Position numbers and translations under genes: made by a program
The notes under the pieces: generated by a model
Told to the model about the DNA's origin: nothing
Database searches by the model: none
The model's input: the letters and a program-made list of their open reading frames with translations, nothing else
Shown here: piece by piece, positions 1-64,000 of the stretch
Layout of the letters: every line of letters begins with the position of its first letter
How positions within the stretch are numbered: position 1 is the stretch's first letter
DNA from: Candidatus Woesearchaeota archaeon
GTDB lineage: Archaea; Nanobdellota; Nanobdellia; Woesearchaeales; GW2011-AR4
Direction: 5' to 3'
Assembly: GCA_016187465.1 (NCBI GenBank)
Contig: JACPJQ010000007.1
Coordinates: forward strand, 1 to 64,000
Length of the DNA stretch: 64,000 nt

Positions 1-104
1 AAAGAATGAAGAAAGAAAAAATCAGCGATCAAAAGATAAGAGATGCGATGCTCAAATCAGGATGGAAAAAAGAAGTTGTTGATAATCTCATGAAAAAGCA
101 ATAG
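1..104 (+). CDS. C-terminal tail of an unidentified protein (cut by left edge)
   Basis: An open frame enters from the left edge in phase 3 and stops with TAG at 102-104. The visible tail is about 33 residues, very lysine-rich, and ends in a helical stretch containing MLKSGWKKEVVDNLMKK. That kind of short helical Gly-Trp tail is seen at the C-termini of many small archaeal membrane proteins, but it does not identify a family. The next gene starts only 10 bp downstream, so the two may be cotranscribed. The function cannot be told from this fragment. Confidence 0.5.
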   Translation, partial: RMKKEKISDQKIRDAMLKSGWKKEVVDNLMKKQ

Positions 105-113
105 TTATGTAAA

Positions 114-398
114 ATGGCCAGGATTCATGGTTTAGTTTATGCTGCGCTGGGCTTGTTTGTATCAGTTTTCTCATGGAAACTTAATTATGAAAAATTGGTG
201 TTTTTCTTTTATATCGGGCTTGTTTTTATTGCCATAGGCACTGCAAAAATTATTCTGGGTTTGGCAAAAAAAAGAACAAGCAAGCTGGAAAAAAGCCGCC
301 ATAAAGAAAATCAAAAACGGTCCAAATATTGCCCCAAGTGCGGCAACGGCTTGAAGGCTGATGACATATTCTGCAGCAGATGCGGCTCCAGAATTTAG
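114..398 (+). CDS. Small membrane protein with C-terminal zinc ribbon
   Basis: A 94-residue protein with two hydrophobic segments near the N-terminus (about residues 7-21 and 28-50). A lysine/arginine-rich linker follows, and the protein ends in a C4 zinc ribbon: CPKCG at about 73-77 and CSRCG at about 88-92. The layout of two membrane helices plus a cytosolic treble-clef-like ribbon is common among archaeal zinc-ribbon proteins of unknown role. The start ATG lies 10 bp after the upstream stop. I assign no reaction; the ribbon could bind nucleic acid or protein. Confidence 0.75.
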   Translation: MARIHGLVYAALGLFVSVFSWKLNYEKLVFFFYIGLVFIAIGTAKIILGLAKKRTSKLEKSRHKENQKRSKYCPKCGNGLKADDIFCSRCGSRI

Positions 399-405
399 CA
401 AAAAG

Positions 406-414
406 TATATAAAT
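406..414 (+). promoter_or_regulatory. TATA box of the cdc6 gene
   Basis: The stretch TATATAAAT is centred about 28 bp before the ATG at 438. That is the spacing expected for an archaeal promoter that gives a leaderless mRNA. No Shine-Dalgarno sequence precedes the ATG, which agrees with this. Confidence 0.65.
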
Positions 415-437
415 AATTAAGAGTGGCATAGTACAAA

Positions 438-1511
438 ATGGGTGGTCTGTTCAAGGATATTCTGGGAAGCAATGAAACTCTGTTCAAGAATGATGTTGCT
501 TTGGAATTCGATTACCAGCCGAAGCTTATTCCATACAGGGAAAAGGAGCAGAGGGTTGTTGCAGGCTGCATAAAGCCGTTGTTTCAGGAAAAAAACGGCA
601 GGAACGTTTTTATTTTCGGCCAGCCCGGAGTAGGCAAGACAGCTGCGTGCAGGCACATTATAAAAGAAATTGAGGACGAAACAGATGATATTGTTCCGAT
701 ATATATAAACTGCTGGCAGCGCAACACCACTTACAAGATAATTCTTGAAATATGCGAACTGATGGACTTCAAGTTTGTCCAGAACAAAAAGACAGAAGAA
801 CTTTTCAAGTGGATAAAGCAGACGCTCAACAAAAAATCCGTTGTATTTGTGTTTGACGAAGTGGACAAGCTTGAAGACTTGGATTTCCTGTACATGATTC
901 TGGAGGAAATTTACAGAAAGACAGTTGTATTGATAACCAACTACAAAGAATGGATTGTTGACTTGGATGAAAGAATAAAGTCAAGGCTTATGCCTGAACT
1001 CGTGGAGTTTAAGCCGTATAATTACGAGGAGACAAAGGGCATACTGAAGCAGAGGGCTGAATACGCTTTCCACCAGAATGTCTTAAGCGAAGATGCCTTT
1101 GAGTTTATAGCAAAAAAAACATTTGAGCTGCAGGACATAAGGATGGGGCTCCATCTGATGAAAGAGTCAGCGAGAACAGCGGAAGATAAATCATCAAGAA
1201 AAATAACTTTGGAGCATGCGCAAAAATCACTAAGCAAGGTTGAGGAGTTCAATATCAAGAAAACAAGCGAATTGGCCTCTGATGAGCAGATGATTCTGGA
1301 GCTGGTTAAGAAAAATTCCGGCAGGAAGATTGGGGATTTCTTCAAAATTTATCAGGACAACGGAGGCAAGCTTGTTTATAAGTCATTTCAGAGAAAAATT
1401 GACAAGCTCGAAAAGAACAAGTTTATTGCAGTCGAGAAAACTGCCGGCGGAGAAGACGGAAACACGACAATAATAAAGGCGAATGCTGAAAAGAAATTGA
1501 CGGAGTTTTGA
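438..1511 (+). CDS. cdc6: Orc1/Cdc6 replication initiator (AAA+ ATPase)
   Basis: A 357-residue origin-recognition protein that would bind origin DNA and load the MCM helicase. It shows the Cdc6 entry motif YREKEQ (33-38), Walker A GQPGVGKT (61-68), Walker B VVFVFDEVDKL (135-145), a sensor-1-like ITNYKEW and an arginine-finger region RIKSRL. The C-terminal ~80 residues have the size and composition of the family's winged helix. The length is slightly short for the family (usually about 370-420). The ATG at 438 sits about 28 bp from a TATA box with no ribosome-binding site, so translation is probably leaderless. cdc6 genes often lie beside an origin, but I see no clear pair of origin-recognition boxes in the short flanks here. 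Confidence 0.95.
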   Translation: MGGLFKDILGSNETLFKNDVALEFDYQPKLIPYREKEQRVVAGCIKPLFQEKNGRNVFIFGQPGVGKTAACRHIIKEIEDETDDIVPIYINCWQRNTTYKIILEICELMDFKFVQNKKTEELFKWIKQTLNKKSVVFVFDEVDKLEDLDFLYMILEEIYRKTVVLITNYKEWIVDLDERIKSRLMPELVEFKPYNYEETKGILKQRAEYAFHQNVLSEDAFEFIAKKTFELQDIRMGLHLMKESARTAEDKSSRKITLEHAQKSLSKVEEFNIKKTSELASDEQMILELVKKNSGRKIGDFFKIYQDNGGKLVYKSFQRKIDKLEKNKFIAVEKTAGGEDGNTTIIKANAEKKLTEF

Positions 1512-1539
1512 CAAATATTTTTCTTAATTTAAACTTTTT

Positions 1540-2400
1540 TCAATATATCCTCTCATTGAACCCCCGCCTGAAATCTTCTACAAAGATTTGAATCATACGC
1601 TCAGAAACTCTTTTTTTTGGTTTCAGTGATTTAATTGTGTCTCTTACTAATTCAACAAACAATTCACTATTCACAAATTCATGATGAACATAACGATGAT
1701 GCATCATTAGGCCATCTGCTTCAGCATCATGCACCCTATCCTCAATTGATTCAACTACTTTATTAACCCATTGGATAGTTATTGATTTTTCTACCTCGTT
1801 CTCAAACAGCCTATGCATTCTATCAAAATGCCTTTTTCCTATTGCATCAAGAACTTTGATTGTAGCTTCTCCTCTAGCTAAATCAGAAAATAGCCTAGCA
1901 AAAGTATTAGGACCGTGTTCTTTGTTTAATTGATTAATTTTCTTTGTTAGTGCCATTTCTAAATCAACCTGCTCTTGCAGATATTTGATTAATTTTCTGT
2001 CTTGAGAATTTCTGCTGATTGCTTTTGCTAGGCTATGCTCTCTTATGAGAACATGATGAATTTGTTCTAACAATGCATAAACATATCTGTATTTAGAGAG
2101 GGCATGGTCAAGTACATCTTTTAAGCGATGAACTCTTTGTATTCTTTTATCATGACTAACAGATTTTAAATCCTTCATTATTTCAGCGTCATCTTTTTCT
2201 TCTATCTCTATATTATCTAGACCAATTCTTAGTAGTTCTGTTAATCGTACAATATCAATCGGAACATTATCAGTCAGATTCTTTTTCTCAGAAAGTGTTT
2301 TAACATAGGATTCCCATTCCCTAATTAATTCGGAGTTATCCCTGTTTAATTCTATCGCAATCTCTCCAGTTGATTTAAAAAAAATATTAAAAAATCCCAT
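1540..2400 (-). CDS. Hypothetical alpha-helical protein
   Basis: A 286-residue protein that I do not recognise. It is highly charged and predicted to be almost entirely helical, with several heptad-like stretches and no signal peptide or membrane segment. The middle is histidine- and arginine-rich (KRHFDRMHRLFE, MMHHRYVHHEF), but there is no catalytic signature I can name. Codon use is more AT-rich than in cdc6 and includes codons such as aga and tta, so later acquisition is possible. It converges with cdc6, leaving a 28-bp gap that would hold both terminators. A TATA-like stretch lies upstream of the ATG at 2400 (rc of 2418-2430). Confidence 0.75.
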   Translation of the reverse strand: MGFFNIFFKSTGEIAIELNRDNSELIREWESYVKTLSEKKNLTDNVPIDIVRLTELLRIGLDNIEIEEKDDAEIMKDLKSVSHDKRIQRVHRLKDVLDHALSKYRYVYALLEQIHHVLIREHSLAKAISRNSQDRKLIKYLQEQVDLEMALTKKINQLNKEHGPNTFARLFSDLARGEATIKVLDAIGKRHFDRMHRLFENEVEKSITIQWVNKVVESIEDRVHDAEADGLMMHHRYVHHEFVNSELFVELVRDTIKSLKPKKRVSERMIQIFVEDFRRGFNERIY

Positions 2401-2432
2401 AAAATCTTTGTTGATAGAAACTTTATAAATAT

Positions 2433-3245
2433 TTATCCTTTCTTCAAATTCCTCTCCAAAAAATCAACTGTCTTCTTCCAAGCGTCTTTTGTCTCGTTCG
2501 GAGCATAGTTCATTCCGCTTGGATTTGCAAATGCATGCCCTACATCTGGATAAATGTAAATTTCGTTTTCTACTCTAACTTCGTCAAGGGCAGCCTCAAA
2601 TTTTTTTACGCTTTCAACCGGAATTGAAGTGTCTTTGTCGCCGAAAATTCCCAGCACCGGCCATTTTATAACAGAAAGTTTTGTAGCATTTGTTTCAAGA
2701 TTGCCGTAATAAATGATAGTTGCTGCAAGCTTCTCATTTAATGCCAGCTGCAGTGACATTGCTCCTCCAAAACACCATCCCATTGAAGCAATTTTGCTGT
2801 CGTCAACATTGTCAAGATTTTTTAAAAATTCAACCGCAGCTTTCATATTCTGTATTGCCATAGCAGGATTGCTCCTGACTGCGCCAGCCAACTGCCCTGC
2901 CTCTGTTGAATTTTTTCCCACCTTGCCATTATATAGATCAACAGCCAATACAACATAGCCTTCTGCCGCTAATGATCTTGCCATTTCTTTTATGTTGTCA
3001 TTCAAGCCCCACCATTCGTGAATCATCACAACAGCAGGATAAGTTCCTTCAGTCTTTGACTTTGCAAGAAAGCCGTTTGCAGGACCATAGTTCACCATTA
3101 CAGCTTCAATTCCGGAAGTATCGCCGTTTTTTAATATTTCAACGTTTCTTTGTGCAGGCTGCTGAGATTGCGGCTGTTCCTGAACTTGCGCACATCCAAT
3201 TAACAAGAATAACATCAAAACAACAAAAATAATTTTCCACCCCAT
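2433..3245 (-). CDS. Secreted dienelactone-hydrolase-family lipoprotein
   Basis: A 270-residue alpha/beta hydrolase. The N-terminus is a lipoprotein signal peptide with lipobox LLIGC (Cys18), so the enzyme is probably lipid-anchored outside the cell. The dienelactone-hydrolase triad is visible: nucleophile Cys158 in GWCFGG, Asp205 in GDKD, and His237 in DVGHAF. HEWWGL near residues 76-81 is also typical of the family. In the family the enzyme hydrolyses dienelactones or related esters; the substrate here is unknown. It is followed 4 bp downstream in the same direction by nothing, and preceded 5 bp upstream by acylphosphatase (3250-3519), so the two are probably cotranscribed. Confidence 0.88.
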   Translation of the reverse strand: MGWKIIFVVLMLFLLIGCAQVQEQPQSQQPAQRNVEILKNGDTSGIEAVMVNYGPANGFLAKSKTEGTYPAVVMIHEWWGLNDNIKEMARSLAAEGYVVLAVDLYNGKVGKNSTEAGQLAGAVRSNPAMAIQNMKAAVEFLKNLDNVDDSKIASMGWCFGGAMSLQLALNEKLAATIIYYGNLETNATKLSVIKWPVLGIFGDKDTSIPVESVKKFEAALDEVRVENEIYIYPDVGHAFANPSGMNYAPNETKDAWKKTVDFLERNLKKG

Positions 3246-3249
3246 GGGA

Positions 3250-3519
3250 TTAGCGTATTATTTCAAAGCTTTTAAAGTTTTCTGGCCCCTTGTGCTTCAC
3301 TTGAACACCTGTAACACTTGCAATCCCAGGACCTTTTTTTATAAAATCAATTAAATCTTTTATTTTGTCTTCATCGCCTTCTGCAACAATTTCGACATTT
3401 CCGTCAGGAAGGTTTTTTGCATAGCCTTTTAATCCTAATTCACTGGCTTTATTCTTAACATTTGCCCTGAAGAATACTCCCTGCACTCTGCCTGAAACCA
3501 ACAGATGGATGCATTTCAT
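3250..3519 (-). CDS. acyP: Acylphosphatase
   Basis: An 89-residue protein with the full acylphosphatase fold signature. VSGRVQGVFFR holds the catalytic arginine and phosphate loop near residues 8-18. GYAKNLPDGNVEIVAEG holds the catalytic asparagine. It hydrolyses the carboxyl-phosphate bond of acylphosphates in the cytosol. The length equals the family norm (about 90). The gene sits immediately upstream of the secreted hydrolase, an arrangement that suggests cotranscription more than a shared pathway. Confidence 0.95.
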   Translation of the reverse strand: MKCIHLLVSGRVQGVFFRANVKNKASELGLKGYAKNLPDGNVEIVAEGDEDKIKDLIDFIKKGPGIASVTGVQVKHKGPENFKSFEIIR

Positions 3520-3570
3520 GCCTATAAGAATTATCTTTGGATTTTATATAGATTGTGACTTATATCTGTT

Positions 3571-3846
3571 TCATTGAAGTTTAAAATTTCTAGGTAATCC
3601 TATTAAATTACTCCCCATTCTTATGTAACCATATTCAAATATAATCCTATATGCTTCAGCTTGAGAAATCCACACGCCAGGCGCATTATTAGAATCCCTT
3701 AATCTATATCTCAGTTGACCGTTTGGCAGAGTTTCTTTTGTCACACCAACATATTCTCCAAAAGAATTTATAACTGCCTCTGACATATCTGCTAACATTA
3801 TAGCAAGCAATCCTATATTTTGTTTAGCTTGTGTTTGCTGCTTCAT
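3571..3846 (-). CDS. Hypothetical 91-residue protein
   Basis: Not recognised. I place the start at the internal ATG (complement of 3844-3846, reading MKQQTQAKQN) and not at the farther ATG at 3933. On the minus strand a TATA-like stretch (ATATATTTAAAAAT, about 3872-3886) lies 26-30 bp before it, the normal leaderless spacing here. The protein has a short hydrophobic helix (IGLLAIMLADM), a beta-like middle (YVGVTKETLPNGQLRYRLRD) and a VWISQAEAYRI helix. This may be a small DNA-binding or regulatory fold, but I cannot name one. Confidence 0.6.
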   Translation of the reverse strand: MKQQTQAKQNIGLLAIMLADMSEAVINSFGEYVGVTKETLPNGQLRYRLRDSNNAPGVWISQAEAYRIIFEYGYIRMGSNLIGLPRNFKLQ

Positions 3847-3985
3847 ATATAACAATATAAGAAAATAGCTTTGATTTTTAAATATATTGTTAAAATCAAT
3901 TTCTTTTCCATATTGCAAATAACCACTGGACACTGGACATTTGCTGGTGTGAAATATTTAAAGCAATGAATTCCATTATTCGATT

Positions 3986-4034
3986 GGCAGGAAAAAAAGG
4001 AGTTGATTGCAATTCCTTTCCACCCCTTCCTGCT
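3986..4034 (+). other. Long imperfect hairpin, possible small RNA
   Basis: GCAGG near 3987 can pair with CCTGC near 4030. Inside it, AAGGAGTTG pairs with CAATTCCTT over a 4-base loop (one G-U). The hairpin stands in a gene-free stretch downstream of a TATA-like element (AAATATTTAAA, 3952-3962) placed about 25-30 bp before it. It could be a short noncoding RNA or part of a leader for the small gene at 4061. A 27-codon frame from ATG 3966 also crosses it but looks non-coding. Confidence 0.35.
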
Positions 4035-4060
4035 TTTAAAATTCAATAAAAGTGAGACAA

Positions 4061-4198
4061 ATGATAAGATGCATAATGTGCGGAGCGCCAATGGATCCAT
4101 GGTACGAAGTATGCATGGATTGCTGCAGATTAACAGAGACAATTCCACAATCAATAATCGCGAATAAATCCATGAAAGAAATGAAAACCGATGTATAG
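4061..4198 (+). CDS. Tiny cysteine-rich (zinc-binding) protein, 45 residues
   Basis: A 45-codon frame with two paired cysteine knuckles: CIMCG at residues 4-8 and CMDCC at 18-22, followed by a short charged helix. The Cx2C...Cx2C layout is that of a minimal zinc ribbon. The ATG at 4061 is preceded by GTGAG about 6 bp upstream and by a TATA-like CTTTTAAAA about 24 bp upstream, so a real promoter-start unit exists. A GTG at 4052 would add three residues. It lies directly upstream of the duplicated tRNA half and the tRNA gene. Function unknown. Confidence 0.5.
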   Translation: MIRCIMCGAPMDPWYEVCMDCCRLTETIPQSIIANKSMKEMKTDV

Positions 4199-4211
4199 AA
4201 ATAAAAGAAAT

Positions 4212-4255
4212 TGCCGCAGTCGGATAAACAGGAATTCCGGGAAATTAAGACCTTC
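4212..4255 (+). repeat. Duplicated 5' half of the downstream tRNA-Leu
   Basis: These 44 bases are identical to 4291-4334, the 5' half of the leucine-type tRNA 79 bp downstream. The copy includes the 5' acceptor strand GCCGCAG, the whole D-arm and nearly the complete anticodon arm, and then diverges into AT-rich sequence. It lacks a variable arm, T-arm and 3' acceptor strand, so it cannot make a tRNA alone. It is either a relic of tandem duplication or unequal recombination, or, less likely, a trans-acting tRNA half. Confidence 0.8.
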
Positions 4256-4291
4256 AAAATAGTAATAACTTAACTTATATTTAAACTTTAT

Positions 4292-4407
4292 GCCGCAGTC
4301 GGATAAACAGGAATTCCGGGAAATTAAGACCTTCCTGCTCGCAAGAGCTTCTGGGTTCAAATCCCTCGCAGGGTTAAGCCTCTTGGGTGAGACTCCCAGC
4401 TGCGGCG
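4292..4407 (+). tRNA. tRNA-Leu-type gene with 32-nt T-loop intron
   Basis: The acceptor stem GCCGCAG (4292-4298) pairs perfectly with CTGCGGC (4400-4406). The D-arm has a 3-bp stem GGA/TCC and a GG in the loop. The variable arm is long (GCTC-GCAA-GAGC, 4337-4348), with one base before it and two after, as in leucine tRNAs. The T-stem CTGGG (4351-4355) pairs with CCCAG (4395-4399) only if 4362-4393 is removed. That intron lies at 59/60 and forms a bulge-helix-bulge: TTCA pairs TGAG, flanked by 3-nt bulges AA|T and AC|T, with CCC/GGG beyond. Oddities: the anticodon loop reads AAG or UAA depending on a one-base register (both leucine); the 31-39 pair is A-C; the discriminator is G, where leucine tRNAs usually have A. 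A pseudo-tRNA cannot be excluded. Confidence 0.72.
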
Positions 4408-4435
4408 CATATTAAAAAACAAAAAGGTGAGCAAA

Positions 4436-4558
4436 ATGGAATTAAGCAATGAATTTGTTGAAGATTTGTTTTTGAAGCAAATCAAGCAGCTGACAATAAG
4501 GACAAACAAGCAGTTAAGAAGCTTTGATGCGCAGTTTAGCGGCGTAGATATAAAATAA
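4436..4558 (+). CDS. Tiny basic helical protein, 40 residues
   Basis: A 40-codon frame starting at ATG 4436, with a Shine-Dalgarno-like GGTGAG about 6 bp upstream. Its sequence is a single predicted amphipathic helix rich in Lys/Gln/Leu (FVEDLFLKQIKQL, then IRTNKQLRSF). It begins 29 bp after the tRNA, and its stop TAA is 13 bp before the next tiny gene, whose own strong ribosome site overlaps the gap. The two look like a translational pair. Function unknown. Confidence 0.5.
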   Translation: MELSNEFVEDLFLKQIKQLTIRTNKQLRSFDAQFSGVDIK

Positions 4559-4571
4559 GGAGGTGATTTAA

Positions 4572-4694
4572 ATGGAAGACAGTGAAGAATCTGAAGAGGA
4601 TTTTTACAATGCGGAATATTTGGAAGAATATGTGGAAGACGATGAAATAAACGCAGAGGAAGAGGGCTTTATGATTGGGTATTTGAATAACTAG
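4572..4694 (+). CDS. Tiny very acidic protein, 40 residues
   Basis: A 40-codon frame from ATG 4572, preceded by the near-perfect Shine-Dalgarno sequence GGAGGTGAT (about 4559-4567), one of the strongest in the window. About 18 of 40 residues are Glu/Asp. It ends in a conserved-looking tail, EEEGFMIGYLNN. The strong ribosome site and tight linkage to the basic 40-residue protein suggest a real product, perhaps an acidic partner of a basic or nucleic-acid-binding protein. No family is recognised. Confidence 0.55.
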   Translation: MEDSEESEEDFYNAEYLEEYVEDDEINAEEEGFMIGYLNN

Positions 4695-4734
4695 ATACCA
4701 AACTTTTTTATATTATTCTTCATTACTGTGTTTT

Positions 4735-5301
4735 ATGAGAATTTTGAATTTTGATGAGTTTAAGCTTGAAAAAGAAGCGATTATTGAATCAATAATTAAA
4801 GGCGCTGTTTTTATATACCCTACCGACACTATTTACGGCATTGGCTGCAACGCGCAAAATTCTAATTCAGTAAAAAAAATAAGGCAGCTTAAGGGAAGGG
4901 CTGCAAACCCTTTTTCTGTCATCGCGCCTTCATTGGAATGGATTCAAGGAAAATGCATTGTCACAAAAGAAAGCGAGGAATGGATTGAAAAATTGCCAGG
5001 CCCATATACTTTAATCCTTAAGATAAAAGATCAATGCGTTGCGAAAGAAGTAAATTCAGGACTGAAAACGCTTGGCATCAGGATTCCAAATCATTGGTCA
5101 AAAATGCTTGCTTCAGACGCAGAAGTGCCAATAGTGACTACATCTGTTAACAGAAGCAATGAGGATTATATGACCTCTTTGGAAGATTTAGACCCGTCTA
5201 TCAAGGGCGGTGCAGAATTTATAATATACGAAGGCAAAAAGGAAGGAAAACCGAGCAAGATAATTGATTTGACTGGAAAAGTTACGGTTATAGAAAGATA
5301 G
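4735..5301 (+). CDS. tsaC: L-threonylcarbamoyladenylate synthase (TsaC/Sua5/YrdC family)
   Basis: 188 residues, the short TsaC form without the Sua5 C-terminal extension. The family makes threonylcarbamoyl-AMP from threonine, bicarbonate and ATP, the first step of the universal t6A37 tRNA modification. Visible signatures are YPTDTIYGIGC (28-38), KGRAANPFSV (53-62), LPGPYTLILK, LGIRIPNHW and PIVTTSVNRSNE near residues 133-144. The start ATG at 4735 is about 25 bp from a TATA-like TTTTTTATATT with no ribosome site, consistent with leaderless translation. The downstream phosphoesterase begins 32 bp later with its own TATA element. Confidence 0.93.
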   Translation: MRILNFDEFKLEKEAIIESIIKGAVFIYPTDTIYGIGCNAQNSNSVKKIRQLKGRAANPFSVIAPSLEWIQGKCIVTKESEEWIEKLPGPYTLILKIKDQCVAKEVNSGLKTLGIRIPNHWSKMLASDAEVPIVTTSVNRSNEDYMTSLEDLDPSIKGGAEFIIYEGKKEGKPSKIIDLTGKVTVIER

Positions 5302-5332
5302 ATTTTTAAAAGAGTTCTTTTTATGGTATAGC

Positions 5333-5959
5333 GTGGAAAAACAAAGCAATAAAGGGCTTAAGATTCTTGCAGCAGGCGACATACACGGCGACATATCCGC
5401 AGCCAAAAGGCTTGCCGATCAGGCTGAAAAGGAAAGTGTTGATTTGGTTGTGCTGTCAGGGGATTTAACGTACGCTGAGACTTCAACAGAAGGCATTATT
5501 GGGCCGTTTGTGAAGAAGCATAAAAAAGTGCTGCTGATTCCGGGCAATCACGAGACTGTTGCAACTGCCGATTTCCTTGCAGAGCTGTACGGAGCGACAA
5601 ATCTTCACGGCTACTCCATCAAATACAAGGATGTAGGATTGTTTGGGTGCGGCGGAGCGAATATAGGCATGTTTCAGCTCGGCGAAGACGAAATTTTTGA
5701 GCTGATAAAAAAGGGCTATGAAAGAATTAAAGACGCCAAGAAAAAGATTTTGATTACGCACGTGCATCCTTCCGGCTCTTTGATGGAAAAATTCTCCAAT
5801 ATTTTCCCGGGAAGCGAAGGCGTGAAGAAGGCAATTGAAACTTTCAAGCCCGATATACTGCTCTGCAGCCATGTTCATGAGGCAGAGGGCATAGAGGAGA
5901 TGATTGGCAAAACAAAGGTTATTAACGTCGGGAAGAAAGGGAAAATAATTGAGGTTTAA
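5333..5959 (+). CDS. Calcineurin-like metallophosphoesterase
   Basis: A 208-residue cytosolic phosphoesterase. The five metal-binding blocks are all present: GDIHGD (about 16-21), SGDLTY (about 42-47), GNHE (about 70-73), THVHP (about 141-145) and CSHVHE (about 180-185). The arrangement fits the YfcE/MJ0936-type archaeal phosphodiesterases, but the substrate is unknown. The start is a GTG at 5333, chosen because a TATA-like TTTTTAAAAG lies about 25 bp upstream. The last four bases overlap the 3' end of the convergent gene 5956-6318. Confidence 0.9.
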   Translation: MEKQSNKGLKILAAGDIHGDISAAKRLADQAEKESVDLVVLSGDLTYAETSTEGIIGPFVKKHKKVLLIPGNHETVATADFLAELYGATNLHGYSIKYKDVGLFGCGGANIGMFQLGEDEIFELIKKGYERIKDAKKKILITHVHPSGSLMEKFSNIFPGSEGVKKAIETFKPDILLCSHVHEAEGIEEMIGKTKVINVGKKGKIIEV

Positions 5960-6318
5960 TAAAACTCCAAATCATATTTTTTCTTTTTTTGCTTGGGCTC
6001 TTCGTCCTCCTCCTTGATTGGTGCTGTGTCCATTTTCTTCAGTTCCTCTTCGCTGAACAGTTCTGCAAATAAATCTTCCGTAGACTGCTCTGTAGGCTCT
6101 GCCTCGGGGGCTGATGGCGGAGTTTGCGCCGGCTCTGAGGAAATCGAAGAAGTGGAAGCAGTGTCGCCAAAAATGTTTGCAATCGGGCTTACTGTTTCCT
6201 GGGCTTGCGGCTGGTTTGTGAATATTTCCTGGGAATCCCCAACAAGGTTCTGCAGCATTCTGATTACTTTTTTTATGTCATCGTGCGTATCATGCGATGT
6301 ATCTACAGTGATTTTCAT
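5956..6318 (-). CDS. Conserved small archaeal protein with disordered acidic tail
   Basis: 120 residues. The N-terminal ~30 residues (KITVDTSHDTHDDIKKVIRM) form a strand-plus-helix unit that I associate with short conserved proteins of DPANN and other archaea; the role is not known. After about residue 35 the chain is low-complexity (Pro, Ser, Thr, Glu), and it ends in a lysine cluster and the tail YDLEFY. It overlaps the phosphoesterase stop by 4 bp, tail to tail. The tail may be a docking peptide, but that is a guess. Confidence 0.75.
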   Translation of the reverse strand: MKITVDTSHDTHDDIKKVIRMLQNLVGDSQEIFTNQPQAQETVSPIANIFGDTASTSSISSEPAQTPPSAPEAEPTEQSTEDLFAELFSEEELKKMDTAPIKEEDEEPKQKKKKYDLEFY

Positions 6319-6372
6319 TATAGTTTTAGCGGGCAGCTAGCTTAAAAATGTTTTGGTTTATTCCAGCAGAAT

Positions 6373-7755
6373 TTAGCTTTTCCCCAGCTTCTCTTCCAAC
6401 TCTTTGATTAATTGATCAGTCACGTCAGGACTGACTTTTTTTCTTTTTCTTATTCTGTTGACAACTAGAAAAACGATTAAAAGTACAAGAAAAGCTAAAG
6501 CGACCAATATCAGTGTTTTTTTATCGACGAAACTTTGCTTTGGAGTTTCCGTTATTATAACTTGCCCGGCAGTTTTATTTTCTTGCTGGGGATTTGCAGA
6601 TGTGTTTTCTGTTTTTGTGTCCTGTGGAAGTTGAGTGCTTATTTCGGTTGCCGCAGTCGCATTTTCATTTGATTGATTATTAACTGCCGTTGATTGATTT
6701 TCAGGCACGGCATTCTCAATTTTGGGCTCTGCAATTGGCTCAATTTTCGGCTGCCTCAGCAAAGTGCTGTTTTCTATCAAATCGCTTATGCCCTTTATTA
6801 TATAATGAAATTCTTGTGTTATTGGATCATAGCCTTCTGAAGTCTCCTCAAGATAAAGTGAATAGTTAAAAAATGCCCCCGGCCTCAAAGTTATGATTCC
6901 TCTTTTTAGAGTTCTTGCAGTTATGTCAAAGTCTGGTTTGGTTTTAAGAACATCAACATTAGCCGGAATCTCTATTTTTATTGATAATGTGATGTCTTCT
7001 TCATCATGCACATTTTGCAGTGACATGTTCATGTAAAAAGGCTGTTTCACTTGAGTATTATTATCTATGAACTTTATCAGCTGCAATTGTTTCGGAAGCA
7101 CTTTGACTGATGCAGGTTCTGTTGTTTTTTCTTCAGTATCTAATGAGTTGAAGTATTTCAGATTTCCAGCCAGGCTGTATGCGCCTTCTTTTACAGCAAT
7201 AATTGTTGCAGTGCATTTTTTGTAGTAACTTGATTCAAGAGAGCCCTGCCATGTCATATTATTTTCATTCAAAGCGCATCCACTGGCTTTTGCAAGGGTA
7301 AAGGGCGCAAAATCCTGATTGTAGGTTATGTTGCCTATGAAAAAGTCTGTTGGGTTTGTGATTGTTATTGCAAACTCCGCGGATTCGCCCTGCAGAAGCG
7401 TGATTAAGCTTACACTGCTGTTGGCGGAAAGGCTTCCTGTAAGCTTGTATATGGTTGCATCAATCTCATAATAATACTTATAGTCTGATATATTCTTGTA
7501 TGAGAAGTTAGCCCTGTTTATGCACACCCTGAACACCGAGCTTGATTTGCATGCGCCGTTGTCAATTATTAAGCTAGTTGCAGGTGTCTGTACGAGCACT
7601 TTGTTGCTTGTTTCGTCATAGCTAAACCTAAAGATGTCTCCATCAATATCCTTGTCAGTGTCTGTTACAACAATGCCGGAAAAGATCTCGGTTTCTGCGG
7701 CAGCTAGCCCAGTGCATAGAATAAGAATAGAAAAAAAGAGTATGGTAGTTTTCAT
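6373..7755 (-). CDS. Membrane-anchored extracellular protein
   Basis: A 460-residue surface protein. It has an N-terminal signal peptide (LFFSILILCTGLAAAET), a long beta-rich ectodomain with many N-x-S/T sequons, and a Thr/Asn/Glu/Gln-rich spacer (about 335-400). One C-terminal membrane helix (TLILVALAFLVLLIVFLV) and a basic cytoplasmic tail follow. The middle (SAEFAITITNPTDF and similar) resembles CARDB/NEW3-type immunoglobulin-like domains, but I cannot place the family firmly. It is a likely AglB glycosylation target. Its promoter lies in 7756-7956. Confidence 0.7.
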   Translation of the reverse strand: MKTTILFFSILILCTGLAAAETEIFSGIVVTDTDKDIDGDIFRFSYDETSNKVLVQTPATSLIIDNGACKSSSVFRVCINRANFSYKNISDYKYYYEIDATIYKLTGSLSANSSVSLITLLQGESAEFAITITNPTDFFIGNITYNQDFAPFTLAKASGCALNENNMTWQGSLESSYYKKCTATIIAVKEGAYSLAGNLKYFNSLDTEEKTTEPASVKVLPKQLQLIKFIDNNTQVKQPFYMNMSLQNVHDEEDITLSIKIEIPANVDVLKTKPDFDITARTLKRGIITLRPGAFFNYSLYLEETSEGYDPITQEFHYIIKGISDLIENSTLLRQPKIEPIAEPKIENAVPENQSTAVNNQSNENATAATEISTQLPQDTKTENTSANPQQENKTAGQVIITETPKQSFVDKKTLILVALAFLVLLIVFLVVNRIRKRKKVSPDVTDQLIKELEEKLGKS

Positions 7756-7956
7756 AGGCTTATATTTTTATAAGATACTGTTTAATTATCGGCAGATTGC
7801 TGATTTTATGAAGATTTAATGATTTTAGCGAGTTGCTTTTCCGTCGGTGTGATGCTCATTCAAAACCAAAAAATTACCATAATTTGATTATATGCCGAAG
7901 ACTCAAAAGTACCTTTTTATAAAAATATTTAAATTTAGTGTTTTTTGTAGGCAATC
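7756..7956. other. Intergenic region between two minus-strand genes
   Basis: About 200 bp with no credible reading frame. It holds a TATA-like TTTATAAAAATATTTAAATT near 7916-7936 and the promoter of the surface-protein gene near 7756-7780. I see no repeat or stable RNA fold beyond short AT-rich palindromes. Confidence 0.4.
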
Positions 7957-8739
7957 CTATTCAAACATGGTCTGCCAGTTCATATAGATGTTGTTTATGG
8001 CTTCATGGATGTCCATTTGCTTTATTTCCGCAATTTTATTGTAGCTTTCAATTACGAATGCTGGCTCGTTCCACTGGCCCATGTAAGGGCTTAAATATGG
8101 GCTGTCAGTTTCGCAGAATAACTGGGATATTGGCACATTCTTAACTATCTCCTGGAATTGCTGGCTTCTCACAACTATTGTAGGCGCTGTCAAAAACCAG
8201 CCGTTGTCCGCAATTCTTTTTACAAGTGATTTTTTGCCTGAAAAGCAGTGCATTACGATTTTTTTCAAACTTGAGCTTTCAAGCAGTTCAATGCACTTCT
8301 GCTCTGCCTTTCTTGAATGAACAACAATTGGCTTTTTCAGCTCTTCCGCAAGGTTAATCATTTTTTCAAAGTCTTCGATCTGCTGCCTGCTCTCGCCATC
8401 AACAAAATCCAATCCAACTTCACTGACAGCAACTATGCTGTTTTTATTTTTTCTAATAAAATCAGTTTCTTCGTCCATGTTAAAATCAGATATTTTTAAT
8501 GGGTAGTCTCCGCTTTCTGTCTCTTTTTTCAATGCATTCCTTGGGTAGAGCCCCATTGCACAATTTACAATTTCATATTTTTTTGACAATTCAAGGCATT
8601 TCCTGTTTGTCTCTGGGTTTATGCCGTTTGTTACGATATGTTTTACGCCTGCAGCTTTTGCTCTCATAATTACTTCATCAATTTTATTAATTAACAAGGC
8701 ATGGTCCAGATGGCTGTGCACATCAACTAACATGTTCAT
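7957..8739 (-). CDS. tatD: TatD-family metal-dependent hydrolase (DNase)
   Basis: 260 residues, the usual TatD length. The TIM-barrel metal ligands are visible: HSH at 8-10, the glutamate in VSEVGLDF near 105, the histidine in PIVVHSR near 128, the histidine in MHCFSG near 155 and the aspartate in CETDSPYL near 201. The family acts as 3'-5' exonucleases or DNA-repair hydrolases. A TATA-like GTTATTTAAATC lies about 20 bp before the start at 8739. It is transcribed alone. Confidence 0.92.
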   Translation of the reverse strand: MNMLVDVHSHLDHALLINKIDEVIMRAKAAGVKHIVTNGINPETNRKCLELSKKYEIVNCAMGLYPRNALKKETESGDYPLKISDFNMDEETDFIRKNKNSIVAVSEVGLDFVDGESRQQIEDFEKMINLAEELKKPIVVHSRKAEQKCIELLESSSLKKIVMHCFSGKKSLVKRIADNGWFLTAPTIVVRSQQFQEIVKNVPISQLFCETDSPYLSPYMGQWNEPAFVIESYNKIAEIKQMDIHEAINNIYMNWQTMFE

Positions 8740-8763
8740 TTTAGCATTAACAAAGATTTAAAT

Positions 8764-8829
8764 AACTATCGTGGTTACCCTAAGGTATGAATACTGTTAG
8801 AAGCAAGGGATCATAAATTTCAGATAGTT
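8764..8829. other. Foldable intergenic segment, possible RNA
   Basis: In the 238-bp gap 8740-8977, AACTATC (8764-8770) can pair with GATAGTT (8823-8829), with CCCT/AGGG pairing inside. The segment is somewhat richer in GC than the AT-rich sequence around it. It could be a small RNA or simply part of the divergent promoter region of tatD and the deoxyhypusine synthase gene. Strand cannot be decided. I see nothing else in the gap beyond AT-rich promoter-like sequence. Confidence 0.25.
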
Positions 8830-8977
8830 CTCGTAGCCTTATTGTTTATTTTTTAAAATATAATTTTAAATTTTATTGTATTTGCCCCATGGTCTGAGGC
8901 AAGAAGCGCAAAAAACATCGCGAAATAAAACATTAACGAAAAATCCAATAATAAACATAATTCATTAAAATAAAAAG

Positions 8978-9892
8978 ATGAAACCCGTTCAGAGTATACA
9001 AATAAAAAAGGCAATGAGTGTTAATGAATTGGTAAACCAGATGAGTTTAACTGGGGTTCTGGGCTCTGGAAGGCTTGGAAAAGCCGTCAATATATGCGAA
9101 GCTATGATTAAGGACAAAGAATGCAAAGTTTTTCTTGGATTGGCAGGGCCTCTTGTGCCGGCAGGCATGAGAGAGATTATTATTGATACTATAAACAACA
9201 AATGGGTTGACGTGGTTGTCACAACAGGTGCTACTCTAACGCATGATTTGGGAGAGGCTCTTGGCTACAGGCACTACCAAGGCAAGGCTGATGTTGATGA
9301 CGCAAAGCTGCATGAAAAAGGTTTTGACAGGGTTTATGAATCTTATATGCCGAATGAAATTTACGAAGGCATGGAAGATTTCATTATAAAAAATTTTGAA
9401 AGCTTGAAGGATAAGAAATCAATTAAGGAATTCTTATGGGAGCTTGGAAGGTTGACTCCAGCAAAATCTATATTAAAATCCTGCCTTGAAAACAAAGTGC
9501 CCATATTCTGCCCTGCAATATCTGACTCCGGGATAGGATTAATGGTGTGGGGGCAGATTGCAAAAGGCAAAAGCATCGAAACAGGCGCTTTTGAGGACTT
9601 GAAAGAAATCATTGACGTTGCATGGACGGCAAAAAAAACCGGAGTAATCTATTTTGGAGGGGGTGTTCCAAAAAACTACATACAGCAGGCAATGCAGTTT
9701 TCCAAAAAAGCCTCTTATGGAGTGCAGATTACAATGGACAGGCCAGAGCCAGGCGGCAGTTCCGGAGCAGAACTAAGAGAAGGCATATCGTGGGGCAAAC
9801 TTAACCCAAAAGCAAAGTTTGTTGACTTAATATGCGACGCAACAATAGCAATGCCGATTATTTACGCTGCGCTGAAGGAGAGAATAAAATAA
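8978..9892 (+). CDS. dys: Deoxyhypusine synthase
   Basis: 304 residues. It transfers an aminobutyl group from spermidine, via NAD, to a lysine of aIF5A. The Rossmann-like NAD site is visible (GLAGPLVPAGMREIIID, about 58-74; TTGATLTHDLGEALG). The substrate/active-site block SGAELREGISWGKL carries the catalytic lysine at about residue 274 in SWGK. The length is near the archaeal norm (about 310-330). A distant paralog lacking the SWGK lysine lies at 32453-33367. The gene stands alone between an AT-rich promoter region and a hairpin-cluster repeat. Confidence 0.93.
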   Translation: MKPVQSIQIKKAMSVNELVNQMSLTGVLGSGRLGKAVNICEAMIKDKECKVFLGLAGPLVPAGMREIIIDTINNKWVDVVVTTGATLTHDLGEALGYRHYQGKADVDDAKLHEKGFDRVYESYMPNEIYEGMEDFIIKNFESLKDKKSIKEFLWELGRLTPAKSILKSCLENKVPIFCPAISDSGIGLMVWGQIAKGKSIETGAFEDLKEIIDVAWTAKKTGVIYFGGGVPKNYIQQAMQFSKKASYGVQITMDRPEPGGSSGAELREGISWGKLNPKAKFVDLICDATIAMPIIYAALKERIK

Positions 9893-9904
9893 GTTTTAAT
9901 ATTA

Positions 9905-10171
9905 TACTCACGGACAAAAATAATTAGACATTTGTTGTCCGTCCGTAATATGTCGAAAATGTTCCATTTTCGAGCATTCGCAAATCTTTGATTTGCTTTA
10001 TGTCGGAAATTTTTATTACATATTGATTTTGCAAATGTCAGAAATGCCGAGCATTTCTGAACACCTCGAAAATCTTATAGATTTTCGCTGAATTTCCGAG
10101 CACTCGAAAACCGTAAGGTTTTCTTTGAGCAAATGACAATAACACTGTCTAAGAATTTGTGTCATTTGCTA
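9905..10171. repeat. Hairpin-cluster element, long copy
   Basis: A run of perfect inverted repeats, most with 3-4 base loops: ACGGACAA/TTGTCCGT (9910-9942), TCGAAAATG/CATTTTCGA (9953-9973), GCAAATC/GATTTGC (9980-9996), CAGAAATGC/GCATTTCTG (10039-10059), CGAAAATCT/AGATTTTCG (10067-10087), GAAAACC/GGTTTTC (10106-10123) and AGCAAATGACA/TGTCATTTGCT (10128-10170). An outer helix CGGAAATT/AATTTCCG (10004-10098) encloses two of them. Modules are separated by GAGCA-like joints. The beginning and end match the element at 25137-25277, so this is a dispersed repeat family and not a simple terminator. Confidence 0.85.
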
Positions 10172-10236
10172 TATCAAAAATTAAGTATGGAGAATATACA
10201 CAAATTTGTGGAAAGAAAATTAAAAAATTTTATCGC

Positions 10237-13200
10237 TTATCTTTCCTGCTTCTTCTGCCACATAAAGTAGCCAACGCCTGCCACAACCACTATTACCAGC
10301 ACAACAATCCACCCTATTGCCGTATTGCTTAGTCCTTTCTCTTCCATTGCCTCCTCTGATGGAGCTGCTGCGGGCGGTGCTTCTGGTGTTGGTGGAGCTT
10401 CTGTTGGAGGTGTTGGTGGAGCTTCTGGAACTGCTTCTGTTGGCGGAGCTGTTACCGGAGCTGCTTCTTTGCTTCCAATAGCAAATGTGCTGAATCCGGG
10501 GGTTGTTGACTGATATGTAACATAATCTCCATCTGAGCTTATTTTTGTTGTCGGCAGAGCATTCCATTGCCCGCTGTACCTGTATAATATAATATCGTCT
10601 TCTGCAACTGAATTGCTTGTCAGCCATGATTTTGGCACTTTAAAGCTGATTGTAATCTTTGAAGCGTCTGAATCTGCTATGTTGCTTTTTACCAACTGCA
10701 GGTATTGGTAGACTTTGGCTGCTGCTGCAGCTGTTAATGGGTTTGAGGTTAAACTCTGCACTTCCATTGATGGGTTTGAAACTGTATTAGCAATTTCTAT
10801 TACAACTCCAGTTACAGCTATGTTTGCATTGTTTATTGCTAAGACTCCGCTTGAGCCGGCTGCCAGAGTATCCCATTGCCTTCCTGCTGAAGCCTGGACG
10901 TTGCTTGCTGCTGCGCCTCCGCCACCGCCTCCTCCGCTGCTGCTGCTTGCTGTAGATGCGGCTGCGGCTGCGGCTGCTGCGCTTGTTGTGAAGTTAAAGG
11001 TGCCGTTCTGTGCGCAGTTGTTGTTAAAGTCGCATACGCTTACATTGAAATGATACAGTGTACTTGCCGTTAAACCAGTTATAGACACTTCTTGTGACTG
11101 GTTGAAGTCTGTTTGCATCGTCAAAGTGCCCAATGCCGTTGATGAAGTGCCGTAGTTTACAGTAACGTTTACTGTTTCGTTAATGCCGCTTATAGTGATT
11201 GTTGAAGTGGTTGAAGTGACGCTGGTAGAGATTCTTGAGCTGTTTGGCGAGTTTGGCGGGTTATCATCTGTAATGTTGAAACCCCATACATACTGATTAG
11301 TGTTGCCATCATCATCTGCCAACCAGAATGTTATATTGCGTGCTGCAGGCGTTTCAACTTGATTCTTGAATCTTTCAGTCTGTCCTATACAGATGTTGCC
11401 TGTTTTTGTCATAGTTATATTGGCAGTTGCTGTGCCTGAGCCATTGAAATGATACTTGCAGGTTACTGTATCTGCTGATACTGTGATATTAGGTATGAAC
11501 ATGCTCGTTGACTGATTTGGGCTTGTTGGGAAGGATACATTGCCAGTTGGCGCAAGTGAATTATTTGTGAATGCCAGCAAACTGAAATGCGGCAAAAATA
11601 TATTCACAGAGTGGTTGTCTGTATTGTTCCAGCATGCTGATGACTCTGTAAAAGTGAAGCCTGGATTAAATGCAGCAGAGCATTCTGTAACATTCGTTTT
11701 AGCAGTCAAGTCTTTAATATCTTTAAAGTACCATATTTCAAATTGCCCGCCTATAATGTCTACACTTGCATTAATTGGATACTTTACTTTTGCATAATAG
11801 CTGTTATTATTCGAGAGGAATTCTTGTATGCTCTCATTGAACCATAAAATATCTTTCATTGTTGTTGTCCAGTTATTGTTTATGTGGTTTATAGCATCGC
11901 TGTCATTCTGTTTTACTGTAAAGTTATACTTGTCCCAGTTTGCAGCAGATGCATTGAATGTTATTGTCACATTAACTCCTTTAGTTGTTGTATTTAGAGC
12001 CATGAATAAGTTTAAAGTCCTGTCTATAACAGTCAACGTACCTCTTATAGGCTCATTACTTGCATTGGTTAAGTTGACTAATGACATATTCACATTATAT
12101 AGCCCTAATGAAGTATTTCCATGGCCTAATGAGTCATTAAAGCCTAAACTGTCAAAGTTCAAAGGCCCTCCTACAGTAAATGTGATTATACTGCTGTTCC
12201 TGACATTTCCTAAAGTGTCATTAGCTGTGAATTTTATTGTGTGCGTTCCTGGTGTAAAGTTTATTAACCTTAAATCAGAGGTATTCACGCCCGGGTCGCC
12301 TATTCTGGTGCTTGTGTTAATTGTATTTAATGTAAGGCTTCCATCTAAATAATACCCATAGAAAGATATTGGCTGGTCATTATCATACACTGATAGGTTC
12401 AAGGTCGTGTTAACATCTGTAAATGTCTGTCCGTTTCTGGGGCTGTCAACTGCTATAGTTGGGGCAACATTATCAACCAAGAACCCAAATATTGTGCTGT
12501 TGGAATTGCCGGCATTGTCTCTTACAGTGACTGTTAAAGTTACATTGCCAGATGATGTTGCGCATGACGACTCATTGAATGGGTAAATAATTGTATTGTT
12601 GCTGAAGTATACAGTCGCTGAAGAATTACAGCTTGACACATAGCTTAAATTAGAGACTGATACCCTGCCTGCGCGCCCAAAAAATGTAAGCCCTGTAGCT
12701 GCCGTGCCGCCAGTGCCTGACGTTAAATTTGTATTGTTAACAATAGACCTTGTTGAGGTTACATTATTAAAAAACAATCCTGGAGCGCCAGTTTGAACAT
12801 TAAAGTCATGATAGACTACTTCAACATTGCCCCAAATATCTCTTGTTGAGACTGCAATTGTATGTGTGCCATTAGCTAAACTACACAAACCTGATGGATC
12901 TTCTGTTGGATTTGGATTAGTTTGTTTTGAGAAGTTTCGGAATCTATCAGGATCAGCGGAGCCACCTGATGCAGGATTTGCATACCTAACAAAAAAGTTA
13001 CATAAATTAGTGTCAACTGTGGCACTATCAATACTCACGTTTATTTCTGACAATCTGCTTGGCTCATTTACTATCCAGCTTGCAAGAATTGTTGAAGAGG
13101 ATATATTACTGCCATTTATTCCTATTCCATTTATTGATATGCTTCCATTTATTGACACAGTTGGCTTTGTTGTGTCATTAATAGTTATATTGAAGAACTT

Positions 13201-14511
13201 AACACCACCAGAATGTATTGTGGTAAGCTCTGCTGTGCCATTAACATTTCCTAAAGTGTCATTTGCAATAATCCTGAAGCTTACATTTCTGCCTTCAAAA
13301 TCGTTGTGTCCCACTGGTATATCGAATGATAAGTTAATCCAATTGGTAACGTTAAATGCCCTGGCTCCCTTGCTAACATTATCATTTGTGTCTTTTAAAG
13401 TCTGCCATCGAGTTTCGTTATAGAATTGCAACACTCCTTGGAATACCTGTGTTAGGTTATCTGTCCAGTTTGATAGAGCATATATAGCTCTTCCTTGTGC
13501 TGTTGAAACACCAGCTCCTAAACCAAGTTCTGCAGTGCTGCTGCTTCCCTCGTCAGGGCTTAATGTCCCATTGTGGGTTATGTTATATCTGTCAAATTTA
13601 GGCGGTATCTGGTCAACTGTGACTTTAACAACAGTATCACTGGCAGGAATGTTACTCATATTAACGTTGCCAAGAGCATCTGCTGCTGAAATATTAAGTA
13701 TGTAAGTCCCATTGCTGAGGAAATTAAAGCTGGCATTGCAAGTGACTGTTGCTGTTGACGCTTCTCTGCTGTTTACTCCGGTACATGACAAATTTGAATC
13801 ACTTCCTGTATTATTTACATAAGCAAAAAATCTGAATTGTGCGCCGCCAAATATTATAGAAAGGTTAATTGAGTTATTTCTAGACATATTCAGTCCATAA
13901 CCTGAATCGTTTAAAGTGAATCGAATTGGCACTATTTGTGTGGAGGATAAGTTCATAGTGCTATTTTTTGTCTTGTCTGGAGAAGAAAAGTTAAATGAAG
14001 GCGGCGCTGCATCAAGGAAGAATGAGAAATTTGCTGAAAATGTAACATTTGTTGGCAACGAGGAATTTGTGTAGTTCAAGCAGGATATCCCAAATGTAAA
14101 GTTGCCCTCTCCAGGAAACGTAAAGTTTATGTAGCTTAAATTCAAAATTGTGCCATCTGATGTGAAGTTTTGAAGCAGGTTGCCAGCCCCCATTGCATCT
14201 CTGCTTACATTTCTTGCAGCGCCATCAACACTAAGACCATATGGTGAGCTGGTTAGGTATAAGCTGCAGTTGGATACATTTTCAGCTGTATTTAAGTCTC
14301 CACCACTCCAATTTGCCGCAAAAGCTATGCTAACGTTCTTACCAACTGCGCTTGTGTTGAAGGTAAAATTGCCTGGCGAGAATAGTCTTACAGTCATTGC
14401 CTCAACATAAAATATGCTCAGAACAAAAATCAACACTACAGAGATTAAGAGCGCTAGATTTACCTTGCCGTTTTGAGAATTAAGTATGGCACTAAAATCC
14501 CCTTTTTTCAT
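10237..14511 (-). CDS. Giant sequon-rich surface protein with PGF-pre-PGF domain
   Basis: 1,424 residues. An N-terminal membrane/signal segment (ALLISVVLIFVLSIFYVEA, about 19-37) precedes a very long beta-rich ectodomain of Ig-like modules, with repeated phrases such as DTLGNVNGT, DALGNVNMS and DTLGNVRNS. Dozens of N-x-S/T sequons make it an obvious AglB substrate. Near the C-terminus a PGF-pre-PGF-type domain ends in TTPGFSTFAIG. A Pro/Ala/Glu-rich stalk, a single membrane helix (IGWIVVLVIVVVAGVGYFMW) and a KKQER tail follow. The ATG at 14511 is preceded by GAGGACTGATA and by a TATA-like element near 14565-14576 (about 60 bp upstream), so the mRNA has a real 5' leader. The first 17 codons and promoter are duplicated at 50842-50971. 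It is probably a major cell-surface or adhesive protein. Confidence 0.85.
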   Translation of the reverse strand: MKKGDFSAILNSQNGKVNLALLISVVLIFVLSIFYVEAMTVRLFSPGNFTFNTSAVGKNVSIAFAANWSGGDLNTAENVSNCSLYLTSSPYGLSVDGAARNVSRDAMGAGNLLQNFTSDGTILNLSYINFTFPGEGNFTFGISCLNYTNSSLPTNVTFSANFSFFLDAAPPSFNFSSPDKTKNSTMNLSSTQIVPIRFTLNDSGYGLNMSRNNSINLSIIFGGAQFRFFAYVNNTGSDSNLSCTGVNSREASTATVTCNASFNFLSNGTYILNISAADALGNVNMSNIPASDTVVKVTVDQIPPKFDRYNITHNGTLSPDEGSSSTAELGLGAGVSTAQGRAIYALSNWTDNLTQVFQGVLQFYNETRWQTLKDTNDNVSKGARAFNVTNWINLSFDIPVGHNDFEGRNVSFRIIANDTLGNVNGTAELTTIHSGGVKFFNITINDTTKPTVSINGSISINGIGINGSNISSSTILASWIVNEPSRLSEINVSIDSATVDTNLCNFFVRYANPASGGSADPDRFRNFSKQTNPNPTEDPSGLCSLANGTHTIAVSTRDIWGNVEVVYHDFNVQTGAPGLFFNNVTSTRSIVNNTNLTSGTGGTAATGLTFFGRAGRVSVSNLSYVSSCNSSATVYFSNNTIIYPFNESSCATSSGNVTLTVTVRDNAGNSNSTIFGFLVDNVAPTIAVDSPRNGQTFTDVNTTLNLSVYDNDQPISFYGYYLDGSLTLNTINTSTRIGDPGVNTSDLRLINFTPGTHTIKFTANDTLGNVRNSSIITFTVGGPLNFDSLGFNDSLGHGNTSLGLYNVNMSLVNLTNASNEPIRGTLTVIDRTLNLFMALNTTTKGVNVTITFNASAANWDKYNFTVKQNDSDAINHINNNWTTTMKDILWFNESIQEFLSNNNSYYAKVKYPINASVDIIGGQFEIWYFKDIKDLTAKTNVTECSAAFNPGFTFTESSACWNNTDNHSVNIFLPHFSLLAFTNNSLAPTGNVSFPTSPNQSTSMFIPNITVSADTVTCKYHFNGSGTATANITMTKTGNICIGQTERFKNQVETPAARNITFWLADDDGNTNQYVWGFNITDDNPPNSPNSSRISTSVTSTTSTITISGINETVNVTVNYGTSSTALGTLTMQTDFNQSQEVSITGLTASTLYHFNVSVCDFNNNCAQNGTFNFTTSAAAAAAAASTASSSSGGGGGGGAAASNVQASAGRQWDTLAAGSSGVLAINNANIAVTGVVIEIANTVSNPSMEVQSLTSNPLTAAAAAKVYQYLQLVKSNIADSDASKITISFKVPKSWLTSNSVAEDDIILYRYSGQWNALPTTKISSDGDYVTYQSTTPGFSTFAIGSKEAAPVTAPPTEAVPEAPPTPPTEAPPTPEAPPAAAPSEEAMEEKGLSNTAIGWIVVLVIVVVAGVGYFMWQKKQER

Positions 14512-14587
14512 TATCAGTCCTCTTTATCGAATACAGCTAAATCAAACACTATCGGTTTGACAGCATATATTTAAATCTTTTGATTTT
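14458..14587 (-). repeat. Promoter/5'-end cassette, original copy
   Basis: The promoter, leader and first ~17 codons of the giant surface-protein gene. This 130-bp block is repeated with two mismatches at 50842-50971 on the plus strand. It contains a TATA-like AATATATTTAAAT-type element and a perfect inverted repeat TCAAAC/GTTTGA (14542-14547 and 14555-14560, 7-base spacer) near the expected transcription start. It also holds the GAGG ribosome site. The inverted repeat may be an operator or leader hairpin. Confidence 0.85.
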
Positions 14588-14762
14588 ATGTATATAGATT
14601 ATATATAAACATTCCGATTGAATTTGCCTTGTCCCACCCAAATGAAAACAAAAAACTAAATAATATTTAAACTTTTCGTTAAAATTGCAGAATTATGTTT
14701 TGGAACCGGTGTATTTCAGAAAATAAAATCTTTTTTATAAAACTGGATATTTTTATTTTAAA
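14588..14762. other. AT-rich divergent promoter region
   Basis: Gene-free stretch between the divergent giant surface-protein gene and the DUF192 gene. A TATA-like CTTTTTTATAAAACT (about 14729-14743) lies about 25 bp before the DUF192 ATG at 14763. I see no other repeat or RNA structure. Confidence 0.5.
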
Positions 14763-15107
14763 ATGCCAATTAAAAATTTGACAAAGAGAACGGTTATAAT
14801 AAAAAAATATAGTTTCATAGACGATATTTTCTCAAAATTTATTGGATTGATGCTCTCAAAGAAACAAAACAAGGGACTGGTTTTTAGATTTGATGAAGAA
14901 AAAATAGTCTCACTGCACATGTTTTTTGTTTTCTATCCTATTGGTGTTTTGTTTCTTGACAAAAATAAGACTGTTGTGGATAAAAAAGAGAATTTCATGC
15001 CGTTCACATTTTACAAGCCGAAGAAAAAAGCAATGTACGCTGTTGAACTGCCGAATGGAATCATAAAAAAAACGAAAACCATGATAGGAGATAAAATTGA
15101 GTTTTGA
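14763..15107 (+). CDS. DUF192-family protein
   Basis: 114 residues. The family pattern is clear: GLMLSK...GLVFRFDEE, then LHMFFVFYPIGVLFLDKNKT and, near the end, AMYAVELPNGI. DUF192 proteins are small beta-barrel proteins of unknown biochemical role; many are secreted, but this one has no signal peptide. The start is leaderless, about 25 bp from a TATA box. The next gene starts 10 bp after this stop and is probably cotranscribed. Confidence 0.85.
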   Translation: MPIKNLTKRTVIIKKYSFIDDIFSKFIGLMLSKKQNKGLVFRFDEEKIVSLHMFFVFYPIGVLFLDKNKTVVDKKENFMPFTFYKPKKKAMYAVELPNGIIKKTKTMIGDKIEF

Positions 15108-15117
15108 AGTTATAAAG

Positions 15118-15495
15118 ATGTCAAATAAAAAATTTGGTGTAATAAAGAAAGAATGGTTAGCCAAACTAGCTGATATGTCAAAGGAAGAGGGAGAAAAATT
15201 TTTAGAAAGGATAAGAAACAAACTTCATGAGCATCAAAAAAAAGTTCTAGAAGAGGCATATGCGAAAAAATTGTTCAGCAAAGAAGGTTATGAAGCTGAT
15301 TTCAAAGATATGTTTTATGATGAATTTGGATTTGATGGATTTCTGCAATATATTGATGGCGTTATGAATGCCAATGCAGACTACTTTGTAACGGTAAATC
15401 AAAACTTGCTAAAAAAGAAAGAAGAATTGGAAACAAGATTCAAATTAAAGATAATAAATCCGGAGGAGCTGGAGAAATTAGGAGTATCGAAATAG
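15118..15495 (+). CDS. Hypothetical charged helical protein, 125 residues
   Basis: Not recognised. I use ATG 15118 (MSNKKFGVIKKEW); an in-frame TTG at 15097 would add seven residues and overlap the DUF192 stop, with no ribosome site to support it. The product is lysine/glutamate-rich and helical, with a phenylalanine-rich middle (DFKDMFYDEFGFDGFLQY). No signal peptide or membrane helix is seen. It is likely the second gene of a DUF192 operon, and tRNA-Trp follows 45 bp downstream. Confidence 0.65.
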   Translation: MSNKKFGVIKKEWLAKLADMSKEEGEKFLERIRNKLHEHQKKVLEEAYAKKLFSKEGYEADFKDMFYDEFGFDGFLQYIDGVMNANADYFVTVNQNLLKKKEELETRFKLKIINPEELEKLGVSK

Positions 15496-15506
15496 AAAAC
15501 AACAAT

Positions 15507-15517
15507 CTTTAAATAAA
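15507..15517 (+). promoter_or_regulatory. TATA box of tRNA-Trp
   Basis: CTTTAAATAAA is centred about 30 bp before the tRNA 5' end at 15541, giving a predicted start a few bases upstream of the mature tRNA, as expected for archaeal tRNA promoters. Confidence 0.6.
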
Positions 15518-15540
15518 AATCATATTTCTTTTAGATTATC

Positions 15541-15678
15541 GGGGACGTCGTATAACCTGGCTATTATCTTCGGCTCCAGTCATCTGGAAAAATGAGTCTT
15601 CAAAGACGATGAAATGAAGAAACCGAAGAATTAGGGTTCGAATAATGCAAAAACATTTCGAAAGTCCCTACGTCCCCA
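15541..15678 (+). tRNA. tRNA-Trp(CCA) with two introns
   Basis: The acceptor stem GGGGACG (15541-15547) pairs with CGTCCCC (15671-15677), with discriminator A at 15678. The D-arm has GG in its loop. The anticodon stem TTCGG (15569-15573) pairs with CCGAA (15623-15627) around C-T-CCA-G, giving anticodon CCA (15576-15578). Intron 1 is 15580-15621 (42 nt) at the canonical 37/38 site and holds an internal GTCTT/AAGAC hairpin. Intron 2 is 15643-15664 (22 nt) at 59/60 in the T-loop: TTCG pairs CGAA between bulges AA|T and AG|T, with AATG/CATT beyond (one extra U). Removing both leaves a 74-nt tRNA with T-stem TAGGG/CCCTA. The first-intron junction is harder to fold by hand than the second. Confidence 0.9.
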
Positions 15679-15681
15679 TTT

Positions 15682-16317
15682 TTATCTAAACGGAGTGTAT
15701 TTAAGAAAGAATATCCCTAATTGGTTCGCTTTGTCAGAAACGTAATTTGGTATCCAACGTGGGACTTTGTTTTTATATTCAGAATATTTGTCTCCAAATC
15801 TTTTTTCTAACTGTTTTTCCTCGACTCTTGCTGCTATTTCAGTAGCTACATAAATTAGGGCAGACGCCGCCAAAGTTTTTGCTGTTGGCTTGGCAAGGAA
15901 GGCTCCTAAAGATATAGTTCTATGATTAAGATAAATTGGATGTCGGGTGATTCCATAGAATCCAGATTTTTCAAAATCTTGCAGTCCGGATTTAATTAAG
16001 CCAATTGCAACCTTGCTCAAGTTATACGTCAGATGTGTAATCCCGTATAGGGCCACCGCCTTTCCAGCAAATTCAAAGTTGGGTGAATTCCAAAACTTTT
16101 CAATGTCGCTGCTTTGTTTCACGCTTTCTACCATGGGGTATAATGAGGCAATCACGCCCAAATTCGTAATTAATGAGTATAGATCATATTTCCCAATCCT
16201 AAATTTCACATTATTTTCGTGGGATTTTTCAGTTTCCTTTCCATTAGTCGCAATTAGGTATTCAAGAGTAGGTTTCAATGGCTTTCTGCCCCTTTTTCTT
16301 CTGCTTGCCTTTCCCAT
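15682..16317 (-). CDS. ICMT/PEMT-like membrane methyltransferase
   Basis: 211 residues. A basic N-terminus (MGKASRRKRGRK) precedes several hydrophobic helices. The C-terminal half carries the isoprenylcysteine/phospholipid methyltransferase signature: GFYGITRHPIYLNHR, then EEKQLEKRFGDKYSEYKNKV and PRWIP. The Arg-His-Pro and the downstream Glu/Tyr/Arg-x-x-Pro elements bind S-adenosylmethionine in this superfamily. The substrate is unknown (a lipid or prenylated group is plausible). It converges with tRNA-Trp, leaving only 3 bp between the annotated ends. Confidence 0.8.
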   Translation of the reverse strand: MGKASRRKRGRKPLKPTLEYLIATNGKETEKSHENNVKFRIGKYDLYSLITNLGVIASLYPMVESVKQSSDIEKFWNSPNFEFAGKAVALYGITHLTYNLSKVAIGLIKSGLQDFEKSGFYGITRHPIYLNHRTISLGAFLAKPTAKTLAASALIYVATEIAARVEEKQLEKRFGDKYSEYKNKVPRWIPNYVSDKANQLGIFFLKYTPFR

Positions 16318-16440
16318 TTTTGCTCAAAATATCCTACCTTTTGCAAAAACTTTATACTTTAGCTGATATACAACGTCAAAAATCCACCAACTTTTCTAAT
16401 TTATAAAATTCTTGGATTTAGTGATAGAATTATGAAAACT

Positions 16441-18510
16441 CTATGAATAATAAGCTTCCCCTTCTAATTTTGCTTCTGTGCTTTCGTATTCGTCGTCACT
16501 CATCAACTGCCTGATTCCGAAAATCAAGCCAATGACTGCAAGCAAAACAACAACTCCTATCAAAATTGCTTCCAAAACGCCCTTTAGGCTGAGGCTGAAT
16601 GAGCTTTGCGCTGAAATAACATTTCCTTTTAGTATGATATTTTGCAAAACTTCGCCGTTGTTTTTAATTGCGATTGTGAATATCTGCTCGCCTTTTACAT
16701 CTTCTTTTGAGGAAACATAAACGTTAAGCGTCTTTGATTCTTTTGGCTCCAAAACAAATGTGTTTGATTCGCTTAGCCTTAGATTAGCCCAGTCTGCTCC
16801 GTCTAACAATAATGTGTAAGTTTCTGCATCAGGCCCCTGGTTTGTTAATGTTATTGGATAAATAACTTCACTGTCCGCAAAAACCTTTTGGTTTGCTATT
16901 GGGACCTTTATTACAAGCTTGTCATTGACTATCTGCTGGCTTTGCTCATCTCTGCCTAATATAAAAACAGGTATTTCCTTTACTTCGCTGCTGCCGCCGA
17001 ATTGTGAAGCTATCTCTGACCTTAAAGTATAAGTTCCTGTCGGAGTATCATCAAGCACCTTAAGTATAAAATCCTCCCTTACTTCTGACAGCCTGCCGCT
17101 GTTTTTTATCTGATCAACAAATTTTGTTGAGGATATCCCAAGCTCAGGGATGCTGACTTTTGCGCTTATGCCTTCAAGCGGCACAACACCGCTGTTTTTG
17201 AAAGTTAGCCTTGCAATAAGAGCTTTGCCAGCTTCTGCATTGTCCTCTGGACTCAAGGCAATGCTGCTTATGATAAACGGGAATGACTGCCTGCTTATCT
17301 TCAAGCCATAAATTTTCTCTTCTGAATTGCCTTCTGCGTCAGTAATCTTAACCTTAAGTTTGAAATTATTCTGCTCGAAACCTTCTATCAAAGGAAGCTC
17401 AAGCCTCTTCGCAACACTTTGGCCGTCAGAGATGTCAAATGTTGTTGTTGCATCTGAAACAACATCTCCGTTCTCGAAAGCCAGTACAGCGTCAACGTGG
17501 GCGTCTTCTGCGTCTTCAAGCGAAGTCAGCCTTACCCTTAAGTCAAGCTTTTTTCCAGTACTGTCTATGATAATAAAATTGTTCTCATCCTCTGCAATAA
17601 AACTGTCCTCGAGCTCAACGCTGTCTATTGATATGTCAAGTTGCCTGCCTGCTCTGCCAACTGCATTGTCATCGCGCATTCTAATGCCATAAGTTTGCTG
17701 GACTGAGTCGCCTTCTGCATTAATGATTTTTATGGCCAATTCAAATGAGCTGCTCTGCTTGAGATTGTCGAGCAATTCCAGATTTAAAGATTGCGAAGAG
17801 CTTGAGTCCTGGCTCAGGTCAAAGTTTGAAGTGGCGTCTGCAACAACATTTCCGCTGCTCAAGTCCCTTAATATTGCCTCAACATGGGAATCTTCCATAT
17901 CCTCAAGGGCTGTAAATTCAACATCAACATCAAAATCATTGCTCTCGTCAATAAAGTTTGTTCTGGACGGAGCAACTACCTGCCCATTGACTCTAACTCT
18001 GTCTATTGATACATCAAAAGCCCTTCCGGATATTGCGGATACTCTTTGCTTCGTTTTAATTTGATAGGTTTTCTGCTCGGAATTGCCCCTGACATCAATA
18101 ATCTTTATAGTCAAATCAAACTGGTCTTCTCTTTTAAGGCCGTCTGTCAATGCCAAAGACAACTGGACTAATGAATTCTGATTTTGGGCGAGATCAAAAT
18201 TTCCTGTTGCGTCTGAAACAACATCGCCAGTCTGCCTGCCCCTTAGCACAGCTTCCACATGCCCGTCATTGAGGGCCCTTACTGCTGTGAATTCAACTGC
18301 GACTGAGAATGTGTTTGAATCTGCTATGAGGTTGCTTCCAAATGTGGTGACCACATTGCTATTGACCTTAACCCGGTCTATTGATACGTCAAATCCCGAG
18401 AATGAACTGCCAGATGATATATCGGCATTAGCGTAGCCGGTAGCTAAAACTGCAAAAACCAGCAAAAATGCTGACAAAACGTAACTTTTTATATTCATTA
18501 ATCCCCCCAT
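16441..18510 (-). CDS. Secreted membrane-anchored protein with three tandem repeats
   Basis: About 685-689 residues. A signal peptide (SYVLSAFLLVFAVLATGYANA) is followed by three ~120-residue repeats. Each opens with F/L-DVSIDRV-like strands, has HVEAVLR-type middles (HVEAVLRG, HVEAILRD, HVDAVLAF) and ends NSEQKTYQIK, DSVQQTYGIR or NSEEKIYGLK. NEW3/CARDB-like domains come next (PITLTNQGPDAETYTLLLDG), then a single membrane helix (AILIGVVVLLAVIGLIFGI) and an acidic tail. Two starts are possible: ATG 18510, about 26 bp from a TATA element, or ATG 18498, preceded by GGGGGGATTA. Function is unknown but clearly cell-envelope. Confidence 0.75.
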   Translation of the reverse strand: MGGLMNIKSYVLSAFLLVFAVLATGYANADISSGSSFSGFDVSIDRVKVNSNVVTTFGSNLIADSNTFSVAVEFTAVRALNDGHVEAVLRGRQTGDVVSDATGNFDLAQNQNSLVQLSLALTDGLKREDQFDLTIKIIDVRGNSEQKTYQIKTKQRVSAISGRAFDVSIDRVRVNGQVVAPSRTNFIDESNDFDVDVEFTALEDMEDSHVEAILRDLSSGNVVADATSNFDLSQDSSSSQSLNLELLDNLKQSSSFELAIKIINAEGDSVQQTYGIRMRDDNAVGRAGRQLDISIDSVELEDSFIAEDENNFIIIDSTGKKLDLRVRLTSLEDAEDAHVDAVLAFENGDVVSDATTTFDISDGQSVAKRLELPLIEGFEQNNFKLKVKITDAEGNSEEKIYGLKISRQSFPFIISSIALSPEDNAEAGKALIARLTFKNSGVVPLEGISAKVSIPELGISSTKFVDQIKNSGRLSEVREDFILKVLDDTPTGTYTLRSEIASQFGGSSEVKEIPVFILGRDEQSQQIVNDKLVIKVPIANQKVFADSEVIYPITLTNQGPDAETYTLLLDGADWANLRLSESNTFVLEPKESKTLNVYVSSKEDVKGEQIFTIAIKNNGEVLQNIILKGNVISAQSSFSLSLKGVLEAILIGVVVLLAVIGLIFGIRQLMSDDEYESTEAKLEGEAYYS

Positions 18511-18738
18511 ATATATGATAATGCACAGCTACTTTTAAATTTTTTGTTATTTAATAGTAGTTATAATCACACTAGTTTAAAGAACTTATATTTAAATGTT
18601 TCGTTATTAAATAGTAGGTACATATTTTAAGGTATGCCTATTTTATGTTTTGATTTATTTTCTATATTGAAAGGATATATTTTCACTGGTTGTTTTTCAA
18701 AGATAGCTATATATAACTGCAGAGTTTTCCCAAAAGCC
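18511..18738. other. Divergent promoter region
   Basis: An AT-rich gap between two divergent genes. A TATA-like ATTTAAAAGTAG (minus strand, about 18530-18541) serves the surface-protein gene. CTATATATAACT (about 18706-18717) lies about 28 bp before the flavoprotein ATG at 18739. A direct repeat is visible: TTTTTTGTTATTTAATAGTA near 18540-18559 and TTTCGTTATTAAATAGTAGG near 18599-18619. Confidence 0.5.
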
Positions 18739-19830
18739 ATGATAACCATAGTTGGGGCTGGGCCTGCTGGCTCTTATCTTGCATACCTTCTTGCGAAACA
18801 AGGCAAAGAAGTGACAGTATTGGAAGAGCACAGCGTAGTCGGCAGCCCAGTACAGTGCACCGGCATTGTAACGCATTCCATTGAAAATTTCTTTAAGCTA
18901 AAGAAGGAAGTGGTAGCAAAAATTCTCAATAAAGTCATAGTTGTAAGCAAGAACAACAAAATAGAGGTTAATGTTGATGAGATTGTGGTGTGGCGCGATA
19001 AATTTGACCGGTTTGTCGCTGATATGGCCCAGAAAGAAGGAGCTGAAGTTCTGCTTAATCATCATTTTGTTGGGTTCAACGGAAGTAACTCCATAAAAGT
19101 CAAAGATAAAAAAAACAACAAAATAAAAGATGTCAAGACAGACATTGTTGTAGGGGCTGATGGCCCTTATTCAAGTGTTGCAAAAGCTGCAGGCATGAAT
19201 TCCAATTCAAAAAATTACATAGGAATGCAGGCAAAAGTTAAGCTAGGCATGGACACAACTGCATTCGAGACTTATTTCGGCAGTGGTTTTCCAAGCTTTT
19301 TCGGATGGTGCGTTCCAGAATCCGAAGATACTGCCAGGCTTGGCATAGGATGTTTTGAGAATGCCCGGTGGCATTTTTACAATTTCTTGAAAAGCAGGAC
19401 AGGCAAAAAGGACATTCTGTGCTGGGAATCCGGCTTAATACCATTGTATGATCCAAAAAAAGTGATACAAAAAGGTAATGTGTATTTGATTGGCGATGCC
19501 GCAGCCCAAGTAAAAGCAACAACAGGAGGAGGGATAATACCGTCTCTTAAGGCAGCCCAAACATTATGCGATTGTATTGTCAACAACAAGGATTATAACA
19601 AGGAGTTTAGAAGGCAATCCGGCAGAGAGCTTCTTCTTCATTTGAGGATAAGGAATGTATTGAATAAATTTTCCGACAAGGATTATGACAAGCTGCTGAA
19701 CTTAATGAGCCAAGAAAAAGTGAGGAAGATATTGAAAAAATATGACAGGGATACTCCCATACCGCTGGTAACGAATCTTTTGGTTAAGGAGCCTAGGTTT
19801 CTTTATTTCTCGAAGATGCTTTTCAATTAA
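18739..19830 (+). CDS. Geranylgeranyl reductase-family flavoprotein
   Basis: 363 residues from ATG 18739. I chose this start because the FAD-binding motif VGAGPAGSYLAYLLAK begins at residue 5 and a TATA box lies about 28 bp upstream; the frame is open back to 18634, but that extension is not family-like. Other marks are CTGIVT near the N-terminal third, VVGADGPYSSVAK (the DG motif) and IGDAAAQVKATTGGG, the second FAD motif. In archaea this family hydrogenates the geranylgeranyl chains of ether lipids. The substrate specificity is inferred from the family; a related flavin oxidoreductase is possible. Confidence 0.85.
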   Translation: MITIVGAGPAGSYLAYLLAKQGKEVTVLEEHSVVGSPVQCTGIVTHSIENFFKLKKEVVAKILNKVIVVSKNNKIEVNVDEIVVWRDKFDRFVADMAQKEGAEVLLNHHFVGFNGSNSIKVKDKKNNKIKDVKTDIVVGADGPYSSVAKAAGMNSNSKNYIGMQAKVKLGMDTTAFETYFGSGFPSFFGWCVPESEDTARLGIGCFENARWHFYNFLKSRTGKKDILCWESGLIPLYDPKKVIQKGNVYLIGDAAAQVKATTGGGIIPSLKAAQTLCDCIVNNKDYNKEFRRQSGRELLLHLRIRNVLNKFSDKDYDKLLNLMSQEKVRKILKKYDRDTPIPLVTNLLVKEPRFLYFSKMLFN

Positions 19831-19896
19831 CTATTAGGCCAAATTGTTAAGCGTGCACAGCACGGCATTATTAAAAAAATAAACAATTACGAGAGC

Positions 19897-20040
19897 GACT
19901 TTGCAATTTCTCAAGTGATAAAAGTGAACCGCTTGTGATTGCTTTAAGAAGAGACATGAGGGGCGCCCATTATTGCCGGGAAAGCGGTAGATGAGCGAGC
20001 GAGAGGCGAGCTCTCGCATGTCACTGGGTCTCTGATTGAT
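19897..20040. ncRNA. GC-rich structured intergenic region, candidate ncRNA
   Basis: The 304-bp gap 19831-20134 has no credible protein frame, but contains an island unusually rich in G and C for this genome. It can form GCGAGAG/CTCTCGC with a GCGAG loop (about 20001-20019). It can also form ACCGCTT/AAGCGGT around a GGGCGCCC palindrome, and an outer GACATG/CATGTC. In an AT-rich genome such islands usually mark stable RNA. A TATA-like ATTATTAAAAAAAT near 19865 would fit a plus-strand start near 19897. I could not match it to tRNA, SRP RNA or RNase P RNA signatures. Confidence 0.45.
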
Positions 20041-20134
20041 TAAACAAAAAAGTGTTTGCTTTCTAGGTTTACTTTTCAATTAGCAAAAGCTTTTTAAAAC
20101 ATAGTCTTTCCCTTTACAGAGGTGGTTACAGCTT

Positions 20135-23100
20135 ATGGATCCGAAAGATGACGAAGAAATTTCTATAGACTTTGGCAAGATAAAGAAATTCTTTAAAAGC
20201 GACGAAAAAGAAGAAGAGAAAAAGGAAAGGGAAAGCAAGGAAGAAGAGATAAGCATAGACTTCAGCAAGGTAAAAAGTTTCTTTAAAAGCGATAAAAGTG
20301 AAGATGTAAAGGCTGGCCACACGCATGAACAGGAACATAAACAAGAACATAAGAAAGACGATGAAATAGAATTTGACATAGGCAAAATCAAAAAATTTTT
20401 TAAATCCGGAGAGCCGGAAAGGCGAAGCGATGAAGATATAAATGTGAACTGGGGCAAGGTATTTGATTTCTTCAAAAAATACGGGCTTGTCTTTCTTGCC
20501 CTTATTCCTATAATTCTGTCGATTTACATCAGGATGCAAGCCGGATTCCTGCCGTTTGCTGATGATTGGGCTGCAAACAGCGTGATAAATAATGTAAGGT
20601 CGCAGATAAGAGCAGGCATTGACCAGCAATATCCTAATCTGCCGGATGCAAACAAGAACGCCCTTGTTGATACTGAATTCCAGAAAGTTGTGAGCCAAAA
20701 TAAACCCCAGATTGACCAGCAGATAAAGGGCACATCTGATTACATCAAGTCATTTTTTCAGGACGAGAATGGCAAAAACTACATGCCGGACATAGATCCG
20801 TACTATTGGTCCAGGTATGCGAAAAACATATTCGAGCACGGGCATCCTGGCGACATATTAAAGGACGGAAAGCCTTTTGACGACCGCCAATTGGCTCCGC
20901 TTGGAAGGTTCGTATACCCTGATATGTTCCACTCGTACTCTTGGGCTTATTTTTACAAATTTTTGCATTTTTTCATGCCTGATTTGGAATTAATGCGTTC
21001 CGGGTTTTACCTTACTATATTTATTTCAGCGTTATGTGTTTTGCTTGTATTTCTGATTGCTAGGAAGATTGCCGGCAATACTGGAGGCTTTTTCGCTGGT
21101 TTGATGATGGCTGTTAACGGCGCTTTCTTATCAAGGTCGTTGCATCCGGATAATGATATTTGGGTTATATTTTTCCCTCTGCTGATTACTTGGCTGTTTG
21201 TTGCGACTATAGAAGTTAAAGGCATTTTGAAAACTGTTCTTCTGGCTTTGCTGGCTGGTTTCTTTACAGGCGTGTTTATTTTTGCATGGAGCGGGTGGTG
21301 GTATATTTTTGATTTCCTGCTTGCAACGATTGCCATAACATTTTTGTATTTGGTTTTGTCTAACTTCTATGAAGCAAAAAAAGGCATAAAAGCATTTTTT
21401 GCAGATATAACGCTTAGGAATCTGATTATAATTGGAATTGTTTATTTTGTCTCGACGGCAGTTTTTGTGATTTTCTTTTCAGGATGGCCCACGTTCAGGA
21501 ACAGCTTTCTTGGGCCTTTAAGCTTTCCGTCGATTAAAGCGCCAGTGCAGAGCGTAAGCATATGGCCAAACGTGCTTACAACTGTTGCAGAGCTGAATGA
21601 AGGTTCAGTAAATGGAATTGTAAACTCTGTTGGCGGCTCTTTTCTTTTTTACATAAGCCTGCTTGGAATTGTGCTGTCAATGTCAAGAAAAGACGGCATA
21701 AAAAGATTTGATTTTATGTTTATTATAGGCGCTGCCGTATACTATGCTGTTCTATTCATGAAGTTTGGAAGTAATCCGGCTGTATATCAGTCAGTCAGTA
21801 TATTCAACCTGTTAGCCTTGATTATATTGCCGATTTTCGCAATGATCGTTTTTTCAATTTATAAAAAGGACTCTTCGTATGATTTCAAGCTGCCGATTTT
21901 GCTTGCACTCTGGATTATATCCACAATATTTGCAAGCATCAAGGGTATCAGGTTTACCTTGCTGTTAGCACCTGCATTTAGTGTTGCATTCGGTGTTGCA
22001 TTGGGCAAGATTTACTCTTATTCATCAAGGTTAATGGCAAAAGAGCTTAAGATTCACAAAGCAATAGGGAGCGGCATTTTGATTATTTTGTTATTGCTGG
22101 CTTATGTGAATCCAATAAGGGGCGCCATTGCCGCCGCAAGCTCCGACATACCAATTATCAATGACGCATGGTACAGTGCATTGAGCGCAATAAAACAGGA
22201 CTCAAGCGAAAGCGCAATAATAACTTCTTGGTGGGACTTTGGGCATCATTTCAAGGCGATTACTGAAAGAAGAGTCACATTTGACGGCACGACACAGACA
22301 TCTCCTGCTGCCCACTGGGTTGGAAAGCTTTTAATGACCGATAATGAAGCAGAGGCTGTCGGAATTTTAAGAATGCTGGACTGCGGGCATAGCAACGCCT
22401 ATGACGAATTGTACAAGCTAACCAAGGATGCCCATTCTTCAATAAAGATATTGGGTGATATTACTGCATTGAATAAAAAGGAGGCTGAAAAAAAGCTGAA
22501 GGGCATTAATTTTAATAATGAGCAGATTGAGAAAGTTCTTTCTTATACGCACTGCAACCCTCCTGAAGCTTATTTCATTGCGTCTGAAGACATGATCGGA
22601 AAGAGCGGCGTGTGGAGCCACTTTGGCAGCTGGAATTTTGAAAGGGCCGACATCTGGCAAAATGCCAGAAAGATGCCGCAGGAAGAGTCAGTAAACTATA
22701 TGGTTAAAAAGTTTAATTATACAAAGGAAAAAGCTGAAAATGTTTATTATGAAATCCAGTCAATCACTAGCGACAGCGAAGCAAACACATGGATTTCTCC
22801 ATGGCCGGGGTACGGAGGCACAATAGGCTGCAGCAAAAAAGACAATGACATTTATGCGTGCGGCAACGGGCTTCAGGTAAACTTAAGCAATTATGATATT
22901 TTTGGAACTGGCCAGCAGGGCATTGTAAGGCCTAAAGTGGCTGCTTTCACAACAGATTCTGGCTTGCTTAAAAAAGAGTTTGAGGGCACTACACTCGACT
23001 TTGGCGTAACATTAATCCCGCAAGGCGAGAATGACCTGATGGGTGTTTTATCAAGCAAAGAGTTGGCAGGCGGAATGTTCACCAGAATGTTTTATATGAA

Positions 23101-23314
23101 AGGCCACGGGCTTAAATATTTCAAACTGTTCAACCATCAGCGCGGATTGACCGGGACAGACATATACACTTACAAGATTGACTGGGAAGGAAAAAATGCT
23201 ACCGTCGTAGACGATTATTTAAAAAAGCAGGTTGAGGAAGAGAACATAACAAAAAGTATTGAAAGCATACCTGTAAATAATTTCACGGCTATGAACAATA
23301 CGAATATTTCTTAA
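20135..23314 (+). CDS. aglB: AglB/STT3 oligosaccharyltransferase
   Basis: 1,059 residues. It transfers a lipid-linked glycan to asparagine in N-x-S/T sequons on the outer face of the membrane. Residues ~117-680 are polytopic membrane; the metal/substrate motif DIDPYYW is near residue 220, and the catalytic-face motif WWDFG near residue 698 precedes a large soluble domain. The N-terminal ~115 residues are unusual: four copies of a short acidic-then-aromatic unit (EEISIDFGKIKKFFKS at about 7-22, then variants at 37-52, 76-91 and 99-114) joined by charged linkers, presumably cytosolic. A TATA-like CTTTTTAAAAC lies about 40 bp upstream and GAGGTGG about 14 bp before the ATG. The GT2 gene begins on the base after the stop. 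Confidence 0.95.
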   Translation: MDPKDDEEISIDFGKIKKFFKSDEKEEEKKERESKEEEISIDFSKVKSFFKSDKSEDVKAGHTHEQEHKQEHKKDDEIEFDIGKIKKFFKSGEPERRSDEDINVNWGKVFDFFKKYGLVFLALIPIILSIYIRMQAGFLPFADDWAANSVINNVRSQIRAGIDQQYPNLPDANKNALVDTEFQKVVSQNKPQIDQQIKGTSDYIKSFFQDENGKNYMPDIDPYYWSRYAKNIFEHGHPGDILKDGKPFDDRQLAPLGRFVYPDMFHSYSWAYFYKFLHFFMPDLELMRSGFYLTIFISALCVLLVFLIARKIAGNTGGFFAGLMMAVNGAFLSRSLHPDNDIWVIFFPLLITWLFVATIEVKGILKTVLLALLAGFFTGVFIFAWSGWWYIFDFLLATIAITFLYLVLSNFYEAKKGIKAFFADITLRNLIIIGIVYFVSTAVFVIFFSGWPTFRNSFLGPLSFPSIKAPVQSVSIWPNVLTTVAELNEGSVNGIVNSVGGSFLFYISLLGIVLSMSRKDGIKRFDFMFIIGAAVYYAVLFMKFGSNPAVYQSVSIFNLLALIILPIFAMIVFSIYKKDSSYDFKLPILLALWIISTIFASIKGIRFTLLLAPAFSVAFGVALGKIYSYSSRLMAKELKIHKAIGSGILIILLLLAYVNPIRGAIAAASSDIPIINDAWYSALSAIKQDSSESAIITSWWDFGHHFKAITERRVTFDGTTQTSPAAHWVGKLLMTDNEAEAVGILRMLDCGHSNAYDELYKLTKDAHSSIKILGDITALNKKEAEKKLKGINFNNEQIEKVLSYTHCNPPEAYFIASEDMIGKSGVWSHFGSWNFERADIWQNARKMPQEESVNYMVKKFNYTKEKAENVYYEIQSITSDSEANTWISPWPGYGGTIGCSKKDNDIYACGNGLQVNLSNYDIFGTGQQGIVRPKVAAFTTDSGLLKKEFEGTTLDFGVTLIPQGENDLMGVLSSKELAGGMFTRMFYMKGHGLKYFKLFNHQRGLTGTDIYTYKIDWEGKNATVVDDYLKKQVEEENITKSIESIPVNNFTAMNNTNIS

Positions 23315-23983
23315 ATGGAAATAAGCGATATATGGGCTGTAATTCCAGCCTACAATGAAGAAAAGAATATTGCAAGTATAATTAAAAAAACTAAAGCATA
23401 TATAGGCAATGTTATAGTAGTCGACGACGGCAGCAAAGACAAAACAAAAGAAGCTGCGGAAAAAACCGGCGCCATTGTTTTAAGGCATATAGTAAATCTC
23501 GGCAAAGGCTCCACCCTGAAAACAGGCTGCGATTTTGCAGCTAAAAAAGGCGCTAAATTCATGGTTGTGTTGGACGCAGACGCGCAGCATAGCCCAAGCG
23601 ATATACCCAGATTCATTGAAAAGCTGAAAAAATACGACATTGTTTTCAGCTACAGGAGGATAAGCGCGAAAATGCCGATGGTGCTTCGCTTTGGAAACTG
23701 GTTTATCTCAAATGTCGCAGGCTTATTGTACGGCGTAAGATTGAGTGACACACAATGCGGCTACAGGGCTTTCTCAAGGGAAGCCTACATGAAAATCAGA
23801 TGGAACGCGACAGATTATTCAATGGAATCTGAGATGATTTCAAGGGCCGGAAAGCAAAAATTAAAATATGTGCAGATTCCTATCCGAACAATTTACTCTG
23901 ACAGGTACAAAGGAACTACAATAATAGACGGAATAAAAATTGTCTCAAACATGGTGTGGTGGAGATTATTCAACAGCAGGTGA
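23315..23983 (+). CDS. GT2 glycosyltransferase (dolichol-phosphate sugar synthase-like)
   Basis: 222 residues. The GT-A entry VIPAYNEEKNI, VVDDGSKDKT, NLGKGSTLKTG and the DxD-type LDADAQH are all present, as in DPM1-like enzymes that load a sugar on polyprenyl phosphate. C-terminal RYKGTTIIDG and a hydrophobic end fit membrane association. It starts directly after the aglB stop (no gap), so it is cotranscribed with aglB and very probably supplies lipid-linked sugar. The specific sugar is unknown. Confidence 0.9.
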   Translation: MEISDIWAVIPAYNEEKNIASIIKKTKAYIGNVIVVDDGSKDKTKEAAEKTGAIVLRHIVNLGKGSTLKTGCDFAAKKGAKFMVVLDADAQHSPSDIPRFIEKLKKYDIVFSYRRISAKMPMVLRFGNWFISNVAGLLYGVRLSDTQCGYRAFSREAYMKIRWNATDYSMESEMISRAGKQKLKYVQIPIRTIYSDRYKGTTIIDGIKIVSNMVWWRLFNSR

Positions 23984-23992
23984 TTGTATAAA

Positions 23993-24334
23993 ATGGCAAA
24001 CATACTGGGAATTCAAATAATCGGATTTTTGTTTGGGCTGTTTATGTTATACTACTCATTCTTGAACTACAAAAGAAAGGAATTTGTAACGAAAGAATTC
24101 ATTTTTTGGGTAGTTTTGTGGATTATTTTTGTATTGGTTGCTGTGTTCCCGTCCATATTGGATCCTATAGTCAAGGGGGTCGGTTTTTTGAGGGCATTGG
24201 ATCTGCTTACCATAGTGGGATTTCTTTTTTTGATTGCGGCTATTTTCTATACATACACAATAACCAAAAAAAACCAAAAAAAGCTTGAGGCAATTGTAAG
24301 GGAAATGGCTGTGAAAAAAAGCAGGAACAGATAA
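23993..24334 (+). CDS. DUF2304 small membrane protein
   Basis: 113 residues from ATG 23993, preceded by AGGTGATT overlapping the upstream stop; a TTG at 23984 would add three residues. Three membrane helices (about 4-22, 34-55, 65-88) and a basic C-terminal helix match the DUF2304 pattern. DUF2304 genes commonly sit beside GT2 lipid-phosphate glycosyltransferases and are thought to be accessory membrane subunits. That is a contextual role, not a shown one. Confidence 0.85.
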   Translation: MANILGIQIIGFLFGLFMLYYSFLNYKRKEFVTKEFIFWVVLWIIFVLVAVFPSILDPIVKGVGFLRALDLLTIVGFLFLIAAIFYTYTITKKNQKKLEAIVREMAVKKSRNR

Positions 24335-24336
24335 GT

Positions 24337-25083
24337 TTAGTTTTTAGGCTTAACGGCTAATGCAAAAATACTTGTACCGAAAGGAAAACTCAGATGTTCC
24401 ATAATTAAATTTTCAAATTTTAATAATATAAAAATCATTTTATTCATAATAGGGCTTAATTCATAAAGATTATCATTTTTCTGGTCTCTTTTTCCTTGAA
24501 ACGCGCGTCTAAGATAAGTGAATGCGACTATGGGGAAAAATAAGCTAAAATTCCAGTATGAAGCTCTAATGACTTTGAAATTTGATTTTTCTAGAGCATA
24601 AATCAGATCAGATTTCTTGTACCTTTTATAATGCTGGTTAAGTTCGTCATGTTTACTCCATAAAAACCCAAAAGCAGGCACGGAAATGATTAATCTGCCT
24701 CCCGGTTTTATAATCCTATTCCATTCAACTAATGCCCTAACATCATTTTTAGTATGTTCTAAGATATCAGCTGCAATTGCAATATCGAATGTATTGTTGT
24801 CAAAATTAGTTTTTATACAGTCCATCACAAATACATTTTTTATTCCCTTTCTCTTGCACAAATTAATTGCCTTCTCGCTTATGTCTATACCATAAGTATT
24901 CTTTAGCCCATTTGTGTGCAGCAATTTGATTAAATGCCCTCCAGAGCAGCCTACATCTAAAATTTTACTATTTTTATCTGCCTTCAATTTTTTTATGAAT
25001 CTGTATAGCATATCCCTATGTGCTGCAAACCACCAATAATCTTCTTCTATTCTATGGTACTTTAACTCATAATCTTTATTCAT
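24337..25083 (-). CDS. Class I SAM-dependent methyltransferase
   Basis: 248 residues. Motif I is ILDVGCSGGHLIKLL (about 40-54), the acidic ribose-binding end of strand 2 is YGIDIS, and the post-I block AADILEHTKND is typical of UbiE/sugar methyltransferases. C-terminal hydrophobic segments (FSLFFPIVAFTYLRRAF) suggest membrane contact. In this glycan island it probably methylates a sugar or lipid intermediate. It ends 3 bp from the stop of the DUF2304 gene, convergently. Confidence 0.85.
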   Translation of the reverse strand: MNKDYELKYHRIEEDYWWFAAHRDMLYRFIKKLKADKNSKILDVGCSGGHLIKLLHTNGLKNTYGIDISEKAINLCKRKGIKNVFVMDCIKTNFDNNTFDIAIAADILEHTKNDVRALVEWNRIIKPGGRLIISVPAFGFLWSKHDELNQHYKRYKKSDLIYALEKSNFKVIRASYWNFSLFFPIVAFTYLRRAFQGKRDQKNDNLYELSPIMNKMIFILLKFENLIMEHLSFPFGTSIFALAVKPKN

Positions 25084-25136
25084 TTTACATTAAGATTATT
25101 TCTCTTTTTATTATGTTCTCTGTAAAATAGGATTTA

Positions 25137-25277
25137 TACTCACGGACAAAATCTATTGAGCAATAGTTGTCCGTTCGTAATATGTCGAAAATGTTCCATT
25201 TTCGAGCACTCGAAAACCATAAGGTTTTCTTTGAGCAAAAGGCGTATTTATTGCTCAAATTTTTGTGCCTTTTACTG
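25137..25277. repeat. Hairpin-cluster element, short copy
   Basis: It begins with the same sequence as the 9905 element (ACTCACGGACAA...TTGTCCGT, then CGTAATATG, TCGAAAATG/CATTTTCGA). It then jumps directly to the shared right part CACTCGAAAACC/GGTTTTC and an end hairpin of the AGCAAAAGGC/GCCTTTT type. The first hairpin carries an inner CTATT/AATAG. Compared with the long copy, about 125 bp of inner hairpins is absent, as if modules can be gained or lost. It lies between the methyltransferase and the epimerase, both on the minus strand. Confidence 0.85.
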
Positions 25278-25301
25278 TAATCCAAATTGCCCAAATTGAG
25301 A

Positions 25302-26228
25302 TTACCGTATACGATTTTTATACCATCTTATAGTTTTTTCTAAACCCGCGTCGATATCAGTTTTTGGGCTCCAATTCAAAATTTTCTTTGCTTTTGTCCC
25401 ATCTCCGCAATAGTCCCATTGCTCATTTTTTCTGTAAGGCAAGTCGTATTTAATTAAATCTTTTGTATTCAGCATTGCAGCAATTTTTGCTGCTACGCTT
25501 TTAATTGAAAATTGCTTTCCGCTGCATATGTTTATAGTTTCGCCGCTGGCTTGTTTTATCAAAGAAGCCTTTATCAAAGCCCCTATCACGTCGTCAATAA
25601 AGATATAATCCCTTTTTTGCCGGCCTTTCGTCATAGAAAATTCTTTATTTTGCAGTAATGCAGTTAAAAGCTGCGGCAAAAACCTGTTTGCCTTCTGCCC
25701 GGGCCCGTAAACCAGGAATAGCCTAAGTATTGTAATTGGATAGCCATTATTTTTATGAAGCATATTGCAAAATATTTCTGCTGAAGCTTTTGACAAAGAG
25801 TATGGTGAAAGCGGGTTTAGCATCATATTTTCCTTGAATGGCATTTTGCTGTTGCCGTAAACTTCCGCTGTACTATTGAGTATAAATGAATCATAATCAA
25901 CATTTTTTAAAGAATTTAATAAATTGATTGTGCCGAAAAAATTAACTTTAAAACTTTCTTCTAATAGGTTTATATCCCTAGACGGGTTAACGACTGCAGC
26001 CAAATGAAAAATTTTCTTAGGATTGGCCTCTTTTACAGCCTTGCTTATGAACGCCTTGTCTGTCAAATCACCGACATATATTTTTATTTTTCCATTTAAT
26101 GCTACTTTTTTTCTGGAGATTATAGATATGTCGGCATTTTCCCTTGTCAAGGCACTGATCAGATGCCTTCCAATAAATCCAGTGGCGCCTGTAATTAGTA
26201 TTGGCACTTTATTAATATTCATTTTCAA
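25302..26228 (-). CDS. NAD-dependent sugar epimerase/dehydratase (extended SDR)
   Basis: 308 residues. It carries the NAD motif ITGATGFIGRHLI (about 12-24), the sugar-site serine/threonine NSTAEVYG and the catalytic YSLSK (Tyr-x3-Lys, about 145-149). The overall pattern is that of UDP-glucose 4-epimerase or GDP-mannose dehydratase relatives, and the exact sugar cannot be told. The promoter lies in 26229-26292. The hairpin repeat follows its stop. Confidence 0.88.
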   Translation of the reverse strand: MKMNINKVPILITGATGFIGRHLISALTRENADISIISRKKVALNGKIKIYVGDLTDKAFISKAVKEANPKKIFHLAAVVNPSRDINLLEESFKVNFFGTINLLNSLKNVDYDSFILNSTAEVYGNSKMPFKENMMLNPLSPYSLSKASAEIFCNMLHKNNGYPITILRLFLVYGPGQKANRFLPQLLTALLQNKEFSMTKGRQKRDYIFIDDVIGALIKASLIKQASGETINICSGKQFSIKSVAAKIAAMLNTKDLIKYDLPYRKNEQWDYCGDGTKAKKILNWSPKTDIDAGLEKTIRWYKNRIR

Positions 26229-26292
26229 AGTTTAGTCCTAAATTTATCCCTTCTAAATGCAAAAAAATATATTCATTAATAAATTTTTAGAT

Positions 26293-26994
26293 TTATTTAC
26301 TCGTCGAGCTTAATCTGTACCTGATTATGTCGAACAATAGTTCTTTAGTAATGCCGAAATTAACTTTGGATTTGCCTTTTTTACGATTTGTATAGGTTAA
26401 CGGCACTTCAACAAATCTGAATCCCTTATTCTTGGCTTTTAATACTATTTCTGTGTCTATGAACCACCCTTTTGCAGATGGGCGCATATCCTTATAAAAT
26501 TTTTGCCTGATTATTTTAGGCTTTGAGTTAATGTCGCTCACTTTAATAAAAAAGAGCACTGATACAATTAGATTATAAGCGATTGAGGCAATTTTCCTTG
26601 CAAATCCTTCATTTCTGCTTAATCTTCTTGTGAGGCATATGGCTGCATCAGTTGCGCTTATTTTATTGTAAGCATTGACAATGTATTTTGGATGGACCTG
26701 ATTATCCCCGTCTACATATCCTACGCATTTACCCTTGGCAACATCAAGCCCGCTGATTATTCCCCATCCATAACCCTCATTCTTTCTTATGTTTACCTGC
26801 CGTATTCTCGAATTTCTTTTTTTAAGGTTTCCGATGATTTTTGGAGTTGAATCTGAAGAGCCATTATTAACTAAAATCAATTCGTAGCCTATCTTATTTC
26901 TAGATAACTCCCCCTCCAAACCCTTTACGACATCGCTGACATTACCCTCTTCGTTATAAAAAGGCACAACTATGGACAAGTCATATTTATGCAT
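26293..26994 (-). CDS. GT2 glycosyltransferase
   Basis: 233 residues. VVPFYNEEGNVSD, VNNGSSDST and YVDGDNQVHP (the DxD-type metal site) define the GT-A fold. RKKGKSKVNFG near the C-terminus is the usual end of DPM1/GtrB-type enzymes. There is no strong C-terminal membrane pair, so it is probably a peripheral polyprenyl-phosphate glycosyltransferase or one adding a later sugar. Confidence 0.88.
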   Translation of the reverse strand: MHKYDLSIVVPFYNEEGNVSDVVKGLEGELSRNKIGYELILVNNGSSDSTPKIIGNLKKRNSRIRQVNIRKNEGYGWGIISGLDVAKGKCVGYVDGDNQVHPKYIVNAYNKISATDAAICLTRRLSRNEGFARKIASIAYNLIVSVLFFIKVSDINSKPKIIRQKFYKDMRPSAKGWFIDTEIVLKAKNKGFRFVEVPLTYTNRKKGKSKVNFGITKELLFDIIRYRLSSTSK

Positions 26995-27064
26995 AAAATC
27001 ATAATGAATGCCATCTTTTTAAAAGTTTCCTCATAAGGTATGCTGTATATTGGAGCAATGCCGC

Positions 27065-28870
27065 TTATTTAGTTAACAGCAAATAAAACCCAAGAACCAC
27101 TCCAACTAAAAACAAAAATGCGCCTATAAAAATCTTATTCTGGAATACATAAATATGCAGCTGGTGCTCCCCTTTTGGAATCTTTATGCCAAGCAGTCCG
27201 TTATAGTTTATGATTTCAAAATTCTCCTTTGTTTTCCATTGGTTATGGAAGTTTTGGTTTACCACCAGTATATTGTCATTTTCGGTCTTGGCCTTCAGCG
27301 ATATCTTATTGGGGCTCCACTTTTCAAGCTGGACAAAGCTGCCATTAGTATCAACAAAATAGTATTCCCCCCTATAGCCATAATCTCCTTTTGACATAAT
27401 GGGCCCTCTGTTGATTGTCATAGGATCCAGTCCGCGCTTATTGACCCCCTTATTTGACAGTGTGTCTATCTGCTCAAATGATTTGAAATAGTTTGCATCA
27501 AGATTGGCAACCTGCTGCTCAGTCAGATTGAACCTTTGATAGAAGTCATAGTACTCAAAATTGCCGTCCCATTTTATTAGGTCTTTTTGCATGGGCAGAG
27601 GCTTGAAATTGCTAAGGATTATGTAGCTTGATTTTGTAAGGTCTATAAAAACAAATAAGATTAAAGCTATAATTAATAAGTTTCTCAGGTAATCCAGCCA
27701 CTTGCTGCTGGTTTTCGCCCTATTTAATTTTGATATGACTTTTGCCCCTGCAATACTGATCATCAAGCCGAGAAAGATAATAAATCTTGCCGGATGCTGC
27801 AGAGACGAAAATGGAGGGATAGCATGAACTGCCTTCCATATGAAAGAAAACGCGGAAAAATTACTCAGATACATTAAAAATGTGGCGAGAGTTGCCAGGA
27901 TCATCTCAAGGTCCCTTAGCCACATCAGGCCAGCCAGCGCCAGCAAAATCGGAATAATCCCAATGTAATCTCCAAAATGCGGGAAATGAAAGTTAAAGTC
28001 CCCAATCCAATAGACTGAAACAATGTCCCATGCCTGATTTTTATCCAGAAATGTTTTTTTTAATATCTCTAATTTTAGAGGCAATTCCTGAAAGCCAACA
28101 TCCCTGCTGTTTATGTTATATAGGTCAATGTTGGGAAATATTTTTATGGATGCAAAAAGGAAGCTAAACAAAAACATTATCAAGATGGCTTTGATTGCTT
28201 TCAGGTTTCCTTTTGCAATCATATTTGATGCGGCAAATATGAGCACAAACAATATGTAAAGCATGAAGATGTACACACTGCCTCCAAGGTATATTAGGGC
28301 GTGAAAAAATCCTGCGAGAACGCCGTATTTCCAGTTTTCAAGCGCTCTCAAGAGAAAATAAAATGAAAAAGGAAGGTATGCCGCATTCATCCAAAGGGTG
28401 CTTCCAATAAAAAGGTAATTCATGACATGGCTTTGAAAGGTAAAAACAATAGCCAGATACATTGTTGCAGGAAAAGACAGCTTAAAATGCCTGCCAAGGA
28501 GATAGCATCCTGCAAAGCTTAGTGTATAAAAAAACAGTACAGAGTAATAAATCCCCCTTATAGGCCCGAATAATAAGACAATTAAGGTTTGCGGTGAAAG
28601 CACATGGCTTAATGGATGGCCAAACAAAAAATTCCCGCCATGGACGTAGGGATTCCAGAATGGAAATTCATGATATTTTGTTAAGGTTATCCATATTGCC
28701 CCGGTTACTTGAAACTGCTGGTGCCAGTCAAGCCTCAAAAGCGGAGTGTCGCGGAAAGCAAGGAAAGGTTTGATGTAAAAGTAGGAGAATATCGAGCCCA
28801 ATAAAATAAATAAAGCGAAATAAACCAGATTCTTTCTTATTTTCAAAGAACCGTTTTTAAGTAAGGGCAT
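27065..28870 (-). CDS. YfhO-like polytopic membrane protein (candidate GT-C enzyme)
   Basis: About 600 residues from the ATG complementary to 28868-28870. I chose that start over the farther one at 28993 because AGTATATAAATATAG lies about 26 bp upstream. It has about 12 membrane helices and a first external loop with DTPLLRLDWHQQF and FPFWNPYVHGGNFLFGHP. The C-terminal beta domain (NQNFHNQWKT...LHIYV) is followed by a final helix. This is the layout of YfhO-family membrane glycosyltransferases, and it is shared with 39824-42079 and partly with 35430-37961. It would use a lipid-linked sugar on the outer face. Confidence 0.75.
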   Translation of the reverse strand: MPLLKNGSLKIRKNLVYFALFILLGSIFSYFYIKPFLAFRDTPLLRLDWHQQFQVTGAIWITLTKYHEFPFWNPYVHGGNFLFGHPLSHVLSPQTLIVLLFGPIRGIYYSVLFFYTLSFAGCYLLGRHFKLSFPATMYLAIVFTFQSHVMNYLFIGSTLWMNAAYLPFSFYFLLRALENWKYGVLAGFFHALIYLGGSVYIFMLYILFVLIFAASNMIAKGNLKAIKAILIMFLFSFLFASIKIFPNIDLYNINSRDVGFQELPLKLEILKKTFLDKNQAWDIVSVYWIGDFNFHFPHFGDYIGIIPILLALAGLMWLRDLEMILATLATFLMYLSNFSAFSFIWKAVHAIPPFSSLQHPARFIIFLGLMISIAGAKVISKLNRAKTSSKWLDYLRNLLIIALILFVFIDLTKSSYIILSNFKPLPMQKDLIKWDGNFEYYDFYQRFNLTEQQVANLDANYFKSFEQIDTLSNKGVNKRGLDPMTINRGPIMSKGDYGYRGEYYFVDTNGSFVQLEKWSPNKISLKAKTENDNILVVNQNFHNQWKTKENFEIINYNGLLGIKIPKGEHQLHIYVFQNKIFIGAFLFLVGVVLGFYLLLTK

Positions 28871-28960
28871 TTTAAAAATTACTACAGCTATATTTATATA
28901 CTTTTCGTCGGTATTCTGAATAGGTATACATTTAAATAATGAACAGAGTTGCTCTTTGTT

Positions 28961-30100
28961 ATGGTAATTGCCATAAAATTCATTGACAAGCACATTGGGA
29001 ACTTCACTTGCAATTTTCTGGCATTGTTCAACAGGAAAAGAAAAATAGAAAAAGCAGAATTTGCGAGAGTGCTTGTGATACAGCTGTGGGGCATAGGAGA
29101 GACCATTTTAACGCTGCCGGCAGTTGATGCCTTAAGAAAAAGATTCCCAAAGGCAGAAATAAATGTTTTAGCCACTTCAAGAAACCGGGATGTATTTTAC
29201 AATAATAAAAGCATAGACAATGTCTTAGAACTGAAACTGAATCCCGTATCAGTTGCCGGTTTTATTTTAAAAAATATTAAAAAGTATAATCTAGTTGCTG
29301 ATATGGAGGAGTATCTTAATGTTTCTGCTATTATTTCCTTTTTTGCAGGCAGAAATAGCATAGGATACTCCCACAACTCAAGGGCGAAACTTTACACAGA
29401 GAGAATTAGGTATAATGACAAGCAGCATGCAGCACAGACATTTTTGGACCTTGTGAGGGTGTTGGAGGTTAAGTATGATGTCAGCAATCTCTCTAAATTG
29501 AATTTCTCCAAAAATGATAAGAATTTTGTTGAAAGGTTTTTAAAAAACAATGGCATAAAAAGCAGGGATTTTATCGTATGTGTTGCTCCGGGAGCTGCCG
29601 AGTCTGCAAAGGCGAGAATGTGGCCTTATGAGAGATACGCTGAGGTTTGTGATGAAGTCATAATCAGGCACAAGGCAAAGATAATTTTCGTCGGCAATTT
29701 GGGCGAAGCGGAACTTATAGCCAATATACAAAATGTGATGGAAAAGATGGACAAGACAATAAATGCTGCCGGTAAAATCAGCTTGAACCAATTATTCTGC
29801 TTGACAGGCATGTGCAGTCTTTTTATAGGAAATGATGCTGGCCCGATGCATATCGCGGCTGCCCAAGGAATAAAAACTCTTGGTTTATTCGGGCCGAATA
29901 TCCCGGCAAGATTCGGGCCCTGCGGAAAAGGCAATATAGGCCTGTACAAGGGATACAACTGCGAGTTCAGCCCGTGCATCAATGTCCACAAAGGGCAGGT
30001 TCCAGATTGCCTGTATCCAAGAAACAGCAATGACTACCAAAAATGCATGAAGAATATTAGTGTGGATGATGTGCTGAGGGAAGTCGAGAAATTGGTTTAG
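28961..30100 (+). CDS. GT9 heptosyltransferase-like glycosyltransferase
   Basis: 379 residues from ATG 28961 (a TTG at 28949 is in frame, but the TATA-like ACATTTAAAT sits 26-29 bp before the ATG). GT9 marks are VIQLWGIGETILTLPAVDAL near the N-terminus, VAPGAAESAKARMWP in the middle, and FIGNDAGPMHIAAAQG with TLGLFGP in the nucleotide-sugar site. GT9 enzymes use ADP-heptose in bacterial LPS core synthesis. The C-terminus has a small cysteine set (YNCEFSPCINVH, PDCLYP). Together with the heptose genes at 33-35 kb this suggests a heptose-containing archaeal glycan. Confidence 0.88.
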   Translation: MVIAIKFIDKHIGNFTCNFLALFNRKRKIEKAEFARVLVIQLWGIGETILTLPAVDALRKRFPKAEINVLATSRNRDVFYNNKSIDNVLELKLNPVSVAGFILKNIKKYNLVADMEEYLNVSAIISFFAGRNSIGYSHNSRAKLYTERIRYNDKQHAAQTFLDLVRVLEVKYDVSNLSKLNFSKNDKNFVERFLKNNGIKSRDFIVCVAPGAAESAKARMWPYERYAEVCDEVIIRHKAKIIFVGNLGEAELIANIQNVMEKMDKTINAAGKISLNQLFCLTGMCSLFIGNDAGPMHIAAAQGIKTLGLFGPNIPARFGPCGKGNIGLYKGYNCEFSPCINVHKGQVPDCLYPRNSNDYQKCMKNISVDDVLREVEKLV

Positions 30101-30171
30101 ATGCAAAATGCTTTTGTCGTGCTTTTTAGAGAAATTTAGCGATATATTTTTATACTAAAACCGATATTGTT

Positions 30172-30378
30172 ATGACTACAATGAGCGAAACAACCTTTGA
30201 AAAACAAATTTTAGAAAGATTAGGCAGTATGGAAAGAAGCATACATCGAATTTTTGAATATATAGAAGATTCAAAATTAAGTGCTGAAGAACGCCAACTC
30301 CTTCAAGAAAGTATCAAACATGAAAGAGAAGGAAAACTTATTTCTCACAAAGATTTAAAGAAGAAGTTGGGATTATGA
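30172..30378 (+). CDS. Antitoxin-like small protein (orphan RelB/PHD-type)
   Basis: 68 residues. A helical N-terminal half is followed by SAEERQLLQESIKHEREG and KLISHKDLKKKLGL. This tail form (acidic helix, gap, then ISxxxLKKxL) is typical of antitoxins paired with RelE/ParE toxins in archaea. ATG 30172 is about 25 bp from a TATA-like GATATATTTTTATAC. Its stop overlaps the start of a short broken frame (30375) by ATGA, the usual toxin-antitoxin coupling, but no intact toxin follows. Confidence 0.6.
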   Translation: MTTMSETTFEKQILERLGSMERSIHRIFEYIEDSKLSAEERQLLQESIKHEREGKLISHKDLKKKLGL

Positions 30379-30407
30379 GTTACGAGATTTGTCAAAAATC
30401 GCAATAA
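30375..30407 (+). pseudogene. Truncated toxin start (RelE-like N-terminus, 10 codons)
   Basis: ATG 30375 overlaps the antitoxin stop as ATGA and encodes MSYEICQKSQ before TAA at 30405. MSYEI is a common opening of RelE-type toxins. Coding capacity is lost where the first arm of the hairpin element begins (CAAAAATCGCAA, 30393). The rest of a toxin (about 80 codons) is absent, so this is probably a toxin gene destroyed by the repeat or by a deletion next to it. Confidence 0.45.
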
Positions 30408-30482
30408 TATATTAAATAGTTGCGATTTTTGAGCATGCTCGGAAATTCTTACAATTTTCAAATTAGTTAATAAGAATTTCCG
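30393..30482. repeat. Hairpin-cluster element, third copy
   Basis: Two perfect 12-bp inverted repeats, CAAAAATCGCAA/TTGCGATTTTTG (30393-30404, 30420-30431) and CGGAAATTCTTA/TAAGAATTTCCG (30440-30451, 30471-30482). They are separated by the palindrome GAGCATGCTC. The GAGCA joint and the CGGAAATT/AATTTCCG arms echo the element at 9905. Loops here are longer (15-19 bases). It ends about 70 bp before the convergent methyltransferase gene. Confidence 0.7.
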
Positions 30483-30552
30483 ACATTTTACGATAAGCAA
30501 ACATTATTCGGCTTGACAGGAATAAATTCTCCGCAGATAAAAATAAAATGAT

Positions 30553-31131
30553 TTACCAAAACCCTTTCCTTATGAGCTCTGATTCCTTATCCTTGTCTTT
30601 ATCTGTAACTCTTTTTGAAACAACAACAACTGCATGGTAAAAAGGTATATGTATTGACAAAAGATTGCGGAAACCGTGCCTTCTGAAAAGCCACCTGACG
30701 CTTATTTTTGTGACAGGTTTTTTGTGGTCGGGAACATTGTAAAAGCTTTTTGAAAGGTAAGCGCTTATTGTGATGACAATATTGTTTGATAAGGACGCCA
30801 TTTTTTTGACGAATTTTTCCTGGTCGTCCATGTGCTCCATAATCATGCTGTCAAACACAACATCGTACTTGCCTTTAAGGCTCCACAAATCCCCTATGAT
30901 TACATTCTTTGCCCTGTATCTTTCGTCAGCTTCTATTCCGTATGACTTATAACCAAGCTGATTTGCTACTTTCATGAATTGCCCCGGGCCGCATGCCACA
31001 TCCAACACTGTTTTGCAGCCTCTGCAGTATTTTCTTAAAAGCCACTTATAGAACTGGTTTCTTACAAAATATTTTACCTTGCTCTTGAACCCAATCCTGT
31101 CTTTCCAGGGATTGCTGTATAATTTTGCCAT
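30553..31131 (-). CDS. Class I SAM-dependent methyltransferase
   Basis: 192 residues. Motif I is VLDVACGPGQFMKVA (about 42-56), the acidic loop is SYGIEADE and post-I is FDSMIMEHMDDQEKFV. The N-terminus is basic and aromatic. The acceptor is unknown; the neighbours (sugar nucleotidyltransferase-like, GT9) suggest a glycan or its precursor. It lies 32 bp after the RHH-fusion gene on the same strand and may be cotranscribed with it. Confidence 0.85.
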   Translation of the reverse strand: MAKLYSNPWKDRIGFKSKVKYFVRNQFYKWLLRKYCRGCKTVLDVACGPGQFMKVANQLGYKSYGIEADERYRAKNVIIGDLWSLKGKYDVVFDSMIMEHMDDQEKFVKKMASLSNNIVITISAYLSKSFYNVPDHKKPVTKISVRWLFRRHGFRNLLSIHIPFYHAVVVVSKRVTDKDKDKESELIRKGFW

Positions 31132-31163
31132 TGTCTTAAAAAACTGCCATGCTTATATAAATT

Positions 31164-31919
31164 TTAGGCTTCGCTGAAGTGGAAGTATTCTCCATAAGTG
31201 AAAAAGCCGACAAGCTGCTTTATCCTTGCGAGTTTTGGAAATAAATCCTTTTCAAGCGAGACAGTGTCCTCAAAAACCTCAAATACCTCCGGCTTAAAAA
31301 TATAGATTCCTGCATTGACAATGTTTGTGGAGCTGTGTTTTGGCTTCTCATGAAAATCAACAATTAAATCTCCATCCAAGATTGCTGTTCCGTAAGCGCT
31401 TATTTTTTCCCTTGTCATCAGCCCCATTGTTGCAAGCTTTTCCGACGTTAAATGCTTTTTCATCATCTTTGCCAGGTCGAAGTCATTATAAGTGTCGCCT
31501 GACATCACGACAAAACTGTTGTCAATTTTGCCCTTTATTGCCTTCAGGGCATCTGCATTTCCTTTTGCCTGCTTCTCAATTATTTCTACGCTTATTTTTG
31601 CATTTGAAATTTCACTCAGCAAAGAATTCATGTTTTTTGTGTGCTGGGTTATGATATAAACTGTTTTTATTCCGCAATTCATGAAGAACTCAATCTGCTG
31701 TTTTATTAAAGTTGTGCCTCTGATATTTTTCAGCGCAAGCGGCTGGTGCTCTCCCTTGAGCATCAGCACAGCAACACTTATTGATTGCTCATGCAATCCT
31801 TTCTTTAGGAAATACTCTATTGCCTGTGACCTGCTTCTTATGACAGACTTGTCTACTTTGGAGTCTATCAGCTTCAGAAGGGAATTGTCAAGTGAAATAG
31901 CTATTTTTGCCTTGCTCAT
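31164..31919 (-). CDS. RHH DNA-binding domain fused to a nucleotidyltransferase-like domain
   Basis: 251 residues. Residues 1-45 form a ribbon-helix-helix (CopG/Arc-type) domain: strand KIAISLDNSLL, then helices ending SRSQAIEYFLKKGLHE. Residues ~47-251 have the sugar-phosphate nucleotidyltransferase fold, with VAVLMLKGEHQPLALKN at the nucleotide loop, MSGDTYNDFD at the metal strand, and FHEKPKHSSTNIVNAGIYIF. The usual glycine-rich GxGTRLxPLT loop is degenerate here (no GTR), so catalysis is doubtful. Palindromic AGTA-N-TACT sites lie at its own promoter. I infer a regulator that senses a sugar nucleotide or phosphate and controls this divergent sugar operon; an active enzyme that also regulates is the alternative. 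Confidence 0.8.
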   Translation of the reverse strand: MSKAKIAISLDNSLLKLIDSKVDKSVIRSRSQAIEYFLKKGLHEQSISVAVLMLKGEHQPLALKNIRGTTLIKQQIEFFMNCGIKTVYIITQHTKNMNSLLSEISNAKISVEIIEKQAKGNADALKAIKGKIDNSFVVMSGDTYNDFDLAKMMKKHLTSEKLATMGLMTREKISAYGTAILDGDLIVDFHEKPKHSSTNIVNAGIYIFKPEVFEVFEDTVSLEKDLFPKLARIKQLVGFFTYGEYFHFSEA

Positions 31920-31926
31920 TTTCTAT

Positions 31927-31955
31927 AGTATTACTAAGTAGGAGAAAGTATTACT
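31927..31955. promoter_or_regulatory. Operator-like double palindrome
   Basis: AGTATTACT occurs at 31927-31935 and again at 31947-31955, exactly 20 bp apart (about two helical turns). Each is a perfect AGTA-N-TACT palindrome of the size an RHH dimer contacts. The second abuts the minus-strand TATA-like CTATATAAAG (about 31954-31962) of the RHH-fusion gene, and the first lies near its expected start site. Related half sites (TAGTATATAA at 31976-31985, AGTCATACT at 32021-32029) extend toward the divergent cupin gene. Confidence 0.6.
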
Positions 31956-32042
31956 TTATATAGTTTTATATTCTATAGTATATAATTGAAAAGCGAAAGA
32001 TTTATAAATAGGTATGAAAGAGTCATACTTCTAGTGTTAAAT

Positions 32043-32447
32043 ATGAAAGAAAGCGAAAAATTCAAAGAAGAGCAGATTAGGCTTTTGGCAGGTTTCAAAG
32101 GAGAAAGGCATGAGCATCTTTGGGGTCATGAGTTATGGATCGAGAACAACGAGAAGTATTGCAACAAGCTTTTGATTTTGCATAAAGGGTTTGAATCAAG
32201 CTGGCACTATCACGAGCGCAAGGACGAGACATTCGTAATTCTTGAAGGCCAAGTTTCACTAACTTACGCAAATGGCCCAAATGCCCCCCGCCAGACGTTA
32301 ATATTGGATAAAGGGGGCAAATTCAGGTTAAAACCGGGAGTTATTCATTCGTTTAAATCACTGGTGCCTAAGAGTACTGTCATGGAGATATCAACAACAG
32401 ATGATGGCGACAATATAAAATTACGCCCTGCAAGAAAAATTGATTGA
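32043..32447 (+). CDS. Cupin (mannose-6-phosphate isomerase type II-like)
   Basis: 134 residues from ATG 32043. An earlier in-frame ATG at 31986 lies inside the promoter region; GATTTATAAATAGG about 37 bp before 32043 supports the later start. The single cupin barrel has the metal motif SWHYHERKDETFVILEG with the His-x-His pair and a later HSF. Such cupins occur as sugar-phosphate isomerase domains and sugar epimerase relatives. As first gene of the heptose operon it may act on a sugar phosphate or bind the product. Confidence 0.8.
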   Translation: MKESEKFKEEQIRLLAGFKGERHEHLWGHELWIENNEKYCNKLLILHKGFESSWHYHERKDETFVILEGQVSLTYANGPNAPRQTLILDKGGKFRLKPGVIHSFKSLVPKSTVMEISTTDDGDNIKLRPARKID

Positions 32448-32452
32448 AAAAT

Positions 32453-33367
32453 ATGTATTCAACATACAAAATGCTAGACTTCAACAAAATAAAAACAATC
32501 CCAATAAAACAGAGAAAGAATAAAGTTAAGCTGAGTGATTTGGTTAAGCCGGAGAATTCTAAAATAAGTTTTGACTCAAAAGAATTCAACGAATTGGCTA
32601 AAAGAATAATTATTGCGCACAAAAACAAGAAGCAAACAATTCTTATGATGGGCGCCCATGTCATAAAAACTGGCATGAGCCTTTTAATAATAGATTTAAT
32701 GAAGAAAGGAGTTATAAAACATGTTGCAATGAACGGCGCAGGCCCTATTCATGATTTTGAACTTTCTTTAATCGGAGAGACATCTGAGTATGTTGAACAG
32801 ACAATAGAAGACGGCACTTTCGGGATGATAGAAGAGACTGGAAGCATATTAAATGAAGCAATAAAAGAAGGCGCAAAGAATAATTTTGGCTTAGGGTATT
32901 CCATCGGCAAAAAAATTAATGATTTAAATCTTCCAAATAGAGAATGCAGCATTTTATACAATGCCTACAAATTAAATATTCCAGTTACCGTGCACGTTGC
33001 AATCGGGACCGACATAATACATCAGCATCCAAGCTGTGACGGCGCTGCTGTTGGAAAAACAACTTATAGTGACTTTAAGACTTTTGCAGAAAGCGTGAGC
33101 AGGCTCGAAAATGGAGTTATACTGAACATTGGGTGTGCTGTGATACTCCCAGAAGTTTTTCTGAAGGCTTTAACGATTGCGAGAAATTTAGGCTGCAAAG
33201 TCAGTAGTATAACCGCTGCAAACATTGACATGGCAGACCATTACAGGCCAAGGGAGAATGTCGTACAGAGGCCGACTTCACTGGGCGGAAAAGGATTTAT
33301 AATAATCGGAAGACATGAAGCAACAATACCTTCGTTGCACAGGAGGGTAATTGACGGCATTGATTAA
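32453..33367 (+). CDS. Deoxyhypusine-synthase-like protein of the heptose operon
   Basis: About 304 residues from ATG 32453 (TTG 32444 and ATG 32471 are alternatives). It is recognisably related to the true deoxyhypusine synthase at 8978. GAHVIKTGMSLLIIDLMKKG aligns with that protein's GPLVPAGMREIIIDTINN, and NGAGPIHDFELSLIG with TGATLTHDLGEALG. It lacks the SWGK lysine needed for deoxyhypusine formation and has its own conserved-looking blocks (HQHPSCDGAAVGKTTYSDF, HYRPRENVVQRP). It lies between the cupin (stop 5 bp upstream) and the heptose kinase. A role in sugar-phosphate chemistry is inferred from context only. Confidence 0.8.
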   Translation: MYSTYKMLDFNKIKTIPIKQRKNKVKLSDLVKPENSKISFDSKEFNELAKRIIIAHKNKKQTILMMGAHVIKTGMSLLIIDLMKKGVIKHVAMNGAGPIHDFELSLIGETSEYVEQTIEDGTFGMIEETGSILNEAIKEGAKNNFGLGYSIGKKINDLNLPNRECSILYNAYKLNIPVTVHVAIGTDIIHQHPSCDGAAVGKTTYSDFKTFAESVSRLENGVILNIGCAVILPEVFLKALTIARNLGCKVSSITAANIDMADHYRPRENVVQRPTSLGGKGFIIIGRHEATIPSLHRRVIDGID

Positions 33368-33409
33368 AAGCCATTAGAATAAACTTAGAAAAATAAATAA
33401 TAAAAAAAG

Positions 33410-34390
33410 ATGAAAATAAAACAGCGTTTATTAAAAATACTTGAAAATTTCAAAAATAAAAAGATTCTTGTTATAGGGGATATAATGCTTGACAAGTACA
33501 TCTGGGGGGAAGTTTCAAGGATAAGCCCCGAAGCTCCTGTCCAGGTTGTAAATGTAATGAAAGAGACTTATGAGGCAGGCGGGGCAGCAAATGTGGCAAA
33601 CAATGTTTCCGCGCTTACAGGAAATGCTTTTATGGTGGGAATTGCTGGCAATGATGAAGCAAAGGAAGTCCTTTTGGGGGAATTGCGCAAAAAGGGCATA
33701 AACACAGAAGGAATATTCACAGATAAGGACAAGCCAACCACTCAAAAAATGAGAATTGTCGGAAGAGGGCAGCAATTGTTAAGGGTGGATTACGAAAATA
33801 AAGGGCATGTCCACAAAGATATTGAGAATTCTTTAATAAAATTCATCAAAGAGACAATCAAGAGTATTGATGTCGCTGTAATTTCCGATTATGCAAAAGG
33901 AGTTATAACAGAGAAGCTGATTAATGAGCTTGCCGCAGCAGCAAAAAAATTTGGCAAAGCAGTCATAGTTGATCCAAAGCCAAAACACAGCAATCTTTAC
34001 TCTCATGTAACCTTAATAACCCCCAATAATGCAGAGGCAAGCGAGATGGCTGGCCTGGAGGAAGGAAGCGATGACGCTGTCAAGAAGATAGGGTTAAAAC
34101 TTTTGAAGCGCCTTAACACAAATGTCCTGGTAACGAGAGGGGAAAAAGGCATGTCTTTATTTGAGAAAAATGGCAGCATAACGCATATTCCCGCAAAAGC
34201 CAAGGAAGTTTACAGTATAATAGGGGCTGGCGACACAGTTGTTGCGACCATAGCGCTTGCAGTAGCTTCCGGGGCAAGCCTGAAAGATGCTGCAACATTG
34301 GCCAACATGGCGGCAGGGATTAAGGTAGGAAAGATAGGCACTGCCTCGGTGAGCATAGACGAGATAAAAAAGGAAATAGAGAATCTATGA
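33410..34390 (+). CDS. hldE1: D-glycero-D-manno-heptose-7-phosphate kinase (PfkB family)
   Basis: 326 residues, corresponding to the kinase half of bacterial HldE. Marks include VIGDIMLDKYIWGEVSRISP and GGAANVANNVSAL near the N-terminus, VISDYAKGVIT, IVDPKPKH and the catalytic GAGDTVV motif near residue 272. In bacteria it phosphorylates heptose-7-phosphate at C1. Its last four bases overlap the start of the phosphatase gene (ATGA), showing translational coupling in the operon. A ribokinase-like enzyme of other specificity is possible, but the neighbours argue for heptose. Confidence 0.9.
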   Translation: MKIKQRLLKILENFKNKKILVIGDIMLDKYIWGEVSRISPEAPVQVVNVMKETYEAGGAANVANNVSALTGNAFMVGIAGNDEAKEVLLGELRKKGINTEGIFTDKDKPTTQKMRIVGRGQQLLRVDYENKGHVHKDIENSLIKFIKETIKSIDVAVISDYAKGVITEKLINELAAAAKKFGKAVIVDPKPKHSNLYSHVTLITPNNAEASEMAGLEEGSDDAVKKIGLKLLKRLNTNVLVTRGEKGMSLFEKNGSITHIPAKAKEVYSIIGAGDTVVATIALAVASGASLKDAATLANMAAGIKVGKIGTASVSIDEIKKEIENL

Positions 34391-34917
34391 CAAAGGCAGT
34401 TTTCATTGATAGGGATGGTATTTTGGTTGAAGACCCTGGCTTTGTGCATAAGCTCGAGGATTTTAAATTGATTGAAAATGCGGTTGAAGGGCTGAAACTG
34501 CTCAAAGGCTACAGGCTTTTCATAGTAACAAACCAGTCAGGCATAGGAAAGGGTGTCTACAGGCTTGAGGATTTTTTGAGATTCAACAGCCATTTGATAA
34601 AGACATTAAGAAAATATAATATAAAAATTGAAAAAACTTATTACTGCCCCCACAAGCCGGAAGACAACTGCGAATGCCGCAAGCCAAAGGCAAAGTTTTT
34701 GAAAGACGCTGAAAAAGAGTTTGGCATTAATATAAAAAAATCTTTTATTATAGGGGACAGGAAAAGCGATATGGAATTGGGAATTAATTGCTATTGCAAA
34801 ACAATATTCATTGCCAATAAAAAGACTAATGAAGCAAAAAATAAAATCGCTGCTGATTATTTTGCGGAAGATTTGGTTGATGCTGCGAAGTGGATTTTAA
34901 AAAATGACAATCAATAA
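34387..34917 (+). CDS. gmhB: Heptose 1,7-bisphosphate phosphatase (GmhB-like HAD)
   Basis: 176 residues. The HAD catalytic motif is FIDRDGILVED (nucleophile Asp in DRDG), motif II is VTNQSGIGKG and the late motif is IGDRKSDMELG. The zinc loop CPHKPEDNCECRKPK is diagnostic for the GmhB/histidinol-phosphatase group. The bacterial enzyme removes the 7-phosphate from heptose 1,7-bisphosphate. It overlaps both its neighbours (4 bp with the kinase, 14 bp with the nucleotidyltransferase), so it is part of one operon. Confidence 0.92.
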   Translation: MTKAVFIDRDGILVEDPGFVHKLEDFKLIENAVEGLKLLKGYRLFIVTNQSGIGKGVYRLEDFLRFNSHLIKTLRKYNIKIEKTYYCPHKPEDNCECRKPKAKFLKDAEKEFGINIKKSFIIGDRKSDMELGINCYCKTIFIANKKTNEAKNKIAADYFAEDLVDAAKWILKNDNQ

Positions 34918-35395
34918 GAAAATCAAAACATTAGACGAGCTTATTCCAATAGTCAAAAAACTAAAAAAACAAAATAAAAAAATAGTCACAACCAATGGGG
35001 TTTTTGATATTCTCCATTTCGGGCATGTCAAGTATCTTGAAGAGGCCAAAAAGCTGGGTGATGTGCTAATTGTCGGAGTGAACACAGATGCTTCTGTAAA
35101 GCTGATTAAAGGTGATGGAAGGCCAATAAACGGTGAAGAATCCAGAATTGGTGTTTTAGCAGGGCTTGAAAGCGTTGATTACGTCTTCTTGTTTGGCGAT
35201 GAAAATCCCGCAGGCTGGGTTGCAGAAATCAAACCGGATGTCCATGCTAAAGGAGGCGACTATGAGATAAGCCAGATAACCGAAAGGCATGTTGTTGAAA
35301 ATAATGGCGGAAAAGTTATATTGATTCCTATGCTAAAAGGCTGTTCTACCACCAGTTTAATAAACAAAATTCTTTCTATTTACAGAAATCAATAG
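34904..35395 (+). CDS. hldE2: Heptose-1-phosphate nucleotidyltransferase (RfaE2-like)
   Basis: 163 residues, corresponding to the second half of HldE. NGVFDILHFGHVKYLEEAKK contains the HxGH nucleotide motif, followed by VGVNTDASVKLIKG, the substrate segment RPINGEESRIGVLAGLESVD and KGGDY. KGCSTTSLINKI is the family's C-terminal ISTT-like block. It would transfer AMP (or another nucleotide) to heptose-1-phosphate. The kinase and nucleotidyltransferase are separate genes here, unlike the fused E. coli enzyme. Confidence 0.92.
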   Translation: MTINKKIKTLDELIPIVKKLKKQNKKIVTTNGVFDILHFGHVKYLEEAKKLGDVLIVGVNTDASVKLIKGDGRPINGEESRIGVLAGLESVDYVFLFGDENPAGWVAEIKPDVHAKGGDYEISQITERHVVENNGGKVILIPMLKGCSTTSLINKILSIYRNQ

Positions 35396-35429
35396 TTTTT
35401 TAAAGATTTTTTAGATTCGTGATGTTAAG

Positions 35430-37961
35430 ATGAAGGTCAGGATTTCACAAGGATTATTCATAGTTTACATTATCCTTATTTCTTTGATTACAAAAAAAAT
35501 ACAATTGCCCGCCATTATTCTTTTCATACTGATATTTTTAGCATTTAATTTTTTTAATAAGATTAAATCATTTGAAAATCTGGCATATATTGCTGCAGCA
35601 TTGGCTCCTTTTCCAAATTTTCTGTATATATTCCTAATTCATCTCCCATTTGCGGTATTTGGGGTTCTGCTCGAAAAAAGGAATTTCATAAAAAGCTATA
35701 TTGTAGGGTTTGCTGTGTCGCTTCTTCCGACCCTGCTGATTTATACATCTGCAAATTATTTGGGGTTGAAACTTAATTTTTACATTATTTTGGTGTTCTT
35801 CTATGCTCCAGTTATGTTGGCACTGGCCTTGATTATTAAGAAAAAGAGGGATTTTGATTTTATCAATGTTAGTTTTCAGGATTATTTGATTATATTGGCT
35901 GTTTTAATCGCAACTGTTTTTGTAGGCATAAATATAGTCAACAACCACAGCCTGTTCATATCAAACGGCACTTACCTCTATACTAAATATGAGCTGATAG
36001 CCAAAAGCATAAACGCCGATGGAACTTTCCCAGTTTATGACCCTGCAACCTCGCAAGGCGAATCCCCCTTCTTGTTCGAATCGCCGTTAGTGTTCTCGCA
36101 TCTGGCATTCATAAACATTCTGCTTCCGTTCATTGATACCGTAACCTTTTACAATTTATTCTCGCTTTTCATACTGTTTATATCCACGCTGTCCCTATGC
36201 GCTTTGATTATTTCAGTTCTAAACAAATTTTTTGAAGACGACAAAAGCAGGATTTTGAATACTTTAATTGTCATTATTGGAAGCCTGCTTATTGGGCTGC
36301 ACTTTTATTTTGTACAGCTGCTGGAAAGCTTCAAGCAGTTTTTTGCTTTTCCGGTAAACTACCTGATATTCTCTGTTATGCTTGAAAGGCCGAAAAAATT
36401 CCAAGAAATATTGCTTATCTTGTACATGGTTATTTTAACATTTGTAATTCATACCCCGCATGGTGTGGGCATTGTTTTGATGTCCTTTTCTATGCTATGC
36501 TTGATTATTCTGGATATTTATTTTTCAAAGGAAATTGCCGGCGTAAAACATTGGTTTTTGGCCAACAAATTCAAGATGATTGGAGCTGTGCTGGTTTTAA
36601 TTTTTATTCCTGCTTTTTATATACTGCCTACTTTCATATTCAAGGATTTCCTGGAGGACCCGGGAAAGATAGATTTCCATAATTTTGGAAGCGCTTCAGT
36701 CGGCTATATAACGGGATTTGTAAAACACAGCAATCTTCTTTCATTGAAGTATCCTGATATTAATAGGAATGACGACAAAATATTTGGCCCGGTAATATCC
36801 ATTTTTGGCCCTTTGTCATTGGCTATTGTGCTCGGATTGTTTTACAGTTCAAAAAGCTTGGGCAATTTCAGGCTGTTTTCAGGAGCGTATTTTTTGCATT
36901 TTCTGCTTTCGGCTATTTTAATCAATCTCCCTATGATGGGAAGCCTTGAGTATGGGTACAGGACAGTATCAACCTATTTTCTGATTTTGCTTGCCATATC
37001 AATCTGCGCTTTCGCACTATTGGTAAAAAGTAAATACGTTAAGATTTTCCTTGCCGTTCTTTTGCTTATAGGGCTTGTGCATATGCTTGCATTGGCAAAA
37101 AAAAATATTGAAAATATACATCATGAGGGGTTTATTTCAGGTAAAAGTTTTGATAAAGAGATAAGTTTTATAAAAAGCCTGCCAAAAGACGGAAGGATAA
37201 TCACTTACGGCATGTTTGCAAACGCCATCGACCCTGGAATGGCTTCATTAACCGGCAAGTATTTCTCAAGGTTTCATTTGACAGAATATGCGCGCTCAAG
37301 GTCGATCTACGCAAAAATACACAGCGAGCACTCCTTTGGGCAGACTGACAGCCTGACGGCAATGTCCGGAGCTGAATTATCAAACTATCTCCGATTGGGG
37401 GGGTATAAATACGTTTTATTGCACGCCAGCCACCCTGTAGGCTATTTCGTGGCAAACCAGATTTATCCAAATTTCTCTTATGCCGTTTACCAAAACCAGG
37501 CTCTTGCGATGCTTGTTGTAAATGGAACAAATTATGCCGAGAAGACAAGCTTGATGAAGATTGTTGAAAATGATACATACAAAAAACCCGATGGGTATAA
37601 ATATGTGGCATTAAGCAGCCATTACAGCTTCAATAAAAATGTCCCATATTCCGAAAATGCTGCAGAGCCCGTGCCGCTTGAATTCAGGATTTTGAGCCCC
37701 ACATCAATTGAAATTTACGGTAACTTTAAGGACAATGAATGGGTAACTTTCAAAGAGACCTATTTCGAGAGATGGAAAGCCTACATGAACGGAAAGGAAG
37801 TGCCTGTCCTGGCCAGCAACCATAATTTAATTTTAGTTAAGACTTTAAAGGGAAGCGTGATAAACTTAAAATACGAGGTTCTGCCTATAGAAAAAATTTT
37901 TGGGGTGCTTTCCCTAGTCTCTGCATTGATTCTTTTGCTGGCATTCATATTTTTACTATAA
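35430..37961 (+). CDS. Large polytopic membrane glycosyltransferase-like protein
   Basis: 843 residues. About 14-16 membrane helices occupy the first ~560 residues; the first large external segment is ISNGTYLYTKYELIAKSINA...YDPATSQGESP. A soluble C-terminal domain ends with YFERWKAYMNGKEVPVLASN and a last helix, the same ending as the YfhO-like proteins. It begins 34 bp after the nucleotidyltransferase and may be the tail of the heptose operon. A GT-C enzyme using a lipid-linked donor is the likely role; it is not assigned to a named family. Confidence 0.7.
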   Translation: MKVRISQGLFIVYIILISLITKKIQLPAIILFILIFLAFNFFNKIKSFENLAYIAAALAPFPNFLYIFLIHLPFAVFGVLLEKRNFIKSYIVGFAVSLLPTLLIYTSANYLGLKLNFYIILVFFYAPVMLALALIIKKKRDFDFINVSFQDYLIILAVLIATVFVGINIVNNHSLFISNGTYLYTKYELIAKSINADGTFPVYDPATSQGESPFLFESPLVFSHLAFINILLPFIDTVTFYNLFSLFILFISTLSLCALIISVLNKFFEDDKSRILNTLIVIIGSLLIGLHFYFVQLLESFKQFFAFPVNYLIFSVMLERPKKFQEILLILYMVILTFVIHTPHGVGIVLMSFSMLCLIILDIYFSKEIAGVKHWFLANKFKMIGAVLVLIFIPAFYILPTFIFKDFLEDPGKIDFHNFGSASVGYITGFVKHSNLLSLKYPDINRNDDKIFGPVISIFGPLSLAIVLGLFYSSKSLGNFRLFSGAYFLHFLLSAILINLPMMGSLEYGYRTVSTYFLILLAISICAFALLVKSKYVKIFLAVLLLIGLVHMLALAKKNIENIHHEGFISGKSFDKEISFIKSLPKDGRIITYGMFANAIDPGMASLTGKYFSRFHLTEYARSRSIYAKIHSEHSFGQTDSLTAMSGAELSNYLRLGGYKYVLLHASHPVGYFVANQIYPNFSYAVYQNQALAMLVVNGTNYAEKTSLMKIVENDTYKKPDGYKYVALSSHYSFNKNVPYSENAAEPVPLEFRILSPTSIEIYGNFKDNEWVTFKETYFERWKAYMNGKEVPVLASNHNLILVKTLKGSVINLKYEVLPIEKIFGVLSLVSALILLLAFIFLL

Positions 37962-37999
37962 CCAATAATTTTTTAAAGGATTTTATAGTTTTTATTGGA

Positions 38000-38698
38000 A
38001 TGCTGAAGCTTTCAGTCATAATTCCAGTTTACAATGAGGAGAATACTATAACCAAGGTGATAAGCAAAGTAAAAAACATTAGATTAAAAGGCATATCAAA
38101 AGAGATAATAGTCATTGACGACTTGTCAGCCGACAGGACAAGGGGCATTTTGGAAAAAATGAAGGATAAACAGGTAAAAATCCTGTACCACAAAAAAAAC
38201 ATTGGAAAAGGCGCTGCTATAAGAACAGGGCTTCAAAATGCCGCAGGCGATATAATCCTTATTCAGGATGCTGACTTGGAATATGATCCAAAGGAATATG
38301 AAAAACTGCTGAATCCCATATTAAGCGGCAATGCCAAAGTAGTTTACGGCTCGAGATTGAATTCCATAAGGAAAAATATGAAAAATATGTACAAGCTGCA
38401 CTATATTGGGAATCTCTTTTTGACATTCATGACAAATTTATTGTATGGTGTAAAAATAACTGACATGGAGACAGGATACAAAGTTTTCAGGAAAGAAGTA
38501 ATCGATGGCATAAACCTAAAAGCAAAGCGATTTGATTTTGAGCCTGAGATTACCGCAAAAATACTAAAGAGGGGCTATAAAATTTTCGAAGTGCCTATAA
38601 GCTTTGCAGGAAGGAAATTCGACGAGGGAAAAAAGATAACGTGGAAAGACGGGGTTCAGGCAGCCTATTACCTCTTAAAATACAGGTTTTTTGACTAA
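38000..38698 (+). CDS. GT2 glycosyltransferase (DPM1-like)
   Basis: 232 residues with IIPVYNEENTI, VIDDLSADRT, NIGKGAAIRTG and the metal motif IQDADLEYDP. VYGSRLNS and MNLLYGVKITDMETGYKVF-like downstream motifs are those of polyprenyl-phosphate glycosyltransferases. It lies 38 bp downstream of the large membrane protein and may make its lipid-linked donor. Confidence 0.9.
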   Translation: MLKLSVIIPVYNEENTITKVISKVKNIRLKGISKEIIVIDDLSADRTRGILEKMKDKQVKILYHKKNIGKGAAIRTGLQNAAGDIILIQDADLEYDPKEYEKLLNPILSGNAKVVYGSRLNSIRKNMKNMYKLHYIGNLFLTFMTNLLYGVKITDMETGYKVFRKEVIDGINLKAKRFDFEPEITAKILKRGYKIFEVPISFAGRKFDEGKKITWKDGVQAAYYLLKYRFFD

Positions 38699-38743
38699 TT
38701 TGGCAACGCAATGTTTAAAAGGCATTTGTAATTTTCATCAACA

Positions 38744-39778
38744 ATGAAGATTTTAATTACTGGAGGAGCTGGATTCATAGGAAGCCATGCAGCTGAGTTT
38801 TATGCTTCAAAAGGCAATGATGTGATTGTTTTTGATAACTTAAGCAGGGCAAAATTATTGAAAAAAAGCATCAAGAATGTAGATTATAACTGGAATTACT
38901 TAAAGAAATTTAAGAGGATAAGGCTAATAAAAGGCGACATAAGGAATATTAAAGAAATCCAAAAATCTGCCAGGGGCGCCGATGTGCTGGTGCATGCCGC
39001 TGCCCAAACTGCAGTAACCGCTTCTGTTATAGACCCTTTAGCTGATTTTGAGGCAAATGCGCTTGGCACATTCAATGTTCTTGAAGCAGCAAGAAAGAAT
39101 GATGTCAAAAGCGTGCTTTACTGCTCTACAAACAAAGTGTACGGGGAGAATGTCAACAAAGCAAAGGTAATTGAAGAAAAATTAAGATATGCATTTGAAA
39201 AAAAATACCTAAACGGCATCAGCGAGGATTTTTCTATTGACCTGTGTGAGCACACGCCTTATGGATGCTCAAAATTAACAGGGGATTTGTACATGCAGGA
39301 CTATGGAAAGCTTTACGGGCTCAAGACAGGGGTATTCAGGATGAGCTGCGTATACGGCACAAGGCAGCTTGGCATAGAGGACCAGGGATGGGTTGCCTGG
39401 TTTGCAATCGCTACAATGCTTGGAAAGAACATAAACATTTATGGCGATGGGAAGCAGGTGAGGGACGTTTTGTTTGTTTCTGATTTGGTTGATGTCTTTG
39501 ATAAATTCATCAAAAGCAATTTGAAATCTGGAGTCTTTAACATTGGCGGAGGCCATGAAAATACACTTTCTTTGCTTGAGCTGCTTGACTTGCTTAATAA
39601 GCTGGCAAACAAAAAAAGCAAAATCCATTTCTTAGGCTGGCGCCCAAGCGACCAGAAAGTATACATTTCTGACATTTCAAAGGCAAAGAAGGAGCTTGGC
39701 TGGCAGCCCAAAGTAAGCCCAGAAGAAGGTATACAAAAACTTGCAGGCTGGATAAACCAAAATAAGGCATTGTTCTAG
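38744..39778 (+). CDS. CDP-paratose 2-epimerase-like SDR
   Basis: 344 residues. It carries the NAD motif ITGGAGFIGSHAAEF (about 4-18), the sugar-site CSTNKVYGEN and the catalytic YGCSK (Tyr-x3-Lys). MQDYGKLYGLKTGVFRMSCV and QGWVAWFAIATML are specific to the CDP-paratose/tyvelose 2-epimerase group. It would interconvert the C2 stereochemistry of a deoxysugar nucleotide; the natural substrate here is unknown. A TATA-like TTTAAAAGG precedes the start by about 25 bp. Confidence 0.85.
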   Translation: MKILITGGAGFIGSHAAEFYASKGNDVIVFDNLSRAKLLKKSIKNVDYNWNYLKKFKRIRLIKGDIRNIKEIQKSARGADVLVHAAAQTAVTASVIDPLADFEANALGTFNVLEAARKNDVKSVLYCSTNKVYGENVNKAKVIEEKLRYAFEKKYLNGISEDFSIDLCEHTPYGCSKLTGDLYMQDYGKLYGLKTGVFRMSCVYGTRQLGIEDQGWVAWFAIATMLGKNINIYGDGKQVRDVLFVSDLVDVFDKFIKSNLKSGVFNIGGGHENTLSLLELLDLLNKLANKKSKIHFLGWRPSDQKVYISDISKAKKELGWQPKVSPEEGIQKLAGWINQNKALF

Positions 39779-39823
39779 CAATCAAATAACTTTAAATAAC
39801 TCATCATTTTCTATTGTGGGTAA

Positions 39824-42079
39824 ATGAAAGGGATAATTTATAATCTCAGGAGTTTCATGAAAAATCATTTTTATGTATTTGCATTGCTGCTTCTTGCATT
39901 GTTCTTTTTTCACAATATAATAAGCTCCGATAAAATAATGAAGAACATTCATTACATAAACGATGTGACTTTTTATTCCTACAACATGAGGGAATCGCTT
40001 AAAAACAATCAGCTGCCTCTGTGGACGCCTTATTTTTACAGCGGCAGGCCGTTGTTCTCTCAGCCGGAGTATTACTTTATCGACATCAATCTTTTCCTGA
40101 TTCTGCTCACAGGAAACATATACCTTGCAATGAATTTTGCCGCCATATCCCACCTGTTCATTGCAGGAATTGGCATGTATTTTCTTATAAACTTCTTGAT
40201 TGAAAACAAGAAGGCAGCATTTGTCTCTGCATTGCTCTACATGTTTAACGGGTATGTGCATACTTTTGTGGTGAGCGGAAACATAATGATTATTGAAGGC
40301 TATTCATTGATTCCGTTCATATTTTTGTTTACAATAAAGGCATTGAAAGAGGATAAGATTATTTTTAATTCAATAATGGCTGGCATGTTTACAGCATTGC
40401 TTATATTTGTCGGAGGGGTTATCTTTTTTCCATACATACTGCTGATTATTCTTGTTTATTGTATAATTTATGTTATTGATAAAAATATCCTAAGCAGGGT
40501 ATTGAAGATTTGCTTGGCAGGGATTCTGGTTATTGGAGTTGCATTCGGCATTTCCGCTATAAAGCTCCTGCCTGATCTTGAATTTACAAAGCTCTCCAAC
40601 AGGGGAGAAGGACTGCCTTACCAGGAATACATTGGGGAGCCTGTAAAGCTTGCAAATTTTATGTTCTTGTTCGTAACAAATGTCTTTGCAGGCGGGAACA
40701 CTATATCAGCTGCTGTTGGGATTGCAGGATTTGCACTTTTAATATTGGGATTGTCTAAGTTCAAAAACAGAATTGTCCTGTTTTCTGCAGCCATAATTTT
40801 GCTTTCTTTATTGATTTCTTCCGATTCATTTTTAACAAAAATGCTTTATCATGCCCCTGTGTTTAATCAGACAAGGCATGTGGAGAGAGCAGTATTCCTT
40901 TTTGCATTCGCCTCTTCAATCTTAGCGGGGTTTGGATTTTTGAAGCTGGAATCATTAATTGAAAAACTTAAAAAAAGTGCAAAAAATGTGATTTTCGCTG
41001 CAGTTGTTGCTCTTATACTTACTGAGCTGCTTTTGCTGCAGGATTTTCCACAGTCCAGCAAAGTTGTCAGTCCAAATGAAATCCCAATACTTGATTATAT
41101 GGGCAAAGACAGGCAGCAGTTCAGGACAATGAATCTGGCATTGTCAACATTTATTGGCGCATCAGGCTACAATTACTATTCGCAGTTTGGGATAAGCGAG
41201 ATAAAAGGAGGAGCCGGAATATGGTTTAATGACTATTTGGAGTATCTTTCTGTCGCGCAGAACTCTCCTGCAAAATTCTGGGCAATGCTGAACAATAAGT
41301 ATGTAATCTCCAGTAAAAACATTAGCATTGAAAACTTAAGCTACGTTGGAAAATTCGGGGGCTGCGAGGACTGCCAAATCTGGGAATCGTATGGGCCGTA
41401 TCTTTACAGGAATGAGCTTTTTCTTCCAAGATATTATATTGTGCCAAACCGCATACTGATTGTAGGCGACGACAGGCAAGTGGACCAGTTAATCTATAAT
41501 TTCATTCTTGGTAATTTCGATCCAAGCAACACATTATTAATCAGGGGTACAACCATTAATGGTTACGAAACAAGCGCGCTGGATACATTTGACTACATAT
41601 TTTTATTAAAGGATTCCATGGATAACATAGGAAAACTAAGGGAGTATTCAGTCAATGGGGGAATCCTTGTTCCTGACGTCCTGAATGGAAAGACCTCCGT
41701 TACAGGAGATGAAGTTTATGCTATATTAAACAGGACAGGAAGCTTTATAGAATTGAATGTTGATGAATATTCAAACAACAAAGCTGTTATTAATTTAGAT
41801 GGAAAAAAGGGATGGCTTGTTGCTTCTGAAAGGTTTGCTTATTTTCCCGGGTGGAAGGCAAGCATTAATGGAAAGAATATTGAGATATTCAAGGCCAATA
41901 ATGCTGTAAGCGCGGTTTATTTAGATGGAGACTATGGAAAATTAGTTTTTGAGTACGAGCCAAATTCCTATAAATACGGAAAATGGATATCAATGATTTC
42001 GGTTTTAATGGTAATGGGCTTTTTTGGGTATTCTGCCTATAATAAAAAATCAAAGCAAGGTGATAAATATCAAGCTTGA
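39824..42079 (+). CDS. YfhO-like polytopic membrane protein
   Basis: 751 residues with about 12 membrane helices. The first external loop contains YINDVTFYSYNMRESLKNNQ and LPLWTPYFYSGRPLFSQP, as in the 27065 protein. The C-terminal domain has FAYFPGWKASINGKNIEIFK, the most typical YfhO-family segment, and a final helix. In bacteria YfhO-type proteins add sugars to lipid-linked polymers on the outer face. Its end overlaps the start region of the next membrane-protein gene. Confidence 0.8.
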   Translation: MKGIIYNLRSFMKNHFYVFALLLLALFFFHNIISSDKIMKNIHYINDVTFYSYNMRESLKNNQLPLWTPYFYSGRPLFSQPEYYFIDINLFLILLTGNIYLAMNFAAISHLFIAGIGMYFLINFLIENKKAAFVSALLYMFNGYVHTFVVSGNIMIIEGYSLIPFIFLFTIKALKEDKIIFNSIMAGMFTALLIFVGGVIFFPYILLIILVYCIIYVIDKNILSRVLKICLAGILVIGVAFGISAIKLLPDLEFTKLSNRGEGLPYQEYIGEPVKLANFMFLFVTNVFAGGNTISAAVGIAGFALLILGLSKFKNRIVLFSAAIILLSLLISSDSFLTKMLYHAPVFNQTRHVERAVFLFAFASSILAGFGFLKLESLIEKLKKSAKNVIFAAVVALILTELLLLQDFPQSSKVVSPNEIPILDYMGKDRQQFRTMNLALSTFIGASGYNYYSQFGISEIKGGAGIWFNDYLEYLSVAQNSPAKFWAMLNNKYVISSKNISIENLSYVGKFGGCEDCQIWESYGPYLYRNELFLPRYYIVPNRILIVGDDRQVDQLIYNFILGNFDPSNTLLIRGTTINGYETSALDTFDYIFLLKDSMDNIGKLREYSVNGGILVPDVLNGKTSVTGDEVYAILNRTGSFIELNVDEYSNNKAVINLDGKKGWLVASERFAYFPGWKASINGKNIEIFKANNAVSAVYLDGDYGKLVFEYEPNSYKYGKWISMISVLMVMGFFGYSAYNKKSKQGDKYQA

Positions 42080-43754
42080 CTTGGAAAAAATATTTCTTGT
42101 AATCTTTCTGGCTATATTGCTTTTCATAGGCCCGGGAGCTTTGTTCGGGCATCAAATAAAGCATGACTTTCCTTATAACTATCTTTCATCGGATGCGTTC
42201 CAGCACCAGGTCAGGGCAGAGTCGATAAAGGATGCCGGTAATTTCAGGTACGAAGCAAACTACATATCATTGGGACTGGACAACATAATCGGCAGATACC
42301 CCCCCGTGCTTTACCATCTGGCAGTCATCTTGTCTTATGCTGCAGGTATTGAAACTTATGATTCAATCTATTTCATTGTGTATTTTTTTGTCATTGCTTC
42401 TGTTTTTGCAATGTACCTTATCATAAGAAGATTCAGCAAAAACATTGCGATAATTGCACTGCCATTAACAATTTTAGCAATATCACCTAACTTATACGTT
42501 AATCAAAATGGCTCATTAATAAAATCAAACTTTGGAGTCAATATAGGGTTTGCTTACGGGCACTGGCCTTCCCTGCTTGCACAGTCTTTTCTCATAGCTT
42601 TTGCGTGGTGGTTATTGAATTCTGACTTAAAAAAATCTTACATTCCAACAGCCATAATCTTAAGTGCAGTAGCCTTGAGCCATACTTCAGAAGCTATATT
42701 CGCCATTCTCTTCCTTTTAATGTTTTTAATCATGAAATGGATTAGCAAGAATTTGAAGAAAAACGATATAAAAGACCTAATTTTTTCCCTTGCAATTGCA
42801 TTTGCATTATCAGTGTACTTCCTGATCATATTTTTGAATACATGGGCCAAGTCAGAGACATACTCATTTGTTGTAGAGCCTGTGTGGCAGGGCAATCCCG
42901 GAGTTTACATAATGAGCTTTGGAGTTCTTTTAGCGTTTATCATAGCCGGAATTGTCTTTTCATTATTTAAATTCAAAAATATGCATATTTCGCTTGTATT
43001 TGGGTTTGCGATGCTATTTTCAGGGTTTCTTAACTATATCGGATTCAGCCTAAGGTCTTTCCAGATAAGATTTTTGTGGCCAATTTATCTGTCTGTATTT
43101 TTCGGGTTTGGCATTTACATGCTGTTAAAGCTTGCAATAGAAAATTGGAATATTGCTTATAGCGTAGCATTGGCTGGAATCTTTATCATACTTCTGGTCG
43201 GTTTTGTAAATATTCCATTTGTTCCCCATTACACCAAGCCAAACATAGACGGGGGCTTGATGGACACTTATCATTGGAGTGCTTTGAAATGGCTGAGCGC
43301 TAGCACAGAGCCAAACTCAAGGATTTATTTCTTCTACGGAGACATATACGGCCAAGATGCTTTGCTCAGAAACTCAAAAAGAGTGCATTACCAAGTTAAT
43401 AATGAAGACTTTGTAAAATCAATACAGGAAAGGAAAATCAAAAGATATTATGTAAGTGAATCGCCTGGAGACAGCGGCGGAACTATCGCAGCAAGAAGCG
43501 GATTATTCAAATTTGATTATCCAGCTAATAAAAAGCCAGACGACTATTTTTTCGGCCAAAAAGACATATGCAGCTTTAACTACATCGTGCTTGACAAGGT
43601 TTCGGGGCAAGAGGCTTTTTGGAAATACAACATGCTTTTAGCATCTGAAATGCTGAAAAAAAGCCATATAAGCAAGGTTTTTGAAAATGAAGTGGTTATT
43701 ATACTAAAAAATAATAAAATTGGAGCTGATTGCATTGAAGAAAGAAGCTTTTGA
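42060..43754 (+). CDS. Polytopic membrane protein, GT-C candidate (pair member A)
   Basis: About 564 residues from a GTG at 42060. The start is uncertain: the frame is open to TTG 42024, and TTG 42081 is another option; an AGGTGAT sits at 42058-42064. The first external loop is SSDAFQHQVRAESIKDAGN, followed by RYPPVLYHLAVIL and later YGHWPSLLAQSFL. The 46662-48308 protein has the same order (FDAISHWELA, YHPPFHTDLAMI, WGQWPERFAYAF). It overlaps by 20 bp the start of a small partner membrane gene at 43735. A lipid-sugar glycosyltransferase or flippase-like role is inferred. Confidence 0.7.
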   Translation: MINIKLDLEKIFLVIFLAILLFIGPGALFGHQIKHDFPYNYLSSDAFQHQVRAESIKDAGNFRYEANYISLGLDNIIGRYPPVLYHLAVILSYAAGIETYDSIYFIVYFFVIASVFAMYLIIRRFSKNIAIIALPLTILAISPNLYVNQNGSLIKSNFGVNIGFAYGHWPSLLAQSFLIAFAWWLLNSDLKKSYIPTAIILSAVALSHTSEAIFAILFLLMFLIMKWISKNLKKNDIKDLIFSLAIAFALSVYFLIIFLNTWAKSETYSFVVEPVWQGNPGVYIMSFGVLLAFIIAGIVFSLFKFKNMHISLVFGFAMLFSGFLNYIGFSLRSFQIRFLWPIYLSVFFGFGIYMLLKLAIENWNIAYSVALAGIFIILLVGFVNIPFVPHYTKPNIDGGLMDTYHWSALKWLSASTEPNSRIYFFYGDIYGQDALLRNSKRVHYQVNNEDFVKSIQERKIKRYYVSESPGDSGGTIAARSGLFKFDYPANKKPDDYFFGQKDICSFNYIVLDKVSGQEAFWKYNMLLASEMLKKSHISKVFENEVVIILKNNKIGADCIEERSF

Positions 43755-44097
43755 TATTATAAAAAAGGAAATCGGTCGCATTGGAGCGATGTTTTTGATA
43801 ACTTTGGTTATATTTTATATCGCTTTTGCCAAAGAGAATTTAATTAGCATACTAAGAATGGTTTTGTCATTGTTTTGGCTTTTCGCATTGCCCGGCTACT
43901 CCATAATGCTTTACTGGCACGATAAGCTTGAGTTCATGGAAAGGTTTGTAATTGGGATTTTTCTGGCAGCAGCCATAATTGGAATTTCAAGCTATTACAT
44001 AGGATTGATTGGACTGAATATTAGGCATCACACTATTTTATTGCCTGCTGCAATGATTTTAATAGGTGTAATAATAAGTTTAAAATCCAAGACGTAG
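43735..44097 (+). CDS. Small DUF1616-like membrane partner protein
   Basis: 120 residues from a TTG at 43735 with GGAG about 9 bp upstream; TTG 43720 is also possible. It has four hydrophobic segments. The central block LPGYSIMLYWHDKLEFMERFVIGIF matches the DUF1616 pattern (Pro-Gly-Tyr, charged loop, then a Glu/Arg before a helix). It is coupled to the upstream GT-C candidate by overlap, and the pair is mirrored at 46346-48308. Its 3' end overlaps the convergent GT2 gene by 18 bp. Confidence 0.65.
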   Translation: MKKEAFDIIKKEIGRIGAMFLITLVIFYIAFAKENLISILRMVLSLFWLFALPGYSIMLYWHDKLEFMERFVIGIFLAAAIIGISSYYIGLIGLNIRHHTILLPAAMILIGVIISLKSKT

Positions 44098-44787
44098 TCT
44101 GATGCCTTCTGATATTATCTTCAGCAGGAATTTTGTGCCGTGCAAAGGGGCAAATGATTTCATTTTACCTCCAAATCGTGCACGCTCGTGGCTTGGGATC
44201 TCCCCGATTTTTTCCTTTTCTCTTAAGGCGTTTGCTATTAGTTCTATCTCAATCTCAAAATCTTTTGACTTGTAGTTATGATTGTCTATGATGCTGCGCT
44301 TGAAAGCCTTGAAGCCGTTTAATGCGTCTGATAGCTGGATTCCAAAAAAAAGCCTGAAAGTGCCTGTCAGGAAAAAATTTCCAAGGTAGCGCACAATGTC
44401 GTATTCCTCACTTCCCCCAAAATGCCGAGAGCCTACAATCAGCCCATATCCATTGTCCAGCTTATTCAAATATTCTGGGATTTCTTCAGGCTGGTGGGAG
44501 TAATCCGCATCCAGCATTACAATGTAATCGCCTTTTGCATGCTTAAATCCCAGGGCAATCGCTTTTCCTTTCCCGCTTTCTCCCTTGTTTCTTATTGCCT
44601 TTACCCTGAACTTTCTGGCTATGTTTGATGTTTTGTCCTTTGACTTGTCGTCTATGACTATTACCTCAAAATCATACTTCTTTGTTTTTTTTATTACCTC
44701 GTTAAGATCTTTCAGAACTTTGCCTATGCTGGCCTGCTCATCCTTTGCAGGTATTATAACGCTTACGAGTTTTTTCATATTATACAA
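44080..44787 (-). CDS. GT2 glycosyltransferase
   Basis: 235 residues with VIIPAKDEQASI, VIDDKSKDKT, ESGKGKAIALGF and LDADYSHQPEE. The later GSRHFGGSEEYDI and LSDALNGFKAFKR fit the DPM1/GtrB group. The C-terminus (HERARFGGKMKSFAPL) is the typical RxGGxSK-like end. It is transcribed alone, convergent with the DUF1616-like gene and divergent from the next membrane-protein gene. Confidence 0.9.
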   Translation of the reverse strand: MYNMKKLVSVIIPAKDEQASIGKVLKDLNEVIKKTKKYDFEVIVIDDKSKDKTSNIARKFRVKAIRNKGESGKGKAIALGFKHAKGDYIVMLDADYSHQPEEIPEYLNKLDNGYGLIVGSRHFGGSEEYDIVRYLGNFFLTGTFRLFFGIQLSDALNGFKAFKRSIIDNHNYKSKDFEIEIELIANALREKEKIGEIPSHERARFGGKMKSFAPLHGTKFLLKIISEGIRLRLGF

Positions 44788-44832
44788 ATAAATTTAAATA
44801 TAGTCCATAGTTGATTGAATGACCGGATTAAA

Positions 44833-46389
44833 ATGCCGCTTAAAAAGTTTACTAAAACAAAGGAGTTCAAGATATTTTTGACGGCTTTTATTGTTTATAT
44901 TTTTTACCTTCAGATGTACGGCTCCAGCTGCATGGCAAACAGCCAATCCGGGCTTACGGCCGCAATTGTAAATGAAGGCAGATTTAAGGTTGACACTTAT
45001 TACAGGACAAGCTGCGATGTTGCATATTACAAGGGGCATTATTACTCTGGACAGCCCCCGGGAATTTCTTTTCTTGGAGCCCCATTTTATGCTGCGAGCA
45101 AGCCATTCTTCAATCTTCTGCCTGACAAAACAATAGACTCTTTGTACAGCAAGCTTGAAAAATACGGCGACAGGCTTGGCATGGATTATTGGGGAAAGAA
45201 AAAAATATTGTCAAATTACTTTGAAGGATTAAGCAAGAGGCAGATTTTGGAATATATCTTCATATCAGGATTTGTTCTTCCTATATCCACAACGGCCCTT
45301 ATTGGCGCAATTTCCGTGGTTTTATTCTACGCTTTTCTGAGAAGGTTTACACAAAATGAAAAGCTAAGGCTCGGCATAACCGCGCTGTACGCTTTCGGCA
45401 CTGCACAGTTTCCTTCATCCGCTTTATTCATGGAAAGGCCGATAGCAATCGCCTTGACTTTTGCAGCGTTCTTCGTATTATTCAGGATGAAGCATAATGA
45501 ACTGAAGCCGAAAACCTCAGCTTTATTTTTTTCAGGTCTGCTTGCAGGATTGTCCGGAATGTTCGACTACTTCCATGTTTTTGCATCAGGATTGCTGTTT
45601 TTGTACTTATTGTCCTTTTATGTTATTCAAACAAACAGAAAAACAAAGCGATGGACTACTTATTTGAACAGACAAAAATGGTCAGGGATAGCCAGTTTTG
45701 TTGCTGGAGTGTCTATCTGCGTCATTTTGCTGGGGCTGTACCATTATGCTATTTTTGACAACCCGCTTAAAACTTCATACAGCTACAGGATTGTTTCTGC
45801 AAGCGATGCATCAATTTCGGATATTGTTAAGCTAAAACTGCCAAGCTCAGAAACATTATTTTATATGTGGGCATTTATTTTGTACACTCCAGTAATATTA
45901 GTAGCAGTTTATGGAGTTTACAAAGCACTCTTGAAAAAAGATAGGTATTATGGTGATGCAATATCTATTGCAATATTTGTTGCGTTTACATTGGTTTACG
46001 CAGCAATTTTAGCTTTGGTTTATCCTGTAGGGGTTGCGCCTCATTTCAAGAGGCACATGTCACCCATAATTCCCTATGTTATGCTGTTTCTGCCTTATGC
46101 ATTGGTGCAAAGCAGTAAAACAAAAAGAAGCATTGCAAAGAAGATTCTATTAATTGTTGGTGCGTCATCAGTTTTCATAAACTGGGTGCACGTGCAGCAG
46201 AAGCTGGATTTTCTGGAACTGATGCGTTATTTCTTCACTCACGGCCCTTCTTCTTCATTTTTAGAGGCTTTTGCAGGAGTTTTCCGCCTGAATTCTTTAG
46301 TTATTAATCTTGTCGGATTGGCTGTATTGATTTTGCTGATTTGCATTATTTGGAAGCCTTATTTCGCGAAGGCAAGACAACAGCTATAG
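44833..46389 (+). CDS. PMT-like GT-C membrane glycosyltransferase
   Basis: 518 residues from ATG 44833, with a TATA-like ATAAATTTAAATATAG about 35 bp upstream; a TTG at 44815 is in frame. It has about 11 helices. The first external loop has TYYRTSCDVAYYKGHYYSGQ and PPGISFLGAPFYAAS, a pattern common in archaeal PMT_2-like proteins (Tyr-Tyr-Ser-Gly-x-Pro-Pro-Gly). It probably transfers a sugar from a polyprenyl-phosphate donor outside the membrane. Its 3' end overlaps the convergent small membrane gene by 44 bp. Confidence 0.75.
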   Translation: MPLKKFTKTKEFKIFLTAFIVYIFYLQMYGSSCMANSQSGLTAAIVNEGRFKVDTYYRTSCDVAYYKGHYYSGQPPGISFLGAPFYAASKPFFNLLPDKTIDSLYSKLEKYGDRLGMDYWGKKKILSNYFEGLSKRQILEYIFISGFVLPISTTALIGAISVVLFYAFLRRFTQNEKLRLGITALYAFGTAQFPSSALFMERPIAIALTFAAFFVLFRMKHNELKPKTSALFFSGLLAGLSGMFDYFHVFASGLLFLYLLSFYVIQTNRKTKRWTTYLNRQKWSGIASFVAGVSICVILLGLYHYAIFDNPLKTSYSYRIVSASDASISDIVKLKLPSSETLFYMWAFILYTPVILVAVYGVYKALLKKDRYYGDAISIAIFVAFTLVYAAILALVYPVGVAPHFKRHMSPIIPYVMLFLPYALVQSSKTKRSIAKKILLIVGASSVFINWVHVQQKLDFLELMRYFFTHGPSSSFLEAFAGVFRLNSLVINLVGLAVLILLICIIWKPYFAKARQQL

Positions 46390-46678
46390 CCACTAACAAT
46401 ATGAAAGTTATCAATATAGCAAGCCTGAATGATATAACCATGCCCAGCCAGTAGGATATAGACGGAAATATGCCAACTCCAATAAAAAATGAAAATATAA
46501 TTTTCTCGTCCTGCTCTAAATCAAAATTGTTCAATATTAAATATGCCGGAAGCATAAAAATAAGAATTATGCCTAACGCTGACATCATTCCTGGAAATCC
46601 CAGTATTAAATAAAAGAAAGCTAGAATTATAACAACTGTGATTGCAATAAATCCTTTATTCTCAATTTTTAGATTCAT
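46346..46678 (-). CDS. Small DUF1616-like membrane partner protein (second copy)
   Basis: 110 residues from the ATG complementary to 46676-46678, with AGGTG about 8 bp upstream; a GTG at 46690 would add four residues. Four hydrophobic segments surround MLPAYLILNNFDLEQDEKIIF, the counterpart of the LPGYSIMLY block in 43735-44097. It overlaps the 3' end of the GT-C candidate 46662-48308, exactly as the first pair does, so the two pairs appear to be paralogous modules. Confidence 0.65.
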   Translation of the reverse strand: MNLKIENKGFIAITVVIILAFFYLILGFPGMMSALGIILIFMLPAYLILNNFDLEQDEKIIFSFFIGVGIFPSISYWLGMVISFRLAILITFILLVAIAVVLPSRNKASK

Positions 46679-48308
46679 ATTTGTATACACCTATACTGCC
46701 TTTGTTGTATAATAATGTGTGGTTTGCCAGATTTTGCTTTTCATATTGCTGCCATTTGTCGACATAGCTTCTGTCGCTAATCAGTCCAATGTCTGAATAG
46801 TCCATAACTATAAAGTCATTCAGAAGGTGCGAACTCGCAATTTCAGGCTTGTTCTTGTATCTTCCCCATGTTAAGAAACCCTCAAAGAAATTGCTTACCC
46901 TATGAGAGATGGATGCCATCCACCAAACCTTTTCCATCAGCTCAGGCGGCGGCCCTATTATTGAAACATTCTGCTGATCATTGGTGTTTGTTTTGAGCCA
47001 CTCGCTGACGTCTATTTGAGCCTGATTAAGCCTTTTTAGCGGATTGTCATATGCAGTATCAAGTGTTGAGTAAGCCTGAGGCATGCTGTATTTAAATGCC
47101 AAAAATATGACCAACAATACCATACCATACTTCAAAAATTGGCTTATTTGCCTTGCCTTGATGAACGATGCTATTGAGAGCGCTCCCAAAATGGTTATCG
47201 GCACAAAAATATGCGCTGTTGCAGACAAAGACCTGTGAATGAGGTTGGTTTTGCCTATGAAATCCCTGTGCAGCACCAGGTACAGGCTTATCAGCCATGC
47301 CAGCAAAAAGATGTCCCTGTCCTGCCTTCTTATAACAAGAACAAAGATCCCCATCAATAAAAATACCATGAGAAAGTTTAGGTTAATTCCTAATTTGGAA
47401 AGCAATGTCCAGTTGCCACTCATTTCCCTGAAAGAGAAATAAGAAGGAGGAACAGAGCCCCCAAAATTCTTGGGGTCAAAAGACCACTGGAACAGCCTTG
47501 AAAATGGAGGCTGTTTGGTGTTAGCATCTTTTTGTGCAAATGTCTTCAGCATGCTTGCTGTCTGGTACGGGAAGATGGCAAACAAAATAATGAAGATTAT
47601 CAAAGAGATAATAATATGCTTGAAATTAAATGCAAGCTTTTTATGTTTTACGAGCAGGAAAATCCAGAGGACAAAGAGCCCCGCCAAACTGTGGAAGAAC
47701 CCCAGAGGGTGTATCATAATGTTCACGGCAATCAGAATGGACATCATGTAGATGTAAACCGGCTTGCTGCTTTCTTTTGAATAAGAAGTGTAGTACATGT
47801 AAAAGCAGTACAGGATCAATGGTATGAATGCATATGCAAACCTTTCAGGCCACTGCCCCCATAAGTAAGGCATGATATCTCTCATGGAAAAAGTGAGGAG
47901 GAACGAGGAAAGAATTGCCGGAAGAAATCCAAATAATTTTCTCATGACGAAGTAAACAGATATTAAAATAGAGCTTGCGAATATTGCATTTGTAAGGTAG
48001 ATTGGCACGACCCTGTCTCGGGCAAATGCAGAAATCATTGCAAGGTCTGTGTGAAACGGCGGATGATACCACAAGGTGTGGGGCTTGTACTTGTTGTTCT
48101 CCGGATAGGAATAATCAATGAATGGGGGAAGGTACACAAAAGTCCTGTCATTCTGCGCAGGGTAGTCAGCAAGCTCCCAGTGCGATATTGCGTCAAATTC
48201 CCCATAAGGAATCTTGCTGTTTTGAAACGGCAAAGTCCAGAGGTAGACGGCAAAAAAATAGACTGCGAGGAATGCAGCAATTTCTAAATAAGCCCTTTTG
48301 AATTTCAT
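46662..48308 (-). CDS. Polytopic membrane protein, GT-C candidate (pair member B)
   Basis: 548 residues, about 11-12 helices. The first external loop GEFDAISHWELADYPAQ is followed by HTLWYHPPFHTDLAMI and LWGQWPERFAYAF. These motifs follow the same order as in 42060-43754, and both genes are followed by an overlapping DUF1616-like partner. The charged residues in the first loop (Glu, Asp, His) suit a metal-dependent GT-C active site, but catalysis is inferred. The promoter lies in 48309-48420, shared with the divergent GT9 gene. Confidence 0.7.
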   Translation of the reverse strand: MKFKRAYLEIAAFLAVYFFAVYLWTLPFQNSKIPYGEFDAISHWELADYPAQNDRTFVYLPPFIDYSYPENNKYKPHTLWYHPPFHTDLAMISAFARDRVVPIYLTNAIFASSILISVYFVMRKLFGFLPAILSSFLLTFSMRDIMPYLWGQWPERFAYAFIPLILYCFYMYYTSYSKESSKPVYIYMMSILIAVNIMIHPLGFFHSLAGLFVLWIFLLVKHKKLAFNFKHIIISLIIFIILFAIFPYQTASMLKTFAQKDANTKQPPFSRLFQWSFDPKNFGGSVPPSYFSFREMSGNWTLLSKLGINLNFLMVFLLMGIFVLVIRRQDRDIFLLAWLISLYLVLHRDFIGKTNLIHRSLSATAHIFVPITILGALSIASFIKARQISQFLKYGMVLLVIFLAFKYSMPQAYSTLDTAYDNPLKRLNQAQIDVSEWLKTNTNDQQNVSIIGPPPELMEKVWWMASISHRVSNFFEGFLTWGRYKNKPEIASSHLLNDFIVMDYSDIGLISDRSYVDKWQQYEKQNLANHTLLYNKGSIGVYKYESKN

Positions 48309-48420
48309 AATTGGTGTCTACCGATTAGATTTATAAATCTTTGTCTCTATTGGGTAAGGTAACAGTTTACTTAATTTCAAATAAAAAGCTTTAAATTGGC
48401 TTTTCTTTCCTATTCAGGAT

Positions 48421-49422
48421 ATGGACATACTTGTAGTCAAGCTTGGAGCTATTGGTGATGTGATTAGGACTACTTCCATATTGTACGGGCTAAAATCAAA
48501 ATACAAAAACTGCATTATCGACTGGGTTACGAAAAAAGAGTCTTTTGATGTTTTGAGCAATAACGAAATAATCAATAACGTCCACACAATAAACAATATT
48601 AAAAAAATAAAGAATAAAAAATACGACTTAGTAATTTGCCTTGATGATGATTTCGAAGCGTGCGAATTGGCAACAAAAATGAATTCTAAAAAAATAATTG
48701 GCGCTTATCTGCAAAACAATAAAAAAGCATATACGGCAGATTCTGCTTTATGGTTTGACATGGGACTGATTTCGAGGTTTGGAAAGCAAAAGGCAGATGA
48801 ATTAAAGGCGAAAAACGGAAAAACGTACCAGGAGATAATGTACAAAATTCTTGGGTTAAAGTATGAAAAGCAGGAGCCAATATTGATCTTGAATAAGAAA
48901 GAATTGAATTTTGGAAAAAAATTTGCACAGAGGAACAGTATTAAAAAAAATGATTTGGTTATTGGAATCAACACAGGCGCAGGGGGCAGGTGGGAAGGCA
49001 AAAAACTGAACATTGAAAAAACTGCTGAATTGACTGATAAACTAAGCAGCATTAAAAATGTCAAATTGCTTTTGTTTGGCGGTCCGGAAGAAATGCAAAG
49101 AAACAAAAAAATAATGGAACTGACAAAAACTGAAATAATTGACGCTGGATGCAAGAATTCATTGATGGAGTTTGCTTCTTTGGTTAATTTATGCAGTATT
49201 CTGGTTACTAGCGACAGTCTGGCGCTGCATATTGGGACTGCTTTGAAGAAAAGGATTGTAGCTTTTTTTTATGTCACATCACCTGCTGAAATTGAGTTAT
49301 ATAATAAAGGTATAAAAATAATAGGTAAAGGAAAGGACTATTGTTCATATAAAACTAAATGCGACCACCCACCAAAGTGGGATGTTAATGAGATTGTGAA
49401 TGGTGTTAAGTCTTTGATTTAA
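48421..49422 (+). CDS. GT9 heptosyltransferase-like glycosyltransferase
   Basis: 333 residues. The N-terminal VVKLGAIGDVIRTTSILYGL, the middle GINTGAGGRWEGKKL and the late VTSDSLALHIGTALKKRIV with VTSPAEIELY are the GT9 blocks. The last ~30 residues hold CSYKTKCDHPP, a short cysteine pair. It is the second GT9 in the window after 28961-30100. With the ADP-heptose-type operon this argues for at least two heptose (or related) additions. A TATA-like AAAAAGCTTTAAATTGG lies about 30-40 bp upstream. Confidence 0.88.
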   Translation: MDILVVKLGAIGDVIRTTSILYGLKSKYKNCIIDWVTKKESFDVLSNNEIINNVHTINNIKKIKNKKYDLVICLDDDFEACELATKMNSKKIIGAYLQNNKKAYTADSALWFDMGLISRFGKQKADELKAKNGKTYQEIMYKILGLKYEKQEPILILNKKELNFGKKFAQRNSIKKNDLVIGINTGAGGRWEGKKLNIEKTAELTDKLSSIKNVKLLLFGGPEEMQRNKKIMELTKTEIIDAGCKNSLMEFASLVNLCSILVTSDSLALHIGTALKKRIVAFFYVTSPAEIELYNKGIKIIGKGKDYCSYKTKCDHPPKWDVNEIVNGVKSLI

Positions 49423-49423
49423 G

Positions 49424-49480
49424 ATGAAAACCTTCAAAACTATTCCAACCTACAATGAAAAAAATATCAAGAAAAAATAG
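49424..49480 (+). pseudogene. Short GT2 N-terminal relic
   Basis: An 18-codon frame reading MKTFKTIPTYNEKNIKKK that closely resembles the start of the intact GT2 at 50086 (MKTFVIIPTYNEKENIS). The DNA matches in blocks (ATGAAAACCTTC, ATTCCAACCTACAA). It stops before any catalytic motif. It is probably the remains of a duplicated or interrupted GT2 gene; the hypothetical gene 49498-49935 sits between the relic and the intact copy. Confidence 0.6.
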
Positions 49481-49497
49481 ATTTTTAATTTGTGAAA

Positions 49498-49935
49498 ATG
49501 CATATAGAAGTTGATCAGTCAGGGAAAATTGAAGATTATATGAATACTATTGTAGCTTTTAGGAATAAAGAACAATACACAGTTTTACTTCAAAGACAAA
49601 TAAAGAATGAAATCCTGACTAAATACAGAAATAAGTATAAGGACATTCATTATCGATTATTTGCCATTCTCATTTACTATTGTATAAAGAATTACTTGCA
49701 TAATGTCCAATTGATTGTTATCGATGATGAATATGAAAAAAGAGGAGTTGATATCAAAAAACATCTCTTAAGACTTATTTGGAAGGATTACCCTAATTTT
49801 GACAAAGAATTGATTAGATTTTCCAGAATTGGAAAAAAATCTAATGCGCACAGACTAGCATACCAAACTTTTGTCGGCAAATTGGCTCCAAACAAAATTC
49901 TATCTAAAAATGAGATCGAAAATTTAATATTTTAA
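49498..49935 (+). CDS. Hypothetical protein, 145 residues
   Basis: Starts at ATG 49498 (GTG 49492 would add two residues). It opens with HIEVDQSGKIEDYMNTIVAF, an acidic strand pattern that could belong to an RNase H-like or nuclease fold. A basic, tyrosine-rich helical middle and an acidic segment (LIVIDDEYEKRGVDIKKHLL) follow. I do not recognise the family. It is AT-rich, has no hydrophobic segment and is unlike the surrounding glycan genes, so it may have been inserted there. Confidence 0.6.
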   Translation: MHIEVDQSGKIEDYMNTIVAFRNKEQYTVLLQRQIKNEILTKYRNKYKDIHYRLFAILIYYCIKNYLHNVQLIVIDDEYEKRGVDIKKHLLRLIWKDYPNFDKELIRFSRIGKKSNAHRLAYQTFVGKLAPNKILSKNEIENLIF

Positions 49936-49966
49936 TATGATGGCCAAAAATAGAAATAATCGGGGG

Positions 49967-50028
49967 ACGTTACAAAGTAACGTAGTATATGCCTACAGCG
50001 AGTCTGACAAAAGCCTCCTCACAGTCAG
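49967..50028. other. Cluster of three short hairpins
   Basis: ACGTTAC-AAA-GTAACGT (49967-49983), GTAG/CTAC (49982-49996) and CTGAC/GTCAG (50004-50028) follow each other in a non-coding stretch. The first has the same perfect arm and 3-base loop style as the hairpin-cluster repeats, but the flanking joints differ, so membership is uncertain. It could be the terminator of the hypothetical gene or a small RNA. Confidence 0.35.
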
Positions 50029-50085
50029 CACAGCACCCTTCACAATTTACTATATAGATGTTGGCTATTTAAATCTTTCGGAAAA

Positions 50086-50802
50086 ATGAAAACCTTCGTA
50101 ATAATTCCAACCTACAACGAAAAAGAAAACATAAGCATTTTGATAGATAAAATTTTAAAATTAAAAATAAAAGATTTGCATATAGCTGTTGTTGATGACA
50201 ACAGCCCTGATGGAACTTGGAGAATTGTTGAAGAGATTTCAAGGAAAAACAAGAACGTTCATTTGGTGTTGAGAAAAAAAGACAAGGGAAGAGGCTATGC
50301 CGGAAGGCACGGATTCATTTATTGTTTGAAGAATGGCGCTGATGTTATTGTGGAGATGGATGCTGACATGTCGCATGACCCAAAATATATCCCGAAAATG
50401 ATAGATGAGTTGAAAAACGCAGATTTGATTCTCGGTTCAAGAAGAGTTGAAGGTGCTGAAGAAGTTGGAAGAAGTTTAATTAGAAAGATAATAACTTTTC
50501 TTGCAAATCTTTACATCAGACTGATTTTGGGGTTAAAAGTCAAGGACTGCAATTCAGGCTTCAGATGCTTCAAAAGAAAAGTGCTGGAAAGCATAAAGCC
50601 AGAGAAGCTTGAATCAAAAGGCCCAGCAATTGTGCAGGAAGTCCTGTTCAAGGCGCATCTGAAAGGATTTAAAATAAAGGAAATTCCAATTACATTCGTA
50701 AATAGGACCAAAGGCAAGTCAAAGCTTGGTTTGCCTCAGTTGATAGCCGGGTATTTTATGGTATTGAAGTTGAAAGTTCGGTATTTATTAGGAAATTTAT
50801 AA
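50086..50802 (+). CDS. GT2 glycosyltransferase (dolichol-phosphate mannosyltransferase-like)
   Basis: 238 residues with the most canonical DPM1 motifs in the window: IIPTYNEKENI, VVDDNSPDGTW, GRGYAGRHGF and the metal motif MDADMSHDP. GSRRVEGAEEVG and VNRTKGKSKLG follow, and a final hydrophobic segment ends the chain. It would make polyprenyl-phosphate mannose or a similar donor. A TATA-like TTTACTATATAGATG lies about 30 bp upstream. Confidence 0.92.
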   Translation: MKTFVIIPTYNEKENISILIDKILKLKIKDLHIAVVDDNSPDGTWRIVEEISRKNKNVHLVLRKKDKGRGYAGRHGFIYCLKNGADVIVEMDADMSHDPKYIPKMIDELKNADLILGSRRVEGAEEVGRSLIRKIITFLANLYIRLILGLKVKDCNSGFRCFKRKVLESIKPEKLESKGPAIVQEVLFKAHLKGFKIKEIPITFVNRTKGKSKLGLPQLIAGYFMVLKLKVRYLLGNL

Positions 50803-50841
50803 AAAAACGGATTATTACTGTTAAATAGCAAAATAATATCA

Positions 50842-50971
50842 AAAATCAAAAGATTTAAATATATGCTGTCAAACCGATAGTGTTTGATTTAGCTGTATTC
50901 GATAAAGAGGACTGATAATGAAAAAAGGGGATTTTAGTTCCATACTTAATTCTCAAAACGGCAAGGTGAAT
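50842..50971 (+). repeat. Duplicated promoter/5'-end cassette of the giant surface protein
   Basis: 130 bp matching 14587-14458 (reverse complement) with only two mismatches (50939 and 50968). It includes the TATA element, the TCAAAC/GTTTGA inverted repeat (50869-50874, 50882-50887), the GAGG ribosome site and the first 17-18 codons. Homology stops abruptly after the GGCAAGGT(A/G)AAT codons. It lies directly upstream of the GT4 gene. Confidence 0.92.
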
Positions 50972-51046
50972 ATAGTAGCATATAAAGCTTTAAATATGGT
51001 TAAGTATTTCTTTAGTACTATAACATGGGGTGGACTATTCATATGA
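50918..51046 (+). CDS. Leader-like 42-codon frame made from the duplicated 5' end
   Basis: Starts at the copied ATG (50918) and reads MKKGDFSSILNSQNGKVN, as in the giant surface protein. It then continues through unrelated sequence to a TGA at 51044-51046 that overlaps the GT4 start codon as ATGA. A GGGGTGG ribosome site for the GT4 lies inside it. It may be a fortuitous fusion peptide or may couple translation of the GT4 to the captured promoter. It is unlikely to have its own function. Confidence 0.4.
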   Translation: MKKGDFSSILNSQNGKVNIVAYKALNMVKYFFSTITWGGLFI

Positions 51047-52065
51047 AAATAGCTATACTTACACCTACATTCAATGACTGGAGTGGTATAGACAATGTAG
51101 CAAGGATGCAGGCTGAAGAGTATTCAAAAAACAAAAAAAATGATGTTACAGTTATAACATTACAAGGAAGTATTAAGCCAGAAGGCTATAAAGTGATTAG
51201 GTTAGGTATGCCTTCAAATTCATTTCTTCAAAGATTGTATAGGTTATTCTTTTTCTTAGATTTAAATAAAATGCGTTACTATAATCAATTAAAAAATTAT
51301 GATAAAATAATAAGTCATTTTTATCCCATGAATTGGTTGGCATATCGTGCAAGGAAAAAATATGGAATTAATTACATTTTTTGGAATCATGGTATTGATA
51401 GGGGAGATAATTTTTTACAAGATATTTATATGAAATTATTAGTTTTTTTTAATAAGCGTACCATAGAAAGTGCTGATAAAATTGTATCTGTAAGTGAATA
51501 CTCAAAGAAAGAACTTAAAGATCAAACTGGTTTAGAAACTGATGAGATTAAATTTAACACAATCAATAAAAAAAGATTCAATCCATTTGTTAAAGGAGAT
51601 AAAATAATTAAGAAATATAACCTAAAGAATAAAATTGTTTACCTATATGTAGGAAGAATTACAGCTCGAAAGAAGGTTCATTTATTAATAGACGCATTTA
51701 AATCTATAAAAGAAAAAGTTCCAAATGCTAAGCTTCTCATAGTAGGGAATCCTACATTTAGAAGGTATTATAATAAGATCAAAAAAATGGCTGATGATGA
51801 TGTAATATTTACTGGGATGGTAGAGTATAAAGATCTTCCATCATATTATGCTGCTTGTGATTTTTATGTTACAGCATCTGCTTGGGAATGCTCGGATTTA
51901 CCAACACAAGAGGCTCAAGCATGTGGAAAACCAGTAATTGCTTTTAATATAGGTGCCCATCCTGAATTTATTAAAAATGGAATTCTTGTACCAGAAGGTG
52001 ATACTAAAGGTTTTATTGATGCTATGTTTAATTCTGCGACTAGTTCAAAAAGACAATTTATTTAA
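51043..52065 (+). CDS. GT4-family glycosyltransferase
   Basis: 340 residues from ATG 51043, chosen because of GGGGTGG about 8 bp upstream; ATG 51025 would add six residues. It has an N-terminal Rossmann-like ILTPTFNDWSGIDNVARM. The GT4 donor-site blocks follow: YVGRITARKKVHLLIDAF, LIVGNPTFRRYYNKI, DLPSYYAACDFYVTASAWE and the PTQEAQACGKPVIAFN loop. The C-terminus ends soon after PEGDTKGFIDAMF, about 20-30 residues short of most relatives. It is clearly more AT-rich than its neighbours. It is probably an acquired gene now driven by the captured promoter. Confidence 0.88.
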   Translation: MKIAILTPTFNDWSGIDNVARMQAEEYSKNKKNDVTVITLQGSIKPEGYKVIRLGMPSNSFLQRLYRLFFFLDLNKMRYYNQLKNYDKIISHFYPMNWLAYRARKKYGINYIFWNHGIDRGDNFLQDIYMKLLVFFNKRTIESADKIVSVSEYSKKELKDQTGLETDEIKFNTINKKRFNPFVKGDKIIKKYNLKNKIVYLYVGRITARKKVHLLIDAFKSIKEKVPNAKLLIVGNPTFRRYYNKIKKMADDDVIFTGMVEYKDLPSYYAACDFYVTASAWECSDLPTQEAQACGKPVIAFNIGAHPEFIKNGILVPEGDTKGFIDAMFNSATSSKRQFI

Positions 52066-52152
52066 AACTTTTAGTATTTCTGCTAAGTCTTAGAAAACTT
52101 TAAATAACCTTAGTTAACAATTGTTAATTTATATGTTTTATACGTGTTGACT

Positions 52153-53583
52153 ATGACAGATGTGCTTTGTGTTGTGCCGCAGTACACTTACGGCAGCCTG
52201 AAGGACATAGGGCCAAAATGCCCCAATATAGGCATAGCCACAGTTGCGGCATATCTTGAGCAAAATGGCTACAAAGTTCAGATACTGGATGCATTTGCTT
52301 TAGAGCTTACTCATGAGCAAGTCAAAGATAAGATACGAGCTATTAAGCCTTCTTCAGTTCTTATAGGAAGCTCCACTGCCACCCATAGAAACGCGATGAA
52401 AATTCTGGAAAACACAAAGGCAATAGACAAGAGCATAATCACAATCTACGGCGGCCCTCATGTGACGAACAGCCCGCAGACAGCAATAACAAAAGACTTT
52501 GTTGATTATCTTGTGATAAATGAAGGCGAGGTAACTGCATTGGAGCTTCTGGACTTTCTCAATGGAAGAAACAGCCTGAAAAAAGAGGATATCAAAGGCA
52601 TTTGCTACATGGAAGAGGGAAAGATGAAATTCACAAAAAAAAGGCCTTTCATAATGAATCTTGACATACTGCCAATGCCTGCCTATCACCTGCTGCCTAT
52701 GGACGCTTACAGAGCCTACGGTTGGCTTGATGTTGGAAGAAGGTTCACAACCATTATGACCTCAAGAGGATGCCCGTTTAAATGCTCGTTTTGCGTGAGC
52801 TCAAAAAACAATGATAATTTTTGGAGACAGCGAAGCGCAGCGAAGGTATTTGAAGAAATAAAGCTGCTTTACGACAAGTACAACATAAGGCACTTGTATT
52901 TTCAGGATGATGAGTTTTGCGTCAACCACAAAAGAGTCATAGAGCTGTGCAACATGATTGTTGACAGCAAGATGGATCTTTACTGGGAATGCCTAACAAG
53001 GGTTAATCATGTTGATGAAGAACTGATAAGCAATATGGCGAGGGCTGGCTGCAAGTCAATATTGTACGGAGTGGAAGTGGGCTATGAAGACGGCTTTAAG
53101 AAGATACAAAAGCCCATTACCTTGGAAATGGTGGAGAAGGCTGTTAGAATGACACAAAAGCACAAGATAATGGTAAAAGCTACGTTCGTTATGGGATTTC
53201 CATGGGAGAGCGAAAAAGAGCTAAGGCAGACAATCAAATTTGCTAAGAAGCTGGATGCTGACTTAACATTCTTCAATACACTAACACCTTATGCCGGAGC
53301 GGACATATACAATGAGATGAAAATGAATAACTTGATATTAAGCGAGGATGATTTTGAGCATCATGGTACACATTCAAACACACTGATAAAGACAAACTAT
53401 TTATCTTCGAAGGAAATTGAGTACTGGGTTGGCAGGGCTTACTTGTCCATGTATTTAAGGCCAAAATATTTACTCAGAAAGCTGTCGCAGATGAGAAATT
53501 TCAATGAATTGAAAAGCAATGTCAAAGGAGGCTTTGAGTTGTTAAGCCTGGCCATGAAAAAATTTGCCCAAAGTCTGGATTAA
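52153..53583 (+). CDS. Cobalamin-binding-type radical SAM protein
   Basis: 476 residues from ATG 52153 (a GTG at 52144 is in frame). Residues 1-140 resemble a B12-binding Rossmann domain (NIGIATVAAYLEQNGYKVQI, then IYGGPHVTNSP). The radical SAM cluster motif CPFKCSFC lies near residue 212 after TIMTSRG. YFQDDEFCVNHKRV and YGVEVGYEDG complete the SAM barrel. This class often methylates unreactive carbons or rearranges lipids. Within the glycan island it may modify a sugar or the lipid carrier. It is followed 13 bp later by a GT-C gene. Confidence 0.88.
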   Translation: MTDVLCVVPQYTYGSLKDIGPKCPNIGIATVAAYLEQNGYKVQILDAFALELTHEQVKDKIRAIKPSSVLIGSSTATHRNAMKILENTKAIDKSIITIYGGPHVTNSPQTAITKDFVDYLVINEGEVTALELLDFLNGRNSLKKEDIKGICYMEEGKMKFTKKRPFIMNLDILPMPAYHLLPMDAYRAYGWLDVGRRFTTIMTSRGCPFKCSFCVSSKNNDNFWRQRSAAKVFEEIKLLYDKYNIRHLYFQDDEFCVNHKRVIELCNMIVDSKMDLYWECLTRVNHVDEELISNMARAGCKSILYGVEVGYEDGFKKIQKPITLEMVEKAVRMTQKHKIMVKATFVMGFPWESEKELRQTIKFAKKLDADLTFFNTLTPYAGADIYNEMKMNNLILSEDDFEHHGTHSNTLIKTNYLSSKEIEYWVGRAYLSMYLRPKYLLRKLSQMRNFNELKSNVKGGFELLSLAMKKFAQSLD

Positions 53584-53595
53584 ATTCCGCTCAAA

Positions 53596-55107
53596 ATGAA
53601 CTTTCTTAAAAAATTTAAATATACGGATTATTATACAAAATCAGCCATTCTGATTATTGCTTTAGGATTTATCATAAGGTTTGCATTAATTTTCTTATAC
53701 CACCCCTCGGGGGATGCTTGCTGGCATCTGTCTGTGTCAAGATTCATGGCAGACAATTTGAAAATACCGCTTCTTGAGCCGTTGGGAAGGGAAGTGTTTT
53801 GGGAGCCGCCTGTTTTCCATATAATTTCATCTTTATTTTACAGGATTTTCAGCATTTTTGGCTCTGGAGTTGCTGAATTCAGCCTGAAGCTTGTCTCGCC
53901 GATTTTCGGCTCATTGTCATTAATCATGACTTTTCTTATTATGAGCGGGCTTTTCGGCAAAAAGACAGCTTTCTACTCCGCTATTTTCGCGACTTTTCTG
54001 CCGATTAACATTTTTTACGGCACTATAGCATATACAGAATCCCTGATGACATTTTTTGTGCTTCTCAGCCTCTACCTAATGATGAAAGAGAGGCATATAC
54101 TCAGCGCAGTTGCTTTCGGCGTTTCTCTCCTGAGCAAATATAATGCCTTGTTTACTTTGCCGTTAATAATTTATTTCATGTATAAAAATAACAAGCAGCC
54201 GAAGGAATTTGTCAAAAAATTTTTAATATTCGGAATAATCGCTGGGCTGATATTCCTGCCGTGGCTTGCAAGGAACTATCTTTATCTGCACAATCCTCTG
54301 TGGCCTTTCTTCACTTCTGTATTTGGAGGCTATGAGTCAGCAGAAACGTTCAAGGGCAACAATATCTCAAGCCTCTGGAGCATAAACAATCTAGCTGCGC
54401 TTTACTTGGGGGTTTTCGGCGTGCCGGAAGGAAACTATCAAAACATTTTTTACTTCAAAGTGCCTTTCATACATTTGTTTTTCGCTGCATGGCTGCTGGC
54501 TACAGTGGTTTTTACTGTTCCATTATTTTTCTCTTTTAGAAAAAAGGGCCAATCCTCAAAAATAAAGAGCTTCTTGCTGCTCTGGCTTGCGCCGCATTTG
54601 CTGCTTGTGGCGCTTTACGTTATAAACACCGGAATAGCGTATTCAAGGCTGCTTGTGCCGGCTGTGCCTTTGTTCTCGGCAATGTGGGGCTTGGGATTTA
54701 TTTACCTATTGGACAGAATGAAGAAATTCAGGGCTACTATGATTTTTGTATTGATAGTTCTGGTAATTGGATTTTCGGCTGCTGAATTTGTAAAAGCTGC
54801 ATTGGCAGGCAAAGAGTGGAATTTTTACCAGAAAGATTTTGACTGGGCTAAGAAGAACACAGGCAAAGACTCTGTTTTTATTGCCGGAGGGCAGTGCATG
54901 AGCTATAACTTGCAAAGGTTTACGTTGAACCCCGCTGCAGAAAACCTTGACAAAGCGAATTACGCGTTTGTAAATCAGAATTTCAGGCTCGACTATCATG
55001 TAATTTTTGATGAGCAAACTTTAAAGTCTATGCAGTCAAGAAATTATAGTATAGCTTATTTTAATAAAAGCACTGGGACAACAATATACTACGGCATTAA
55101 ACGATAA
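53596..55107 (+). CDS. PMT-like GT-C membrane glycosyltransferase
   Basis: 503 residues. The first external loop GDACWHLSVSRFMADNLKIP carries the acidic residue of PMT_2/GT39-type enzymes, followed by FWEPPVFHIISSLFYR. About 10-11 helices follow (PINIFYGTIAYTESLMTFFV, LLSKYNALFTLP). A small C-terminal external domain ends the chain. It probably uses a polyprenyl-phosphate sugar. It is cotranscribed with the radical SAM gene and overlaps the convergent GT2 gene by 11 bp. Confidence 0.82.
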   Translation: MNFLKKFKYTDYYTKSAILIIALGFIIRFALIFLYHPSGDACWHLSVSRFMADNLKIPLLEPLGREVFWEPPVFHIISSLFYRIFSIFGSGVAEFSLKLVSPIFGSLSLIMTFLIMSGLFGKKTAFYSAIFATFLPINIFYGTIAYTESLMTFFVLLSLYLMMKERHILSAVAFGVSLLSKYNALFTLPLIIYFMYKNNKQPKEFVKKFLIFGIIAGLIFLPWLARNYLYLHNPLWPFFTSVFGGYESAETFKGNNISSLWSINNLAALYLGVFGVPEGNYQNIFYFKVPFIHLFFAAWLLATVVFTVPLFFSFRKKGQSSKIKSFLLLWLAPHLLLVALYVINTGIAYSRLLVPAVPLFSAMWGLGFIYLLDRMKKFRATMIFVLIVLVIGFSAAEFVKAALAGKEWNFYQKDFDWAKKNTGKDSVFIAGGQCMSYNLQRFTLNPAAENLDKANYAFVNQNFRLDYHVIFDEQTLKSMQSRNYSIAYFNKSTGTTIYYGIKR

Positions 55108-56047
55108 ATTTCGGCTTGAACAGGTATTTTTCGCTGAAAACCTTTAAGATATAAGAGTCGCCGACTTTTCTGAACTTTTGTGTCTGCCGCCTTTTTTTAA
55201 TTATTAAATTAAATTTAAATAGAATAAATGAGACAGCCTTCAGTCTCGCAAAGGCGGTGTTTATTTTTAGAGCTGACAAATCCTTAAGAATTGCAATAAA
55301 TCTGGCAAGCAGCACATAAGGCAGAAATAAGAAAATATTATTAACAGATAAAATCTTGAAAAATGTTGTTAATAAATTTTTTTCCATCAAAAAAGTTGTA
55401 AATGCTCCGCTTATCTTTTGGGTTGTGACCGCATGCATGTGATAGGTGATGGCTTCAGGCGAAAACATAATTTTTTTGCCATTAAGCCTTATCCTGAGGC
55501 CTAAATCAAGATCTTCTGCATAAATAAAATAATCTGGATCAAACAAATAGCCGAACATATCAACAAAATCTTTTCTTATTAAGCCAACTCCAAGGTATGG
55601 CATCTCCTTTGCTTTCATGCCGTTGCCTTTTATATGGCCGTTGTAAAAAGCCTTTGAAACCCATGTACCTCCCGAGAGTATAGTTTTATCGTAAAAATTT
55701 ATAAGCCTTGGGGCAGCCATCGCAATATCTTCATCCAATCTGATAGATTTAACCAGGTTTTTAATGCAGTCCTTATCCAGTTCCATATCATTGTTCAAGA
55801 ACAAAATATACTCCCCTTTGCAGTATTCCAGCGCAGAATTTATTCCGGAATAGCCTAAATTTTTTTTATTTTCAATTAATTTTACGTATTTATAATTTTT
55901 TTTCACAAAATCCTGGCTTCCGTCAATTGAGTTGTTATCAGCTATTATCACTTCACAATCCCTGAATGTTGATTTTTTAATGGAAGCGAGCAGCATCTTC
56001 AGCAGGCTTTTTCCGTTGTAATTTACTATTATTATTGATACTTTCAT
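55097..56047 (-). CDS. GT2 glycosyltransferase (rhamnosyltransferase-like)
   Basis: 316 residues with IIIVNYNGKSLLKMLL, ADNNSIDGS, NLGYSGINSAL and FLNNDMELDK (metal site), then YFIYAEDLDLGLRI with the catalytic Asp/Glu region and HMHAVTTQ. This is the WsaE/RfbF-like processive or O-antigen type, distinct from the DPM1-like GT2s here. C-terminal hydrophobic segments suggest membrane association. Confidence 0.9.
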   Translation of the reverse strand: MKVSIIIVNYNGKSLLKMLLASIKKSTFRDCEVIIADNNSIDGSQDFVKKNYKYVKLIENKKNLGYSGINSALEYCKGEYILFLNNDMELDKDCIKNLVKSIRLDEDIAMAAPRLINFYDKTILSGGTWVSKAFYNGHIKGNGMKAKEMPYLGVGLIRKDFVDMFGYLFDPDYFIYAEDLDLGLRIRLNGKKIMFSPEAITYHMHAVTTQKISGAFTTFLMEKNLLTTFFKILSVNNIFLFLPYVLLARFIAILKDLSALKINTAFARLKAVSFILFKFNLIIKKRRQTQKFRKVGDSYILKVFSEKYLFKPKFIV

Positions 56048-56175
56048 TTTTATTATGTTTCTTTTTCAGTAGCCAGGGCAGTTGATATACTTATTCATTT
56101 TCAGGGGATTTATAGAAATTCAGGTTATAGAAATGTTTATAAATCATTTGGTTCATCACTTTATCGATTAAACAA

Positions 56176-57291
56176 ATGAGCAGAATTTTGGTGACGGGTG
56201 GCGCTGGTTTTATAGGCTCTTTTATGGCGGACGAGCTGGTAAAGAAAGGCCATTTTGTTAGGATATTTGACAATCTTGAAGAGCAGGTTCATCTGGGAAA
56301 AATTCCAGATTACTTGAACAAAAATGCCGAATTCGTTAATAATGGCATGACAAATTATGACGCTCTAAAAGATGCAATTGCCGACATAGATATTGTAATT
56401 CATCTGGCAGCTGTAGTTGGAGTAGGCCAAAGCATGTACGCGATACAGAAGTATGTTAATTCAAATACATTAGGAACTGCAGTGCTGCTGGATATATTGG
56501 CAAATGAAGAGCATGATGTAAAAAAGCTTCTTGTTGCAAGCTCGATGAGCACTTACGGGGAAGGCAGCTACAACTGCAGCAAATGCGGCTTGATTGAGCC
56601 GAAATTAAGGGATGAGGGGCAGATGTCAAAAAAAGAATGGGAAGTAAAATGCCCGAAATGCATCTCTGTTTTAAAGCCTATCCCGACAACTGAAGAGAAA
56701 AAGCAGGATATAAACAGCATTTATGCCCTTACCAAGAAAGACCAGGAAGACATGTGCCTGATGGTTGGAAAATCTTACGGCATTAAAGCTGTCGCACTGC
56801 GCTACTTTAATGTCTATGGCCCCAGGCAGTCATTGAGCAATCCTTACACTGGAGTAGCTGCGATTTTCCTGAGCAGGATAAAAAACAATAAGCAGCCAGT
56901 TATTTTTGAAGACGGATTGCAGACACGGGACTTTATAAGCGTGCACGATATTGTCAGCGCAAATTTACTGGCAATGGAGAGCAATTCTGCAAATTACGAA
57001 ATTTTTAATGTTGGCACGGGAAACCAGATTACAATAAAAAGCATAGCAGAGGCGCTGGCAAAGTTATGCAACAAGGATATAAAGCCGAGTATAACTCATA
57101 ATTTCAGAAGGGGCGATGTCAGGCATTGCTTTGCAGACATAACAAAAATAAAAAATAAGCTCGGGTTTAGCCCTAAAATAAGTTTTGAAGACGGAATGCG
57201 GGAACTGGTTCAATGGTCAGAAACAGCTGCGTCTTACGATAAAGTCAGCATTGCAACAGAAGAGTTAAAGAAAAAAGGCCTGCTCCTCTAA
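56176..57291 (+). CDS. SDR sugar epimerase with an inserted zinc-binding loop
   Basis: 371 residues. It has the NAD motif VTGGAGFIGSFMADEL, the catalytic site SSMSTYGEG and YALTK (Tyr-x3-Lys), and RYFNVYGPRQ. Between STYGEG and the Tyr-x3-Lys an insertion carries CSKCG and, about 35 residues later, CPKC, four cysteines that would bind zinc. A similar cysteine insertion occurs in dTDP-L-rhamnose 4-epimerase-type proteins, which is my best guess for the reaction. A GT2 follows 2 bp after the stop. Confidence 0.85.
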   Translation: MSRILVTGGAGFIGSFMADELVKKGHFVRIFDNLEEQVHLGKIPDYLNKNAEFVNNGMTNYDALKDAIADIDIVIHLAAVVGVGQSMYAIQKYVNSNTLGTAVLLDILANEEHDVKKLLVASSMSTYGEGSYNCSKCGLIEPKLRDEGQMSKKEWEVKCPKCISVLKPIPTTEEKKQDINSIYALTKKDQEDMCLMVGKSYGIKAVALRYFNVYGPRQSLSNPYTGVAAIFLSRIKNNKQPVIFEDGLQTRDFISVHDIVSANLLAMESNSANYEIFNVGTGNQITIKSIAEALAKLCNKDIKPSITHNFRRGDVRHCFADITKIKNKLGFSPKISFEDGMRELVQWSETAASYDKVSIATEELKKKGLLL

Positions 57292-57292
57292 G

Positions 57293-58000
57293 ATGTTCAA
57301 TAACAAAAAAGTTTCTGTCGTATTTCCGGCCTATAACGAAGAGGAAAATATAAGAAATGCCATAGGGGATTTTTTCTCGACCAAGGTTGTCGACGAGATA
57401 ATTGTTGTGGATAATAATTCGCAGGATAACACGGCAAAGGAAGTCAGAAAGACAAAAGCAAGATTAGTAACGGAAGCCAATCAGGGTTATGGGTGGGCGT
57501 TAAGGAGGGGCTTGAAGGAGGCAAAAGGCTACTATATAATCACAGCCGAGCCCGACGGCACTTTTGTCGGCAGTGACGTGCTAAAACTGCTCATTTATTC
57601 TGAGGACTTTGATGCAGTATTCGGAACAAGGACTTCAAAGGAATGCATATGGAGCGGGGCCAATATGAACCTGTTTCTTAGGCTCGGGAACGAGTTTGTC
57701 GCAAAATTTCTCGAGTATTTGTTTGACGGTCCGAGCCTGACAGATGTAGGCTGCACGCTTAAGCTTATAAAAAGGGATGCCTTAAAGAAGATACAGGGCA
57801 AGTTTAGCGTTGGAGGCCCGCATTTCTCTCCTGAATTCATGATCCTATGCATAAGGAATAAAATAAAGAGCATAGAGATACCGGTAAACTACAGGCAAAG
57901 AGTCGGCGAGTCAAAAATCACAGGAGACTTCAAGCGCGCCATTAAGCTTGGAATAGTGATGATTATTTTTATTTTAAGGTACAGGTTTGTAGAGCGCTGA
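57293..58000 (+). CDS. GT2 glycosyltransferase
   Basis: 235 residues with VFPAYNEEENI, VVDNNSQDNT and NQGYGWALRRGL. The usual DxD metal site reads EPDG here (TAEPDGTF), keeping the acidic pair in altered form. SKITGDFKR near the C-terminus and a final hydrophobic segment fit a lipid-phosphate glycosyltransferase. It starts 2 bp after the epimerase and is surely cotranscribed, so it may use that enzyme's product. Confidence 0.88.
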   Translation: MFNNKKVSVVFPAYNEEENIRNAIGDFFSTKVVDEIIVVDNNSQDNTAKEVRKTKARLVTEANQGYGWALRRGLKEAKGYYIITAEPDGTFVGSDVLKLLIYSEDFDAVFGTRTSKECIWSGANMNLFLRLGNEFVAKFLEYLFDGPSLTDVGCTLKLIKRDALKKIQGKFSVGGPHFSPEFMILCIRNKIKSIEIPVNYRQRVGESKITGDFKRAIKLGIVMIIFILRYRFVER

Positions 58001-58007
58001 TTTCCAT

Positions 58008-58640
58008 TCACTTTCTGCATATGATTATGTAATGCGGGATTGGGTTCAGTGGATATGTTTTCATGATTAGTGGTCCATGAACAACTTTAAATCTGATATT
58101 GTTAAGCTTTTGAGTAAGTTCTCCAGTCCTTAAAAAATAAAGCTTGTCGTTTTTTGTCATTATCTTGTCATGAACATAGTTATACAAAAATTTCCACCTT
58201 GGCTTTTCTGCAATATCCTTTATTATCAAAACACCATTTTTCCTGAGTTTTTTGAAGCATTCGCTTAACACAGCATCTTGCGTTCGGTATGGCACATGGT
58301 GAAGAAAGTCCAGCATGCAGATCGCATCGGCGGATTTAATTTCGGAATCTTTTGTAAAGTCTTGTGGCTTGAATTTGACATTTCTTATGCCTTTAGACGC
58401 CTGTTTTGCTATCTTAACTCTGCTTTTTATTAATTCCAAGCCAATGATTTTCCTTTTAGGTTCCCTTAAAGCAAAATAGATGTCATATGAGCCATAACCG
58501 CTGCCCAAATCAACTATAAACCCCCTTTTAGGCAAATAAGGCTCTATGCATTTGAAGGGTAACAGGACATACCTCAATAAAACATAGATTTTCGATTTAA
58601 TTGTAGGATACCTTTTTATTATCGCAGATAAATTATTCAT
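58008..58640 (-). CDS. Class I SAM-dependent methyltransferase
   Basis: 210 residues. Motif I is IVDLGSGYGSYDIYF (about 42-56), strand 2 is IIGLELI and post-I is ICMLDFLHHVPYRTQDAVL. KNGVLIIKDIAEKP is motif III. The N-terminus is hydrophobic, and GPLIMKTYPLNPIPHYIIICR closes the fold. Acceptor unknown; a glycan or lipid-linked intermediate is likely. It begins 8 bp after the stop of the membrane gene 58648-60351 on the same strand. Confidence 0.85.
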   Translation of the reverse strand: MNNLSAIIKRYPTIKSKIYVLLRYVLLPFKCIEPYLPKRGFIVDLGSGYGSYDIYFALREPKRKIIGLELIKSRVKIAKQASKGIRNVKFKPQDFTKDSEIKSADAICMLDFLHHVPYRTQDAVLSECFKKLRKNGVLIIKDIAEKPRWKFLYNYVHDKIMTKNDKLYFLRTGELTQKLNNIRFKVVHGPLIMKTYPLNPIPHYIIICRK

Positions 58641-58647
58641 TTTGGCA

Positions 58648-60351
58648 CTATCTGATTACTTTGTATATCTCAAAATCTTCTAAATTTGAATTCGAAAACG
58701 AATATGGGAGGAATCCGCCCCCGTATGTATAGAAGCCTGCACGCGCCTGAGCATTATGTATCCTTAAAGGGAAATCAGATTTATAGCTTTTTGTTTCAAT
58801 GAGGATTATCCTTTCCTTTAGCAGAGGTGAGAATGCCCTAGGCGAAGGTATTTTTGCTTTGACTATAAAATCGCCTTTTTTGGGTGAATTGTCGTTTAAG
58901 CCCAGAGCAGTATATCCTTTTGCCTCCATATAATACTGGAAACTCAGATGCCCTGCAAACCAGATTTTGCCTTTATCCTCTCCTGTTTTATATTTATCGG
59001 CATAATCTGCGAAATCCCTGTAAGTGCCAGCAAGCTCGTAATCAGCGTATGACAAAGCAATGCTCAATACCAAATTCAAAATCAGCGTTAAAACAACAAA
59101 ATTGTAAATCTTTCGTGCAGACAGCAGCTTGTGGCGTTTTATAACCTTGAAATACATTATCATAAGCGGCGGTACTAATGTAGTTGAGTACCTTGCTGCA
59201 CCTCCAGCTATTGTACTGTTAAACAAGAATCCTACTATAAACCATGAAAATAGGAAAAAATCATTTGAATGCCTTATTTTTATTACATGCAGCAGCTTGT
59301 TCAATCCGTTAATGCCGCTTGTTTTTAATAGTTTTATTATGGCAGTAAAGTAGTGTTTTGCAATTACAAAAATGAAAAAGATTCCAGCAAACAGGAAAAA
59401 TGCGAATAGGATTAGCTGCGGAACCGTGTACCTGTAGGAAAAATCTGCTGAAACAAAGTAAAGTATTGCAGATGATATTAAGGCAAATGCCAGAATGATA
59501 AGACCATAAAACCTGTTATTTTTGTCCGAGAGAAAAAGGTAAATCAGCATGAAGGGAAAAATAGACGCCCCGCCGATATAGGTAAAATTTGTGATTAACC
59601 TTACAAGCACAGATTTTGGCAGAAAATAACTTTGTGAGCCGAGCATATAATAGAATATCTGCAAAGAATGCGGAACCCCGTACAGCTTAAAAGTGTACAA
59701 GTTCCATGCAAGGATTATGGTGACGGGTATTGATAAGCATAGCAATGATTTGGGGTTTTTTTTCAGAAAAGAGTAAATAGCCAATATTGGCAGCAATATG
59801 AGCCCGCTGTACTTTGTTAAGAACGCCAAACCGCAAAAGAGCGTGCCTAGGCTGATAAGGTAATAATTTCCAGAATCAACGCCGTAAATATAAAAAGCAA
59901 GGGAAGCTAGAAAAAGCGCCAAGAAAGGTATGTCCAGCATGAAATTATGGGACATCACAACAAAAGTTGCACTTGTAATCAAAAACAGCGTTGGAAATAG
60001 TGGCTTTTTCAGAAATTTTTTTGATATGCAGTACATCGACACTCCCGCCAATAAAGGGAAGATTATGTAAGAGATATGAAGCACAAATTTAGATTCGCCA
60101 AAAAGCACCGTTATCAATGCCGCATAATAAGAGATGAGCGGCGGATCTGTGATGTGCGTAGCCAACCCCGATAATGTAGACCACTCAAGACTAAAAGAGT
60201 ACGGCTTCAGCGGCTCCTTTGTTATTTGATTTGAGATATATAAAAAAACAATATCATCTATATGGACTGCCTTATTCGCAAAGGGCAATGTCAAAAATAG
60301 CACAAAAAGAACTATGACTAGAATATTCAGGGAATCATTTTTTATATGCAT
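58648..60351 (-). CDS. PMT-like GT-C membrane glycosyltransferase
   Basis: 567 residues with about 12 helices. The first external loop VHIDDIVFLYISNQITKEPL has the Asp-Asp pair typical of ArnT/PMT-type enzymes, followed by THITDPPLISYYAALITVLF. LTKYSGLILLPILAIYSFL and GGAARYSTTLVPPLMIMYF are common in this group. A small C-terminal external domain closes the chain. It is flanked by, and very close to, the methyltransferase and the reductase-like SDR (3 bp), so all three form one minus-strand operon. Confidence 0.8.
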   Translation of the reverse strand: MHIKNDSLNILVIVLFVLFLTLPFANKAVHIDDIVFLYISNQITKEPLKPYSFSLEWSTLSGLATHITDPPLISYYAALITVLFGESKFVLHISYIIFPLLAGVSMYCISKKFLKKPLFPTLFLITSATFVVMSHNFMLDIPFLALFLASLAFYIYGVDSGNYYLISLGTLFCGLAFLTKYSGLILLPILAIYSFLKKNPKSLLCLSIPVTIILAWNLYTFKLYGVPHSLQIFYYMLGSQSYFLPKSVLVRLITNFTYIGGASIFPFMLIYLFLSDKNNRFYGLIILAFALISSAILYFVSADFSYRYTVPQLILFAFFLFAGIFFIFVIAKHYFTAIIKLLKTSGINGLNKLLHVIKIRHSNDFFLFSWFIVGFLFNSTIAGGAARYSTTLVPPLMIMYFKVIKRHKLLSARKIYNFVVLTLILNLVLSIALSYADYELAGTYRDFADYADKYKTGEDKGKIWFAGHLSFQYYMEAKGYTALGLNDNSPKKGDFIVKAKIPSPRAFSPLLKERIILIETKSYKSDFPLRIHNAQARAGFYTYGGGFLPYSFSNSNLEDFEIYKVIR

Positions 60352-60354
60352 TTT

Positions 60355-61077
60355 TTATCTTATCTTATATTTTTTCCACACTTTTGTGGACAAGCTCATG
60401 TCAACTGTCAGTGGCGGCCCTTTATACTCTTTTAATGTCATTTTGCCTACATTCTTAGAGCCTGCAAGCAAAGCCATTTCGTACATGCTTATTCTCTTGT
60501 TGCCAACAATGTGCACTATGCCGGTTTTCCTCTTTTTCCAGACATCACGAATGCCGTTTGCTACATTATCGGCAAATAAATATGTCCCAAACCTGTCAGT
60601 AAATGCTTTTGGGTACTTCCATTGCCCTTTTGGAGCAAAATTGGTTCTAATGATGCATGTATTGTGGTACTGCCTCACAACAATCTCACCGCACAATTTT
60701 GTGAGTGAGTAATAATTTTTTGGATTCGGTATATCATCTTCTGTATAAAATTTCTTATCCTCGCCTGCAAAGACGCATGCTGTAGAAATATACATCAAGT
60801 AGCAATTATTGTCAATTTTTTTTAGTGCATTAACTATATTTTGGGTGCCTTCAACATTGGTAGTCCATGCATTCTTCTTGTTTTCCTCGCATTCTCTTAT
60901 GCCAACCAACGCCCCTGCGTGTATTACTACATCAGGTTTATGACTCAGTATAGTCTTATCAACTAGATTTGCTTCGGTTAAATCCATCTCTGCATGGGTA
61001 GGGCAAAAAGAGTTCCTGAATATCTTTCTTAGCGACTGGCCTAAAGCTCCGCTGCCGCCTGTTATTAAAACTTCCAT
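60355..61077 (-). CDS. RmlD-like SDR (dTDP-4-dehydrorhamnose reductase-like)
   Basis: 240 residues. It has the NAD(P) motif ITGGSGALGQSLRKIF, the short reductase-type VVIHAGALVGIRECEENK, the catalytic YYSLTK (Tyr-x3-Lys) and IIRTNFAPKG. The overall length and the AWTTNVEGTQNIVNAL block are those of RmlD-type reductases. It would reduce a 4-keto deoxysugar nucleotide; the exact product is unknown. It is the first gene of the minus-strand operon, with its promoter in 61078-61139. Confidence 0.85.
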   Translation of the reverse strand: MEVLITGGSGALGQSLRKIFRNSFCPTHAEMDLTEANLVDKTILSHKPDVVIHAGALVGIRECEENKKNAWTTNVEGTQNIVNALKKIDNNCYLMYISTACVFAGEDKKFYTEDDIPNPKNYYSLTKLCGEIVVRQYHNTCIIRTNFAPKGQWKYPKAFTDRFGTYLFADNVANGIRDVWKKRKTGIVHIVGNKRISMYEMALLAGSKNVGKMTLKEYKGPPLTVDMSLSTKVWKKYKIR

Positions 61078-61154
61078 CGATAAAAGTATTTTTATTACTC
61101 TATTTAAAACTTATTAGAAACGTTTATAAAACAAAATAAATGTCTTTTGCGATT

Positions 61155-62438
61155 ATGGCAACAATAACAATTGTGGGGCTGGGGTATGTTGGATTGCCTC
61201 TTGCTTGCTTGTGCGCGCAAAAAGGCCACAGGGTTTACGGGCTGGATACTGACAGGAGTAAAGTTGAATTGGTTAATAAAGGCGAAAGCCCGATTGATGA
61301 CGAATACCTGATTGATAGCCTAAAGAACCTAAAGAGTAGGATTATTGCAACAACAAATGCTGCCGAGTGCATCCCTAAATCTGAGATTGTCATTGTTTGT
61401 GTTCCGACTCCTGTTGACAGGAACAATCTCCCAGATTTAACTGCAGTCATGGAGTCTGCATCAACAATTTCAAAATTTATAAACCATGGGTCTCTATTGG
61501 TCATAGAATCAACAATTTACCCAGGTACAATAGAAGAGGTTATTCTGCCTATGCTACAAAAGCAGAAATTCAACGTGCAAAAAAATGACCTCTTTGTAGC
61601 GCATTGCCCCGAAAGAATAGATCCCGGCAATAAACAATTTAAGGTTAACAATTTGCCAAGAGTAGTTGGAGGCATAACAAAGGAAGCTACAAGAAAGGCT
61701 GCTGAGTTTTACAGATCTATTATAGATGCCAGCATTACCGAAGTAAGCAATTTGAAGACTGCAGAGGCAACAAAGATAATGGAAAACACATTTAGAGATG
61801 TGAATATTGCATTTGTGAACGAGATGGCACAAAGTTTCGATAAAGCCGGAATTGACATAATGGAGGTCATACAGGTCGCTTCAACAAAGCCTTTTGCTTT
61901 TATGCCGCACTATCCCGGCGCCGGGGTTGGCGGGCACTGCATCGCCCAGGATCCCTATTACATGATCGAAAGAGGAAAACAGCTCGGCTTTAATCATGAA
62001 TTCTTAAAGCTGGCCCGTAAAATAAACAACGGCATGCCCCATTATACAGTCGAGTTGCTTGAAAATGAACTGAACAAACTTAAAAAATCAGTCAAAAATG
62101 CAAAAGTCGGGGTTCTTGGATTGGCTTACAAGGCAAATGTTGATGATATAAGAGAGAGCCCGGCATTTGAAATCATAAATATTTTGAAGACTAAAAAATC
62201 TGATGTTTACGTCTTCGACCCCCATGTGAAAAAAGGCAGCAATGTAAAGGATCTTGACGAATTGCTGAATAAGAGCGACTGCATAATTTTAGTGACTGAC
62301 CACAGCGAATTCAGGGATTTGGACTTAACAAAATTGAAAAAAAATAAGATATTAATTGTGATTGACGGCAGAAATTGCCTGGATAAGGAAAAGATAAAGT
62401 CTATGGGAATAAACTATCATGGAATCGGCAGGAGCTGA
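61155..62438 (+). CDS. UDP-sugar dehydrogenase (UDP-ManNAc/GlcNAc dehydrogenase type)
   Basis: 427 residues from ATG 61155; ATG 61140 is in frame five residues earlier. It has the NAD motif IVGLGYVGLPLACLCAQKG, VPTPVDRNNLPDL, HCPERIDPGNK, KTAEATKIMENTFRD and the catalytic cysteine in GVGGHCIAQDPYYM. These define the UDP-glucose/UDP-ManNAc dehydrogenase family, and the HCPERIDPG form favours N-acetylated substrates. The product would be a uronic acid nucleotide. A TATA-like ACGTTTATAAAAC lies about 28-30 bp before ATG 61155. Confidence 0.9.
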   Translation: MATITIVGLGYVGLPLACLCAQKGHRVYGLDTDRSKVELVNKGESPIDDEYLIDSLKNLKSRIIATTNAAECIPKSEIVIVCVPTPVDRNNLPDLTAVMESASTISKFINHGSLLVIESTIYPGTIEEVILPMLQKQKFNVQKNDLFVAHCPERIDPGNKQFKVNNLPRVVGGITKEATRKAAEFYRSIIDASITEVSNLKTAEATKIMENTFRDVNIAFVNEMAQSFDKAGIDIMEVIQVASTKPFAFMPHYPGAGVGGHCIAQDPYYMIERGKQLGFNHEFLKLARKINNGMPHYTVELLENELNKLKKSVKNAKVGVLGLAYKANVDDIRESPAFEIINILKTKKSDVYVFDPHVKKGSNVKDLDELLNKSDCIILVTDHSEFRDLDLTKLKKNKILIVIDGRNCLDKEKIKSMGINYHGIGRS

Positions 62439-62449
62439 CATCTAATCAA

Positions 62450-63547
62450 ATGAGGGTGCTTGTTACAGGCGGGATAGGACTTATCGGAAGTGCATGCTGC
62501 AAGCTCCTTCTGGAGAAAGGGCATGAGGTTGTGAGTGTAGACAATAATACAAGAAAGGCATTGTTTGGAGACGAAGCAAATAACTTAGCAAATATGGACG
62601 ATGATTTCTCTGGCAACAAAAATCTGGAGTTAGTTGATGCTGATATCAGGAATGAGGAGCTGATGTCGAAAATCATTAAAAATGTTGATGCCCTTATTCA
62701 TCTTGCCGCGCAGCCGTCTCATCCAAAAAGCCTCGAAATTCCAATGGAAGATTTCCAGATTAACGCCTATGGGACCCTGCTGCTCCTTGAGATTACGAGG
62801 CAGCTAAATCCTGAAATTCCGTTTGCTTTCATGTCAACCAATAAGGTATATGGGGATTACCCGAATTATTTCAATTATAAGATCATCGGAAGACGGTATG
62901 AAAACGTTGCGTTAGAAAGCTTTAACGAGGAATTGCCAACAGACAGGTGCGGCCATACGCCTTTTGGCGTTTCAAAACTTGCAGCAGACACATACACCCA
63001 GGAATACGCCATAAACTACGGCTTAAAAACAGCAACCTTTAGAGGAGGATGCTTGACGGGGAAAAACTCCCGTGCTGTGGAGATGCATGGTTTCCTTCCT
63101 TATATCATCAAATGCGCATTAACAAGAAAAAGATATTATGTATACGGTGGCGGCTACAGGGTAAGGGATCAGGTACACAGCTCTGACGTTGCCGCTGCGC
63201 TATATGAGTTCATTAAGAATCCTAAACCTGGCATATTGGGCAGTTACGGGAAGGTTTACAACTTAGGCGGCGGAAGGGAAAATTCTGTATCCATTTTTGA
63301 GACCATTGATGCGATCAAGGCGAAAACCTCCATAGAGCTTGATTTTGAAGATGCACCTGAAAGAGAATCAGACCACATATGGTGGATATCAGACCTGTCA
63401 AAATTTAAGAAGGATTATCCATTATGGAAATTAACCAAAGACAAAGATTTTATCTTTAATGAGATAATTGAACATTACATAACAAGTCTAGGGCTCCCTG
63501 TTAAGCTTGGAATGGAGGATTACTTTAAAAGTAAAAATGTTGCTTAA
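62450..63547 (+). CDS. CDP-paratose 2-epimerase-like SDR
   Basis: 365 residues. The NAD motif VTGGIGLIGSACCKLL and the sugar-site STNKVYGDY are intact, and GCLTGKNSRAVEMHGFLPYI resembles the tyvelose-epimerase group. The position of the usual catalytic Tyr-x3-Lys reads PFGVSK, with Phe in place of Tyr, unlike 38744-39778. NAD-epimerases of this subgroup may tolerate that change. It starts 11 bp after the dehydrogenase stop and is cotranscribed with it. Confidence 0.8.
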   Translation: MRVLVTGGIGLIGSACCKLLLEKGHEVVSVDNNTRKALFGDEANNLANMDDDFSGNKNLELVDADIRNEELMSKIIKNVDALIHLAAQPSHPKSLEIPMEDFQINAYGTLLLLEITRQLNPEIPFAFMSTNKVYGDYPNYFNYKIIGRRYENVALESFNEELPTDRCGHTPFGVSKLAADTYTQEYAINYGLKTATFRGGCLTGKNSRAVEMHGFLPYIIKCALTRKRYYVYGGGYRVRDQVHSSDVAAALYEFIKNPKPGILGSYGKVYNLGGGRENSVSIFETIDAIKAKTSIELDFEDAPERESDHIWWISDLSKFKKDYPLWKLTKDKDFIFNEIIEHYITSLGLPVKLGMEDYFKSKNVA

Positions 63548-63575
63548 CCGAAGTGCACATCACCTCTGGCGCATA

Positions 63576-64000
63576 TTAGCGAGAATCCCTTCTTAAACTC
63601 TTGGCAAGCATCTTGAGCATGCTGTAGCCGTGCCTGAAAGTTCTCATCTTTGAAACACCTGCAACACGCCATCTATAATGAATAGGCACTTCCAGAATTC
63701 TCATATTCATGCGCTTTGCTTTTATTAACAGCTCAAAATCAGGCCAGCCGTTTTCCTTGAGTTTACCTCTGAATTGCCTGACCTTGAAGGCTTTGAATCC
63801 GCACAATGAGTCTGTAAGGTATTGTTTGATTATCAATGACACAAGCAGTGCAAATGCCCTGTTGCCGGGCTTGTGCAACGCCTTCATGGAGCCTTTCTCC
63901 ATTGGGTAAACGAATCTTGTTCCATTAACAAAATCCGCAGTTCCATCAAAAAGAGGCTTCACAACCATTGGAATCTCCTCGGGCTGCGTGGCCATATCAG
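63576..64000 (-). CDS. GT2 glycosyltransferase, C-terminal part (cut by right edge)
   Basis: At least 140 residues of a GT2 protein whose N-terminus lies beyond 64000. The frame is open to the edge; the ATG-like codon at 63993-63995 is internal and belongs to a DMATQPEEIP segment, the metal-site region of the family (DxD plus Gln-Pro). LTDSLCGFKAFKV and YRWRVAGVSKMRTFRHG are the usual downstream motifs of DPM1-like enzymes. The C-terminus is basic with no transmembrane pair. Confidence 0.88.
   Translation of the reverse strand, partial: DMATQPEEIPMVVKPLFDGTADFVNGTRFVYPMEKGSMKALHKPGNRAFALLVSLIIKQYLTDSLCGFKAFKVRQFRGKLKENGWPDFELLIKAKRMNMRILEVPIHYRWRVAGVSKMRTFRHGYSMLKMLAKSLRRDSR

Follow-up and report, generated by a model that had tools for sequence, protein, structure and literature searches.

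A Retired Sugar Nucleotidyltransferase Fused to a NikR-Type DNA-Binding Domain as a Likely Local Repressor of Heptose-Nucleotide Synthesis in a DPANN-Type Genome

Trigger enzymes combine an enzymatic role with an effect on gene expression. Two further kinds of described system come close to the protein considered here. The first is E. coli NikR, whose operator is GTATGA-N16-TCATAC (PMC7055735). The second is GMPPA, a catalytically dead relative of GDP-mannose pyrophosphorylase that binds GDP-mannose and gives feedback (PMC11228364). No published description of proteins joining a ribbon-helix-helix (RHH) domain to a nucleotidyltransferase was found in the open-access literature, and an earlier description elsewhere is possible. 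Very little is known about metabolic control in uncultured small-genome archaea and bacteria.

Here, we analyze a stretch of DNA of 64,000 nucleotides (the window), which belongs to a DPANN-type genome of 1.62 Mb whose close relatives are Woesearchaeota. We will argue that an RHH-nucleotidyltransferase encoded in the window is a local one-component, autoregulated repressor of heptose-nucleotide synthesis, a reading to which we give a probability of about 0.74, and that its dead domain most likely reports activated heptose. The gene and its two domains are located as follows.

31164..31919, minus strand: RHH-nucleotidyltransferase regulator, an open reading frame of 251 residues with 49 orthologs within the same clade
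31785..31919, minus strand: RHH DNA-binding domain, residues 1-45, by similarity to Pfam RHH_1 and NCBIfam NikR
31167..31775, minus strand: nucleotidyltransferase-fold domain, residues 49-251, the predicted sensor (PF00483, E 9.1e-25)

The NTP_transferase profile PF00483 matches residues 67-216 with 88.1 bits (cut-off 21.2). The RHH_1 match at residues 8-35 scores 17.7 bits, slightly below the Pfam cut-off of 20.5, and the Pfam search leaves the RHH domain undetected in most family members. The nearest solved relatives of the RHH profile are E. coli NikR (1q5v, E 5.5e-6) and P. horikoshii NikR. In the AlphaFold model (mean pLDDT 91.2, pTM 0.82) the RHH helices span residues 12-20 and 30-44 and precede the nucleotidyltransferase fold; the RHH strand, which forms pairs only in a dimer, is not assigned in this monomer. 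Foldseek matches the C-terminal domain to VTC1, GMPPB and GMPPA with TM of about 0.7. The domain matches and the model confirm that the 251-residue protein is a NikR-type RHH domain fused to a sugar-nucleotidyltransferase fold, the architecture claimed in the original prediction. The putative DNA-reading strand is K5-I-A7-I-S9, and its K, A and S are kept in 49, 47 and 45 of the 49 aligned orthologs, respectively. Membership in three described families was considered and rejected: for NikR, TIGR02793 gives 19.6 bits against a cut-off of 175.45 and the C-terminal domain is PF00483, while the NCBIfam scores for HddC and GlmU are far under their cut-offs.

In a midpoint-rooted tree, the direct orthologs form clade A (49 rows plus one outlier, support 100/99), whose members are Woesearchaeota and one Aenigmatarchaeota. 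The roles of catalytic and sugar-side residues, which we take to be as established for the RmlA/GlmU family, were carried over by alignment. Three active-site positions are relevant here.

31707..31760, minus strand: remnant of the GxGTR...PK signature loop, residues 54-71, from the alignment of the 49 orthologs
31494..31496, minus strand: Asp142, the first metal Asp, kept in 49/49
31179..31181, minus strand: His247, at the position of the second metal Asp, His in 48/49 orthologs

All 49 aligned clade A orthologs have the catalytic Arg replaced and the Pro-Lys segment deleted, and all have lost the second metal Asp, with His in its place in 48 of them. On the sugar side, the NAGxY motif keeps its N in 46/49 and its G and Y in 49/49 each, and the EKP motif its E in 43/49 and its K in 46/49. 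As judged from the alignment, catalysis has been lost throughout the clade while the sugar side of the pocket has been kept, in agreement with the earlier description of the protein as a retired enzyme. That description called the glycine-rich loop degenerate; the loop is indeed altered, but the wording understates the change, as about 9 residues are deleted from the window protein, the catalytic Pro-Lys among them. Assignment as an active sugar-1-phosphate nucleotidyltransferase was rejected, clade A lacking the full signature of G-x-G-T-R...P-K plus two metal Asp.

The retained first metal Asp and sugar-side residues could also fit a protein that is still an enzyme, with altered chemistry and with DNA binding as a secondary property. 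We regard this as extremely improbable, considering the loss of the catalytic Arg, the Pro-Lys segment and the second metal Asp in every ortholog, and that hldE2 in the adjoining operon (see below) already serves nucleotidyl transfer. Another option is a DNA-binding regulator whose nucleotidyltransferase domain only dimerises or tetramerises and senses nothing. Members of this nucleotidyltransferase superfamily form oligomers, and the protein has lost its NTP-binding loop, both of which would suit such a role. It is rather unlikely, however, since the strongly conserved sugar-side residues, together with the specific His at the metal Asp position, suggest that the pocket is under selection. 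We therefore favor the sensor reading, in which the domain would bind a nucleotide sugar or a sugar phosphate.

We now turn to the surroundings of the gene. On the same strand, a methyltransferase gene (30553-31131), found in only a few relatives, begins 32 bp past the regulator's stop and may be co-transcribed with it. The divergent operon has the order cupin, GSU2086-family gene, hldE1, gmhB, hldE2, and is called a heptose operon here because hldE1 and hldE2 pass the NCBIfam cut-offs.

28949..30100, plus strand: GT9-family heptosyltransferase, a convergent neighbour conserved in many relatives
32043..32447, plus strand: cupin, first gene of the operon (profile match), alternating with gmhA in relatives
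32453..33367, plus strand: GSU2086-family protein, deoxyhypusine-synthase-like (NF052581, E 8.5e-125)
33410..34390, plus strand: hldE1, heptose-7-phosphate kinase (TIGR02198, 377.7 bits, cut-off 345)
34387..34917, plus strand: gmhB-like heptose bisphosphate phosphatase (PRK08942, 155 bits, under the cut-off of 178)
34904..35395, plus strand: hldE2, heptose-1-phosphate adenylyltransferase (TIGR02199, 192.9 bits, cut-off 181.5)

Of the steps expected of an ADP-heptose biosynthesis operon (kinase, phosphatase, nucleotidyltransferase and isomerase), the isomerase has no recognised gene: no GmhA was detected in the operon or elsewhere in the window's genome, the cupin being in its place. Across the window and the relatives L079-L098, the operon opens with gmhA at 17 loci and with a cupin at 11, and no locus has both (p 0.0004); the cupin may be a non-homologous replacement of the phosphoheptose isomerase. 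The GSU2086-family gene (10 loci) and an NAD-dependent epimerase (15 loci) likewise mostly alternate in the operon, with both present within 9 kb in 2 loci; the epimerase of L089 looks HldD-like by eye.

Between the two divergent genes lie two promoters, each with a candidate operator.

31955..31962, minus strand: TATA box of the regulator's own promoter, CTATATAA, conserved in the alignment of relatives
31927..31955, no strand: own-promoter candidate operator O2, two AGTATTACT sites, conserved in relatives
31995..32010, plus strand: BRE/TATA of the divergent heptose operon, GAAAGATTTATAAATA, conserved in the alignment of relatives
32012..32028, no strand: heptose-operon candidate operator O1, GTATGAAAGAGTCATAC, from the genome motif search, conserved in relatives

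O2 consists of AGTATTACT at 31947-31955 and at 31927-31935 with a weaker TACT-containing site between them, the units being about 10 bp apart. The two perfect AGTA-N-TACT palindromes reported earlier at this promoter are thus present, 20 bp apart, and the pair is unique in the genome. O1 is a perfect GTATGA-N5-TCATAC palindrome directly after the TATA box of the heptose operon. The half sites predicted toward that operon therefore exist, but they form a full palindrome; and while AGTA-N-TACT holds as the operator motif at the regulator's own promoter, the main operator of the heptose operon is built from the NikR half-site instead.

When one mismatch is allowed, the palindrome has two matches in the window's genome, at the O1 promoter and at one other place, C4:77569; O1 is the sole match identified as a promoter site. 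The only other exact palindrome-like match, at C3:122339 with a 2-bp spacer, falls inside a gene that looks like glucose-6-phosphate dehydrogenase rather than in a promoter, and no wider regulon is claimed for this reason. Within the window, AGTANTACT occurs 3 times against 0.5 expected, which is weakly unusual. As such single-window motif statistics are only weakly significant, the argument draws on relatives instead.

The 150-bp regions preceding 46 clade A genes contain 103 GTATGA/TCATAC half-sites, where dinucleotide-preserving shuffles give 3.6 and the flanking rate predicts 2.7. Upstream of 35 RHH-nucleotidyltransferase genes from CPR bacteria there are 35 half-sites (2.7 expected), and upstream of 9 genes of the paralogous clade B there are 11 (0.3 expected), whereas 0/10 nucleotidyltransferase genes without an RHH domain have one. 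Palindromes within 200 bp upstream of clade A orthologs number 25, with 0.0 expected. Half-site spacings are 9-11, 20-21, 24, 28 or 31 bp, nearly all close to multiples of the helical turn. The motif is retained among orthologs down to about 39% identity and is missing from the own promoter of orthologs L042, L049, L055 and L056. Both the fusion, in 49 orthologs, and the operator motifs at orthologous loci are conserved; absence of the motifs from these loci, which would have refuted the original prediction, is not what we observe.

Clade A loci carry two operators, each beginning right behind a TATA box. The one near the divergent operon is GTATGA-N5-TCATAC; the one by the regulator start comprises AGTAATAC, TACTACT and TTCATAC about 10 bp apart, its last unit being AGTAATACT in the window. 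At most loci the sites lie 0-21 nt past the regulator's own TATA box and about 3-30 nt past the divergent one. An alignment of 13 relatives has the operators and the BRE/TATA elements as its conserved blocks, and the intervening sequence has diverged.

This placement bears on the direction of control. The sites could be activator sites, with the protein turning the heptose operon on: RHH proteins can activate, as AmrZ does (PMC3325190), and the sites of the active-looking paralog discussed below lie upstream of BRE, in an activator-like position. The clade A sites, on the other hand, are located between TATA and the start region at both promoters, where a bound protein should block initiation, and activation is decidedly unlikely. 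Repression of both promoters is accordingly the reading we adopt as the more probable one.

We also considered heptose operons that do not adjoin the regulator, namely 5 loci with the clade A gene on another contig or 7-22 kb away, and 10 loci of the same order with hldE1 present and only a clade B match or no match. The 17-bp palindrome is kept in 4/5 of the former, directly upstream of a first gene that is a cupin, gmhA, an hldE1 fusion or a GT9 gene, and in 0/10 of the latter (Fisher p = 0.004 over 15 loci in total; as the genomes are drafts, absences may reflect gaps in the assembly). The exception, G079, has no palindrome at the operon and no sites at its own regulator either. Elsewhere in the clade A loci, which amount to about 658 kb, five palindromes were found, each of them at or close to either the regulator or the beginning of a linked gene of the heptose operon or of the GT9 family; the palindrome of L058 is counted both among these five and among the four above, and the called gene starts by the L090 and L091 sites are uncertain. 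That palindromes are kept at heptose operons no longer adjoining the regulator supports the earlier claim that it controls glycan precursor synthesis.

The sites might instead be read by another RHH protein, such as a NikR-like one, since NikR reads GTATGA and the window's genome contains one NikR-like RHH ORF. This is very improbable. The sites go together with RHH-nucleotidyltransferase genes in archaea as well as in CPR bacteria and are gone from heptose operons without the regulator; moreover, their spacing is 11 or 21 bp and not the 22 of NikR, and no GTATGA site was found at the NikR-like ORF's own locus. The half-site was derived from the upstream sequences before any comparison with NikR was made, and its match to the NikR half-site is thus independent support for the RHH domain of the regulator as the reader of these sites.

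The mechanism that we propose is as follows. RHH dimers would bind half-sites of the GTATGA/TCATAC type and of the variant GTAWTAC at distances of one or two helical turns, such that dimers on adjacent half-sites line up on the same face of the helix and cover the start region of both divergent promoters. Bound dimers would block initiation, so that the heptose operon is repressed and the regulator represses itself. The dead C-terminal domain would report the level of activated heptose, either NDP-heptose or heptose 1-phosphate, and abundant product, acting as corepressor, would shut the heptose operon down. This choice of ligand and effect is favored because of the analogy with GMPPA; a precursor may act as inducer instead of an end product acting as corepressor.

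It is also of interest how the regulator relates to the rest of its family. Among genomes of the same order, 184/288 have a match with E no greater than 1e-15. The full-length relatives returned by a scan of 84,980 genomes belong to Woesearchaeota, to one Aenigmatarchaeota and one Micrarchaeota, and to CPR bacteria, and a direct survey of one CPR phylum gives strong matches in 43/380 genomes. Besides clade A, the tree contains clade B, a small degenerate clade C and the CPR homologs. Clade B consists of RHH-bearing paralogs with an intact active site in 9/9 (one with Ser at the loop Thr), which rules out that all RHH-nucleotidyltransferases are dead. The CPR homologs keep the PK segment and both metal Asp, with the catalytic Arg in 9/35 and Lys instead in 16/35; given this frequent replacement, they may or may not be active.

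The window's genome has members of all three archaeal clades. The clade B member, L002, adjoins a phosphomannomutase-like gene, and its divergent promoter is common to a cluster of apparent FBPase, aldolase and GAPDH genes, identified by eye. The direct repeat TCATACTTTATCATAC occurs exactly once in this genome, at the clade B promoter (C3:227338-227353; L065, L264), upstream of both BRE elements. Half-sites are inverted at 11 bp in clade A and direct at 10 bp for the paralog. From the single TCATACTTTATCATAC and the O1 palindrome, it appears that the two paralogs have a half-site in common but arrange it differently, which, if true, would keep their circuits apart. The clade C member, L003 (G000:C1:150553-151302), is degenerate in both catalytic and sugar-side residues, and its neighbour resembles a tRNA-splicing endonuclease by eye. 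In CPR bacteria, GTATGATA repeats are present in promoters upstream of RHH-nucleotidyltransferase genes (L179, L189, L197, L201, L207, L216), adjoining a TATAAT-like -10 element in L197, L201 and L216.

Because intact or nearly intact relatives in DPANN and CPR share the RHH domain and the half-site, the fusion is, by parsimony, probably older than the loss of catalysis; the alternative that the DNA-binding domain was gained upon retirement of the enzyme is rejected because of the same RHH domain in those relatives. A broader reading, which we put forward tentatively and at slightly less than even odds, is that RHH-nucleotidyltransferases make up a hitherto undescribed class of transcription factors that read metabolites in DPANN and CPR, in which intact or nearly intact members report nucleotide-sugar status to their own promoter and one branch became a dedicated NDP-heptose-responsive repressor. 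Active-looking and retired members with a common DNA-binding head coexist in one genome, which would allow the evolution of a transcription factor from an enzyme to be tested directly. Sequence alone yields here a regulator, its likely operators, the operon it targets, a recognition rule resembling that of NikR, and a family broad enough for in vitro testing.

Compared with the described systems, the regulator shares with E. coli NikR the half-site GTATGA/TCATAC and the layout of an RHH domain followed by a C-terminal sensor. Its sensor is a nucleotidyltransferase fold and not a nickel-binding domain, and its half-sites are spaced by 11 or 21 bp compared to 22 in NikR. The NikR reading strand R-x-T-x-T is shared by clade B and most CPR members, whereas clade A has K-x-A-x-S. 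With HddC, GlmU, RmlA and AglF (PF00483) the protein has in common the fold, the first metal Asp and the GD, EKP and NAGxY motifs, but these enzymes catalyse, while the regulator is without the GxGTR...PK loop and the second metal Asp. Candidates for trigger enzymes are the RHH-bearing members that have an intact or nearly intact active site, among the paralogs and the CPR homologs alike; with no catalytic residues left, the window protein is closer to a dedicated regulator. The likeness to GMPPA lies in the same fold and in a dead nucleotidyltransferase, which in GMPPA senses the nucleotide sugar of its pathway. GMPPA is eukaryotic, has a C-terminal extension and no RHH domain, and works by protein contact with GMPPB without acting on DNA. 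The regulator would thus parallel GMPPA in a prokaryote, as a sugar-nucleotide enzyme that has lost catalysis and now serves as a sensor, wired to DNA rather than to a partner enzyme.
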